40,577 nt of DNA, taken from positions 1-40,577 of the forward strand of contig NZ_JASAOI010000009.1 of NCBI RefSeq assembly GCF_029953285.1, read 5' to 3'. The DNA is from Yinghuangia seranimata. Lineage in GTDB: Bacteria; Actinomycetota; Actinomycetes; Streptomycetales; Streptomycetaceae. The translations under genes were made by a program, and so were the position numbers. Positions 1 to 40,577 of this stretch are shown here, piece by piece. The notes under the pieces were generated by a model. That model did no database searches and had not been told where the DNA came from. It saw nothing but the letters and a program-made list of their open reading frames with translations. Each line of letters begins with the position of its first letter. Within the stretch, counting starts at the first letter, position 1.

Positions 1-345
1 GTTCGGCCGCCCCAATGCCCGGATTTGGTGCGATATGAGACCCATGGAGCCCGGTCACCGGTCGTCAAAGGTGGTCGCCCGCCCCACGCTGGGACCGCAG
101 CCCGGCGACGCGAAGCACGCATTGCGCCTCCACACCGCCTCCCCCTCCCGATAGTTGCCGCGGTTTTAAGCGCGGCCGGGCGCCTGTCAAGGCGCCCCCA
201 CCACCCCGGGACAGGCCACCTGTCGAGGACCGGTCCACCGCGCCTTGACAGGCGACCGGCCGCGCGGACAATCCCCAATCGGGAGGGGGAGATGGCCGCC
301 GCCGACATGCAGGTCCGGGACGGTGCATGGTCTTCGACGTCCACG
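1..345 (-). repeat. Palindromic dispersed element, copy 1 (left end cut by window)
   Basis: The core at 138-292 is a long imperfect inverted repeat. Its outer arms (CTCCCCCTCCCGAT at 139-152, complement at 278-291) and inner arms (CGCCTGTCAAGGCG at 181-194, CGCCTTGACAGGCG at 241-254) are perfect. A conserved tail lies at about 95-137, and similarity to copy 3 runs from about base 2 to 345, so the repeat probably continues past the window start. Read on the minus strand the order is core then tail, 86 bases after the stop of the minus-strand gene that ends at 379. The plus strand carries TTGACA (245-250), 16 bases, then GACAAT (267-272), a possible promoter aimed back at that gene. No convincing protein is encoded here. 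Confidence 0.8.
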
Positions 346-378
346 CCCCAACGACAAGCCCACCCCGGCAAGCCCGGG

Positions 379-1158
379 CTACTCCGCCTGATCCACCAGC
401 CCCGCCCGCAATCGCTTGAGGTGCTGTCGCGTCGTCACCGCTATCACCAGCAGCGCAGGCAGCACGCCCACCGCCTGTATCCATGCCACCGACATCAGCC
501 AGCGGGCCTCCGCGATCGCCCCGTCGATCTTGACGTCCGCGGGCACGCGAGCCGGCTCCCCCATCGCGATCACCATCCGCTCGAACCACGTTCCTACGAG
601 CACCAGGAACATCGGGACGGCGAGCCATATCGGCCGGATCATGGTGCGCCGCGCCTCCCGCGTCCATGGGGATGCGTGGCCGGCGGCCGTCGACGAAGCG
701 GCTCCGTTGCGTCGTCTCCTGAACGGAACCACGGCAGGGGCCGACGAGCCGTACCACGCTTCCCGGTTCCGGGTCACGAGCACCGCCCACCAGGCGATGA
801 GGGCGCATGCGCACAGCGTCGTCCCCATCACCAGCAGGTCGGCCGTCCTCGCGTCCACGCTGGGTTCCGGGGCGAGATCCCACCGCGCCTGCAGAGTCGT
901 GCGTTCGCTCGCCTCGTCGATGCGGGACGCCAGCTCGGCGCGCCAGGACCGATAGGCCCTGTAGACGTTCAGGTTCGCGAGAGCCACTGCCAGCCACGCC
1001 GCGGCGGCGGCCGCGGCGATGATCCGCATGCGCTTCGGGGTCGCGGGCCTCGGCGGCGGAGGGACCACCACCCAGCCGGACGGCCCTCGGCGCCACGACG
1101 CTCCTTGCGGCGTCCACGCCGGGCGTCCCTGCGGCTCCCCGGTCCCGTGATCCGACAC
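379..1158 (-). CDS. Putative multi-pass membrane protein
   Basis: The predicted protein has about 259 residues. A Gly/Pro/Arg/Trp-rich cytoplasmic-looking leader ends in PPPPRP, and four hydrophobic segments follow (RIIAAAAAAAWLAVAL, LLVMGTTLCACALIAWWAVL, IWLAVPMFLVLVGTW and WIQAVGVLPALLVIAV). A basic loop separates the second and third. The proline-rich leader plus four helices resembles DUF4328-type actinobacterial membrane proteins, but no diagnostic motif was found. I chose the GTG at 1158 because GGCGGGGG precedes it at good spacing; an ATG at 1212 would add 18 residues. A terminator at 1300-1344 separates it from the lipase gene upstream. Palindromic element copy 1 lies 86 bases after the stop. 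Function unknown. Confidence 0.7.
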   Translation of the reverse strand: MSDHGTGEPQGRPAWTPQGASWRRGPSGWVVVPPPPRPATPKRMRIIAAAAAAAWLAVALANLNVYRAYRSWRAELASRIDEASERTTLQARWDLAPEPSVDARTADLLVMGTTLCACALIAWWAVLVTRNREAWYGSSAPAVVPFRRRRNGAASSTAAGHASPWTREARRTMIRPIWLAVPMFLVLVGTWFERMVIAMGEPARVPADVKIDGAIAEARWLMSVAWIQAVGVLPALLVIAVTTRQHLKRLRAGLVDQAE

Positions 1159-1299
1159 GTCCACCCCCGCCTCGAAGCCCCCTCTCAGGCAAGGATCCTG
1201 ACGCCCATTCATACCCACCAGCCGGTTGACGCCTTCGTGCGCCAACCGTCACCGTCCCGCGATCCCCCCGGCCGCCGAGAAGGCCGCCGTCGCGAAAGG

Positions 1300-1344
1300 C
1301 GACGGCGCCGCAGGCCCCTGAGCGGGGGGCCTGCGGCGCCGTCG
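1300..1344 (-). terminator. Strong hairpin terminator of the SGNH lipase gene
   Basis: A perfect 19-bp inverted repeat (CGACGGCGCCGCAGGCCCC at 1300-1318 and its complement at 1326-1344) encloses a 7-base loop. It begins 55 bases after the lipase stop. There is no U tract, which is usual for actinomycete terminators. Confidence 0.85.
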
Positions 1345-1399
1345 TGGTGGGCCGCCTGGCGGTGCGGCGTGGTGTGGCGGCCCCGGCGGCGGCCGGCGG

Positions 1400-2335
1400 T
1401 CAGCCGCCGATGGTCCGCAGCACCGCGTCGGCCATCACCCGTTCGCCGGTCGCGTTCGGGTGGAACGGCACGGCCGGGGAGCCCGGCAGGGTGCCTTCGA
1501 TCCAGCGGTCGGCGGAGCACACGTCGTGGCCCTTGGTCGGCGTGAGGGTGTCGACGTACGCCGCGCCGTTCGCCGCGGCCGTGTCGGCCAGCATGGTGTT
1601 GAGCCGGCCGAGGATCCCGCGCAGGTACTCGACGTCCCCGACGGTCACCGGCTGCTTCAGCAGGCAGTCCCACGCGTCGTCGGGCAGCACCGACGGGTAG
1701 CCCACGAGCACGATCTTGGCGTGCGGCGCCTTCGCGTGGATCTGCCGGATGACGGACGCGATCTGCGGCGCCGCCCCGTTGATGCGGTCGACGAGGGTGT
1801 CGTGCCCCCACGTCCAGGACCAGCTGCCCCAGTCCCAGTGGCCGTCCGCGTAGTGGTCCTTGCACGGGGTACCGAGCGGGTTGACGACCGCGCCCGCGAT
1901 GCACGTCGCGATGACGTCGCCGATTCCGAGGTCGGACGTGCCGAGGTCGTTGCCGCCGATGCCGAGCGTCACGAGATCCGTGTCGGCCGAAACGGCGTTC
2001 AGCTGTGCGTCGTTGACCTTGATGAACGCGTCGTATTGGTCCTCGTTCATATCGGCGACCTTGGCCGCCGCGCAGGTGACGTCGCGGTAGTTGGAGACGC
2101 CGAGCGAGGCCGCGACGAGGTGCCCGTAGTTGTGGTCGGAACGCAGGCACAGCCCCGCCGACTGGCTCGGCACGCCGGCGCCGGCCGCGTACGAGTCGCC
2201 GAGCGCGACGTAGTTCCGGTACGCGGCCGAGCCGGCCGCGTCGGCGGCCGCGACCGGTCCGACCAGCGCGGACGCCGCCGCGAGGGCTATGGCGCCGAGC
2301 AGGACGGTGGTGCGCTTGCGGACGGATGTGAGCAC
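1400..2335 (-). CDS. Secreted SGNH/GDSL-family lipase or esterase
   Basis: The 311-residue protein starts with a signal peptide: Lys/Arg at 6-8, a hydrophobic stretch at 11-28, and Ala-rich cleavage sites at about 30-34. SGNH blocks follow in order: ALGDSYAAG with nucleophile Ser48, GIGGND with Asn129, and PFHPN with catalytic His292. Cys63 and Cys88 sit where Streptomyces extracellular lipases form a disulfide. The family hydrolyses esters of fatty acids or other acyl groups outside the cell. The GTG start is supported by GGGAGGA four bases upstream. The gene appears monocistronic, with a terminator behind it and a dyad candidate operator at 2407-2420. The substrate cannot be told from sequence. 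Confidence 0.92.
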   Translation of the reverse strand: MLTSVRKRTTVLLGAIALAAASALVGPVAAADAAGSAAYRNYVALGDSYAAGAGVPSQSAGLCLRSDHNYGHLVAASLGVSNYRDVTCAAAKVADMNEDQYDAFIKVNDAQLNAVSADTDLVTLGIGGNDLGTSDLGIGDVIATCIAGAVVNPLGTPCKDHYADGHWDWGSWSWTWGHDTLVDRINGAAPQIASVIRQIHAKAPHAKIVLVGYPSVLPDDAWDCLLKQPVTVGDVEYLRGILGRLNTMLADTAAANGAAYVDTLTPTKGHDVCSADRWIEGTLPGSPAVPFHPNATGERVMADAVLRTIGG

Positions 2336-2406
2336 GGTTCCTCCCGGGGGCGGGGAACGGGGCGGGACGGAGCGGGCATGCGGCGGAGCGACTACCGGCG
2401 AGTAAG

Positions 2407-2420
2407 TTACTTCCAGGTAA
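2407..2420. promoter_or_regulatory. Candidate dyad operator upstream of the lipase gene
   Basis: TTACTTCCAGGTAA is an imperfect palindrome (TTAC/GTAA ends) about 72 bases upstream of the lipase start, in a locally AT-rich stretch. TTAC-N6-GTAA dyads are typical of TetR-type operators, but no such regulator is adjacent. Low confidence. Confidence 0.3.
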
Positions 2421-2590
2421 ACGAGGAGTCCAGTAATTCGACACGCGAATTCGCAAAGATTTCCTCGCAGTTCGCCCGAGCCCGCCCGACGGGATTCCGC
2501 TCCGCTCCGGAGCGAATCGGATTACGCATTTCGCGCCACGGCGGAGCGAAAAGGAAATCGCGGGATGCGGAAATTCGCTGGGGCGCACGG

Positions 2591-2660
2591 GAGTTCCGGC
2601 GGAGTCCGGCCGGAGTTCCGGGCCGAGTTCCGGGCCGAGTTCCGGGCCGAGTTCCGGACG
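2591..2660. repeat. 12-bp tandem repeat, about 6 units
   Basis: The unit GAGTTCCGGGCC occurs exactly at 2613, 2625 and 2637, with a variant at 2649 and two decayed units at 2591-2612. It lies in the 417-base divergent spacer (2336-2752) between the lipase and Nudix genes. Apart from this repeat and the dyad at 2407-2420, that spacer is a relatively AT-rich stretch (about 2400-2580) with no credible gene. Confidence 0.85.
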
Positions 2661-2752
2661 CGGCCGATCCGGCGTCCCGACGGTTGGTCGGGGCGGCTGT
2701 TCCGGCGGGGTGTCCGCACCATCCCTTCGACGTCCCCGCCTACGCTGGCGCG

Positions 2753-3355
2753 ATGGGAATCACCGAGTTCGCCGCGATGGCGCGGGAGAGGCTGGCGGCG
2801 TTCCGCCCGGCCGAGGTGGCCGCCGGGCGGCGGGCCGCCGTGGTGCTGTGCGTCGTCGAGCGGGAGGGCGCACTGTCGGTGGTCGTCATCAAGCGCGCCT
2901 ACCGGGGCCGGAACGCCGGGCAGTGGGGCCTCCCCGGCGGCCGTGTGGAGGACGGGGAGACCGCCGTCGCGGCCGGCTTGCGCGAACTCGCCGAAGAGGT
3001 GGGCCTGGAGCTTCCGCCGGACGCGGTGCTCGGCCGGCTCGACGACTTCCCCGCCGCGTCCGGATTCGCCATCACCCCCATCGTGGCGTCGACCGCGGAC
3101 CCCGCCAGGCTCGTCCCCAACCACGAGGTGCACGCCGTCCACCTGGTCACACTGGACCGGCTCGCCGCCGACGACACGCCCTACTGGGAGCCGCAGCCCA
3201 CCGGCTCGCCGCTCCTCCAGATGCGCCTCAAGCCCGACATGACCATCCACGCCCCGACGGGCGCCATGCTCTGGCAGTTCCGCGAAGTGGTCCTCCTCGA
3301 CCGGCCCGAGACCCGTGTGGCCGACCTCCTGCAGCCTGACTGGACGCGGTACTGA
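2753..3355 (+). CDS. NUDIX hydrolase
   Basis: The 200-residue protein has a complete Nudix box, G63-x5-E69-x7-R77-E78-L-x-E81-E82-x-G84, with the PGG turn just before it. Nudix enzymes cleave a nucleoside diphosphate linked to another group and bind Mg2+ through the box glutamates. The region after the box (ASGFAITPIVA) resembles CoA-pyrophosphatase-type Nudix proteins, and a CoA-transferase gene follows, but substrate assignment is only suggestive. The ATG at 2753 has no Shine-Dalgarno; TACGCT ends 6 bases upstream, so transcription may be leaderless. It is probably the first gene of a three-gene run with the next two. Confidence 0.88.
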   Translation: MGITEFAAMARERLAAFRPAEVAAGRRAAVVLCVVEREGALSVVVIKRAYRGRNAGQWGLPGGRVEDGETAVAAGLRELAEEVGLELPPDAVLGRLDDFPAASGFAITPIVASTADPARLVPNHEVHAVHLVTLDRLAADDTPYWEPQPTGSPLLQMRLKPDMTIHAPTGAMLWQFREVVLLDRPETRVADLLQPDWTRY

Positions 3356-3387
3356 ACCGCCGGGCGCACTGGGCCCTTTCGGGCGGC

Positions 3388-4611
3388 ATGGCGCTGACCG
3401 GACGTCCGGACGGGCCGCCGCTCGTCCCGGCCTCGGGCGGCGACCCGGCGGCGTGGCTGACGCGTGAGCTCGGCCGGTTCCGGGAGACCGCCGAGCGCTG
3501 CGGCCTGCCGGCCACCGCCGCCGGGCCGCTCCCGGACTGCCGCCTGCTCGGCGAGCGGGCGGCTCTCGGGGGCTTTGTGCGGCAAGGGCGTTCGTCGCCC
3601 GGCGGGGCCTTCCGGCTGATGCGCGCGGGTGACGGCGGGTGGCTGGGAATCAACCTCGCGCGGGCCTGCGACGCCGCCTCCGTGCCGGCTCTGACCGAGG
3701 GCGCCGTGGCCGAGCCTTCGCTTCGGGATCGCGACTGGGCGCCGCTCGAAGCCTGGGTCGGCACCCGCACCGCACGGGAGGTCTGCGAGCGGGCGCTGCT
3801 GTTGGAGATCCCGGCGGCCCGGGTTCCGGACGATCCGTCGGTTCCCCGACAGGACAGTGATGTTCCGATCGCCATCGGACCTCGCGCCCAGCCGCCCGCG
3901 CCCGGCGTGCCGCCGCTGGTCATCGACCTGTCCGCGCTCTGGGCCGGTCCGCTGTGCGCCCACCTGCTCGGGCTCGCCGGCGCCAGCGTCGTCAAGGTCG
4001 AGAGCACGCGACGGCCGGACGGCGCGCGGTTCGGGCCGGCCGCGTTCTACGACCTGCTGCACGCGGGACATGCGTCGGTCGCCTTCGACTTCGCGAATCC
4101 GGATGAAGTCGTTCTGTTGAAAGCCCTGTTGGCCCAGGCCGACATCGTCGTCGAAGCGTCGCGGCCACGGGCGCTCGCACGGCTCGGCATACGACCCGAG
4201 GATGTCGCCGCCCGTCGGCCCGGGCCGACCTGGGTGTCGGTCACGGCGTTCGGACGCACCGGCCCCGGGGCCGACCGGCCCGGCTTCGGCGACGACGTCG
4301 CCGTGGCGGCGGGCCTGTTCGCGCGGGACGCCGACGGAACGCCGCTGGTCTGCGGCGACGCCCTCGCCGATCCGCTGACGGGCGTGCGGGCCGCCGTCGC
4401 CGCGCTGAACGCCTACGCGGGCGGCGGCGGGGTGCTGCTCGATGTGGCGATGTCCGATGTGGCGGCAGAGGCGGCGGCGTTCTCCGGCGGCAGTGGGCGG
4501 ACCGCTGAACCCGCTTGTGCAGCACCACCGTTCGCCCGTTCTCCCTCCGCTGCCGCCCGCCCGCTCGGCGCCGACACCGACGCCGTCCTCAAGGAGTTCG
4601 ATCTACGGTGA
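3388..4611 (+). CDS. CaiB/BaiF-type (family III) CoA-transferase with permuted domain order
   Basis: The family moves CoA between carboxylic acids. In this 407-residue protein the segment that is normally in the middle comes first: the MALTGRPDGPPL block, a segment around GDGGWLGINLARACD, and LEAWVGTRTAREVCERA ending near residue 150. The usual N-terminal Rossmann part then follows from about 170: VIDLSALWAGPLCAHLLGL, GASVVKVES, GRTGPGADRPGF, and ADPLTGVRAAVAAL at about 330. The C-terminus RPLGADTDAVLKEF matches the family end. Homology seems to extend a few codons upstream (HWALSGG) to a stop at 3337-3339, with only CTG codons as starts there. Its stop overlaps the next start (GTGA), indicating translational coupling. 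Confidence 0.82.
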   Translation: MALTGRPDGPPLVPASGGDPAAWLTRELGRFRETAERCGLPATAAGPLPDCRLLGERAALGGFVRQGRSSPGGAFRLMRAGDGGWLGINLARACDAASVPALTEGAVAEPSLRDRDWAPLEAWVGTRTAREVCERALLLEIPAARVPDDPSVPRQDSDVPIAIGPRAQPPAPGVPPLVIDLSALWAGPLCAHLLGLAGASVVKVESTRRPDGARFGPAAFYDLLHAGHASVAFDFANPDEVVLLKALLAQADIVVEASRPRALARLGIRPEDVAARRPGPTWVSVTAFGRTGPGADRPGFGDDVAVAAGLFARDADGTPLVCGDALADPLTGVRAAVAALNAYAGGGGVLLDVAMSDVAAEAAAFSGGSGRTAEPACAAPPFARSPSAAARPLGADTDAVLKEFDLR

Positions 4612-6077
4612 CCGACTCCCCCAGCCCCCGCCTCGTACTGCGCGACGTCGAACTGGACGGCGTGCGCCGCTGCGACGTCGCGATCGCCGACGGGCGCATC
4701 GCCGAGATCTCTCGGGCGCCCGGCGACATCGCCCCGACGGCCGCGGACGAACTCGTGGACGGGCGCGGGGGTGCGCTCATCTGGGGTCTCGCCGACCACC
4801 ACACCCACCTGCACGCGCTCGCGGCCGCCATGGCGTCCGTCTCCTGCGGCCCGCCGAAGGTCACGACCGCCGACGCGCTGGCCGACAGGCTGCGCGACGC
4901 CCTGCCGGGCGCCGACGGCTGGGTGCGCGGTGTCGGCTACCACCCGTCCGTCGCGGGCGAGTTGACGCGGGACCGTCTCGACGCGCTGCGCCCTGACGTC
5001 CCCGTCCGGATCCAGCACCGCAGCGGCGCGCTCTGGTACGTCAACTCGGCCGGCCTGCGCGCACTCGGCCTGGAAACCGAATCCGCGTCGGTCCGCCCCC
5101 TGCCTCCCGGCGTAGGCACCGACCGCGACGGCCGTCCCGACGGACGCCTGTGGGACCTCGACGCCTGGCTCCGCGAGCGCATCCCCTCCCGGCTCCCGGA
5201 CCTCGCCGAAGTCGGATGCCTGTACGCCTCGTTCGGTGTCACACACCTCACCGACGCGACGCCTGACCTCCCCGACGACAGTGTGCGCCACCTCGGCGAG
5301 GCTTCCCGCACCCGTTCGTTGCCGCAGGCGCTCACTCTCCTCGGCCTGCGGCCCGGCTCGTCCGTGTGGCGGGAAACACGCGACGGGCGCGTGCACTTCG
5401 GGGCGTCGAAGATCCACCCGCCGGACCACGACCCCTGGCCGTACGACCGCCTCCTCGCCCGCGTCCGCGAGCTCCGGGGCGAGGAGTACGCCAACGCGGT
5501 GGCCATCCACTGCGTCACGCGCGAGTCTCTGGTGCTGGCCCTGGCCGCGCTCGACGAGGCCGGCCCGCCGATGGTCGGCTTCGACCGGATCGAACACGCC
5601 GCCGTCGTCCCGGTCGAGCTGATCCCGCGTCTCGCCGCCAAGCGGCGCATGGTCGTCACACAGCCCGGCTTCGTCGCCGAGCGCGGCGACGCCTATGCGG
5701 CCGAGGTGGACCCGGCCGACCTGCCCGACCTGTACCGCTACCGCTCGCTCATCGAGGCGGGTGTGCGCGTCGGGCTGTCCAGCGACGCCCCGTACAGCGA
5801 CCCCGACCCGTGGCGGATCCTGCGCGCCGCCCGCGACCGCACTACACCGTCCGGCCGCGTGCTCGGGCCGGACGAACGGGTCACGGCCGCCACCGCCCTG
5901 AACAGCCTGACGAACCGAGGCCGTCCCTCCGCCCGTCCGCCGATCCCGTTCGAGGCGGGCTTCGTCGCCGACCTGTGCCTGTTCCACACACCGCTGGCCG
6001 CGGCGCTCGCCGACCCCCGTCGCGACCTCGTACGCATGACCATCTGCGCCGGCCTGATCGCCTACACGTCGTCCTGA
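4608..6077 (+). CDS. YtcJ-like metal-dependent amidohydrolase (amidohydrolase family 3)
   Basis: The 489-residue protein begins with the small beta domain typical of the family (VELDGVRRCDVAIADGRIAEI). The metal-binding motif DHHTHLHA follows at about 62-69. Later come HCVTRESL, RIEHAAVV with a conserved His, and SSDAPYSDPDPW with the catalytic Asp. Such enzymes hydrolyse amides, ureas or related bonds on small molecules in the cytoplasm. The GTG start at 4608 is set by AAGGAG at 4591-4596 and by overlap with the CoA-transferase stop. Together with that gene it probably acts in catabolism of an acyl-amide or acid; the substrate is unknown. The 3' end overlaps a decayed gene on the other strand. 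Confidence 0.88.
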   Translation: MTDSPSPRLVLRDVELDGVRRCDVAIADGRIAEISRAPGDIAPTAADELVDGRGGALIWGLADHHTHLHALAAAMASVSCGPPKVTTADALADRLRDALPGADGWVRGVGYHPSVAGELTRDRLDALRPDVPVRIQHRSGALWYVNSAGLRALGLETESASVRPLPPGVGTDRDGRPDGRLWDLDAWLRERIPSRLPDLAEVGCLYASFGVTHLTDATPDLPDDSVRHLGEASRTRSLPQALTLLGLRPGSSVWRETRDGRVHFGASKIHPPDHDPWPYDRLLARVRELRGEEYANAVAIHCVTRESLVLALAALDEAGPPMVGFDRIEHAAVVPVELIPRLAAKRRMVVTQPGFVAERGDAYAAEVDPADLPDLYRYRSLIEAGVRVGLSSDAPYSDPDPWRILRAARDRTTPSGRVLGPDERVTAATALNSLTNRGRPSARPPIPFEAGFVADLCLFHTPLAAALADPRRDLVRMTICAGLIAYTSS

Positions 6078-6332
6078 CCGTCCGTCACAGCACCGAGCAC
6101 CGAGCACCGGGAGGAGTTCGGCCTCCTCGTAGGCGAAGTGCGCCTCGAGTCCGGCGGCGACGGCGTCCAGCTCGGCGACGAGCGGCGCGGGGTCCGCGCC
6201 GCCGCGTTGGTTCCGCTCCATCGGGGAGGCGCGCCGTCGGCTTGCGAGCCGGCCGGCTGTGCTGCGGGCGGCCCGAAGCGTTGCGGCGGGGACTGCGCCT
6301 GGCTGCCCCTGCTCGGTCTGTTCCGTGGCCAC
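6062..6332 (-). pseudogene. Remnant of a hemerythrin HHE-domain gene
   Basis: The minus strand at about 6194-6089 encodes LVAELDAVAAGLEAHFAYEE followed by AELLPVLGA, the C-terminal helix of a hemerythrin-like domain with its HxxxE metal ligands. The N-terminal two thirds, with the other ligands, is missing. A 7-bp unit (AGCACCG on the plus strand) occurs three times in tandem at 6089-6109; removing one copy restores the frame to end LPVLGAVTDGQDDV at the TAG at 6062-6064. Intact proteins of this type bind a diiron centre and O2. The lost 5' end lies near palindromic element copy 2. The upstream limit at 6332 is the first ATG of the open frame, not real homology. Confidence 0.65.
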
Positions 6333-6380
6333 GGGCTAAGGATGGGCCGCACCGTCCCGGGGCTGCACCGCTGTCGGTGG

Positions 6381-6600
6381 CCTCCCGCCCCTCCCGCTTT
6401 CGATTTTCGCGCGGCCGACCCGCGCGTCAAGCCGCAGCATGGCCAACGCTGTTGAAGGCGGCCTGTCCCGTGCTTCAGGGGGCGGCTTGACCCGCGGGCC
6501 GTCCGCGCTGAACATCCTTGGCACCTGCGGGAGGGGCGGGAGGTGTGGCGCCGCTCCCTCGCTTCGCGTCGCCGGGCTGCGGTCCCAGCGTGGCGGGCGC
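6381..6600 (+). repeat. Palindromic dispersed element, copy 2 (complete core)
   Basis: The core at 6381-6543 has perfect 17-bp outer arms (CCTCCCGCCCCTCCCGC at 6381-6397, complement at 6527-6543). Its inner arms at 6409-6434 and 6483-6508 match at 23 of 26 positions and end GTCAAGCCG/CGGCTTGAC. The tail 6561-6600 (CTTCGCGTCGCCGGGCTGCG, then GTCCCAGCGTGG) is nearly identical, in reverse orientation, to the tail of copy 1. Compared with copies 1 and 3 the inner stem has GCCG/CGGC where they have GGCG/CGCC, so pairing is kept. It lies 3' of the amidohydrolase gene and points the same way. No protein-coding gene is seen at 6333-7192. Confidence 0.85.
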
Positions 6601-6693
6601 CCGGCGCTGCCGGTCGGTGTCGGCCGGGTGCCGGGACGGGTCGCGCCGCCGGGCCGCGGTCGCCGACCTCTCACCTCTCACTGACAACGGTTT

Positions 6694-6737
6694 TCAAAAG
6701 AACCAGATGGCAACATGTGGCCATTTGGTTCTTTTGA
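6694..6737. other. AT-rich 18-bp hairpin beside element copy 3
   Basis: TCAAAAGAACCAGATGGC (6694-6711) pairs with GCCATTTGGTTCTTTTGA (6720-6737) around an 8-base loop, AACATGTG, with only one mismatch (a possible G-U). Its base composition is far below the surrounding GC level. It sits about 20 bases before the start of detectable similarity between copies 3 and 1. The matching position for copy 1 would be just outside the window. It could be a terminator, a protein site or the end of a mobile unit. Confidence 0.7.
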
Positions 6738-6755
6738 CGCAAAGCCAATAAGGGA

Positions 6756-7130
6756 TTCGGCGCCCTAATGCCCGATTTGGTGCGATATGAGAACCGGGAA
6801 GCGCGGTCACCGGTCGTCAAAGGCGGTCGCCCGCCCGCCCCACGCTGGAACCGCAGCTCGGCAACGCAACGCACGCACTGCGCCTCCACACCGCCTCCCC
6901 CTCCCGATAGTTGCCGCGGTTTTAAGCGCGGCCGGGCGTCTGTCAAGGCGCCCCCACCACCACGCGACAGGCCACCTGTCCGTGGAAGATCCACCGCGCC
7001 TTGACAGGCGACCGGCCGCGCGGACAATCCAAAATCGGGAGGGGGAGATGGACACCGCCGGCAGACAGGCCAGGGGACCGTGCATGGCCGACGATCTCCA
7101 CGCCGCAACGACCGAGGCCCGCCCCGCACA
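6756..7130 (-). repeat. Palindromic dispersed element, copy 3
   Basis: The core at 6894-7048 has outer arms CCTCCCCCTCCCGAT (6894-6908) and ATCGGGAGGGGGAG (7034-7047). The inner arms are CGTCTGTCAAGGCG (6937-6950) and CGCCTTGACAGGCG (6997-7010), with one mismatch. Similarity with copy 1 covers the core, about 140 bases on the left and about 80 on the right, with scattered substitutions and small gaps, so the two are not a recent duplication. It lies 3' of the minus-strand gene ending at 7193, in the same core-then-tail orientation. TTGACA (7001-7006) and GACAAT (7023-7028), 16 bases apart, form a possible promoter pointing into that gene's 3' end. Confidence 0.85.
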
Positions 7131-7192
7131 TGCCGGCACGCTCGCACACCGACGGCGCGCCGCCGCAACGGTCCAGACCAACCCACCCCCGC

Positions 7193-7810
7193 TCAGGCGT
7201 ACATCGCCCGTAGGTCGCGGGCGTCTCGGACGAAGTCACGGCATTGGCGGGTCCACAGCAGGTATGTGTCGGCGTCGACGTTCTTGGGGCCCGGGCCTTC
7301 CGCGACCCACTGGTCCCAGAGGCCGCCCTCGGTGAGGTAGCGGGAGGCCCGTTCGGTGTGGTGGTTCGCGTCCAAGAGCATGAGGGCGCCGAGAGCCCAG
7401 GGCTGGTCGGAGAGGATCTTGGGCTGCGCGAGGTAGTGGTCGAGATACGCCGTCAGCAGTTCGGCGTCGGCCGGCTCGCCGAAGAGGGCCAGGGCTGTGC
7501 AGTGGCCCTGGCCGGCGCCGGCGTACTTGCCGGCGAGGAGTTGCTCGCCGAGGCGTTCCCGGTACGCGGTGCGGCCGTCCACCGCAACGAGCCAGGCCGC
7601 GACCGCCCGCTCGCGCCAGCCCCAGGCCAGCAGGGTGTCGAGGTCCGCGTCGGTGATCGCGGCGGCGTCCTGGGCCAACGCCAGGCCGAACTCGGCGCGT
7701 TCGGTGCCGGGCGTGCCACCGATCGCGCACCTGGGCAGCTTTATGTGCCGGTCCTGGACGTAGTACCGGCTCAGCCGGTTCGCCTCGGGTGTGCCGTAAT
7801 CCTCGAGCAT
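7193..7810 (-). CDS. DUF6000 family protein
   Basis: The 205-residue protein matches the actinobacterial DUF6000 pattern: AWLVAVDGRTAYRERLGEQL, then YAGAGQGHCTALALFG, AYLDHYLAQP, SDQPWALGALMLLD and TEGGLWDQWV. The family has no known biochemical function and looks like a helical-repeat soluble protein. The ATG at 7810 is chosen because conserved sequence begins shortly after it; the frame stays open upstream through a pentanucleotide repeat, which makes a longer form unlikely. No clear Shine-Dalgarno is visible. Element copy 3 follows 144 bases after the stop. Confidence 0.8.
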   Translation of the reverse strand: MLEDYGTPEANRLSRYYVQDRHIKLPRCAIGGTPGTERAEFGLALAQDAAAITDADLDTLLAWGWRERAVAAWLVAVDGRTAYRERLGEQLLAGKYAGAGQGHCTALALFGEPADAELLTAYLDHYLAQPKILSDQPWALGALMLLDANHHTERASRYLTEGGLWDQWVAEGPGPKNVDADTYLLWTRQCRDFVRDARDLRAMYA

Positions 7811-7889
7811 CACCGCATCGTGGACCGGCGGCGCCGGCCCGGCCACCGGTTTACGCCGCTCCGGCGCCGCTCCGCCCCGCCACGGCGCC

Positions 7890-7949
7890 CGCACCGCATC
7901 GCATCGCACCCCACCGCACCGCACCCCACCGCACCCCACCCCACCCCAC
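7890..7949. repeat. Pentanucleotide microsatellite, 12 units
   Basis: Twelve consecutive 5-mers of the form CGCAC, CGCAT or CCCAC fill 7890-7949, upstream of the DUF6000 gene and downstream of the HD-domain gene. Such an array can change length by slippage. The unit is not a multiple of three, so length change would shift any frame running through it. Confidence 0.85.
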
Positions 7950-8007
7950 CGCCAGCGTGCCCACTCCGCCCCGCGCCGCCCCGCCGGCACCCCCGCGCCG
8001 CTCCGCT

Positions 8008-8026
8008 CCGTCGGGCGCGCCGACGG
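8008..8026 (-). terminator. Short GC hairpin after the HD-domain gene
   Basis: CCGTCGG (8008-8014) and CCGACGG (8020-8026) pair around a 5-base loop, 10 bases after the stop of the minus-strand HD-domain gene. It is probably its terminator. Confidence 0.55.
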
Positions 8027-8035
8027 CGCTCCCCG

Positions 8036-8650
8036 TCAGTACGTCTCCAGCGGGTTCGCGGCGACGCGCTTGGGTCCGCCGCCGGTTGCCCAGGCCGCCG
8101 CCGCGCTCGCGGGCTTGCGGTCGGCCTGGTCGCATACGAGGCGGGTGAACTCCGCGCCGAAGCCCAGGCGCGGCACGCGGCGCATCAGCGCGGCGGTGAA
8201 GTCCGGGTCGACGTCGCCCAGGCCGGTGGCGGAGACGTCGATCGAGGTGCCGACCTGGAGCAGGTGGCTCTCGGCGTCCTCGTCGGCGGTGACGTCGTCG
8301 CGCATGTGGCGGACGATCAGCTCGGCGGCGCGGTCGCGGCGGGCGAGGTCCCAGCCGAGTCCGGCCGTCAGCACGCGGGCGACGTGGCCGCCGGCCTCCT
8401 CGAAGGGGAGCGTGTGGCTGTCGAAGGCCGGCGTCAGGCCGAGGTCGTGCAGCAGCGCGGCGACGTAGAACAGCTCCCGGTCGAAGGCGATGCCGCGGGC
8501 CTCGGCGTACGCGGCGCCGAAGAAGTAGGAGCGCAGCGAGTGGTTGGCCAGCGCCGCGTCGGTGTACTCCGCGCACACCGCGAACGCCGCCTCCGCCGCG
8601 CGACCCTCGGCGGCCCGCACGCCCGCGATCTCGGTGATGAACTCGGCCAC
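8036..8650 (-). CDS. HD-domain hydrolase
   Basis: The 204-residue protein has the HD signature: His37 in NHSLRSYFFG, and His68-Asp69 in FYVAALLHDLGLT, followed by FEEAGGHVARVL and RHMRDD. These are metal-binding positions of HD phosphohydrolases; the spacing and the NHS-R-YFFG segment resemble the cyanamide-hydratase-like subgroup. The reaction is not determined. The GTG at 8650 is preferred over an ATG at 8761 because GAGGAG lies 7 bases upstream. It is divergent from nadE with about 237 bases between. Confidence 0.8.
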   Translation of the reverse strand: MAEFITEIAGVRAAEGRAAEAAFAVCAEYTDAALANHSLRSYFFGAAYAEARGIAFDRELFYVAALLHDLGLTPAFDSHTLPFEEAGGHVARVLTAGLGWDLARRDRAAELIVRHMRDDVTADEDAESHLLQVGTSIDVSATGLGDVDPDFTAALMRRVPRLGFGAEFTRLVCDQADRKPASAAAAWATGGGPKRVAANPLETY

Positions 8651-8887
8651 GACCCCACTCCTCGCTCTCCGGCCGCCCCGTCGGCGGTACGCCCAGCCTA
8701 GGAGCCCACCGGGGCCGCCGGCCCCCGTCGCCGACGCCGCGCGGCCCACAGATCGCGCCACACGTCCAGGACTCCCCCGTCACCCCCGCGGCGGCCCGCC
8801 AATAGAGTGCTGGCGTCCCCGCACTCATCCGCGGCGCGGCCCGGCTCTGGCGCCGAGCGCTCCGCGGGAGCCGACCTAGGAGCAACC

Positions 8888-9718
8888 GTGTCCGACCAGG
8901 CGTCCGCGTCCGTGCAGCAGGAGATCGCCCGGGATCTCCAGGTGGGCGCGTCGTTCGACGCGCTCGAGGAGATCGAGCGCCGGGTGGCCTTCCTCGCCGG
9001 GCAGCTGACGTCGTCGGGCCTGCGCTCCCTCGTGCTGGGCATCAGCGGCGGGGTGGACTCGATGACGGCGGGCCGGCTGTGCCAGCTCGCGGTCGAGCGG
9101 GTCCGGGAGACCGGGCAGGACGCCACCTTCTACGCCATGCGCCTGCCGTACGGCACGCAGGCCGACGAGCACGACGCCCAGCGCGCGCTCGAGTTCATCC
9201 GCGCCGACCGGGTCCTGACCGTCGACGTGAAGCCGGCCAGCGACGCCGCGCTGGACGCCTCGCTCGCCGGCGGCACCGTCTTCCGCGACGCGCGCCACCA
9301 GGACTTCGTGCACGGCAACGTCAAGGCCCGCCAGCGCATGATCGCCCAGTACGCGGTGGCCGGCGCGCACGACGGCCTGGTCGTCGGCACGGACCACGCC
9401 GCCGAGGCGGTGTCGGGCTTCTTCACCAAGTTCGGCGACGGCGCCGCCGACGTCGTGCCGCTGACCGGCCTGACGAAGCGCCGCGTGCGCGGCGTCGCCG
9501 AGGCCCTGGGCGCTCCCGCGGACCTGGTCTTCAAGGTCCCGACCGCCGACCTGGAGACGCTGGACCCGGGCAAGCCGGACGAGGACGCGCTCGGCGTCAC
9601 CTACGACGACATCGACGACTTCCTCGAGGGCAAGCCGGTCGCCGAACCCGCCTTCGACGCGATCGTCCGCCGCTACCGCCTGACCGACCACAAGCGCCAG
9701 CTGCCGATCGCCCCCTGA
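8888..9718 (+). CDS. nadE: NH3-dependent NAD+ synthetase
   Basis: NadE ligates ammonia to nicotinate adenine dinucleotide using ATP, the last step of NAD+ synthesis. The 276-residue protein has the P-loop SGGVDS at 53-58, MRLPYGTQ, the [12 protein letters not shown] segment, [19 protein letters not shown], and [10 protein letters not shown] followed by the [13 protein letters not shown] motif. The length equals that of classic single-domain NadE, without the glutaminase domain found in longer actinobacterial forms. The GTG start has GGAG nearby. A strong bidirectional terminator follows at 9738-9784. Confidence 0.97.
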
Positions 9719-9737
9719 CGGGGGAAGCGGACACACA

Positions 9738-9784
9738 GGACGGGCCCGGACCCCTGGCACACACAGCCAGGGCCGGGCCCGTCC
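9738..9784. terminator. Bidirectional terminator between nadE and the E1-like gene
   Basis: GGACGGGCCCGG plus CCCTGGC (9738-9757) pairs with GCCAGGG plus CCGGGCCCGTCC (9766-9784), with one or two bulged bases and a short ACAC-type loop. It lies between two convergent stops at 9718 and 9797 and can serve both strands. Confidence 0.85.
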
Positions 9785-9796
9785 CGCGTCAAGGCA

Positions 9797-12190
9797 CTAC
9801 GCCAGCGACAGCGCCGCCAGGGCTCCGTTCACGATGGAGCCCGGGAGCAGGTCGTGGAGGCCGTACAGGTCCTCGATGCGGCCGGTCTGGCCGAACTGGT
9901 CGACGCCGAGGGGGACGCACGGGACGCCGAGGGCGGAGCCGAGCCAGGCCAGCGTGTGCGAGGCCGAGTCGTGGACGGTGACGACCGGGGCGCGGTCGGG
10001 GAAGGCGCTGCGGAGGACGCCCGGCGCGGACGGGGTCGTCGCCGTCCGCACGCCCTGCCGGAGCGTGCGCTGCCACCCCGCGTACAGCCGGTCGGCGGAG
10101 GTGATGTCGACGACGTGCGCCGCGATGCCCTCCTCGCGCAGTTCCTCGGCGGCGAGCAGGACCTCCGGCAGGACGGCGCCGCACGAGGCCAGGTAGACGC
10201 TGGGCGCGTCGGCCAGCTCGGCGGGCGCGTCGAGGAGCCGGTACGCCCCGGCCAGCACCTGCCGCCGCAGCACCGCGTCGCCGATGCGGGCGCGGGCGGC
10301 CTCGAACGGCGACTGGTCGATGGGCCGCGTGGTGAGCCGGAAGTAGTAGGAGCCGTTGTCGGGGTCGACGCCCTGGTCGGGCCCGGCGGCGATGCGGCCG
10401 ACGGCGTCGCACAGCAGCCAGTCGAGCGCGGTGCCGTACGCGGGTTCGATGAGCGTGGTGCCGGGCAGTTCGAGGCCGATCGACGCCGTGATCGTCGACT
10501 GGTGCGCACCGCCCTCGGGGGCGAGCGTCACACCGGACGGCGTGCCCGCGATGATGAACCGCGAGCCGGAGTAGGTGGCGTGGATGAACGCGTCGAGCCC
10601 CCGGCACACGAACGGGTCGTAGACGGTGCCGACGGGGATGAGCGGCTGCCCCGACAGGTCGCCGGCCAACCCGAGCTGCCCCAGCAGCAGGAACAGGTTC
10701 ATCTCGGAGATGCCGAGCTCGATGTGCTGCCCGCTCGGCCCCTCGACCCACTTGAGCGCGCCGTCGGCCGACCAGGCGCGGCGCACGGCGGGCGCGAAGA
10801 CGCCGGTGCGGTTGATGAAGCCGGCGAGGTTGGTCGAGGTGGCGACGTCCGGCGCGGTGGTGACCAGGTACGGCGCGAGCGCGGGGTCGCGGGACAGGTC
10901 GACGAGCACGCGTCCGAAGGTCTCCTGGGTGGAGACCGGCTTGCTCATGCGCTGCCCGGTCGCGTTCGGCACAGCGACGCCGAGCGGCCCCGGCTTGGGG
11001 TCGCGGGCGAGGTGCTCGCGGCGCTGCGCGGCGAGGATGCCCTCGGGCGTCGCCGGGTCGAAGCGGTCCCATTCGGTGCCGGGCGTGAGCCCGAGCTCGG
11101 CGCGCAGGTCGGCGACCTGCTCGGTGGTCAGCAGCGCCGAGTGGTTGCGCGGGTTGCCGGCGACCGGCAGCCCCCAGCCCTTGACGGTGTACGCGAAGAC
11201 GACGCTGGGCCGGTCGGTCTCGGCGTCGCAGGCGCGGTACGCCTCGAGCAGCGCCCCTATGTCGTGGCCGCCGAGGTCGGTGACCAGGTCGCGCAGCTCG
11301 GTGTCGGGGATGCCGGCCAGCGCCTCGGCGACCCCGGCGGGGGCGCCGTCGAGGAACGCGGCGCGCACGGCGGAGGCGTCGAGCCCGAAGAGGGACTGGT
11401 ACTGCTCGTTGGGCATGGCGTCGAGCCAGCCCTTGAGCGCGTCGCCGCCGGGGCGGGCGAACGCGGCCTGCAGGCGGCGCCCGTACTTGACCTCGACAAC
11501 GTGCCAGCCGGCGGCGGCGAACTGGCCGCGCCACTGGTCGATGCGCACGCCCGGCACGACGCGGTCGAGCGACTGCCGGTTGAAGTCGACGATCCACATG
11601 ACCTTGCCGAGCCCCTGCGTGGCGGGGTCGGCGATGGCCTCCCAGATGTTGCCCTCGTCGAGTTCGGCGTCGCCGAGCAGCGCGATGAACCGGGCGGCGG
11701 GGCGGGGCCCGAAGTGCGCGTCGACGTACCGCCGGGTGGCGGCGGCGAACAGCGGGGCGGCCGCGCCGAGGCCGACGGACCCGGTGGAGAAGTCGATCCA
11801 CTCGCGGTCGGGGTCCTTGGTGCGCGACGGGTAGGACTGTAGTCCGCCCTTGGCGCGCAGCATCGTCAGGTACGACCGGTCGAGGTTGCCCAGCAGGTAC
11901 TGGATGCCGTGGAACACGGGCGAGGCGTGCGGCTTGACGCTGATCCGGTCGGGCCCGTCGAGGTGCGCGAACCACAGCGCGGTCATCGCCGAGACGAGCG
12001 ACGCGGACGAGGCCTGGTGGCCGCCGACCTTGATGCCGTCGGTGTTGGGACGGTCGTGGTTGGCGGCGTCGACGATGCGGGTGGCCAGCCACAGGACGCG
12101 TCGCTGGACGGCGTCGAGGACGGCCGGTTCGATGCCGAGCGCGCCCGCGGGGTGGTCGGTGGCGGCGTGCCGGACAGCGCTGTCGTGCAT
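9797..12190 (-). CDS. Homodimeric-type pyruvate (2-oxoacid) dehydrogenase E1 component, transketolase-like
   Basis: The 797-residue protein has the domain order of AceE-like E1 enzymes. The N-terminal thiamine-diphosphate domain contains GGHQASSASL, the conserved HGIQYLLGNL, and the ThDP motif GDAELDEGNIWEA at 173-185 with Asn204. The central pyrimidine-binding domain follows (around GISEMNLFLLLG and TPSGVTLAPEGGAHQS), then a transketolase C-terminal domain. These enzymes decarboxylate a 2-oxoacid for transfer to a lipoyl E2. It is about 100 residues shorter than typical AceE and no E2 or E3 gene is near, so the substrate may be another 2-oxoacid. The ATG at 12190 has GAGGAG five bases upstream; TAGGGT at 12267-12272 may be its -10. 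Confidence 0.85.
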   Translation of the reverse strand: MHDSAVRHAATDHPAGALGIEPAVLDAVQRRVLWLATRIVDAANHDRPNTDGIKVGGHQASSASLVSAMTALWFAHLDGPDRISVKPHASPVFHGIQYLLGNLDRSYLTMLRAKGGLQSYPSRTKDPDREWIDFSTGSVGLGAAAPLFAAATRRYVDAHFGPRPAARFIALLGDAELDEGNIWEAIADPATQGLGKVMWIVDFNRQSLDRVVPGVRIDQWRGQFAAAGWHVVEVKYGRRLQAAFARPGGDALKGWLDAMPNEQYQSLFGLDASAVRAAFLDGAPAGVAEALAGIPDTELRDLVTDLGGHDIGALLEAYRACDAETDRPSVVFAYTVKGWGLPVAGNPRNHSALLTTEQVADLRAELGLTPGTEWDRFDPATPEGILAAQRREHLARDPKPGPLGVAVPNATGQRMSKPVSTQETFGRVLVDLSRDPALAPYLVTTAPDVATSTNLAGFINRTGVFAPAVRRAWSADGALKWVEGPSGQHIELGISEMNLFLLLGQLGLAGDLSGQPLIPVGTVYDPFVCRGLDAFIHATYSGSRFIIAGTPSGVTLAPEGGAHQSTITASIGLELPGTTLIEPAYGTALDWLLCDAVGRIAAGPDQGVDPDNGSYYFRLTTRPIDQSPFEAARARIGDAVLRRQVLAGAYRLLDAPAELADAPSVYLASCGAVLPEVLLAAEELREEGIAAHVVDITSADRLYAGWQRTLRQGVRTATTPSAPGVLRSAFPDRAPVVTVHDSASHTLAWLGSALGVPCVPLGVDQFGQTGRIEDLYGLHDLLPGSIVNGALAALSLA

Positions 12191-12457
12191 CGTTCTCCTC
12201 GCCGGTTCGGGGGTCGGGGGCCTGCCGGGACGGCTCCGGGGCCTGCCTGCACCGGACCGGACCCAGACCCTACGCGATCGTCTCAGCATGCGATACGTGG
12301 GACCGGTCTGTCACGCGCCGCCCCCCGCCCGAGATCAACGATCTTCGCAGGACACCCGCTTCAAGACACCGGCTATCGGACGCCGAACACCGCTTGGCGA
12401 CGACTCCCCTCGCTTATCCGGGACACCGGCCCACCGCGGGCCCTATACCGTCGACCC

Positions 12458-12844
12458 ATGCCCCGCTCGGCCGCAACGCCCCGCCCCATCAGCATCGACG
12501 GCGCCGACTACGCCTGGCACGTGCGCTGGTCCGGTGACCTCACGCTGAGGCTGCGCGTGTGGCGCGGCGACGTGCCGAGCGGACGCAGGCTGCACGTCGA
12601 CGTCGAGTTCTTCGACCTGTCGCTGTACTGGCCCATGGTCGCCGGGGCGCCGCCGGAGCGGCGGGACCAGCTCCCCGTCCAGCCGGTGACCCCGGGATTC
12701 GTCGCCAAGGCCGTACGCGCCGCGCTGGCGGCCGGCTGGGACCCGTCGGACCGGAGCGCCGGGCCCGGCGCGTTCGACACCCCGTGGCCCGAGCCCGTGC
12801 GGGCCGACGCGGATCCACTGCCCGCGCCGGAACCCCTCCGCTGA
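12458..12844 (+). CDS. Small conserved-looking protein of unknown function
   Basis: The 128-residue product has a Trp-rich N-terminus (YAWHVRWSGDLTLRLRVWRG), then LHVDVEFFDLSLYWPMV, VTPGFVAKAVRAALAAGWDP and a Pro/Ala-rich tail. It looks like a soluble single domain with several beta strands. No family recognised. TATACC, 8 bases before the ATG, is a good -10 for a leaderless transcript. It converges on the reductase gene with only 10 bases between the stops. Confidence 0.7.
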   Translation: MPRSAATPRPISIDGADYAWHVRWSGDLTLRLRVWRGDVPSGRRLHVDVEFFDLSLYWPMVAGAPPERRDQLPVQPVTPGFVAKAVRAALAAGWDPSDRSAGPGAFDTPWPEPVRADADPLPAPEPLR

Positions 12845-12854
12845 CCCTCTCTGG

Positions 12855-13484
12855 TCACTTGCGGGTGAAGATCACGTGGGTGACCCCGCTCGGCGTGCTG
12901 ACCGACTCGATGTCGAAGCGCTCGTCGAGCCCCTCGGCGCCGTCCCACAGCCGCTCGCCGCGGCCGAGGAGGATCGGCACGACGACGATGTGCATGTAGT
13001 CGACGAGGTCGGCGGCGAGGAACTGCCGCAGGACGTCGGTGCCGCCGCCGATGCGCACGTCGAGCCCGCCGGCCGCCTCGCGGGCCTGGCGCAGCGCCTC
13101 CTCGGGCGTGGCGTCGATGAAGTGGAAGGTGTTTCCGCCCTCCATCTCCAGCGTCGGGCGCGGGTGGTGGGTGAGCACGAAGACAGGAGTGTGGAACGGC
13201 GGGTTCGGGCCCCACCAGCCCTCCCACGACTCGTCCTCCCAGGGGCCGCGCTGCGGGCCGAACTTGTTGCGGCCCATGATCTCGGCGCCGATGCCGGGCT
13301 CCCAGCCGGCCGCCATCGCGCCGTCGACGCCGCGCAGTCGGCCGATCGGCCCGGCGCCGACCTTGAAGAACCACTCGTGCAGCCGCTTGTCGGCGTGTCC
13401 GAACGGTTTGTCGAGGCTCTGGCCCTCACCGGTGCCGAAGCCGTCGAGCGAGACGGAGAAGTTGTGGACGCGTACCAGCGACAT
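12855..13484 (-). CDS. Dihydrofolate-reductase-like (RibD C-terminal domain) protein
   Basis: The 209-residue protein shows the fold markers of the YyaP/RibD-C family: VHNFSVSLDGFG, then IMGRNKFG, PVFVLTHHPRP, DVRIGGGTDVLRQFLAADLVDYMHIVVVPILLG and a final TPSGVTHVIFTRK. Members are NADPH-linked reductases of mostly unknown substrate. The ATG at 13484 (GAGG 6 bases upstream) fits the family start. It is divergent from the HxlR gene, with two matching operators between, so it is very probably that regulator's target. Confidence 0.88.
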   Translation of the reverse strand: MSLVRVHNFSVSLDGFGTGEGQSLDKPFGHADKRLHEWFFKVGAGPIGRLRGVDGAMAAGWEPGIGAEIMGRNKFGPQRGPWEDESWEGWWGPNPPFHTPVFVLTHHPRPTLEMEGGNTFHFIDATPEEALRQAREAAGGLDVRIGGGTDVLRQFLAADLVDYMHIVVVPILLGRGERLWDGAEGLDERFDIESVSTPSGVTHVIFTRK

Positions 13485-13510
13485 GGCCGACCTCGTTCCC
13501 TCCGAGCCTG

Positions 13511-13531
13511 GTGATTGCATTTTGCAATCAC
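13511..13531. promoter_or_regulatory. Operator O1 for the HxlR regulator (perfect palindrome)
   Basis: GTGATTGCA and TGCAATCAC flank a TTT centre, a perfect 9-bp inverted repeat between divergent genes. It lies about 27 bases upstream of the reductase start and just upstream of the -10-like TAGACT (13549-13554) of the regulator gene. The repeated site at 13557-13577 supports specific binding. Confidence 0.75.
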
Positions 13532-13556
13532 CGTGTGGACAGTGACAGTAGACTCA

Positions 13557-13577
13557 GTGCTTGCGAAATGCAATCAC
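13557..13577. promoter_or_regulatory. Operator O2 for the HxlR regulator
   Basis: This site matches O1 at 19 of 21 positions (GTGCTTGCG, AAA, TGCAATCAC). Its centre is 46 bp from that of O1, between four and five helical turns. It would overlap the transcription start expected from TAGACT at 13549-13554, so binding should repress the regulator itself. Confidence 0.7.
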
Positions 13578-13588
13578 CTGGAGGGGAC

Positions 13589-14101
13589 ATGCGCGAAGGC
13601 CCGCGATCCGGCTGCCCGATCAACGCGGCGGTCGAGGCGCTCGGCGACCGCTGGAGCCTGATCGTGCTGCGCGACGTGATCTTCGGCGGGCGGCGGCACT
13701 TCCGCGACCTGCTCACACACTCGCAGGAGGGCATCGCGTCCAACATCCTCAGCAGCCGCCTCAAGGCGCTCGTCGCCGGCGGCCTGCTCACCCAGGAGGA
13801 GGCCGGTCGCGGGCACCGCGCGACCTACAGCCTCACCGAGGCCGGCATCCAGACCGTCCCGATCCTGGCCGCACTCGGCACCTGGGGCCTGCGGCACCGC
13901 GACACGACACCGGAACTGGCCGTACGCGCACGGGTACTGGACGAGGGCGGGCCGGAACTGTGGGCCGACCTGATGGACGAACTGCGCGAGCAGCACCTGG
14001 GCGTCCCGCGGCCGCACCCGGAACGGCCGCTCGCGACGCGGCGGTTGCGTGAGGCGTACGAGAGCGCGGTGGCGTCCGCGAAGGCCGAGGCCGCGGTCTG
14101 A
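13589..14101 (+). CDS. HxlR-family winged-helix transcriptional regulator
   Basis: The 170-residue protein carries the HxlR pattern: CPINAAVEALGDRWSLIVLR, GGRRHFRDLL, SNILSSRLKALVAGGLLTQEE and a wing at ATYSLTEAG. A C-terminal extension of about 60 residues may mediate dimer or ligand contacts. The ATG at 13589 is set by GGAGGGG; an ATG at 13568 falls inside operator O2 and is unlikely. HxlR regulators typically sense aldehydes, quinones or oxidants through a conserved N-terminal Cys, present here at residue 9 of this start. It probably controls the divergent reductase and itself. Confidence 0.9.
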   Translation: MREGPRSGCPINAAVEALGDRWSLIVLRDVIFGGRRHFRDLLTHSQEGIASNILSSRLKALVAGGLLTQEEAGRGHRATYSLTEAGIQTVPILAALGTWGLRHRDTTPELAVRARVLDEGGPELWADLMDELREQHLGVPRPHPERPLATRRLREAYESAVASAKAEAAV

Positions 14102-14196
14102 ACGGGCGGGAGCCGTGCCCGACCGACAGCACTACAGCACCGACTCCCCGACAGCGGTGGTCGTCCGAGGCCTGCCGATCGACCGAAGCCCACCTG

Positions 14197-14637
14197 TCAA
14201 CCCGGCAGTTTCACCGCCACCGTCACCACCGCGCCCGGCGCGCCGTCCTCGACGGTCAGGCGGTCGGTGACCATGCGGGCCAGCCACAGCCCTCGTCCGC
14301 CGCGGCCGTCCCCGTCGACGCCCGGCGCGAGCTCGGGAATGACCGCCTCGGTGAAACCCGGGCCGGCGTCCGCGACCTGGCACTCGAGCTCACCCGCGAT
14401 CCGACGCAGCCTCAACCGGCCCCGTCCACCCGCGTGTTCGACCGCGTTCGTGGCGATCTCGCTCACCGCGAAGACGAATTCGCCGCGACGCCGTGCGCCC
14501 AGCCCGGCGCGCGCCGCGTGCTCCTCGACCAGCAGGCGCAGCTGCGGGAGTTCGGCAGCCGTGAAGCTCCAGTCCAGGAGCAGCCCGGCCCGCCCGCCGT
14601 CGCGCGCCCCTTCGCCCACCCGGTCGCCGGTCAGCAC
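14197..14637 (-). CDS. RsbW-like anti-sigma-factor kinase (HATPase domain)
   Basis: The 146-residue protein is a single GHKL ATPase domain: N box in VFAVSEIATNAVEHAGG, G1 in VADAGPGF, and G2 in GRGLWLARMVTD. Such proteins bind ATP, phosphorylate an STAS antagonist or bind a sigma factor, in partner switching. The GTG start overlaps the stop of the upstream MEDS-STAS gene by 7 bases, so the two are translationally coupled and the STAS domain is the natural partner. The gene converges on the HxlR gene with a 95-base gap that shows no clear terminator. Confidence 0.88.
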   Translation of the reverse strand: MLTGDRVGEGARDGGRAGLLLDWSFTAAELPQLRLLVEEHAARAGLGARRRGEFVFAVSEIATNAVEHAGGRGRLRLRRIAGELECQVADAGPGFTEAVIPELAPGVDGDGRGGRGLWLARMVTDRLTVEDGAPGAVVTVAVKLPG

Positions 14638-15521
14638 CCGGCCCCCGTCTCGCTCAGCACCAGCCGGACGGTCTCACGCGCGCCGAGGTTGCGCAACAGT
14701 CCGGCCTGGAAGGGGCTGCACCGGATGTCGACGCGCGCGGGCCCGGACACCGCGGCGGCGGCGCGCAGCAGGTCCCCCGCGCAGCCGGCGGACAGGAAGT
14801 GCAGGTGCGTCAGGTCGACCGTCAGCGCGTGGCCTCGGGCCGCCGCCATCGCGACCGCGACGGCGGCGGTGAACCGCTCGCGCGTGGCCAGGTCGGCCTC
14901 ACCGGCGAACCGGACCACGCCGGAGGTGTGTTCGGCGTGCAGCGCGCCGACGTACTCGAGCAGGTTGCACGGGTGGGCGCGCCGCATCGCCTCGAGCACG
15001 GCGTCGTCGAACCAGCGCCGGTCGTACGCGCAGATCTCGCTGTAGGGGCGGTCCGTGAACAGGTGGTCCGCGTGCGTCTCCCGGTCGATCATCGCGGAGA
15101 CGTCCGTGCCGAGCGCCGGAACCCAGTGCATGTCGATGTACGCGCGCAGCGCCCGGTAGCCGTCGCCCACCGCGCGGTCGGTCTCCTCGACGAGCCGGGC
15201 CTGCTGCCGGGTCGCGGTGAAGTTCCTTTCCGGCTGGATGAGTTCACGCATGCTGCTCAGCACGAGCTGCCCCCGCCCGAGCGCGTCGGCGAGCTCGGGG
15301 CTGTCGGCGCCCAGCCGCGCGAGCACATCGTCACGCGGCACCCCGGGGTCGGCGAACACGATCACCCGCTCACCACCCGCGAGACCGAGCCAGGTGAACG
15401 CGGTCAGCACGTCCCAGCGCCCCTCGTCGTCGCCGTAACTGACGAACGCATGGTCGCCGGGCCGCATCCGCTGCACGGGGATCTCCGAGCCCGTGGTCGA
15501 ACTCTCAGGCCGCTCAGGCAT
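14631..15521 (-). CDS. MEDS-domain sensor with C-terminal STAS domain
   Basis: In the 296-residue protein, residues about 20-185 form an MEDS (DcmR-type sensory) domain: DHAFVSYGDDEGRWDVLTAF, ERVIVFADPG and ALRAYIDMHW. Residues about 200-296 form an STAS anti-sigma-antagonist domain (GEADLATRERFTAAV, ALTVDLTHLHFLSAGCAGDL, RVDIRCSPF). MEDS domains are thought to sense small molecules such as halocarbons. The usual STAS phospho-Ser position reads LSAG, with a Ser available. Fusion to STAS plus the coupled kinase gene suggests a signal-controlled partner switch acting on an unlinked sigma factor. Confidence 0.85.
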   Translation of the reverse strand: MPERPESSTTGSEIPVQRMRPGDHAFVSYGDDEGRWDVLTAFTWLGLAGGERVIVFADPGVPRDDVLARLGADSPELADALGRGQLVLSSMRELIQPERNFTATRQQARLVEETDRAVGDGYRALRAYIDMHWVPALGTDVSAMIDRETHADHLFTDRPYSEICAYDRRWFDDAVLEAMRRAHPCNLLEYVGALHAEHTSGVVRFAGEADLATRERFTAAVAVAMAAARGHALTVDLTHLHFLSAGCAGDLLRAAAAVSGPARVDIRCSPFQAGLLRNLGARETVRLVLSETGAGC

Positions 15522-15750
15522 GGTGTTGGTTTCCCCACTCCCCCTGTGCCGCGCGGCGTCGGTACGGTGGCGGCACGGGTCGGAGGCTACGGCACACCAC
15601 ACGCGGGGCCGCACCGGTTGGCCGACGTTGGCCGAAATCAGACGATGCCGTACGAATGGTGTCGCATCCCGTCCCCGCACTGCCCGATCCGGCACGCCTC
15701 GCGAACCGGAACGCGCTCGACGCTCCGGCCCGCCCGCGCTCCGGCCGCGG

Positions 15751-15780
15751 GGCGGGGGCGCCCCCACCGGCGCCCCCGCC
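15751..15780 (-). terminator. Perfect 12-bp hairpin terminator after the SDR-tautomerase operon
   Basis: GGCGGGGGCGCC (15751-15762) pairs perfectly with GGCGCCCCCGCC (15769-15780) around CCCACC. It starts 49 bases after the tautomerase stop. The 308-base spacer 15522-15829 holds only this hairpin, the 11-bp repeats at 15794-15836 and the presumed promoter of the sensor gene. Confidence 0.85.
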
Positions 15781-15793
15781 ACGCGTCATCACC

Positions 15794-15836
15794 GCGTCAC
15801 TGCCGCGTCACTGCCGCGTCACTGCCGCGTCACCGC
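15794..15836. repeat. 11-bp tandem repeat across the tautomerase stop codon
   Basis: GCGTCACTGCC occurs at 15794, 15805 and 15816, with a variant at 15827 containing the stop complement TCA at 15830-15832. On the minus strand each unit carries TGA, and the 11-base period places a TGA in all three frames. Confidence 0.85.
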
Positions 15837-16051
15837 TGTCCGGCGGCGTCGGCGGTGCGCCTGCGGTACTCCTCGACCGGCAGCCCGCCGACCCCCCAGT
15901 CCTCCATGTCCACTTCGTCGATGACCACGAAGGTCGTCGCCGGGTTCTTGTCGAGCACCTTCACCAGGAGGTCCGTCACCCCGGCGATGATCTCGGCCTT
16001 CTGCGCGGGCGTCGCGCCCTCGCGGGTGATCTTCACGTTGACGTACGGCAT
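15830..16051 (-). CDS. 4-oxalocrotonate tautomerase family protein
   Basis: This short 73-residue protein begins MPYVNVKITREGATPAQKAE, with the catalytic Pro2 exposed after Met removal. IIAGVTDLLVKVL and TTFVVIDEVDMEDWGVGG follow, typical of small tautomerases. The family catalyses keto-enol tautomerisation or related dehalogenation using the N-terminal proline. Its ATG shares bases with the SDR stop (TGATG), so it is coupled to that gene. It probably acts on the SDR's substrate or product. The stop lies inside an 11-bp tandem repeat. Confidence 0.92.
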   Translation of the reverse strand: MPYVNVKITREGATPAQKAEIIAGVTDLLVKVLDKNPATTFVVIDEVDMEDWGVGGLPVEEYRRRTADAAGQR

Positions 16052-16788
16052 CAGGGACGCCCCGTCACGTAGCCGCCGTCGACGCGCAGGGCGTGGCCGG
16101 TGACGAACTCGGCGGTGGCCAGGTACACGACGGCGTCGGCGATCTCGGTCGTCTCGCCGACGCGGTTCAGCAGCGCGAGGCCGCCGTACGCGTCGACCTC
16201 GGCGGCGGCGTGCAGTGGGGTGCGGACGATGCCCGGGGCGACGAGGTTGACCCGGATCCCGTCGGCGGCCAGTTCGGCGGCGAGGCTCGTGGTGAGCGCG
16301 TGGACGCCGGCCTTGCTGACGATCGGCGCGGAGCAGGGGAACCCGGCGATCGCGTGGTCGACCAGCACGGTGCCGATGTTGACGACGCTTCCGCCGCGCC
16401 CCTGTTCGCGCATGCGGCGCACGACCGCCTGCGTCGTCAGGTACGTGCCCTTGAGGTTGCCGCCGAGGAAGCCGTCGAGCTCGGCCTCGGTGACGTCGAT
16501 GAACGGCTTGGACGCGAACGTCCCGGCGTTGTTGACCAGCACGTCGACGCCGCCGAACCGCTCGACCGCGGCGCGGACCAGCGCCTCGCCGGTCGCGGCG
16601 TCGCCGATGCCGCCCGCGACCCGGGCGACCCGTTCGCCGTACCCGAGCGCCGCCGCGGCCTTCGCCAGCCGCTCCGGGTCGCGCCCGTTGAGCACCACGT
16701 TGGCGCCGCGCTCCAGGAACGCCCGGGCCACGCCCAGGCCGATCCCGCTCGACGACCCGGTGACCACCACGGTGATGTCCTTCGACAC
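16051..16788 (-). CDS. SDR-family oxidoreductase with altered active site
   Basis: The 245-residue protein has the NAD(P) motif TGSSSGIG at 10-17, NNAG at 87-90, Asn111 and the C-terminal VDGGYVTG. The catalytic Tyr of YxxxK is missing: the segment reads SAPIVSK, with Pro155 at the Tyr position and Lys159 retained. The usual Ser position also lacks Ser (NIGTVLV). Either an unusual subfamily uses another acid or the protein is not a classical dehydrogenase. It is in an operon with the tautomerase and divergent from a LysR gene, which probably controls it. Confidence 0.88.
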   Translation of the reverse strand: MSKDITVVVTGSSSGIGLGVARAFLERGANVVLNGRDPERLAKAAAALGYGERVARVAGGIGDAATGEALVRAAVERFGGVDVLVNNAGTFASKPFIDVTEAELDGFLGGNLKGTYLTTQAVVRRMREQGRGGSVVNIGTVLVDHAIAGFPCSAPIVSKAGVHALTTSLAAELAADGIRVNLVAPGIVRTPLHAAAEVDAYGGLALLNRVGETTEIADAVVYLATAEFVTGHALRVDGGYVTGRP

Positions 16789-16883
16789 TGGAACCCCTCC
16801 TCCGTCGCGTCTGCGACCTGCCGGAGTCGGGCGGTCCGACCCGGCACGACGAACCTAGGAGCGGCTCAGTGATAACACCACGA

Positions 16884-16906
16884 CAGACTTCGAAGCCTGC
16901 CATAAT
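16884..16906 (+). promoter_or_regulatory. LysR-gene promoter with dyad operator
   Basis: CAGACTTCGAAGCCTG (16884-16899) is a 16-bp palindrome with one mismatched pair. CATAAT (16901-16906), a -10-like box, follows directly, 8 bases before the LysR ATG. The dyad between divergent genes fits a LysR binding site, with autoregulation of a nearly leaderless transcript. Confidence 0.55.
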
Positions 16907-16914
16907 CCCTGCTT

Positions 16915-17820
16915 ATGACAGTGGAGTTGCGGGACCTGGAACTGCTCGTCGCCACGGCCGAATCCGGCTCGCTCACGGCCGCCGCCGAGGCGCTGTACGT
17001 CAGCCAGCCCGCGCTGAGCCAGCGCCTCACCCGGCTCGAAAGCCGCCTCGGCACGCCGCTGTTCGACCGCGGCGGCCGCGGCCTGGTCCCCAACGCCGCG
17101 GGCCGCCGGCTGCTGGTGACCGCGCACCACGTCCTCAACGAACTGCGCACCGCCACCGAGGACCTGCGCGAAATGAGCGAGGGCCGCGCCCGCCGGGTGC
17201 GCTTCACCGCGCAGTGCAGCACGACCTTCCAGTGGCTCCCGCCGGTGATGCGCGCCTTCCGCGACCGCCATCCCGGCACCGAGGTCCGCTTCGAGACCGT
17301 CCCCGACGACGCGCCCGTCCCGGCGCTGCTCGCGGACCGCATCGACGTCGCCCTCGTCACCAAGCCCGACCCGCAGATGGAACGCGTCGACCTGACCCGC
17401 CTCTTCGACGACGAGATGGTCGCCGTCGTCCCCGCCGACCACCCGTGGGCGGCACTCCCCCACCTGACCGCGGGCGACTTCGCCGACGCCCACCTGATCC
17501 TCTACGACGCCTACGACCAGACCCGCATCCCGTCGACCCCGCTCCCCCTGCCCCCGGGCGCCCGCCCGGCCCGGATCACGACCATGCCGGTCATCACCGA
17601 CCTCGTCATCGAGATGGTCGCGAGCGGCCAGGGCGCGACCGTTCTCCCGAACTGGGTCGCCGCCCCGTACACCGCCACCCGTGCCCTCACCCTCGTCCAG
17701 ATCGGCGAGACCCCGATGACCCGCACCTGGTACCTCGCCACCCGCCACGGCCCCCGCCCACCCCACATCGACGCCTTCGCCGACGAACTGACGACGCACC
17801 TGACCCGCCCGAAGGCCTGA
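16915..17820 (+). CDS. LysR-family transcriptional regulator
   Basis: The 301-residue protein has an N-terminal winged helix (LRDLELLVATAESGSLTAAA and SQPALSQRLTRLESRLG) and a periplasmic-binding-like effector domain from about residue 92. Features such as LADRIDVALVTKP and FDDEMVAVVPADHPWA are typical. The ATG at 16915 has no Shine-Dalgarno and sits 8 bases after CATAAT, suggesting leaderless translation. It is divergent from the SDR-tautomerase operon, the likely target. The inducer is unknown. Confidence 0.92.
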   Translation: MTVELRDLELLVATAESGSLTAAAEALYVSQPALSQRLTRLESRLGTPLFDRGGRGLVPNAAGRRLLVTAHHVLNELRTATEDLREMSEGRARRVRFTAQCSTTFQWLPPVMRAFRDRHPGTEVRFETVPDDAPVPALLADRIDVALVTKPDPQMERVDLTRLFDDEMVAVVPADHPWAALPHLTAGDFADAHLILYDAYDQTRIPSTPLPLPPGARPARITTMPVITDLVIEMVASGQGATVLPNWVAAPYTATRALTLVQIGETPMTRTWYLATRHGPRPPHIDAFADELTTHLTRPKA

Positions 17821-17861
17821 GCCGGCCTGCCATCGGGCGATGCCACGTCCAGGCCGCCGCC

Positions 17862-17888
17862 AAAACTCCCGGCCGGGTGTGTAACGTC
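17862..17888 (+). promoter_or_regulatory. Candidate ECF-type promoter ahead of the sigma-factor gene
   Basis: AAAACT (17862-17867), 17 bases, then CGTC (17885-17888) resembles the AAC/CGTC pattern used by many actinobacterial ECF sigma factors, about 72 bases upstream of such a gene. This would mean positive autoregulation. It is a pattern match only. Confidence 0.35.
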
Positions 17889-17959
17889 CGTCCGCCTCCG
17901 GGCGTACTTCTGTCTCGACCTCGCGGAACCACCCGCGGGCACACGGGGGACGGGGAGCG

Positions 17960-18550
17960 ATGCACGGTGGAGGCAGCGGGTCGGTCGGGCCGGACACGGC
18001 CGCGCCGGAACAAGGCGGCGGTGACCGACCCCAGGAGCCGCACGAGCAGTTCGACGCCTTCTACGCGTCCACCGTCCGCTGGATGGTGGCCGCCGTCTAC
18101 CCGCTGACCGGCAGCCTCGCCGACGCCGAGGACGCCGTTCACGAGGCGTACGCGCGGGCCTGGTCCCGCTGGTCGACGATCGGCGACGGCGCCGACCCGG
18201 CCGGATGGGTGCGGGTGGTCGCGCAGCGGTTGGCCGTCAGCGCGTGGCGCAAGGCCCGCAACCGGCGCCGCGCGCACGAGCGCAGCGAAGCGGCGGCCAC
18301 GGTGCCCGGCATCGAGCCCGACCATGTGGCGCTCGTGGCCGCGCTGCAGCGACTGCCCGTCCCGCAGCGCCGCGTCATCGTGCTGTTCCATCTGCTGGAC
18401 CTGCCGGTGGAGACGGTCGCCCGCGAAATGGGCTGCTCGGAAGGCGCTGTACGCGTGCGCCTGACGCGCGCCCGCCAAGCCCTGGCGCGGGCCCTCGGCA
18501 ATGTGGACGCCCCGCCCGAAGCGGCCCCGACCACCGGATTGGAGGCGTGA
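17960..18550 (+). CDS. ECF RNA polymerase sigma factor (SigE-like family)
   Basis: The 196-residue protein has sigma region 2 at about 28-95 (FDAFYASTVRWMVAAVYPLT, DAEDAVHEAYARAWSRW and GWVRVVAQRLAVSAWRKA). Region 4 is at about 125-175 (RLPVPQRRVIVLFHLLDLP and GCSEGAVRVRLTRARQAL). An extra Gly-rich leader precedes it. The ATG follows a GGGGA-rich ribosome site. The next gene begins 6 bases after the stop and encodes a single-pass membrane protein, a probable regulator in the same operon. Confidence 0.9.
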   Translation: MHGGGSGSVGPDTAAPEQGGGDRPQEPHEQFDAFYASTVRWMVAAVYPLTGSLADAEDAVHEAYARAWSRWSTIGDGADPAGWVRVVAQRLAVSAWRKARNRRRAHERSEAAATVPGIEPDHVALVAALQRLPVPQRRVIVLFHLLDLPVETVAREMGCSEGAVRVRLTRARQALARALGNVDAPPEAAPTTGLEA

Positions 18551-18556
18551 TCCCCC

Positions 18557-19351
18557 ATGACCACCGAACTCGACCGGACGCTCCACGCGTTGCGCGACCT
18601 GACCGCCGCCGCGGCGCGCCCGGAGCCGGCGTCCGCACTGCGCGTCCGCGGCGCCCGACTGCGCCGCCGCCGCCACGCGACCCGGATCGCGGCCGCCGCC
18701 GTGACGCTGGGACTGCTCGGCACCGCGGCATGGGCCTGGCCCGACGGGGCACCGGCCCAGCGCACGCGCCCGCCCGTCGGCGCCCCGGCGGTACTGACCG
18801 GGGACGACCTGCCGCCGCTGCGGGACGGCATCACCTGGACGCCGAGGCAGCCGCAGTCCGGCAAGGCCGGCGACAGCGTCTCGGCACTCGCCGTCACCTG
18901 CCTCGGCGAACTGATCGGCCCCTCCGCGCTGCGCAACCCGCTGGTGGGCCCCGATGTCCCGTACATGTCCACCGGCTTCGACACGTCGAACCGGACCGCG
19001 AGGGGGCGATTCGGCGGCAGCATGGTCGAGCTGGTCCTGCACATGTCCGACGACGCGGCGGCCGAGGCGCTCGTCGCCGACCTGGCGGCGCGCATGGGCG
19101 ACTGCACGACCCGGGAGCCCACCTTCCACGGGACGCTCGACGACCGGCACCCGGAACTGCCCTGGTGGAGCTGGTCCTACCCGAGGGATCCCCGCATCGT
19201 CCCGTCCTTCGACACGCAGGGATTCCAAGGGTTCGCCCGCTCCGGCCGCACTGTGGTGGTCCTCGAGTACGAAGGCACCGTCCAGCCGCCCCCGGCGTTC
19301 ACCGTCGAGCACCTGCGCACCGCCCTCGCCCGCGCCGTCGCGGGCGGCTGA
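18557..19351 (+). CDS. Single-pass membrane protein paired with the ECF sigma factor
   Basis: The 264-residue protein has a cytoplasmic N-terminus of about 40 residues ending in the basic run RLRRRRHATR. A transmembrane helix follows at about 43-62, then an extracytoplasmic domain of 200 residues with two cysteines (in VTCLGE and GDCTTRE). This is the layout of regulators encoded after actinobacterial ECF sigma genes, but no HxxxCxxC zinc anti-sigma motif is present. It may anchor a signal-sensing lipoprotein-like domain. The stop is only 4 bases from the stop of the convergent DUF5990 gene. Confidence 0.7.
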   Translation: MTTELDRTLHALRDLTAAAARPEPASALRVRGARLRRRRHATRIAAAAVTLGLLGTAAWAWPDGAPAQRTRPPVGAPAVLTGDDLPPLRDGITWTPRQPQSGKAGDSVSALAVTCLGELIGPSALRNPLVGPDVPYMSTGFDTSNRTARGRFGGSMVELVLHMSDDAAAEALVADLAARMGDCTTREPTFHGTLDDRHPELPWWSWSYPRDPRIVPSFDTQGFQGFARSGRTVVVLEYEGTVQPPPAFTVEHLRTALARAVAGG

Positions 19352-19355
19352 TCCG

Positions 19356-19820
19356 TCAGCAGGTCCCGGCGGTCCACGTGATCATCGGGGGTCGGACGGA
19401 GGCGCACAGCGGGGCACCCCGGCCGTCGGTCAGGCCGAGGCGGCCGACCAGGAGGCCGGTGTCGACCGCGGCGGCGAGGACGTCGGCCGGGACGCCGCCG
19501 TCCAGCCAGAGCTTGGCGCGGCGGAACATCGTGACGGTTCCGGCGTCGTCGAGGGAGCCCCAGGACAGGTAGACGAAGCGGCCGCCCGGGCGGCCCTGGA
19601 CGTAGGGGCCCTTCAGGTCGAGGCCGGCGTCGACGGGGGTGGCGGTGCACTCCAGGGCCCAGGACGCGGAGGCGGCGTCGCCCGGGGTGAGGCCCAGCAG
19701 TTCGGTCGGGCGTTCGCGGCGCTGCACCGCGACGTGGATGTTGTCGTAGCCGGGGAATCCGGGGGCCGGCGGGCAGGCGGTGCCGGGGAGGTCGACGGCG
19801 TCGATGCGCAGCTCGATCAT
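19356..19820 (-). CDS. DUF5990 family protein
   Basis: The 154-residue protein matches the DUF5990 layout: IDAVDLPGTAC, the central IHVAVQRR, GPYVQGRPGGRFVYLSWG, VTMFRRAKLWLDG and the end GLTDGRGAPLCASVRPPMI. It is a soluble, mostly beta protein whose function is unknown. The start at 19820 leaves a short gap to the stop of the truncated gene upstream at 19849, so the two may once have been one operon. Confidence 0.85.
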   Translation of the reverse strand: MIELRIDAVDLPGTACPPAPGFPGYDNIHVAVQRRERPTELLGLTPGDAASASWALECTATPVDAGLDLKGPYVQGRPGGRFVYLSWGSLDDAGTVTMFRRAKLWLDGGVPADVLAAAVDTGLLVGRLGLTDGRGAPLCASVRPPMITWTAGTC

Positions 19821-19848
19821 CCGGCCATCGTGACAGGGCGGACCGTCG

Positions 19849-20130
19849 TCAAGGCTTCTTCTCCGGCGCGTGCCGCGCGGCCGTGCGGGTCGTCATCGCC
19901 TCCGCGGTGGCAAGCAGTTCGGGGACGGTCCCGGCGAAGTCGGGCAGCATTTCGGCGGCCGCGGCCCAGACGTCGGGCACACGCAGGTGGCGGCTCACCA
20001 GGTCGACCAGCACGGGCCGGGCGTCGATGAGCGTGTGCGGGACCGCGTACAGCGTGCCGAGGACGCGCTGCGCGTTGTGGCCCTGGGTCAGGACTTCCGC
20101 GGCGGTGACGGTGCCGCTGCGGAAGCTCCC
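19849..20130 (-). pseudogene. 5'-truncated gene, family not recognised
   Basis: The minus strand is open from a TAG at 20131-20133 to a TGA at 19849-19851. It encodes a well-formed C-terminus (LTQGHNAQRVLGTLYAVPHT, then VDLVSRHLRVPDVWAAAAEM) with strong coding bias. There is no ATG, GTG or TTG start with a ribosome site near the 5' end, and the promoter region of the flavin-reductase-like gene begins where the start should be. It looks like the last 94 codons of a lost gene. A shorter protein from an internal GTG cannot be excluded. Confidence 0.5.
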
Positions 20131-20185
20131 CTACCCGCACGACCGTTCGCCCGGCGCCGAAGCGTCCGCGCCCCACGATGGCGGC

Positions 20186-20800
20186 ATGACCTCGACCCGG
20201 CCGGCCCCGCACCGCGTGATCACGCCGAGCATCCTGTACTTCGGCACGCCCGTCGTCGTTCTCTCCACCCTGAACGCCGACGGCAGCGCGAACCTCGCCC
20301 CGGTTTCGTCGGCGTGGGCGCTGGCCGACGTGTTCGTCCTCGGCCTCGGCGCGGACGGGCACACGGTGCGCAACCTGCGGGCCCGCCCCGAGCTGGTGCT
20401 GAACTTCCCCGCCCCGCACCAGTGGCCGCAGGTGGAGGCGCTCGCCCTGCTGACCGGCGCGGACCCGGTGCCACCGGGCAAGCCCGCCGGATGCCGGTAC
20501 GAGCCGGACAAGTTCGGGGCGGCGGGGTGGCGGCCCCTCCGGTCCGAGCTCGTCGGGCCGCCGCGGGTCCTGGAGTGCCCGGTGCACGTCGAGGGGTTCG
20601 CCACCGACCTGCGGCCGGACGCGACGGGTCAGTTCGTGGTCGTCGAGGCCCGCACGCTGCGGGTGCACGCCGATCCGGCGATCGTGGTCGGGGACACGTC
20701 GCACATCGACACGGCCGCGTGGAGTCCGCTGGTCTACAACTTCCGGCACTACTTCGGCCTGGGGCCCCGGCTGGGCAAGGCCAAACGCGCCGAGAACTGA
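20186..20800 (+). CDS. Flavin-reductase-like (FMN-binding split-barrel) protein
   Basis: The 204-residue protein shows the split-barrel start TPSILYFGTPVVVLSTLN followed by DGSANLAPVSSAWALAD. TVRNLRARPELVLNFP and VHVEGFATDL come later, and the C-terminal YNFRHYFGLGPRLG resembles members that bind FMN non-covalently and reduce flavin or a small substrate. The ATG at 20186 is used; an ATG at 20178 is out of frame. It converges on an SDR gene with an 18-base gap. Confidence 0.85.
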   Translation: MTSTRPAPHRVITPSILYFGTPVVVLSTLNADGSANLAPVSSAWALADVFVLGLGADGHTVRNLRARPELVLNFPAPHQWPQVEALALLTGADPVPPGKPAGCRYEPDKFGAAGWRPLRSELVGPPRVLECPVHVEGFATDLRPDATGQFVVVEARTLRVHADPAIVVGDTSHIDTAAWSPLVYNFRHYFGLGPRLGKAKRAEN

Positions 20801-20818
20801 GCCCCGCCACCGCACCGG

Positions 20819-21613
20819 TCACGCGTACAGGCTGCGCCCTCCGTCCACGAGGATGCGCTGCCCGGTGATGAACCCGGCCTCCACCGACGCCAGGAAGCTC
20901 ACCGCGTGCGCGACGTCGTCGGGCGTGCCCATACGACCGATCGGCACGGTGGACAGGTACGCGGCGCACTCCCCGGCCGGGACGTCCGCGTGCCGCTCCA
21001 CCGGCACGAAGCCCGGCGCCACCGTGTTGACGGTGATGCCGTCCGGCGCCAGTTCGCGGGCCCAGCTGCGGGTCAGGCCGATCTGCGCCGACTTGGCGGT
21101 CGCGTACGCGGAACGCCCGGGCGGCGGCCGGTCGGCGACCTCCGAGTCGATCTGCACGATGCGGCCGTGCCGGCGTTCGCGCATGCCGGGGATCACGGCC
21201 TGGCCGAGGAAGACCGGGCTCTTGACGAAGAAGTCGAGCTGCGCGAGGTGGTCGTCCCATCCGACGTCGGCGAGCGGGGCCTCCGGCTGCGGCCCGGTCG
21301 CGTTCAGCACGAGCACGTCGACGGCGCCGAAGGTGGACCGGACGGCGGCGACCATGCGGCCGGCCTGGCGGTGGTCGGTGACGTCCGCCGCGAACGCCTC
21401 GGCCGTGCCGCCGTCGGCGCGGATGTCGCGGGCGACGCGCCGCAGCTGCGTGTCGTCGTGCAGCGCGTTGACGGCGACCGCCAGGCCGTCCAGGGCGAGC
21501 CGCCGGGCTATCGCGCCGCCGAGGCCGCGCGAACTGCCGGTCACGAGCGCGACGCGCGGGCGGGGCCCGGTGGACGGCGGGGGTGGTGCGGGCGGTACGG
21601 GCGGTGCGGTCAT
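20819..21613 (-). CDS. SDR-family oxidoreductase
   Basis: The 264-residue protein is a classical short-chain dehydrogenase: TGSSRGLGGAIAR for the cofactor, LNATG at the NNAG position, IVQIDSEVADRPPPGRSAYATAKSA with Tyr-x3-Lys intact, and ending ITGQRILVDGGRSLYA. An extra Pro-rich leader of about 20 residues precedes the Rossmann fold. The ATG at 21613 has GGGGGAGG upstream, and the leader segment upstream (21614-21883) holds the terminator of the amidase gene. The substrate is unknown; FabG-like or sugar/alcohol activity is possible. Confidence 0.9.
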   Translation of the reverse strand: MTAPPVPPAPPPPSTGPRPRVALVTGSSRGLGGAIARRLALDGLAVAVNALHDDTQLRRVARDIRADGGTAEAFAADVTDHRQAGRMVAAVRSTFGAVDVLVLNATGPQPEAPLADVGWDDHLAQLDFFVKSPVFLGQAVIPGMRERRHGRIVQIDSEVADRPPPGRSAYATAKSAQIGLTRSWARELAPDGITVNTVAPGFVPVERHADVPAGECAAYLSTVPIGRMGTPDDVAHAVSFLASVEAGFITGQRILVDGGRSLYA

Positions 21614-21790
21614 CGGGAACCTCCCCCGTGATGTGCGGACAGGCGACTCGTGGTCGCGAACACGGCAGCGGCGCCGGGAGATCCACGAGCGACTCCGCTC
21701 CACGATCCACTGCCAGGAGTCCAGCGTGCTGCGTTCGTCGCGGTCGCGCAGCAGTTCCCGGCCAGGTCGGGTGCGGCGGCGCACAACACA

Positions 21791-21851
21791 AGGCAGGACC
21801 TCTCCGCGCGCTCCGCGTCGCCGACGCGGTTGCGGCCGAGAGGTCCTGCCT
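21791..21851 (-). terminator. Nested hairpin terminator after the amidase gene
   Basis: AGGCAGGACCTCTC (21791-21804) pairs perfectly with its complement at 21838-21851. The loop contains a second perfect hairpin (CCGCGTC, GCC, GACGCGG). It lies 33 bases after the amidase stop and upstream of the SDR start. Confidence 0.8.
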
Positions 21852-21883
21852 GTCACCACCGATACGAGCCGAAGCCCCCTGAC

Positions 21884-23344
21884 TCAGGGCCGGCGCACGG
21901 CCGCGGGGCGCCGGTCCGCCGTGTACGCCCAGGGACGGACCGCTTCGACGGCCGCCCCGACGCGGAAGACGGTCTCGTCGTCGTACGTCTTGGCGGCGAT
22001 CTGCACGCCGGTCGGCACGCCGTTCGACGCGAAGCCCGACGGCACCGCCAGCACCGGGACCCGGCTGCAGATGTTGAACGGCGGCGTGAGCGCGGCATCC
22101 AGGTAGAAGTCGAGTTCCACGCCGTCCACCACGACTTTGGTCTCCGTGTACTCGTCGTCGGCCAGGAACGCGGGGATCGACGTCGTCGGGCAGATGAGCG
22201 CGTCGAACCGGTCGAGGATCTCGCCGAGTTCGGCATAGATCTCGCCCTCCAGGACAAGCCCTTCCGCGAACGTCGTCGTCTCGGCGGCGGCCTTCTCGGA
22301 GAACGCCCTCAGGTAGGGGTTGACCAGGTCCGGCGCGGCCGCGACGGCGTCGCCGGCCTCCGCGCCCATGACCGCCGCGAAGTGCGCCATGAGCGCTCGG
22401 TTGATGGTTTTACGGGTCCAGCCGAGCTCGACCTCCTCGACGATCGCGCCGGCCGTGCGCAGTGCCTCCGCGACCGCACGCGTGTTGGCCGCGACCTCGG
22501 GGTCGACGGGATGGTCGCCGAGGGTGACGCTGAGCGCGATGCGCAGGCCCTCGACGCCGCGGGCGCCCTCGTACGTCTCGGGCAGCACGAGCTTGGGGCG
22601 CAGCGAGACGACGTCGCCCTTCCACGGCCCCGCGATGACGTTCTCGAGGAGCGCGCAGTCGGCGACGGTGCGGGCCATCGGGCCGTCGTGGCAGAACTGG
22701 TCGAGGCTGTACGGCGGCATGGCCGGCACGCGGCCGAACGGCGGCTTGAACCCGACCACGCCGTTGAACGACGCCGGGATGCGGATGGAGCCGCCGATGT
22801 CGGAGCCGGTGGCCAGCGGTGCGTAGCCCGCGGCCAGCGCGGCGCCCGACCCGCCGGAGGAACCACCGCACGAGTACTCCGGGTTCCACGGGTTGCGGGT
22901 GACGCCCCACAGCTTGGAGTGGGTGAACCCGGCGGCGCAGAACTCCGGTGTGCTGGTGCGCACGTGGACGATGCCGCCCGCGGCGGCGATCCGCTGGATC
23001 ACCGGGTGGGTGGCGGTGGCGACGTCGCCCGCGTGCAGCAGCGACCCGAGCTGGTGCGGATGCCCCTCGATGGGGTGTTCCTCCTTGGCGGCGACGGGCA
23101 GGCCTTCGAGCGGGCGTATGTCACCGCCGCCCTTGCCCAGGTAGCGCCGCTCGGCTTCGCGGGCGGCCTCGAACGCCTGCTCTTCGAGGCGTTCCACGAC
23201 GGCGTTGACGACCGGTTCGGCCGCCGCGGCCTGGTCGAGGACCGCCGTGAGCAGTTCGACGGGCGACAGCTCACGCCGACGGAACGCGGCGAGCGCGTCT
23301 GTCGCGGACAGGTAGGCGAGTTCGGAGGTCGAGTCAGCGGACAC
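21884..23344 (-). CDS. Amidase (amidase-signature family)
   Basis: The 486-residue enzyme has the Ser-cisSer-Lys triad: Lys87 in VAAKEEH, cis-Ser at 162/163 in CGGSSGGSGAALAAG, and nucleophile Ser186 in GSDIGGSIRIPASFNGVVG. Family members hydrolyse carboxamides to acid and ammonia or transfer the acyl group. The GTG start at 23344 has AAGGAG 7 bases upstream. Just upstream on the same strand lies the tail of a decayed YtcJ-like amidohydrolase, so the gene was probably second in a catabolic operon. What drives it now is unclear. Confidence 0.93.
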   Translation of the reverse strand: MSADSTSELAYLSATDALAAFRRRELSPVELLTAVLDQAAAAEPVVNAVVERLEEQAFEAAREAERRYLGKGGGDIRPLEGLPVAAKEEHPIEGHPHQLGSLLHAGDVATATHPVIQRIAAAGGIVHVRTSTPEFCAAGFTHSKLWGVTRNPWNPEYSCGGSSGGSGAALAAGYAPLATGSDIGGSIRIPASFNGVVGFKPPFGRVPAMPPYSLDQFCHDGPMARTVADCALLENVIAGPWKGDVVSLRPKLVLPETYEGARGVEGLRIALSVTLGDHPVDPEVAANTRAVAEALRTAGAIVEEVELGWTRKTINRALMAHFAAVMGAEAGDAVAAAPDLVNPYLRAFSEKAAAETTTFAEGLVLEGEIYAELGEILDRFDALICPTTSIPAFLADDEYTETKVVVDGVELDFYLDAALTPPFNICSRVPVLAVPSGFASNGVPTGVQIAAKTYDDETVFRVGAAVEAVRPWAYTADRRPAAVRRP

Positions 23345-23359
23345 TGTGGTGCTCCTTGC

Positions 23360-23500
23360 TCAGTGGGCTGCGAAGACCTGCACGCCCTCGACGTGGGTGC
23401 GCAGTACGCGCGTCGTGCAGAGCTCCTCGGGCGGCCCGGTGGCGACGCGCGGTGCGTTGACGAGAGGAGTGAAAACCCGGCGCAATGCCGCTGTCAACAT
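23360..23500 (-). pseudogene. C-terminal remnant of a YtcJ-like amidohydrolase
   Basis: The minus-strand frame ends APRVATGPPEELCTTRVLRT followed by HVEGVQVFAAH and a stop at 23360-23362. This is the standard end of amidohydrolase-family-3 proteins (PPEEL, TRVLxTxVxGxxVF). Only 46 codons remain, from an ATG at 23500 without a ribosome site, and the catalytic domain is absent. The stop lies 15 bases before the amidase start, the spacing expected in an operon. It is too short to be functional. Confidence 0.6.
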
Positions 23501-23753
23501 CGATGCGGGGAGTGCCTGCTGCGCGTGTAAACGCCTTTGAGCTGCGGGAAAGTTCTTTCATCGCGAGCGGACGCATCGCCGTTGACAACAGTGATGTCAT
23601 AAGGACACAGTGCTTGATCACGCCGTCTCGGTACACGTCGAAGCTTTGGTGGTCGTCCCTCCGGTGCAACCGGGGCCTGTCCCGCTCCCGCGCCATCGGG
23701 AATCTCCGCCTTCCTTCACTCGTTCGCCGTAGTGAGCGCCGGAGGAGGCCGCC
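23501..23753. other. Locally AT-rich spacer without a gene, with an inverted repeat
   Basis: This stretch is clearly richer in A/T than its surroundings. It includes TGACA (23583-23587) and TGTCA (23595-23599), an inverted repeat with 7 bases between. It probably holds the old promoter and operator of the decayed amidohydrolase-amidase operon and the promoter of the plus-strand gene at 23754. No convincing coding sequence is seen. Confidence 0.4.
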
Positions 23754-24032
23754 ATGACCCAGGACCGCACCAGCCGCGCCGACCGTGAGCGGGAGCAAGC
23801 CCGCGCGGACGCCCTCGCCCAGGCCCGGGCCCGCCACCAGGCAGCCCGCGCCACCGCCGCCCGCGGCGACGACGCGCTGGACCCGGGCACCGCCGCCGGA
23901 TCACGGTTCGCGGAGCTGCCGGCCCGCGTGGCCCCCGACCAGGTGATCGCCGAGACCCCCGCGTCCCCGCCGGCCTCGCCGGACATGGGCCGCGACGCCG
24001 AGCGCGACTGGATGCTGCGCTACACGCCGTAA
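23754..24032 (+). CDS. Small charged protein of unknown function
   Basis: The 92-residue product is highly charged and probably helical at its N-terminus (SRADREREQARADALAQARA, possible coiled coil). A looser Ala/Pro-rich part and the end ERDWMLRYTP follow. GGAGGAGG, 5 bases before the ATG, is a strong ribosome site, the main argument that it is real. No family recognised. Confidence 0.65.
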   Translation: MTQDRTSRADREREQARADALAQARARHQAARATAARGDDALDPGTAAGSRFAELPARVAPDQVIAETPASPPASPDMGRDAERDWMLRYTP

Positions 24033-24110
24033 CCCGCACGCGCCGCCGACTGGCAGCACACGGGGCGCCGGGTGAAGGTGGTCTGGAGCGAACGCCTGTG
24101 CGCAAGTCCC

Positions 24111-24155
24111 GTCCCGGCAGGGCCGTTTCCCGGACACGGCCGGAAAACGCGGGAC
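24111..24155 (+). terminator. Possible terminator hairpin
   Basis: GTCCCG (24111-24116) and CGGGAC (24150-24155) pair, with inner CCGTTTCC and GGAAAACG partly complementary. It lies about 80 bases after the small charged gene. TAGGGT at 24180-24185 beyond it may be the -10 of the zinc-finger gene. Confidence 0.35.
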
Positions 24156-24243
24156 CGCGCGCGGGTGATCCGACCGGCCTAGGGTGGCCGTTCGGACGAC
24201 ACCACGGCGCCCGGCCCCGGCCGCCGCCAGATCGGAGAACCGC

Positions 24244-24597
24244 ATGACCGCCGCACAGATCCCGGGGATCGACCCCACCGTCCCGCCGAGCGGCGACGGG
24301 TGCGCCGAATGCCTCGGGACCGACGGGTGGTGGCTGCACCTGCGGCGGTGCGCCCAGTGCGGGCACGTCGGATGCTGCGACTCGTCGCCGGCGCAGCACG
24401 CGTCCGGGCACGCGAAGAGCTCGGGCCACCCGTTCTTCGCGAGCTTCGAGCCGGGCGAGACGTGGCTGTGGAACGCCGAGACGGAGGAGTTCTACGAGTG
24501 CCCGCCGCTCGCGCCGCCGACGGCCCACCCGGTGACGCAGCCGACGCCGGGTCCGGCGGGCAAGGTGCCGGCGAACTGGCAGGAACTGCTGCACTGA
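24244..24597 (+). CDS. UBP-type zinc-finger domain protein
   Basis: The 117-residue protein carries a ZnF-UBP domain: Cys20/Cys23, Cys36/Cys39, Cys44, His52, His56 and His62 are placed as zinc ligands (GCAECLGTDGWWLHLRRCAQ, CGHVGCCDSS, HASGHAKSSGHP). TWLWNAETEEFYECPP follows. In eukaryotes the domain binds the ubiquitin C-terminus. Bacterial stand-alone forms are common in actinobacteria and their ligand is unknown. The ATG at 24244 has GGAG 7 bases upstream. Confidence 0.92.
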   Translation: MTAAQIPGIDPTVPPSGDGCAECLGTDGWWLHLRRCAQCGHVGCCDSSPAQHASGHAKSSGHPFFASFEPGETWLWNAETEEFYECPPLAPPTAHPVTQPTPGPAGKVPANWQELLH

Positions 24598-24711
24598 CGG
24601 CGCCCGCGCACGCGTACGCACGACGCCCACACGATCGACTTGTGAGGACTTGCCGACGCCCCGCAGAGGCATTCGGCGACACCCGCTGCGGCCCCTCTCG
24701 TTAGACCGTCC

Positions 24712-25029
24712 GTGGATGTCTGGGATGTTGTCGCGTTCGGGCCGGTCGGCGCGCTCGAACAGCTGCGCACGTTCGTCGACGCGTCGGGTGCCCCGGTCGA
24801 GGCCGACCGGGTGACGCCCTCCGCCGACGACCCGACGCGCGGCACCTGGTGCGTACGGATCGCCTCACCCGACGCTGCGGCCCCGCCCGAGCCGCCGCCC
24901 CGCCCCCGCGCCCGCCACATGGCCCGGCGCGGGGTCCTCGCCTCGCTGGCCGCCCCGCTGCGCTCGGTCCTGCGCCCGCCCAAGCGCGGCGCGACGCCGG
25001 GCCGACACCGTTCCAAACCGGGCCGCTGA
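24712..25029 (+). CDS. Small protein of unknown function
   Basis: The 105-residue product begins VDVWDVVAFGPVGALEQLRT, a compact alpha/beta-like start. TRGTWCVRIASPD follows, then a Pro-rich stretch and a very basic tail. The GTG start at 24712 lies 5 bases after TTAGAC, so the transcript may be leaderless. No family recognised. Its stop is 8 bases from the stop of the convergent lipoprotein gene. Confidence 0.6.
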   Translation: MDVWDVVAFGPVGALEQLRTFVDASGAPVEADRVTPSADDPTRGTWCVRIASPDAAAPPEPPPRPRARHMARRGVLASLAAPLRSVLRPPKRGATPGRHRSKPGR

Positions 25030-25037
25030 CCGCCGTG

Positions 25038-25547
25038 TCAGCTTCTGTCCTTTTCGTGGCAGGCGGTCTTCCGGAACTCGGCGACCGAGGTGACACCGAA
25101 CTCGCCGGGCGTCACCGCACCCCGGTAACGGACCTGATCGGGTGTCATCGCCGCGAGGTCCTCGAGGCTGAACTCCACGGCACCGGCCGACCACTTGTTG
25201 TCGTGCGTCGCCCCGTACACCCGGTACGCCGTGCCGGGCCGCAGGTCGACGAGCGGTGTCGTGAGCCGCCAGTGGCCGTCGCCCGCGAGCGGCCACGAGG
25301 TGAAGTCCTTCACCGGACCGTCGTGCTCCCACGCGATGTGGGGTGCCTTGGTGTCCTCGGGCTCGTGCAGCACCGAGCTGTCGATGCGTCCGCCCTTGCA
25401 GACGACGATCATGACCACCGGTGTGCCGTCGGCCGCGACGCTGATCCCGGTCACGCCGCGCACCGGCACCGTGCACCCCGACAGCGGCAGGCAGGCCAAC
25501 CCCACCGCGAACGCCGTCACCACCGCACGTCCCAGCCTTCGCCCCAT
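25038..25547 (-). CDS. Putative lipoprotein
   Basis: The 169-residue protein has a lipoprotein signal: RRLGR, a hydrophobic stretch 8-21, and the lipobox LSGC with the lipidated Cys25. The mature part of about 145 residues looks beta-rich (TPVVMIVVCKGGRID, HWRLTTPLVDLRPGTAYRVY), suggesting an extracytoplasmic immunoglobulin-like or sensor fold. Two further cysteines (in VVCKG and TACHEKD) could form a disulfide. A GTG at 25559 is an alternative start. No family recognised. Confidence 0.8.
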   Translation of the reverse strand: MGRRLGRAVVTAFAVGLACLPLSGCTVPVRGVTGISVAADGTPVVMIVVCKGGRIDSSVLHEPEDTKAPHIAWEHDGPVKDFTSWPLAGDGHWRLTTPLVDLRPGTAYRVYGATHDNKWSAGAVEFSLEDLAAMTPDQVRYRGAVTPGEFGVTSVAEFRKTACHEKDRS

Positions 25548-25686
25548 GGCGACCCCCACCTCCCAAACGCCCGGTAGCGGAACGCTATCGGGGCATCGGG
25601 CGGACGAACCGGCGGCGTTGGCAAGGCGAGACCAACCGGCGACGAGACCGTGATGACCGAGCGGAGCGGCGCATCGACACGTGCCG

Positions 25687-26559
25687 TCAGGGCCTCGCCT
25701 CGGCCACCACGCCCAGGGCCGCGCGCAGTTCGGCGGCGTGGTCCGCCGCCCACGTGGCGAAGGTGCGGGCCGGACGCCCTGTGATCCGTTCCAGCGTCGG
25801 CAGCGGCCGCTCCGGGTCGGTCACGCGCGCGGCCTGGTGGTCCAGCACCGGGTCGACGACCTGCGGGGGCCAGCCGGTGGCGAGCATCCGGGCGCGGGCC
25901 TCGGCGCGGGTCAGTTCGTGCCAGGCGAGCTCCCGGTCGACCGCCTCGGCCAGGGCCGCGAGTTGGGCGGTCTGGGTCAACGCGGCGGGCCCGGTGAGGA
26001 CGTGCCGGGCGCCGTCATGGCCGAGGCCGGTCAGGGCGAGGGCGGCCACGTCGGCGAGGTCGGCCTCGTGGATCGGGGCCGTGGCGGCCTGGCCGTACGC
26101 GCCGTGCACCTCGCCCGTCGCGCGCAGTTCGGGCAGCCAGCGCAGCGCGTTCGCCATGAAGCCGTGCGGGCGCAGGAACGTCCAGTGCGGCACGGCCTGT
26201 TCGACGAGCCGCTCGACGGTCCCGTCCGGGCGGCCGGGGTGGGTGTCGGCGACGGCGGACGACAGATAGACGACGCGGTCGACGTGCGCGGCCAGCGCGG
26301 CGACGAGCTTGTCGGCGCCGTCCGCGACGGCGAACGGCCAGACCAGGAACGCCGCCGAGGCCCCGTCGGCCGCCGCCGCGACGGTCTCGGGCGCGGACAG
26401 GTCGCCGCGTACCGCCTCGACGCCGTCCGGCAGCCCGGCGGTGTCCGGGTCGCGGACGAGCGCGCGGACGCGGTGGCCGTCGGCGAGCAGCCGCGCGGCG
26501 AGCGGGCGGCCGACGGTCCCGGTGGCGCCGGTGACGAGGATGGGACGGGTCGAGGGCAT
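25687..26559 (-). CDS. NmrA-type NAD(P)-binding protein (atypical SDR)
   Basis: The 290-residue protein starts with the Rossmann motif ILVTGATGTVGRPLAARLL. AVRGDLSAPETVAAA, YLSSAVADTHPGRPDGTVER, WTFLRPHGFMANAL and APIHEADLADVAALALTG follow, the pattern of NmrA/QorB-like proteins that bind NAD(P)H and act as redox sensors or quinone reductases. The C-terminus, ITGRPARTFATWAADHAAEL, matches the paralogue at 28305-29144. It is divergent from the AraC-family gene at 26704, probably its regulator. Confidence 0.9.
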   Translation of the reverse strand: MPSTRPILVTGATGTVGRPLAARLLADGHRVRALVRDPDTAGLPDGVEAVRGDLSAPETVAAAADGASAAFLVWPFAVADGADKLVAALAAHVDRVVYLSSAVADTHPGRPDGTVERLVEQAVPHWTFLRPHGFMANALRWLPELRATGEVHGAYGQAATAPIHEADLADVAALALTGLGHDGARHVLTGPAALTQTAQLAALAEAVDRELAWHELTRAEARARMLATGWPPQVVDPVLDHQAARVTDPERPLPTLERITGRPARTFATWAADHAAELRAALGVVAEARP

Positions 26560-26703
26560 GCGGAACTCCGGTGGTGTCTCGTGCTGGTCAGTCGCTCTGA
26601 CGTCTTCGACCGTAAGGCCGCAGTACGAGACGCCCTATACCCGAAGATCTCGGAAAACTGCGCGATCGTCTCATCGGAAGCGGCTGCGGCTAGGGTTCCG
26701 CGC

Positions 26704-27732
26704 ATGGACGTGCTCAGCGACATCATCACGGCGATGCGGACCGGCGAGCCGCGGGCCGCACGCGTCGAGTGGTTCGCGCCCTGGGGGCAGCGCTTCCGGC
26801 AGGGGCCGGGCGCGGGGTTCATCGTGGTCGTCGAAGGCCCGTGCGTGTTGCTGACCAACGGCGATCCGCCGCGCCGACTCGGGGTCGGCGACGTGGTGTT
26901 CATGCCACACGGCGGCGGGCACGCGCTCGCCGACAGCGCGTCGAGCCCGCTGGCCGAACCGTCCTGCGGCCCGACCGGCGCCGCGGAACGGAACACCGGA
27001 ACCGACACCTACGACGGCGAAGGCGTCGGCGTCGGCACCGTCAACGGTGACGACGGCCGTCCCCGCTTCGAGACCCGCTACGCCGCCCCGCCCGTCGGCC
27101 GACGCCCCGACCCGGCCGGGCCCGCCGCCACCACGGTGACGTTGTGCGGCGCGTACCACCTCGACCGCACGCACGCGCATCCGCTGCTGGACGCCCTGCC
27201 CGCCGTCGTCCACCTGCCCGCCCGCCTCGGCACGCCGCGCCCCGAACTGCGGGCCGCGGTCGACCTGTTGGCCGCCGAGCTCGACGCTCCGCGCTCAGGT
27301 GCGGACGTGGTCGTCCCGGCGCTGCTGGACACGCTGCTCGTCTACGTCCTGCGCGCCTGGTTCGCGGCCGCGCCGTCCGCGTCCGCGGAGGCCGCCGGCT
27401 GGGCCGCGGCGCTCACCGACCCGGTGGTGGCCGCCGCGTTGGACGCCCTGCACCACGAGCCCGGGCGCCCCTGGACGGTCGAGTCCCTGGGCGCCCGGGC
27501 GGGCCTGTCTCGTGCGGCGTTCGCGCGCCGGTTCACCGGTCTGGTGGGCCGGCCTCCGCTGGCGTATCTGACGTGGTGGCGGATGACGTTGGCCGCGCGC
27601 CTGCTGCGCGATTCGGCCGCTCCGCTCTCATCGGTCGCCGAACAGGTCGGCTACACCTCGGAGTTCGCGTTCGCCACCGCGTTCAAACGCCAGTTCGGCC
27701 AGGCTCCTGGCCGCTACCGTAGGGGCGCGTGA
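26704..27732 (+). CDS. AraC-family transcriptional regulator with cupin sensor domain
   Basis: The 342-residue protein has an N-terminal cupin (FRQGPGAGFIVVVEGPCVLL, LGVGDVVFMPHGGGHALAD) and a helical linker. The C-terminal double helix-turn-helix is TVESLGARAGLSRAAFARRF, then FTGLVGRPPLAYLTWWRM and AEQVGYTSEFAFATAFKRQF. Such regulators usually activate nearby oxidoreductase genes on binding a small ligand. GTCTC-type half sites occur in the 144-base divergent spacer (26576, 26623-26631, 26667). Its last 50 bases overlap the 3' end of the convergent VOC gene. Confidence 0.92.
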   Translation: MDVLSDIITAMRTGEPRAARVEWFAPWGQRFRQGPGAGFIVVVEGPCVLLTNGDPPRRLGVGDVVFMPHGGGHALADSASSPLAEPSCGPTGAAERNTGTDTYDGEGVGVGTVNGDDGRPRFETRYAAPPVGRRPDPAGPAATTVTLCGAYHLDRTHAHPLLDALPAVVHLPARLGTPRPELRAAVDLLAAELDAPRSGADVVVPALLDTLLVYVLRAWFAAAPSASAEAAGWAAALTDPVVAAALDALHHEPGRPWTVESLGARAGLSRAAFARRFTGLVGRPPLAYLTWWRMTLAARLLRDSAAPLSSVAEQVGYTSEFAFATAFKRQFGQAPGRYRRGA

Positions 27733-28090
27733 TCAGTTCCATGCCGTGCCCCGACGGGTCCATGAAGTAGACGCCGCGGCCGCCGTCGTTGTGGTTGATC
27801 ATGCCGACCCGGGTCCGCATCGGGTCGGCGAAGTACTCGACGCCGCCGTCCTGGATCCTGCCGAACGCCGCGTCGAACTCGGCCTCGGAGATCAGGAAGG
27901 CGTAGTGCTGCGGGGCGACCTCGCCGCCGCGCAGCGTCGCGTAGTCGAGGGTGACCCCGTTGGAGAGTTCGACCGGGGTGAACGGGCCCCAGTCGGCACC
28001 GACCTCGAGGCCGAGGACGTCCGCCAGGAAGCGGGCGGATTCGTGCCTGTCACGTGCGTAAACGATGGTGTGGTTGAGCTCGACTGCCAT
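27683..28090 (-). CDS. VOC-superfamily (glyoxalase/dioxygenase fold) protein
   Basis: The 135-residue protein contains two beta-alpha-beta-beta-beta units: MAVELNHTIVYARDRHESAR with an early His, then LRGGEVAPQHYAFLISEAEF and FMDPSGHGMELI with a late Glu. The metal-binding positions (His, His, Glu) appear present. Members isomerise, ring-cleave or bind toxic small molecules such as fosfomycin or bleomycin. GGAGG lies 9 bases before the ATG. The 3' end overlaps the AraC gene by 50 bases. Confidence 0.9.
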   Translation of the reverse strand: MAVELNHTIVYARDRHESARFLADVLGLEVGADWGPFTPVELSNGVTLDYATLRGGEVAPQHYAFLISEAEFDAAFGRIQDGGVEYFADPMRTRVGMINHNDGGRGVYFMDPSGHGMELITRPYGSGQEPGRTGV

Positions 28091-28164
28091 GCGGGAGTGC
28101 CTCCATCAGGCATCTCACGGCGCCTCCATGCCTCACCCGGTCGGTGACCGACACGCGATGCCGT

Positions 28165-28182
28165 CCCGATGATCTTATCGGG
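28165..28182. promoter_or_regulatory. Palindrome overlapping a possible VOC-gene promoter
   Basis: CCCGAT and ATCGGG flank GATCTT. On the minus strand TAAGAT within it could be a -10 box for the VOC gene about 75 bases downstream. It could instead be a weak terminator for the NmrA-like gene upstream on the map. Confidence 0.35.
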
Positions 28183-28304
28183 CACACCGGACACCCCGCC
28201 GGGACCGGCCGCCGCGGAGTGCGGCCGGGGCCAGGCGTGGTGACCGCCCGTCAGACGCCGGGGCGGACCGGCGTTCCGCGAGGTCCGGCGGGGAGCGCCG
28301 GGCC

Positions 28305-29144
28305 TCACTTGAACGCGGGCGCGTTCTCCTCGGCCCACCGCGCGAACGAGCGCGGCGCGCGGCCGAGGATCGCCTCGACGCTCGGGCTGACGCGCCGCTC
28401 GTCGTCGGTCGGCGTGCCGAGGATTTCGAGCGTGTCGTCCGCGACCTGCTCCGGCATGACGTTGAGCAGCATCGCGCGGGCCTGCTCGCGGGTCAGTTCG
28501 ACGAACGCGACGGGCTCGCCGACCGCCGCCTCGATCGCGGCGACCTGCTCGCGCGGCGAGACGGCCGCGGGGCCGGTGAGCACATAGGTGGCACTCGCGT
28601 GCCCGGGCTTGACCAGCACCTCGGCGGCGACCTCGCCGATGTCGGCGGGGTGGACCACCGGCAGCGCGACGTCGGCGAACGGCGCGGCGGCGGTGCGGGT
28701 GGTGCGTACGGCCTCGGCCCACTGGTAGGCGTTGGTCGCGAAGCCGGTCGGCCGCAGGATGGTCCACTCCAGCCCGGACGCGCGCACGGCCTCCTCGAAC
28801 GCGCGGGGGTGCCGGTAGCCGTTGGGGCGCGTGCCCGTGCCCTGCGACGTCAGGAGGACGACGCGGCGCACGCCGGCGGCCTTCGCGGCGGCCAGGATCC
28901 CGGCCGGGTCGTCGCCCGCGACGAGCAGGAAGAGCGCGTCGGCGCCGGCGAACGCGGCCTCCAGCGCGGCGGGGTCGGCGAGGTCGGCTTGCACGTGCCG
29001 GACGCCGGGCGGTGTGTCGAGCGGCATGCCGCCGGCGCCCTGCGCGCCGCGCCGCGACACCGCGGTGACCTGCTCGCCCGCGGCGGCCAGCGCCGCGACG
29101 ACCACACGACCGACGTTTCCTGTAGCACCCGTGACCACGATCAT
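28305..29144 (-). CDS. NmrA-type NAD(P)-binding protein, TetR-controlled paralogue
   Basis: The 279-residue protein begins MIVVTGATGNVGRVVVAAL. It continues through HVQADLADPAALEAAFAGAD, LLTSQGTGTRPNG, WTILRPTGFATNAYQWAEAV, LPVVHPADIGEVAAEVL and SVEAILGRAPRSFARWAEEN. It is a paralogue of the protein at 25687-26559 with the same domain length and end. The family binds NAD(P)H and may reduce quinones or sense redox state. The start is close to the family consensus. It is divergent from the TetR gene at 29302, with two palindromic operators between, and is probably repressed by it. Confidence 0.92.
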   Translation of the reverse strand: MIVVTGATGNVGRVVVAALAAAGEQVTAVSRRGAQGAGGMPLDTPPGVRHVQADLADPAALEAAFAGADALFLLVAGDDPAGILAAAKAAGVRRVVLLTSQGTGTRPNGYRHPRAFEEAVRASGLEWTILRPTGFATNAYQWAEAVRTTRTAAAPFADVALPVVHPADIGEVAAEVLVKPGHASATYVLTGPAAVSPREQVAAIEAAVGEPVAFVELTREQARAMLLNVMPEQVADDTLEILGTPTDDERRVSPSVEAILGRAPRSFARWAEENAPAFK

Positions 29145-29190
29145 GACTGTCCCCTTCCAGGGTTCTCATTGGTTCTTGCCGCTCTCGGCG

Positions 29191-29218
29191 AGTGAGTTAG
29201 TTAGCTGACTGACTCACT
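29191..29218. promoter_or_regulatory. Operator 1 of the TetR regulator
   Basis: AGTGAGTTAGTTAG and CTGACTGACTCACT form a 28-bp palindrome with 12 of 14 positions paired. It lies 47 bases upstream of the NmrA-like start and 84 upstream of the TetR start. The core GTTAGT/ACTGAC resembles the second site at 29260. Confidence 0.75.
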
Positions 29219-29259
29219 GGGAAGACCATAGCCATCCCAGGCGACCGCCGTCTAGACTT

Positions 29260-29275
29260 TTAGTCAGACGACTAA
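29260..29275. promoter_or_regulatory. Operator 2 of the TetR regulator
   Basis: TTAGTC and GACTAA flank AGAC, a perfect 6-bp inverted repeat just after TAGACT (29253-29258), the likely -10 of the regulator gene. Binding should block the regulator's own transcription start. Confidence 0.7.
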
Positions 29276-29301
29276 CTCAGAGATTTTCGGGAGGCCCGGC
29301 G

Positions 29302-29901
29302 GTGGCGGAGAAGGCGGCGCAGAAGACCGCGAAGCGCGGCGGCGGCAAGCGGGAGCGCCTCGCGGCCGCCGCCGTGCGTGTCCTGCACGAGCAGGGCGTG
29401 GAGAAGACCACGCTCGCGGACATCGCCAAGGTGGCCGACGTTCCGGTCGGCAACGTCTACTACTACTTCAAGACCAAGGACGACCTGGTCGCCGCCGCGA
29501 TCGGCGAGCACGACCGGCAGCTCACCGAGCTCATCGCCGCGCTGGAACAGCTGCCGACCCCGCAGGACCGGCTCAAGGCCCTGGTCCAGGGCTGGGCCGA
29601 CCAGCGGGACACCGCCGCGCGCTTCGGCTGCCCGTTCGGCACGCTGTCCTCCGAGCTCGACAAGCGCGACGACGGCGACGCGGGCCTGGACCGCACCGCC
29701 GCCACGGTCATGACCCGGCTGCTCGGGTGGATCGAGGAGCAGTTCCGCGAGCTGGCCCCGGAGCAGGACCCGCGCGGGAACGCCGTGGCGCTGCTGTCCG
29801 CGTACCAGGGCATGTCGCTGCTGACCAACACCTTCCGCGACCCGCAGCTGATGCTCGACCAGGGCTCCCGCCTGACCGCCTGGATCGACAGCCTGACCTG
29901 A
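29302..29901 (+). CDS. TetR-family transcriptional regulator
   Basis: The 199-residue protein has a typical TetR helix-turn-helix at about 15-60: RERLAAAAVRVLHEQGVEKT, TLADIAKVADVPVGNVYYYF and KTKDDLVAAAI. A helical ligand domain follows, with a Cys in RFGCPFGTLSSEL as in LmrA/YxaF-like repressors. The GTG at 29302 has GGGAGG 7 bases upstream. The two operators in the spacer and the divergent NmrA-like gene give the likely regulon. The inducer is unknown. Confidence 0.93.
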   Translation: MAEKAAQKTAKRGGGKRERLAAAAVRVLHEQGVEKTTLADIAKVADVPVGNVYYYFKTKDDLVAAAIGEHDRQLTELIAALEQLPTPQDRLKALVQGWADQRDTAARFGCPFGTLSSELDKRDDGDAGLDRTAATVMTRLLGWIEEQFRELAPEQDPRGNAVALLSAYQGMSLLTNTFRDPQLMLDQGSRLTAWIDSLT

Positions 29902-30086
29902 ACACCGTTGCTTTGACGGCAATTGAGTCCCAGCAACCCCGGCCTTTCGGCCAAGATGGTTCGTGACGGTGTCACTGGAGCGCGGATTGCGCTCCGGCGT
30001 CCTGACGACGATGTACCGCTTCCTCCCGCCGCTGTCGCGGCGGAGTTGCGTCACCTGCCCGCCCACCCACAACCCGAGGGGTGCGG

Positions 30087-30296
30087 ATGGTGGTGCGGGT
30101 CTTCCGGTCGACTCCACGGTCGTTCGACGCTTCCGCGTCCGGGTCTCCGGCCGTGGTCACGGCGCCCTCGGAGAGCGGCGCGGTGACCGCCGTGCACCGC
30201 ATGCTCGCCGACGCCGATCACCCACGGCCGGTCCGAGTGGTCGTGCAGGGCACCCCGGAGTTCAGCGACGCGATGCGCGCGCTGGCCGCCGCCTGA
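30087..30296 (+). CDS. Small protein of unknown function
   Basis: The 69-residue product ends DADHPRPVRVVVQGTPEFSD followed by AMRALAAA. GAGGGG at 30076-30081, 5 bases before the ATG, is a good ribosome site, and the codon bias is coding-like. A GTG at 30081 is an alternative start. No family recognised. It lies just ahead of the acetyltransferase gene on the same strand. Confidence 0.5.
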   Translation: MVVRVFRSTPRSFDASASGSPAVVTAPSESGAVTAVHRMLADADHPRPVRVVVQGTPEFSDAMRALAAA

Positions 30297-30337
30297 GCCC
30301 GCCCGCGCCGTCGGGCGGCCGACGTAGGGTCGGGGGC

Positions 30338-30844
30338 ATGGACCATCGGCTGACCACCGCACGGCTCACCCTGACCCCCGTCGCCGACGCCGACCACGCG
30401 GCCCTGCTCTCGCATTGGACGGCACCCGAGGTCCGCGCGTTCCTCTTCGACGACGAGGTGCTCACCGCGGACGACGTCGCCGTCGAGATCGCCGACAGCG
30501 CCGCGACGTTCGCCGCCTCGGGGTACGGGCTGTGGATCATCCGCGAGACCGCCGACGGAGCGCTGGCCGGCGCCGCGGCCCTGCGGCCGCTCGACGAGCT
30601 GGGCCTCGAAGTGGCGTACAGCCTCGCGCCGTCCGTGTGGGGCCGCGGCTACGCCACCGAGGCGGCCGGCGCGGTCGTCGACCACGCGCTGCACACGCTC
30701 GGGCTGCCCGAGGTGCTGGCCGAGGTCGACGCGGGCAACACCGGCTCGATCGCGGTCGTCGAACGGTTGGGCATGACGCCGTTCGCGACCGTCCCCGGGG
30801 TGCTGGGGCCGATGCGGCGGTACCGGCGAGTCCGCGGCGGCTGA
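30338..30844 (+). CDS. GNAT-family N-acetyltransferase (RimJ/RimL-like)
   Basis: The 168-residue protein follows the RimJ/RimL layout: LTTARLTLTPVADADHAALL, then YGLWIIRETADGALAGAAAL, EVAYSLAPSVWGRGYATEAA with the acetyl-CoA pyrophosphate loop, and VDAGNTGSIAVVERLGM. It should transfer acetyl from acetyl-CoA to an amine on a small molecule or protein N-terminus. TAGGGT at 30325-30330, 7 bases before the ATG, with no Shine-Dalgarno, indicates a leaderless message. Confidence 0.92.
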   Translation: MDHRLTTARLTLTPVADADHAALLSHWTAPEVRAFLFDDEVLTADDVAVEIADSAATFAASGYGLWIIRETADGALAGAAALRPLDELGLEVAYSLAPSVWGRGYATEAAGAVVDHALHTLGLPEVLAEVDAGNTGSIAVVERLGMTPFATVPGVLGPMRRYRRVRGG

Positions 30845-30869
30845 GGACCGGCAGCGGGGTCAGCCCGGC

Positions 30870-30950
30870 GCCGACGGGCGGTCACGAGAACCGCGCCGAC
30901 GGGCGGCCTCGGGAACGGCGCGCCCGCAGACCCGGGTCGGCGCCCGTCGG
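30870..30950. repeat. Direct and inverted repeats between convergent genes
   Basis: GCGCCGACGGGCGG occurs twice (about 30869 and 30894), and CGCCCGTCGG at 30941-30950 can pair with either. A GACCCGGGTC palindrome lies between. This can fold as a bidirectional terminator for the acetyltransferase and the alpha/beta hydrolase genes. Confidence 0.55.
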
Positions 30951-30966
30951 ACGGCTCCCTCCGCCC

Positions 30967-31815
30967 TCAGCCGCCCTCGCCCAGCGCGTGCTCGAGGAAG
31001 GCGAGCAGTGTGCGCGCGAGTGCGACGCGATGGTCGGCGAAGGCGTGGTCGGTCGGGAAGAGGCGATGCTCCAGCGCCTTCACCTGCGCGCCGTAGGCCT
31101 CGACCAGCGGCGCGAAGTGCGCGGCAGGCGGCGCCACGGTGTCGCGTTCGCCGGCGAGCAGCAGCACCGGGCGGTCGGCGAGCATCGGCGCGAGCGTGGT
31201 GAGGCCCCACGCGTCGGCGTTCGCGGCCATCTCGTCGACGAGCGCCTTCGAACTCGTGCCGGCGAGGGGACGCAGGGAGTCGCCGCCGAACCCGTCGACG
31301 TACGCGGCGCGCACGGCGTCGTCGGCGCGGATGCGGAGGCCGACCGCGCCGAAGTCGAACCCGGCGACCGACGCGACGGCCCGCACGCCGGAATCGGCGG
31401 CCGCGACGTGCAGGGCGGCGAATCCGCCGAGGCTGTGCCCGACGAGCGCGACCCGCGCGGGGTCGAGCCGGTGCGCGGCCGCGAACGCGTCCTCCCGCAC
31501 CCCTTCGGCCAGCCGGGCCGCGTCAGCCAGGACGTTGCTCCACGACCAGGACCCGCCGACGCCCCACGACCCGCGGTAGTGACACACGAGCGCGGCGAAC
31601 CCGGCCCGGCTGAACGCGTGCGCAAGGTCGAAGTTCCGCTCGTTCCCCGGAAACCCGTGCAGCAGCACGACAACGGGATGCGGCCCCGGCCCACCGGGCA
31701 CGTGCAGGACGCCGAACAGGTCCACGCCGCCGCTCTCGAAGGCCACGGGCACGGTCGCCGCCGGCGGCACCTGCCCGGGCAAGGGATCGGCGGCAAGCGG
31801 GTCGTACGCGGACAC
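30967..31815 (-). CDS. Alpha/beta-hydrolase (dienelactone-hydrolase/acyl-esterase-like)
   Basis: The 282-residue protein has the oxyanion segment HGFPGNERNF at 53-62, the nucleophile elbow GHSLGG with Ser128, the acid loop AGERDTVAPP and the catalytic His in FPTDHAFADH. The N-terminal VAFESGGVDLFGVLHVPG is typical of esterases acting on short acyl groups. No signal peptide is present, so it is cytoplasmic. The GTG start at 31815 has GGGAGG 4 bases upstream. It follows another alpha/beta hydrolase gene on the same strand after 140 bases. Confidence 0.9.
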   Translation of the reverse strand: MSAYDPLAADPLPGQVPPAATVPVAFESGGVDLFGVLHVPGGPGPHPVVVLLHGFPGNERNFDLAHAFSRAGFAALVCHYRGSWGVGGSWSWSNVLADAARLAEGVREDAFAAAHRLDPARVALVGHSLGGFAALHVAAADSGVRAVASVAGFDFGAVGLRIRADDAVRAAYVDGFGGDSLRPLAGTSSKALVDEMAANADAWGLTTLAPMLADRPVLLLAGERDTVAPPAAHFAPLVEAYGAQVKALEHRLFPTDHAFADHRVALARTLLAFLEHALGEGG

Positions 31816-31955
31816 GGGGCCTCCCACGGCGACGAACCCGGACACGAACGCATCCGGGCGAAGCGGTCGAAGGCAGAACTCAAGCGGAATCCGACCGGTT
31901 CGGTCCAGATGTGTCCGAAGGGCGGGATGACGCACCCGCCGTGCGTCCGCGCCCG

Positions 31956-32930
31956 CTACCGCGCGAAGGCGCGTCGCAGGGCCGCGTACATGTCCGCGCG
32001 GGCACGTTCCGACACCTCTGCGCCCGGGAGGAAGTTCGATCCGTGGAAGGTTCCTGGCCGCACGTGCAGTTCGACCTGCACGCCCGCGGCCAGCAGGCGC
32101 ATGCCGTAGTCGATGTCCTCGTCGCGGAGCGGGTCGAACTCGTTGGCGGCGATGTAGGTGGGCGGGAGGCCCTCCAGCTCCGTCGCGCGGGCCGCGGCCG
32201 CGTACGGGGGGATCTCGTCGGGGCTGTCGCCGGTCTCCCCGCCGAGGTAGTAGCGCCAGCCGAGGACGGCCTGCGGGCCGGTCCACAGCGGGGTGTCGGT
32301 GAACGCCCGGGCCGACGGGCTGTCGACGCGGTCGTCGATCATCGGGTTGTCGAGCAGTTGGAAGACCAGGCGCGGGCCGCCCTTGTCGCGGACGAACAAG
32401 GCCAGCGCGGCGGCGAGTCCCGCCCCGGCGCTGACGCCCCCGACGGCGATCCGGTCCGGGTCGGCGCCGAGCCGCTCCGTGTTGGCGGAGACCCAGGTCA
32501 GCGCGGTGTGGGCGTCGTCGAGCGCTGCCGGGTAGGCGTGTTCGGGTGCGAGCCGGTAGCCGACGCTGACGACGACGCAGTCGGTCTCGCGCGCGATCGC
32601 CGCCGCGGACTTGTCGGTGTCCTCGATGCCGCCGAACACGTAGCCGCCGCCGTGGAACCACACCAGGACGGGCCGTGGCGCGGGCGCCTCGGCGGCGGGC
32701 GTGTAGACGCGTACCGGCACGTCGGGCTGTCCGGTGCCCTCGCCGGGGACGGTGTGGTCGGCGGTGGCGATGTCGCGGCGCTGGTCGCCGCCGGCGCCCA
32801 GGCGGGCGGTGGCGGCTCGTCTGGCCTCGCGGAACGCGGCGGGGTCGGTGATGTCGACGGTCGGCAGGACCGCGAGCAGCGGGCGCAATTGCGGGTCGAT
32901 GCCGTACTCCGGCCGGTCGTTGTGCGCCAT
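31956..32930 (-). CDS. Alpha/beta-hydrolase fold-3 esterase (HSL family)
   Basis: The 324-residue protein shows the hormone-sensitive-lipase family motif HGGGYVFGG at 93-101, the nucleophile motif GGVSAGAGLAAA with Ser167, the acid in NEFDPLRDEDIDYG and the His in PGTFHGSNF. It should hydrolyse short or medium acyl esters in the cytoplasm. GGAGG lies 5 bases before the ATG. An AT-rich upstream region and a perfect palindrome at 33094-33111 suggest regulation. Confidence 0.93.
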   Translation of the reverse strand: MAHNDRPEYGIDPQLRPLLAVLPTVDITDPAAFREARRAATARLGAGGDQRRDIATADHTVPGEGTGQPDVPVRVYTPAAEAPAPRPVLVWFHGGGYVFGGIEDTDKSAAAIARETDCVVVSVGYRLAPEHAYPAALDDAHTALTWVSANTERLGADPDRIAVGGVSAGAGLAAALALFVRDKGGPRLVFQLLDNPMIDDRVDSPSARAFTDTPLWTGPQAVLGWRYYLGGETGDSPDEIPPYAAAARATELEGLPPTYIAANEFDPLRDEDIDYGMRLLAAGVQVELHVRPGTFHGSNFLPGAEVSERARADMYAALRRAFAR

Positions 32931-33093
32931 GTGTGCCTCCGTGCGGTCCCCGTGCAGTCCCCGTATTGCCGTACGCGGTGGGTACGCGCGCACGCGTTCG
33001 CGTGTTCACGCCCTCTTAATAGGAGGTCGCGACGCTACCTATTCGTTCCCTCATTTCGGCGGAAATTGTTTCGCTGTCCGCGAAGCGCCGCGC

Positions 33094-33111
33094 GTTGTGG
33101 CCTGCCACAAC
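33094..33111. promoter_or_regulatory. Perfect 8-bp inverted repeat upstream of the esterase gene
   Basis: GTTGTGGC and GCCACAAC flank CT. It lies 164 bases upstream of the esterase start, in the 332-base spacer 32931-33262. The only other features seen in that spacer are an AT-rich putative promoter stretch (about 33005-33070) and the sigma-operon terminator at 33175-33213. It is an operator candidate with no adjacent obvious regulator. Confidence 0.45.
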
Positions 33112-33174
33112 ACGATAAGTCCACCTGTCGACCCGTCAGTTGTGGTGTGGGGAAGGCCACTTCCGGGCGTGCGT

Positions 33175-33213
33175 GCGCGGCGGCAGGCGGGGTGGGGTAG
33201 CCTGCCGCCGCGC
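33175..33213 (-). terminator. Terminator of the second ECF sigma operon
   Basis: GCGCGGCGGCAGGC (33175-33188) and its perfect complement (33200-33213) enclose an 11-base loop, 49 bases after the stop of the membrane-partner gene. Confidence 0.85.
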
Positions 33214-33262
33214 GTCGGGGGACCGTCGGCCTCAGCGGCCGGTCACGCGGTCCGGGGCGGGG

Positions 33263-34066
33263 TCACGGGCAGTCGGCGCCGGAGGCGTTGCGCAGGTAGA
33301 TCACGCCGTCCCCGGGGACCGCAACCGGGAACACGCCCCGCGTGCGGGTGGTCTCGAAGCCCTCCTCAACACGCCATGTGGTGATGCCGACCTCCGCGAG
33401 GGCGTGTTCGGCTATCGCGCGGGCCTGGTCGGCCGTCAGGCAGCGATACGGCGACGCCTCGCGGCTGTCCAGCAGTGTGCTGATCCGCCGGACCTGGTCC
33501 ATCGTGGCACCGTGGTACAGCGCTTCGTAGTCGGGCAGCGTCAGGCCGAGGCTGGCGCACGCGTCCTTGACCGTGCGGTCGGCCGGCTTGGGGACGACCC
33601 ACAGGATGTCCTTCGCGACGCACGTCATGAGCTCGGGCGCCACGGCAGGACCGCCCTGCATGCTGACCAGTGTGTCCCACGCTGCGGCGCAGGCCGCCTC
33701 GGGGGTCTGCCCAGGGCCGAGGGGGACACCGTAGAGCACCTTCTCCGGGGCCTTGGCGAAGGTGGAGTTGCAGTAGGCGGCCGTCGGGATCTCGGGCTGG
33801 GTCGGCGAGTCGTCGATCAGCACGGCTGCCACCGTCCCGCCCGCGGCGGCGAGCACCGCGACCGGCATGCCGATCCGCCACATCAGCCGGCGTCGCCGGG
33901 AGACCGGCGTCTTGCCGCCGCCGCGGGCGGCCTCGTCGAACGTCCGGTACAGGGTGGACTTCATCAGTTCGCCGCGGCCTACGGGGATGTCGCGCTCGGC
34001 CGGCACCGGCAGCAGTTCCGCGAGTTCGGCGAACTCTTCGGTCTGGGGGTTCGTCTGGTGGTTCAT
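33263..34066 (-). CDS. Membrane protein of an ECF sigma operon (CU044_5270-like)
   Basis: The 267-residue protein starts with EEFAELAELLPVPAERDIPV followed by GRGELMKSTLY, the cytoplasmic N-terminus typical of CU044_5270-type proteins encoded with ECF sigma factors. One transmembrane helix follows (about 60-80, IGMPVAVLAAAGGTVAAVLI), then a 185-residue outer domain with several cysteines (AAYCNS, AACAAA, MTCVAKD, DACASLG, YRCLTAD, ADCP). Its ATG overlaps the sigma-factor stop (ATGA), so the partner is translationally coupled. It probably senses an envelope or extracellular signal. Confidence 0.8.
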   Translation of the reverse strand: MNHQTNPQTEEFAELAELLPVPAERDIPVGRGELMKSTLYRTFDEAARGGGKTPVSRRRRLMWRIGMPVAVLAAAGGTVAAVLIDDSPTQPEIPTAAYCNSTFAKAPEKVLYGVPLGPGQTPEAACAAAWDTLVSMQGGPAVAPELMTCVAKDILWVVPKPADRTVKDACASLGLTLPDYEALYHGATMDQVRRISTLLDSREASPYRCLTADQARAIAEHALAEVGITTWRVEEGFETTRTRGVFPVAVPGDGVIYLRNASGADCP

Positions 34067-34710
34067 CGGGATTCCTTCCGGGCGCGCAGGGCGTACGGCT
34101 TCCCGGGGCCGTCGGGGGCGGGGAGGGCGTAGGACGCGTCGGCGGTCCGCGGGCCGGTCCGCGGCCTTTCGGCGTCCAGCTGCTTCTTGAGCTTGGCGCG
34201 GGCCCGGGAGAGCCGGGAGCGGACGGTGCCGACGGGGATGCCGAGGGCTTCCGCGGCGGCCGCCGAGTCGAGTCCGGCCCAGACGCACAGCGCGAACACC
34301 TCGCGTTCGGCGCGGCGCAGCTTCCCGAGCATGACCCGCACGCGCGCGATGGTCTCGGTGTCGTCGATCTGGCCGACGAGTTCGTCGGCGAAGTCCGGGA
34401 CGACCTGTTCGCGCGGCATCTTGTCCAGCACCGCCTGGTGGCGTCGGGCGGTCCTGCGGCTGTTGCGGGTGGTGTTGGTCGCTATGCCCAGCAGCCAGGG
34501 GCGCAGCGAGTCGCCGTCGTCGTCGACCCGGCCGCGCAGCCGCCAGGCCTCCAGGAAGGTGAGGGCGACGATGTCCTCGGCCGCCGTCCAGTCACCGGTC
34601 ATCCGGAAGGCGTGGTTGTAGACGGACTTGGCGTGGTCGGTGAACAACTCTTCGAAGGCGCGCGGGTCTCCGGCTTTCACCCGCGCTCTCAATTTCATCT
34701 CCACGCTCAT
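34063..34710 (-). CDS. ECF RNA polymerase sigma factor
   Basis: The 215-residue protein has region 2 (FEELFTDHAKSVYNHAFRMT, AEDIVALTFLEAWRLRG, LRPWLLGIATNTTRNSRR) and region 4 (LRRAEREVFALCVWAGLDSA, ALGIPVGTVRSRLSRARAKL). A basic C-terminal extension of about 35 residues follows. The ATG at 34710 lacks a strong ribosome site; an ATG 12 bases on is possible. It is divergent from the acyl-CoA synthetase with 86 bases between, and overlaps its membrane partner by 4 bases. Confidence 0.9.
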   Translation of the reverse strand: MSVEMKLRARVKAGDPRAFEELFTDHAKSVYNHAFRMTGDWTAAEDIVALTFLEAWRLRGRVDDDGDSLRPWLLGIATNTTRNSRRTARRHQAVLDKMPREQVVPDFADELVGQIDDTETIARVRVMLGKLRRAEREVFALCVWAGLDSAAAAEALGIPVGTVRSRLSRARAKLKKQLDAERPRTGPRTADASYALPAPDGPGKPYALRARKESR

Positions 34711-34784
34711 GACTGTCCGGCGCCGCGCGGCGCGCTCCCGGCGTATGACGCAGGTCACATGTCCGATGCTCCGACGCCCTGCGG

Positions 34785-34790
34785 TAGCGT
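34785..34790 (+). promoter_or_regulatory. -10 box of a leaderless acyl-CoA synthetase transcript
   Basis: TAGCGT ends 6 bases before the GTG start at 34797. No full Shine-Dalgarno is present. The spacing fits transcription starting at or next to the start codon. Confidence 0.5.
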
Positions 34791-34796
34791 CGCGAG

Positions 34797-36338
34797 GTGC
34801 TGCTTCACGACATCCTCGCCGTTCCCGCCCGCGAGCATCCCGACCGGGTCGCCGTGGTCTGCCCCGATTTCGCCGGCGCGAGTCTGACGTTCGGTCAGCT
34901 GGACGGCGACAGTGCGGCGTTGGCGGCGGCGCTGGGCGCACGTGGGGTCTCGCCCGGCGGGCGGGTGGCGATCGTCGCGCACAACAGGGTCGAGTACGTG
35001 GTCGCGCTGTACGGCGTACCGCGGTCCGGCCGGGTCCTGGTCCCGCTCAACCCGCGGCTGCACCCGCGCGAGTGGGCGCAGCAGTTGGCCCGGTCCGGGA
35101 CGGAACTGGTCCTGGCCGACCCCGATCTGACGTCGGGTCTGGCGGAGTTCTGGGACGGGCCGGTGGTGGCGTTCGACGGTCCTGGTTGGGAGGCGCTGCT
35201 GGACGAGGGGCGGGCGGCGACGTCGGCGGGCGCCCCCTCGGACGCTGTGGACGCACTGGACGCTGTGGGCTCCGCGTCGGACGCTGACCTCGCCTGGCTG
35301 CTCTTCACGTCCGGCTCGACCGGTCGGCCCAAGGGCGTCCGGCTCACGCACCGGAGTCTGGCCGCCGGCATGCGCACGACGCTGGCGTGCCGTCCGGTGC
35401 ACGACGACACGGTGTTCCTGACCCCGTTCCCGCTGTGCCACGTCGCGGGCGCGTACCAGGTGCCGATGCACCACATGCGGGGCCGGCCGGTCGTCATTGT
35501 TCGTAAGTACGACCCGGCGGCACTGCCGAAGCTCGTCGAGGAGCACGGCGTCACAAGCATGTCGCTGGCCCCGACCATGATCGACGCGCTGCTCGCGCAG
35601 GACGGCGTGGCCCGGCTGCGGGGGCGCGTGCGGTCGATCGGGTACGGGGCGTCGGCGATCTCCCCCGAACTGTTGGCCCGCACCGCCGAGGTGCTCGGCT
35701 GCGACCTGGGCCAGGGCTTCGGGTCGACCGAACTGTGCGGCAACGCGGTGTTCCTGACGGCGGACGACCACCGCGACCCGGCGCTGTTGGCGGCGGCGGG
35801 GCGCCCGGGGCCGGGGGTCGGCCTGCGGATCCTCGACGACGCGTGGGCGGAGCTTCCGACGGGAACCGTCGGGGAGATCTGCGTGCGCGCCGACCAGGTG
35901 TGTGACGGCTACTGGGAGGACGACGACGCGAACGCCGCGGCGTTCCGGGACGGCTGGTTCCGCACCGGCGACCTGGGCCGGCTGGACGCTGACGGATACC
36001 TGTTCGTCGTCGACCGCAAGAAGGACATCGTGATCTCGGGCGGCGAGAACGTCAGCGCCCGCGAGGTCGAGGGCGTGCTGCGTGGCCACGCGGGCGTGCG
36101 CGACGTCGCGGTGATCGGCGTCCCGGACGCGCGATGGGGCGAGCGGGTGTGCGCGGTGGTGGTTCCGACGGATCCTCAGGATCCGCCGTCCGAGGAGGCG
36201 TTGACGGCGCTGTGCCGGTCGCGGTTGGCAGGGTTCAAGGTGCCGCGCGTTGTGCACTTCGTCGACGAGCTGCCGGCGACCGGTACGGGCAAGGTGAGCA
36301 AGCCGGCGCTGCGCGAGCGGTTCGCGGCCGGCCTGTGA
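34797..36338 (+). CDS. Acyl-CoA synthetase (AMP-binding ligase)
   Basis: The 513-residue enzyme has the adenylate-forming motifs in order: A3 at 170-181 (FTSGSTGRPKGV), GYGASAIS, A5 (GQGFGSTEL), A7 (WFRTGDLGRLDADGYLFVVD), DIVISGGENVSAREVE and A10 (PATGTGKVSK with Lys499). It activates a carboxylic acid with ATP and joins it to CoA. The substrate, fatty or aromatic, is not resolved. It is monocistronic. Its stop codon lies in a direct repeat shared with the stop of the convergent YunG-like gene. Confidence 0.94.
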   Translation: MLLHDILAVPAREHPDRVAVVCPDFAGASLTFGQLDGDSAALAAALGARGVSPGGRVAIVAHNRVEYVVALYGVPRSGRVLVPLNPRLHPREWAQQLARSGTELVLADPDLTSGLAEFWDGPVVAFDGPGWEALLDEGRAATSAGAPSDAVDALDAVGSASDADLAWLLFTSGSTGRPKGVRLTHRSLAAGMRTTLACRPVHDDTVFLTPFPLCHVAGAYQVPMHHMRGRPVVIVRKYDPAALPKLVEEHGVTSMSLAPTMIDALLAQDGVARLRGRVRSIGYGASAISPELLARTAEVLGCDLGQGFGSTELCGNAVFLTADDHRDPALLAAAGRPGPGVGLRILDDAWAELPTGTVGEICVRADQVCDGYWEDDDANAAAFRDGWFRTGDLGRLDADGYLFVVDRKKDIVISGGENVSAREVEGVLRGHAGVRDVAVIGVPDARWGERVCAVVVPTDPQDPPSEEALTALCRSRLAGFKVPRVVHFVDELPATGTGKVSKPALRERFAAGL

Positions 36339-36389
36339 GTGCGGTTCAGTCCGCGACGAGGGTCTGTGAGTGGGTCAGTCCGCGACGAG
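36332..36389. repeat. 31-bp imperfect direct repeat spanning two convergent stop codons
   Basis: CTGTGAGTGCGGTTCAGTCC and the following GCGACGAG (36333-36360) recur at 36364-36389 with two bases deleted. The first copy holds the acyl-CoA synthetase stop and the second holds the stop of the YunG-like gene. Each copy contains both stop signatures. Confidence 0.8.
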
Positions 36390-36833
36390 ATTGATGCTGG
36401 GCGGCAACGTCCTCCCCAGGGCCTGTCCTACGCGGACGCGCAGCAGCGCGTATTCGTCGGCGCGGACCTTGAGCGGGCCGCTCGGGCGCTCGACGGCTCG
36501 GCCGCCGACCACCTGCTCGCCGAGCACGAACTGCTCGTGGGTCATGTCGAGTTCGACACCGGACGAGAGTCGGTTCCACCAGTGGTAGCCGCGCGGTCGT
36601 CCGTCCAACTCGACGGAGCCGAGCATCAGTTCGCCGCCGAACAGGTCGTGGACGACGAGTGTGGTGATGTCGCAGTGCCCCCACGCGGGGTTGCCCGACA
36701 GCCACGGAGCGCGCTCCAAGTCGTCGGGCGAGCACGTGTCGGCTGCCCAACTGGCGCGCAACGCACGCTCCACGGCGGCAAGCGTCAGCGGGGCGGGCGG
36801 TGTGGGCTCCGCCTCGGGGAGTGTGTCGATCAT
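36375..36833 (-). CDS. YunG-like protein
   Basis: The 152-residue protein matches the YunG family: LRASWAADTCSPDDL, WLSGNPAWGHCDITTLVVHD, LFGGELMLGSVELDGRPRGY, HWWNRLSSGVELDMTHEQF. The conserved Cys (GHCDITT), His (YHWWNR) and Asp (ELDMT) are arranged as in papain-like or transglutaminase-like folds, so an amidase or peptidase role is possible but unproven. The ATG at 36833 is preferred, although its ribosome site is weak; an in-frame start at 36863 would add 10 residues. Confidence 0.8.
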   Translation of the reverse strand: MIDTLPEAEPTPPAPLTLAAVERALRASWAADTCSPDDLERAPWLSGNPAWGHCDITTLVVHDLFGGELMLGSVELDGRPRGYHWWNRLSSGVELDMTHEQFVLGEQVVGGRAVERPSGPLKVRADEYALLRVRVGQALGRTLPPSINLVAD

Positions 36834-36915
36834 GCGGCGCAGGGTCCCACAGCGGTCCGACAATCGGACAGCCGTTTACGCGCGCCTCGCGCCGCTGGGT
36901 TCGTTTCGGGGTGAC

Positions 36916-37275
36916 CTACTTCGGCATCGCGTACTTGCCGATGTTGCCGGCGAAGTCGTAGACGATGGCGGTCTCGTCGCCGACCACCCAGGCGTCGTGT
37001 CCGGCATCGCACTCGAACATGTCGCCGGCCGCGAGGTCGGCCTCGGTGCCGTCGTCCATGCGGATGTGGAAGCGGCCCTGCTGCACGAAGCCGTAGTGGT
37101 GGAACTGGCAGCTCTTCGTGCCGGCTATCGGCCCGATGTCCTGCGACCAGCGCCAACCCGGCTCGAACGTCGCACGGCCGAACTCCACGCCGAGCTTGAC
37201 CACGTCGATGTGGCCGTGCGGGAAGTCGCGGCTGTCCTCGGCCTTGCTGAGCGAACGTACGGCGAGGGTTGTCAT
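36916..37275 (-). CDS. Cupin-domain protein
   Basis: The 119-residue protein is a single cupin barrel: FHHYGFVQQGRFHIRMDDGT, EADLAAGDMFECDAGHDAWV, then VVGDETAIVYDFAGNIGKYA. The metal-binding histidines are only partly conserved (FHHYG, GHDAW), so it may bind a ligand rather than catalyse. AAGGAG lies 10 bases before the ATG. A possible TACAAT -10 box with direct repeats lies at 37340-37363. Confidence 0.85.
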   Translation of the reverse strand: MTTLAVRSLSKAEDSRDFPHGHIDVVKLGVEFGRATFEPGWRWSQDIGPIAGTKSCQFHHYGFVQQGRFHIRMDDGTEADLAAGDMFECDAGHDAWVVGDETAIVYDFAGNIGKYAMPK

Positions 37276-37339
37276 GGTTGCTCATCTCCTTCCGCCGTCC
37301 CCTCCATCGTGCGACCCGCGCCTTCCGCCAGCACCCCAA

Positions 37340-37363
37340 AAGTCAGGAAAGTTAGGAATTGTA
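37340..37363 (-). promoter_or_regulatory. Putative cupin-gene promoter with 9-bp direct repeat
   Basis: On the minus strand TACAAT (37363-37358) is a near-consensus -10. Just downstream the plus strand reads AAGTCAGGA then AAGTTAGGA (37340-37357), a head-to-tail repeat at the expected transcription start, suited to a repressor. No good -35 is visible. Confidence 0.4.
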
Positions 37364-37390
37364 GGCATACGATGGAGTCGTGCCGGGGGG

Positions 37391-38653
37391 CTAGGCCAAC
37401 GCGTCGGCAGGAGCCTCGCCGACCAGGGGGACACGCGCCGCGCGAAGCGGCGAACACGCGGCGACTGCCGCGGCAACGGCCATGCCGCCGATCGCGATCC
37501 ACAAGGTAGGCCGGGACCCTATGCCCGCGGCGAGCACACCGCCGATCGGGCCTCCGACGGTGAACATGCCCCAGTTCAGCGACCGGATCGTCGCGTTCAT
37601 GCGCCCCTGCAACCGGTCCGGGGTCACCGACTGCCGGTAGGCCATCTCGTGCGGCCCGCTCATGCCCAGCGCGACCCACACCAGGAACTGCGCGGCGGCC
37701 ACCATCGTCCATCCCGCGATCCCGCCGACGGCGAGCGCGGCCGGCGTCCACGCCACCGGCTCGGCGAGCCGCTCGGCGACGACGACCCGGCCCGCGCCCC
37801 AGCGGCTCACGAGCCCGGAGAGCGCATTGCCGACGACCGCGCCGACGCCTCCGCACGCCAGCACCAGCCCGAGTCCGACCGCCGCGTGTGGCGACGAGTC
37901 GCCGAGGCCCGGGTCGCGGAGGACGAGCAGCGTGAAGACGGTCGAGATGACACTCGCGAAGAGAAATCGCGCGTGGAGCGTCAGCGCGAGGCTGCGCAGA
38001 ACCGGGTGCCGGTAGACGTAGGCGAGCCCTTCGCGTAGTTCCGCACGCACGCCGCGGCGTTCGGTCTCCCGCTTCGGCTCGGGACGGCGGATCGAGGCCA
38101 GAATCACGCCGGACATCAGATAGGAGACGGCGTCGACGATCATCGCCAGAGGTGCCCCGATCGCCGCGACGAGGGAGCCGCCGAGGAACGGGCCCGTGGT
38201 CTGGGCCAGTGCCGTCGTCTGTTCGAGCCGCGCGTTGGCCCGCGTCAGCAGTGTGGGCGGCACGAGGCTCGGGAGGTAGGACTGGTGGGCGGCGTCGTAC
38301 AGCAGCGACAACGCGCCGAAGACCGCGACGAAGGCCATCAGGCCGTAGATGCTCATCAGGTGCGCGGCGGCGAGGCCGGCGACCAGGGCCAGCAGCGCCG
38401 CGCGGAGCAGGTCGGTGGCTATGAGGAGGGGGCGTCGTCGATATCTGTCGGCGACGACGCCGGCCAGGAGTCCGAAGAGGAGGTACGGCGTCCAGCGCGC
38501 TCCGTTGAGGAGTCCCACCTGCACATCGCTCGCGTCCAGCGTGACGACGGCGAGCGTCGGGAGGGCGACGGTCGTGACGTAGGTGCCGAACGTCGAGACC
38601 GCGTCCGCGGTCCAGAACCTGCCGTACCCGGGGTGTGCGAACAGGCCCGTCAT
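37391..38653 (-). CDS. MFS transporter
   Basis: The 420-residue protein has about 12 hydrophobic segments and the MFS loop signature GVVADRYRRRPLLIATDLLR between helices 2 and 3, as in EntS-like exporters of the MFS_3 group. RPEPKRETERRGVRAELREG forms the central cytoplasmic loop. It probably exports a drug or siderophore-like compound. The ribosome site is weak. The TetR gene at 38818-39453 lies upstream on the same strand, separated by a 24-bp tandem repeat. Confidence 0.9.
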   Translation of the reverse strand: MTGLFAHPGYGRFWTADAVSTFGTYVTTVALPTLAVVTLDASDVQVGLLNGARWTPYLLFGLLAGVVADRYRRRPLLIATDLLRAALLALVAGLAAAHLMSIYGLMAFVAVFGALSLLYDAAHQSYLPSLVPPTLLTRANARLEQTTALAQTTGPFLGGSLVAAIGAPLAMIVDAVSYLMSGVILASIRRPEPKRETERRGVRAELREGLAYVYRHPVLRSLALTLHARFLFASVISTVFTLLVLRDPGLGDSSPHAAVGLGLVLACGGVGAVVGNALSGLVSRWGAGRVVVAERLAEPVAWTPAALAVGGIAGWTMVAAAQFLVWVALGMSGPHEMAYRQSVTPDRLQGRMNATIRSLNWGMFTVGGPIGGVLAAGIGSRPTLWIAIGGMAVAAAVAACSPLRAARVPLVGEAPADALA

Positions 38654-38729
38654 GGGTTGTGAACCTAGCGAAGGGGCTGTGGGGGTACGGACGTCGGCCC
38701 CGCCGGAACGCCGTTTCGTATGAGCTGAC

Positions 38730-38814
38730 TTCGCTGGGGGTTCGTGCCGAGGGTTCGCTGGGGCTTCGCGCCGAGGGTTCGCTGGGGCTTCGCGCCGAGG
38801 CTTCGTGCCGCGGG
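38730..38814. repeat. 24-bp tandem repeat, 3.5 units
   Basis: TTCGCTGGGGCTTCGCGCCG plus AGGG repeats at 38730, 38754 and 38778 with two or three substitutions, and a half unit follows to 38814. It fills most of the 164-base gap between the TetR stop and the MFS start. The unit is a multiple of three, so all frames stay open through it. Confidence 0.85.
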
Positions 38815-38817
38815 TTG

Positions 38818-39453
38818 TCAGGGGGCCAGTAGTCCGCCGCTTGCGACCTCTCGCAGGGCTTGGGCGACGGCCTCTTCTGCGGAGCGCACCGAGGCTTCGC
38901 CGACTGCCCAGCGTTCCATCGCGATGCGTACGGCGGTGTTCGCGGTGCCTGCTGCGAGGCGTACGGCCAGGTCGTCCGGGGCGGCGCCGACGCGGGCCGC
39001 GATGACCGGGCGCAGTTGGTCCTCCGAGTCCCGGTGAACCACCAGCCAGGTTGCGCGGAACGCGGGGTGGCCCTCCATCATGCGCAGCAGCGCGCGCAGC
39101 TGGGCCTCGTCGATGCCGTTGGTGACGCGCGAGTGGCGGACGGACGCGCGGTACGCGGCGAGCAGCGCGTCGACGAGGCCGAGTTCGGGCGGGCAGTCGG
39201 CGAGCCGGTCGACCCAGTCGCGGGTGGCGGCCGCGAACAGGGGGGCGAGGGTCTCCTCCTTGGCCCTGAAGTATCGGTAGAACGTGCGCAGCGCCATGCC
39301 TGAGCCCGCGGCGATGTCCTCGACGGTGGTGGCGTCGTAGCCGCGCTCGGTGAAGAGGCGGGCGGCGACACGCGACACCTCGGTGCGGGTGTCCTCGCGG
39401 CGGCGCTCGGTGAGCGACGGCCGGCCCGGGCCTCGGCGCGCGGTCGTCGTCAT
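38818..39453 (-). CDS. TetR-family transcriptional regulator
   Basis: The 211-residue protein starts with an Arg-rich arm, then the helix-turn-helix TRTEVSRVAARLFTERGYDA, TTVEDIAAGSGMALRTFYRY and FRAKEETLAPLF. The helical effector domain contains AYRASVRHSRVTNGIDEAQL. AGGAGG lies 4 bases before the ATG. It is divergent from the SDR gene at 39626, with two TTTGGCA/TGCCAAA operators between, and should repress that gene and itself. Confidence 0.93.
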   Translation of the reverse strand: MTTTARRGPGRPSLTERRREDTRTEVSRVAARLFTERGYDATTVEDIAAGSGMALRTFYRYFRAKEETLAPLFAAATRDWVDRLADCPPELGLVDALLAAYRASVRHSRVTNGIDEAQLRALLRMMEGHPAFRATWLVVHRDSEDQLRPVIAARVGAAPDDLAVRLAAGTANTAVRIAMERWAVGEASVRSAEEAVAQALREVASGGLLAP

Positions 39454-39539
39454 CGTTCCTCCTGGGGCTGCCCGGGGCTTTTCGGCGGGCGTCGGTCGGG
39501 GCTCAGCGTATCGCTCCTCAACGGGACCAGGGGGAATTT

Positions 39540-39576
39540 TTTGGCACGGAGTGCCTGTTTGGCATAACGTGCCAAA
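39540..39576. promoter_or_regulatory. Twin TetR operators between the regulator and SDR genes
   Basis: Site 2 (39558-39576) is TTTGGCA, 5 bases, TGCCAAA, a perfect 7-bp dyad. Site 1 (39540-39558) is TTTGGCA, 5 bases, TGCCTGT. Their centres are 18 bp apart, under two helical turns. TATTGT at 39577-39582 could be the SDR -10. The AT-rich islet stands out from its surroundings. Confidence 0.8.
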
Positions 39577-39625
39577 TATTGTGCGGCCGAGCAGCGACCG
39601 CCTGCGGAGGAAAGAAGGCCACCCC

Positions 39626-40423
39626 ATGAACCGCTTCGACGACCGCCGGATCCTCGTCACCGGCGCCGGGTCCGGAATCGGACAGGCCACCGCGCTACGG
39701 CTGCTCGCTGAGGGCGGCCACGTCGTCGCCGCCGACGTCGTGCCTGACGGCCTGGCGGCGACGGTCGCTCGGGCCTCGTCGGCCGGGCTCGACGTGGCTC
39801 GGCTTCACACGCTGGTGTTGGACATCGCCGATGAGGCGAGCGTGGTGGCGGGCGTGCAGGGTGCTGTCTCGACGCTGGGGGGACTTGATGTGCTGGTGAA
39901 TGCGGCGGGCATTCTGCGGGCGTCGCACACGCACGAGACGTCGTTGGAGCTGTGGAACCGGATCGTCACGGTCAACTTGACGGGGACGTTCTTGGTGACG
40001 CGTTCGGCGCTCCCCGCGTTGCTTTCGACGGGTCGGGGTGTGGTCGTGAACTTCAGCTCGACGTCGGCCGAGTTCGCGCACCCGTACATGGCCGCGTACG
40101 CGGCGAGCAAGGGTGGCGTGCAGTCGTTCACGCACGCGCTGGCGCTGGAGTACGGCAAGCAGGGGCTGCGGGCGGTCAACGTGGCTCCGGGCAGCATCAA
40201 GTCCGGCATCACCGACACGACGGCCGGCTACCTGCCCGAGGACACCGACTGGTCGCTGTTCGCGAAGCTCTCGCCGATTCTGGACGCGGGTGTGGAGTCT
40301 GCGAGTGGGGCGCCTATGGCGGGGCCGGAGACTGTGGCGGGGGTCATCGCGATGCTGGCTTCCGACGACGGGGCGTTCATCACCGGGACTGAGATTCGCG
40401 TTGATGGTGGGACGCACGCGTAG
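39626..40423 (+). CDS. SDR-family oxidoreductase
   Basis: The 265-residue protein is a classical SDR: ILVTGAGSGIGQATAL, VLVNAAGILRASHT, VVVNFSSTSAEFAHPYMAAY, then AASKGGVQ (Tyr-x3-Lys intact), VAPGSIKSGI and ITGTEIRVDGGTHA. It should use NAD(P)H to reduce or oxidise an alcohol/ketone; the substrate is unknown. GGAGG and GAAGG sequences precede the ATG. The divergent TetR gene with twin operators is the likely repressor. Element copy 4 follows 53 bases after the stop. Confidence 0.93.
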   Translation: MNRFDDRRILVTGAGSGIGQATALRLLAEGGHVVAADVVPDGLAATVARASSAGLDVARLHTLVLDIADEASVVAGVQGAVSTLGGLDVLVNAAGILRASHTHETSLELWNRIVTVNLTGTFLVTRSALPALLSTGRGVVVNFSSTSAEFAHPYMAAYAASKGGVQSFTHALALEYGKQGLRAVNVAPGSIKSGITDTTAGYLPEDTDWSLFAKLSPILDAGVESASGAPMAGPETVAGVIAMLASDDGAFITGTEIRVDGGTHA

Positions 40424-40476
40424 GTTTTCGGGCACCTGGCTGCGGCGTTCCTGACCTGGTTCGTTTTCGGTGGCCT

Positions 40477-40577
40477 GACGCCCCTCCCGCTCTTGGATTT
40501 TCCGCGCGGACGGCCCGCGCCTCAAGCCGATGCTGGCAGCGCTTGGTCAGGTGGCCTTGTCCTGTTGCGGCTTGACC
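40477..40577 (+). repeat. Palindromic dispersed element, copy 4 (right end cut by window)
   Basis: The left outer arm (ACGCCCCTCCCGCTC, from about 40479) and the inner arm GCGCGGACGGCCCGCGCCTC plus AAGCCG (40504-40529) match copy 2. The loop contains CAGGTGGCC as in copies 1 and 3. The right inner arm begins CGGCTTGACC at 40568 and is cut at the window end. It belongs to the GCCG/CGGC subfamily with copy 2 and follows the plus-strand SDR gene in the same core-first orientation. Confidence 0.75.

Follow-up and report, generated by a model that had tools for sequence, protein, structure and literature searches.

REPINs and BIMEs are described, in excerpts of PMC3116915, as inverted palindrome pairs that act as one unit, lie outside genes and form species-specific populations. 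Excerpts of PMC3733652 present CGTC-REPs as palindromes between unidirectional and convergent ORFs for which no dedicated transposase is known, and TIRtrons/TIRYT elements as repeat families whose self-complementary TIRs flank a gene. Bacterial MITEs such as ERIC/RU-1, RUP (108 copies) and NEMIS/Correia are non-coding, dispersed and foldable into long stem-loops (excerpts of PMC2229807 and PMC3733652).

We analyzed a window of 40,577 nt from Yinghuangia seranimata, which is an entire contig (C55), so that the ends of the window are contig ends. A sequence-only reading of this DNA had reported four copies of a palindromic core with a one-sided tail. The four copies with a common core are real, with copies 1 and 3 on the − strand and copies 2 and 4 on the + strand; the contig ends cut copies 1 and 4 short. 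Together, copies 2 and 3 make up a single inverted-repeat unit of about 950 bp, in which the hairpin arms are inverted, the tails point inward and a small central hairpin lies between them. The features are as follows:

1–345, − strand: copy 1, an A-type arm that forms the right half of a unit and is truncated at the contig start (core 139–292; tail about 60–138; outer flank to about 345)
6218–7171: complete two-arm unit
6384–6539, + strand: copy 2 hairpin core, B-type arm of the two-arm unit (model score 138.5 bits)
6540–6620, + strand: conserved one-sided tail of the B arm
6694–6737, palindrome: central hairpin TCAAAAGAACC...GGTTCTTTTGA between both tails (palindrome ends read from the sequence)
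6816–6894, − strand: conserved one-sided tail of the A arm
6895–7048, − strand: copy 3 hairpin core, A-type arm (163.5 bits, the top-scoring arm of the genome search)
40440–40459, + strand: outer end motif of a C-type unit, consensus CTGCACCGTTCCTGACCTGG
40477–40577, + strand: copy 4, C2-type arm core, 3′ part cut by the contig end (62 bits)

The tail was kept wherever it is present, the block at 77–116 being 93% complementary to that at 6561–6600 over 40 nt, and the inner-stem swap between two subfamilies was also confirmed (TCAAGGCG/CGCCTTGA versus TCAAGCCG/CGGCTTGA; alignment A3). The outer ends of the complete unit are in part inverted repeats (6218–6257 versus 7132–7171, 80%), with a second such stretch at 6225–6292 versus 7097–7164 (79%). 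Of 17 matches to the central hairpin in 61 sources, 16 were inside units, one was near a unit and none was elsewhere.

Globally, the genome contains at least 105 dispersed arms, a lower bound since only the best 150 candidates were scored; the 146 model matches comprised these arms and 41 mirror-strand matches. The copies are thus not few, a point that the sequence-only reading had left to be checked. In the fetched loci, 193 model matches left 93 arms once mirror-strand matches and five fragments truncated at the end of a locus or contig had been removed. An arm measures about 220 nt, consisting of a 155-nt multi-stem palindrome and the one-sided tail, and the composite units span about 0.4–1.9 kb. 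All 25 two-arm groups were inverted doublets, with the arms in + then − order and, in 21 of the 25, 324–392 nt between cores. In a second unit type, accounting for 26 further groups, an end module of another kind, M, accompanies a single arm; C/M units have two unlike ends. The window unit has a counterpart on another contig at 93–95% identity, and no similar gene was found among the nearest two per side of this pair. Repeats sit at both ends of the window contig and at many other contig ends; the sequence present at 40 further contig starts contained no arm. A degenerate-pattern scan of genome contigs returned at least 79 stretches, none of them a clear arm by the arm model.

The inverted doublet is the plan of REPINs and BIMEs, as are the extragenic location and the species-specific population (excerpts of PMC3116915), and the units could in principle be GTAG-tagged REP doublets moved by a RAYT (Y1_Tnp). 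However, the arms are several times longer (about 155 nt versus 20–40 bp in excerpts of PMC3733652), they carry tails and enclose a central hairpin, and the GTAG tag was not seen at arm ends (alignment A2). A profile search of the Y. seranimata genome for Y1_Tnp (PF01797) gave 0 matches, with 5 of 14 control genomes positive. We therefore rejected RAYT/REPIN identity and consider a classical REPIN close to excluded. The cores of about 155 nt likewise set the repeat apart from the 20–40 bp CGTC-REPs. With MITEs it shares a dispersed, multi-copy and lineage-specific occurrence; unlike MITEs (and TIMEs), it showed no target-site duplication in the arm+M units and apparently lacks a simple 15–30 bp TIR, and a few units contain a gene.

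A search of related genomes, also proposed by the sequence-only reading, gave at most single weak matches; among the genomes searched, the population is confined to one genome and one species. Four of 30 relatives had one weak match each, the two congeners searched had none or one weak copy, and among 149 other genomes of the family one had a match at E 1e-5, weak and in single copy. We found no arm homologues on plasmids or in the phages searched, and the three matches of a viral-contig motif scan all lacked the arm plan. Single hairpins on Streptomyces plasmids resemble the arms in their outer CCCG..CGGG stem, their inner GTCAAG/CTTGAC stem and the CTATCGGG segment, and some are followed by GTGTGG, as in the arms. 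Unlike for the arms, no second hairpin was found within about 2 kb of them; they possess a branched three-hairpin tip and occur at one or two places per plasmid; we regard a link between the two as weak. Because this genome has at least 105 dispersed arms and relatives have at most single weak matches, a palindromic mobile unit is the best supported of the three roles originally proposed, and we consider it probable (roughly 70%) that the units are a lineage-specific, MITE/REPIN-like composite mobile repeat.

In this repeat, the two-arm unit consists of inverted arms placed tail to tail around the small central hairpin, with M replacing one arm in the second type. The units would spread as DNA via an enzyme acting on their ends or palindromes, and copies landing in genes or promoters would be lost, leaving a build-up in convergent gaps. 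Any terminator activity or effect on mRNA 3′ ends would be secondary.

The distribution relative to genes was indeed skewed. Using our own gene caller, which is blind to RNA genes, on loci chosen for holding modules, 26 of 55 module groups lay in convergent gaps, compared with 156 of 901 in the background (ORF-bearing units excluded, both neighbours called; odds ratio 4.3, p 8e-7). The enrichment was also present against gaps >100 bp (odds ratio 7.1, p 9e-10), and divergent gaps were depleted (odds ratio 0.28, p 0.0014). A first count had started from 70 groups, of which 12 had no called gene on one side and 58 were used, 28 of them convergent; as two of these 28 had the element's own ORF as neighbour, we recounted without the three ORF-unit groups. 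Of the 110 group sides, again excluding ORF-bearing units, 75 adjoined a gene reading into the group. At the unit on C44, a tmRNA gene lies closer than the called neighbour gene. The sequence-only reading had placed every copy 3′ of a gene, at distances of 86, 303, 144 and 53 nt in the window. With our gene caller and model-matched cores, these distances became 87, 307, 145 and 54 nt, and the gene polarity survives as an enrichment; the rule itself fails genome-wide, because groups favour convergent gaps but not always.

The preference for convergent gaps could also mean that the arms are a bidirectional 3′-end RNA cassette, serving as terminators or mRNA 3′-end stabilizers for both convergent genes, with selection setting their position. 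In line with this, the arms fold very stably: with tails, the MFE z-scores were −5.7, −3.6 and −5.7 for copies 1, 2 and 3, and none of 200 shuffles each was as stable. The unpaired segments and the tail are conserved, and in 79 of 92 arms, with 3 ties, the gene-sense strand gave the better fold of the loop alone (92 of 93 arms parsed), although at 64% G+T their composition alone favours the gene-sense strand. Among the weak relatives, the congener singleton is 172 nt from the 3′ end of a − gene and shows the same polarity; a + gene is found on its other side at a distance of 1.9 kb. Convergent genes flank L084, which comes from a different family of the order, whereas L085 is outside a convergent gap and only one side of L083 has a called gene. 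In contrast, whole arms were more stable in gene sense in only 46 of 93 cases, which is no advantage, 29 of the 55 groups were outside convergent gaps, and the repeat is confined to one species among those searched. Terminator-like sites (GC hairpin plus U tract) numbered one in 6100–7200, located in the central hairpin, versus 0.7 in shuffles. Rfam gave no match in the window above the gathering score, and further Rfam searches yielded sub-threshold miRNA models only. The loops were also considered as locus-specific guides, a candidate we dropped: the 92 arms carry 85 distinct loops, but seven loops are each common to two arms.

Covariation bears on the same question. The stems had been described as covarying and the pairing as therefore under selection; this held between subfamilies, where 8 of 31 pairs changed on both sides, but not within them, where 1 of 196 strand-symmetric pairs covaried. 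The paired changes between subfamilies suggest that palindromy itself seems to be kept, through few evolutionary events. Mismatches within subfamilies, in pairs predicted on both strands, were G-T 7 versus A-C 17, without a G-U excess (the subfamily folds excluded four odd arms of class X), and together with the single covarying pair they do not point to a gene-sense RNA. The mixed-subfamily alignment A3 pointed the other way, with G-T 8 versus A-C 1. A count from single-strand folds (G-U 198 versus 24) was biased by folding one strand and was replaced by the strand-symmetric count. On balance, the repeat is a DNA-level palindrome, and an RNA cassette appears unlikely.

Two further functions could keep such units in place. 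Each arm might be a dispersed outward promoter, its sigma70-like site driving sense or antisense transcription of neighbours: TTGAC(A/G)-N16-(G/T)A(A/C)(A/C)AT was matched at ≥9 of 12 positions outward in 75 of 93 arms (resampled mean 0.2) and inward in 0 of 93, and the window has two such sites in 6100–7200 versus 0.0 in shuffles. Since the arms are copies of few ancestors, however, these matches do not count as 75 separate events; 73 of them have G as the first −10 base, a site in a convergent gap would aim into gene 3′ ends, and the 14 hairpins of the Streptomyces-type alignment contained no outward site. We consider this role very unlikely. The intergenic location and stems without strand bias would also suit DNA-architecture sites for gyrase, a nucleoid protein or condensin, duplicated under selection, and REPs and BIMEs are reported as protein-binding sites (excerpts of PMC2817692). 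Species-specificity and cargo genes are both unexpected of a housekeeping site, making this explanation more improbable still.

The cargo provides candidates for the enzyme that would move a mobile repeat. An intact AbiEi/DUF559-like ORF lies inside each of two units, C75 and C36, whose sequences are 77% alike over 1233 bp. Besides these two close copies, the genome encodes only a third homologue at 36% (C6), with no arm or arm-like inverted repeat in the 19.4 kb examined around it. The close pair has a dN/dS of 0.24 (NG86) or 0.08 (YN00), and both read EVN where the two other homologues read EVD/EID. Elsewhere, there was one plasmid match (34.5%), and no homologue was found in phages or on the viral contigs searched.

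Two other units, C23 and C67, are cut by contig ends and contain the end of an IS5-like DDE transposase gene at one internal site, where the junctions are CCCTATT^ and ^ATTGG in unit sense. The two ends share 169 nt at 99.4%, and the longer piece matched DDE_Tnp_4 (35.1 bits versus a cut-off of 24.8). Both pieces run off the contig, no complete transposase-bearing unit was present among the units examined, and the fetched loci contained no further copy. Plasmid homologues of this end include genes annotated as IS5 family. The IS end and the unit end motif have 11 of 12 nt in common, a match reached by 10 of 20,000 shuffles for a motif picked after seeing it. The units resemble IS5-family insertion sequences in the DDE_Tnp_4 end and perhaps in the end motif, whereas their arms, tails and M differ from a simple IS; no complete copy of the IS5-like element was seen, and it may only have inserted into units. 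They differ from TIRtrons/TIRYT elements in that the enclosed genes are AbiEi/DUF559-like or IS5-like rather than encoding a tyrosine (HUH) transposase. Among 243 neighbour proteins (two per side), pairs at E 1e-8 were mostly members of common families with 25–65% identity, those listed being four HTH/DUF5753 regulators, LuxR-type regulators, an SDR pair (65%) and a 61% pair, one scanned member of which is sigma-factor-like. Only two pairs exceeded 80%, namely the element ORFs (81%) and contig-end ORFs (98% over 50 aa), the latter being the DDE_Tnp_4 end by Pfam scan.

The IS5-like DDE transposase is a possible mobilizer and the AbiEi-wHTH/DUF559-like protein a less likely candidate, and either enzyme may instead be a passenger using the middle of the unit. 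The ORF-bearing units could even represent, in autonomous form, a mobile element of a new class, in which an AbiEi winged-helix and DUF559-like (PD-(D/E)XK) protein would mobilize giant palindromic arms in cis and in trans, seeding non-coding derivatives between convergent genes. We rate this unlikely, all the more because the end of an ordinary IS5-like transposase was found in two other units. Several points speak against a mobile repeat in general: each candidate enzyme occurs in two units only, the two ends of C/M units are unlike, the ORF copies carry EVN, 29 of the 55 groups are outside convergent gaps, and both the A3 mismatches and the loops lean towards gene sense. A search for whole-unit target-site duplications, which covered 24 of the 27 arm+M units, found none that was convincing (mean 0.58 nt versus 0.28 nt at random, fraction 0.062). 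No empty site was found either: in two congeners, different genes come after the homologue of the gene that borders the window unit on its left.

We know of no transposase for orphan palindromic repeats such as CGTC-REPs, ERIC and others. In Y. seranimata, a single high-GC genome houses about a hundred copies of composite palindromes that look recent, and some of the units enclose one or the other of two candidate genes, so that the long-standing question of how orphan palindromic repeats spread becomes testable. If the IS5-like transposase is the mobilizer, the repeats would derive from an IS5-like element and be of unusual size and complexity for such derivatives; if it is the AbiEi/DUF559-like protein, a very different class of enzyme would join the known ones.

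Sequence comparison within the window showed that the four palindromic copies are real. Against dinucleotide-shuffled sequences, the three complete ones showed far greater folding stability (z −3.6 to −5.7), and none matched an Rfam family above threshold. The four are not separate elements: a single inverted-repeat unit has copies 2 and 3 as its arms (each a multi-stem core plus one-sided tail), and copies 1 and 4 are half-units.

Window 6218-7171 (approximate): one inverted-repeat unit, copies 2 and 3 as its arms
Window 1-345: copy 1, half-unit cut by the contig end
Window 40477-40577: copy 4, half-unit cut by the contig end

The window spans the whole of contig C55, which belongs to a 9.80-Mb assembly of 113 contigs. 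A genome-wide covariance-model search, the check that reading had proposed, returned many further copies. BLAST with copies 3 and 2 (best 40 candidates each), followed by a model built from 47 arms (R1), gave 146 matches (best 150 candidates scored), of which 105 were arms, counting fragments at contig ends; the other 41 were mirror-strand matches to the same palindromes. The 105 arms are a lower bound, as some were matched only when 1.19 Mb of retrieved sequence was scanned, among them copy 4 of the window and the truncated right arm of the unit on contig C36. Clustered by site, the modules formed 70 groups: 25 two-armed, all ordered plus then minus and 21 of them with a core-to-core gap of 324–392 nt; 26 consisting of one arm and a different end module, M; and 19 single modules, the majority at contig ends or belonging to units that enclose a gene. 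The M motif GTGACGCRRGTGTGACGC occurred at 41 genome sites with at most one mismatch (reversed-pattern control, 0), two of which look like chance matches. At a unit's outer end, M stands either in place of an arm or beside one (e.g. L103:9068-9085).

In the aligned units listed, an outer segment with CTGCACCGTTCCTGACCTG at its end leads into the multi-stem core, then a tail headed by GTGTGG with CCCAGCGTGG, then the middle region, where a central hairpin is frequent (61 sources gave 17 matches, of which 16 fall inside units and one near a unit). The inner stem distinguishes the arm subfamilies A, B, D, C1 and C2; asymmetric C-type units span 0.39–0.67 kb and have M as their far end. Arm loops are hypervariable, and seven are each common to two arms, as expected from copying or recombination among copies. 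At three loci (L117, L129 and L138) the beginning of an arm is partly repeated (GGTGGCCTGACGCC) immediately ahead of the arm itself, suggestive of insertions that were nested or recurred at the outer end. Another locus (L109:9840-9994 and 10279-10645) carries a single C1 arm, followed by a central-type hairpin and adjoining the tmRNA gene. Arms or M modules also lie in or close to both ends of the window contig and two dozen or more further contig ends; with so many ends falling there, the repeats probably caused the assembly breaks, and the gaps may hide more units, perhaps longer ones.

The covariation reported for the stem held across subfamilies, where both partners have changed in 8 of 31 strand-symmetric pairs, but not within them (1 of 196). 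If the RNA of the arms in gene sense (the strand of the gene reading into the arm) were under selection, rather than a palindrome at the DNA level, the stems would be expected to accept G-U more readily than A-C. Mismatches in the mixed-subfamily alignment (8 G-T versus 1 A-C, four of the 8 from one variant pair) agree with this, as does the better gene-sense folding of the loops alone in 79 of 92 arms; the loops are 64% G+T, a composition that by itself favours this strand. Within subfamilies, however, the 196 pairs predicted on both strands held 7 G-T and 17 A-C cells (89 arms), and whole arms were more stable in gene sense in 46 of 93.

Called genes from our own gene caller flanked 58 of the 70 groups on both sides: 28 groups lay in convergent gaps, 16 and 8 in the two tandem types and 6 in divergent gaps. 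The background was 156 convergent among 901 gene pairs, and 52 of 465 among gaps >100 bp. With the three groups of gene-bearing units left out, 26 of 55 were convergent (odds ratio 4.3, p = 8e-7; against gaps >100 bp, 7.1, p = 9e-10) and divergent gaps were depleted (odds ratio 0.28, p = 0.0014). The claim that every copy lies 3′ of a gene is thus reduced from a rule to a bias, since the neighbours in non-convergent groups are mostly well-scored genes. Either a 3′-end function or the loss of promoter insertions would be expected to produce it. At window 3388-7193, two congeners keep homologues of a CoA-transferase/amidohydrolase pair but have other genes downstream of it, placing the window unit at a synteny break; neither congener offered an empty site.

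A few units contain genes. In two B-type arm pairs the gene is AbiEi/DUF559-like, and two others run into the end of a transposase gene:

L116:5441-6421 (contig C75): AbiEi/DUF559-like ORF
L115:18639-19622 (contig C36): AbiEi/DUF559-like ORF
L162:19737-20000 (contig C23): IS5-like DDE_Tnp_4 transposase gene end, cut by the contig end
L123:10118-10270 (contig C67): IS5-like DDE_Tnp_4 transposase gene end, cut by the contig end

Over 1233 bp the C75 and C36 units share 77% identity (contig C36 ends within the right arm of its unit), and their ORFs (∼326 codons) share position and orientation. The protein matched the AbiEi_4 N-terminus (25.1 bits, cut-off 25), PADLOC AbiEi models (best 6e-14) and, below threshold, the MTES_1575 nuclease; sequence searches found no solved-structure relative. 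The two are each other's only close copies in the genome (73%), which also holds one distant homologue (36%, contig C6), around which no arm was found. dN/dS between the element copies was 0.24 (NG86) or 0.08 (YN00). PD, E and H are invariant across four aligned homologues; the ExD motif reads EVN in both element copies (N for D) and EVD/EID in the other two.

The C23 unit (M and an A arm) and the C67 unit (a D arm and the central hairpin) enter a common sequence, 99.4% identical over 169 nt, that codes for a DDE_Tnp_4 C-terminus (87-aa piece, 35.1 bits, E = 1e-8, profile 79–158 of 158; 50-aa piece, 24.5 bits, slightly under the cut-off of 24.8). Its plasmid homologues include genes annotated as IS5 family. 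Read in unit sense, the junctions are CCCTATT^ and ^ATTGG and occupy one internal position, as if the transposase sequence had inserted there in either orientation, perhaps duplicating ATT, to judge from two different units. No further copy was found in ∼2.1 Mb of this genome's loci (overlaps counted). The transposase end matches the unit end motif, picked post hoc, at 11 of 12 nt (equalled by 10 of 20,000 shuffles).

Among the genomes searched, the element population is restricted to this one. R1 gave one weak match each in 4 of 30 relatives (E ≤ 0.001) and, in a 150-genome family sample (E ≤ 1e-5, stricter filters), matches only here and in one congener, where the hairpin is a singleton; plasmid and phage collections held no arm homologue. 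Following up one weak match, from a different family within the order, revealed hairpins on Streptomyces plasmids (8 records with the first query, 22 plasmid records with a Streptomyces query), which share with the arms the plan CCCG.../GTCAAG...CTTGAC.../CTATCGGG. R1 scored two of five such loci (E = 4e-4 and 0.012), and the reciprocal model scored five arms at E = 0.005–0.054, making common ancestry plausible from these similarities. The plasmid hairpins (L313-L325) are ∼143 nt long with a branched tip of three hairpins. In their alignment (13 plasmid loci plus the first), 8 of 35 pairs covary, with 4 G-T and 8 A-C; no second copy lay nearby, surrounding genes appear mixed in orientation, and six loci scanned gave no Rfam match above threshold.

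The arms contain a sigma70-like site that points out of the unit and whose spacer is always 16 bp, as in the window unit:

Window 7001-7028: outward sigma70-like site
Window 6430-6403: outward sigma70-like site

Of 93 arms, 75 carry it on the outward strand and none carries it on the inward one; given their shared ancestry, the 75 amount to a handful of observations. We consider it likely (roughly 70%) that the units are a composite DNA element of MITE/REPIN-like kind and have spread recently. No target-site duplication (TSD) was found at 24 arm-plus-M units, and no Y1_Tnp match in the genome; the AbiEi/DUF559-like gene and the IS5-like transposase are candidate movers. In how they would work, the units appear most like REPINs and MITEs, while differing from REPINs in the defining RAYT, GTAG tag and size and from MITEs in the defining TSD. 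Among described orphan classes, the CGTC-REPs come closest; according to PMC3733652, they likewise have no dedicated transposase and lie between unidirectional and convergent ORFs. The accessible parts of the open-access literature yielded no actinobacterial repeat with this anatomy, in keeping with the sequence-only reading, which knew of no named one. Being REPIN/MITE-like yet matching no actinobacterial repeat found described there, the units represent a variant on known kinds of repeat.
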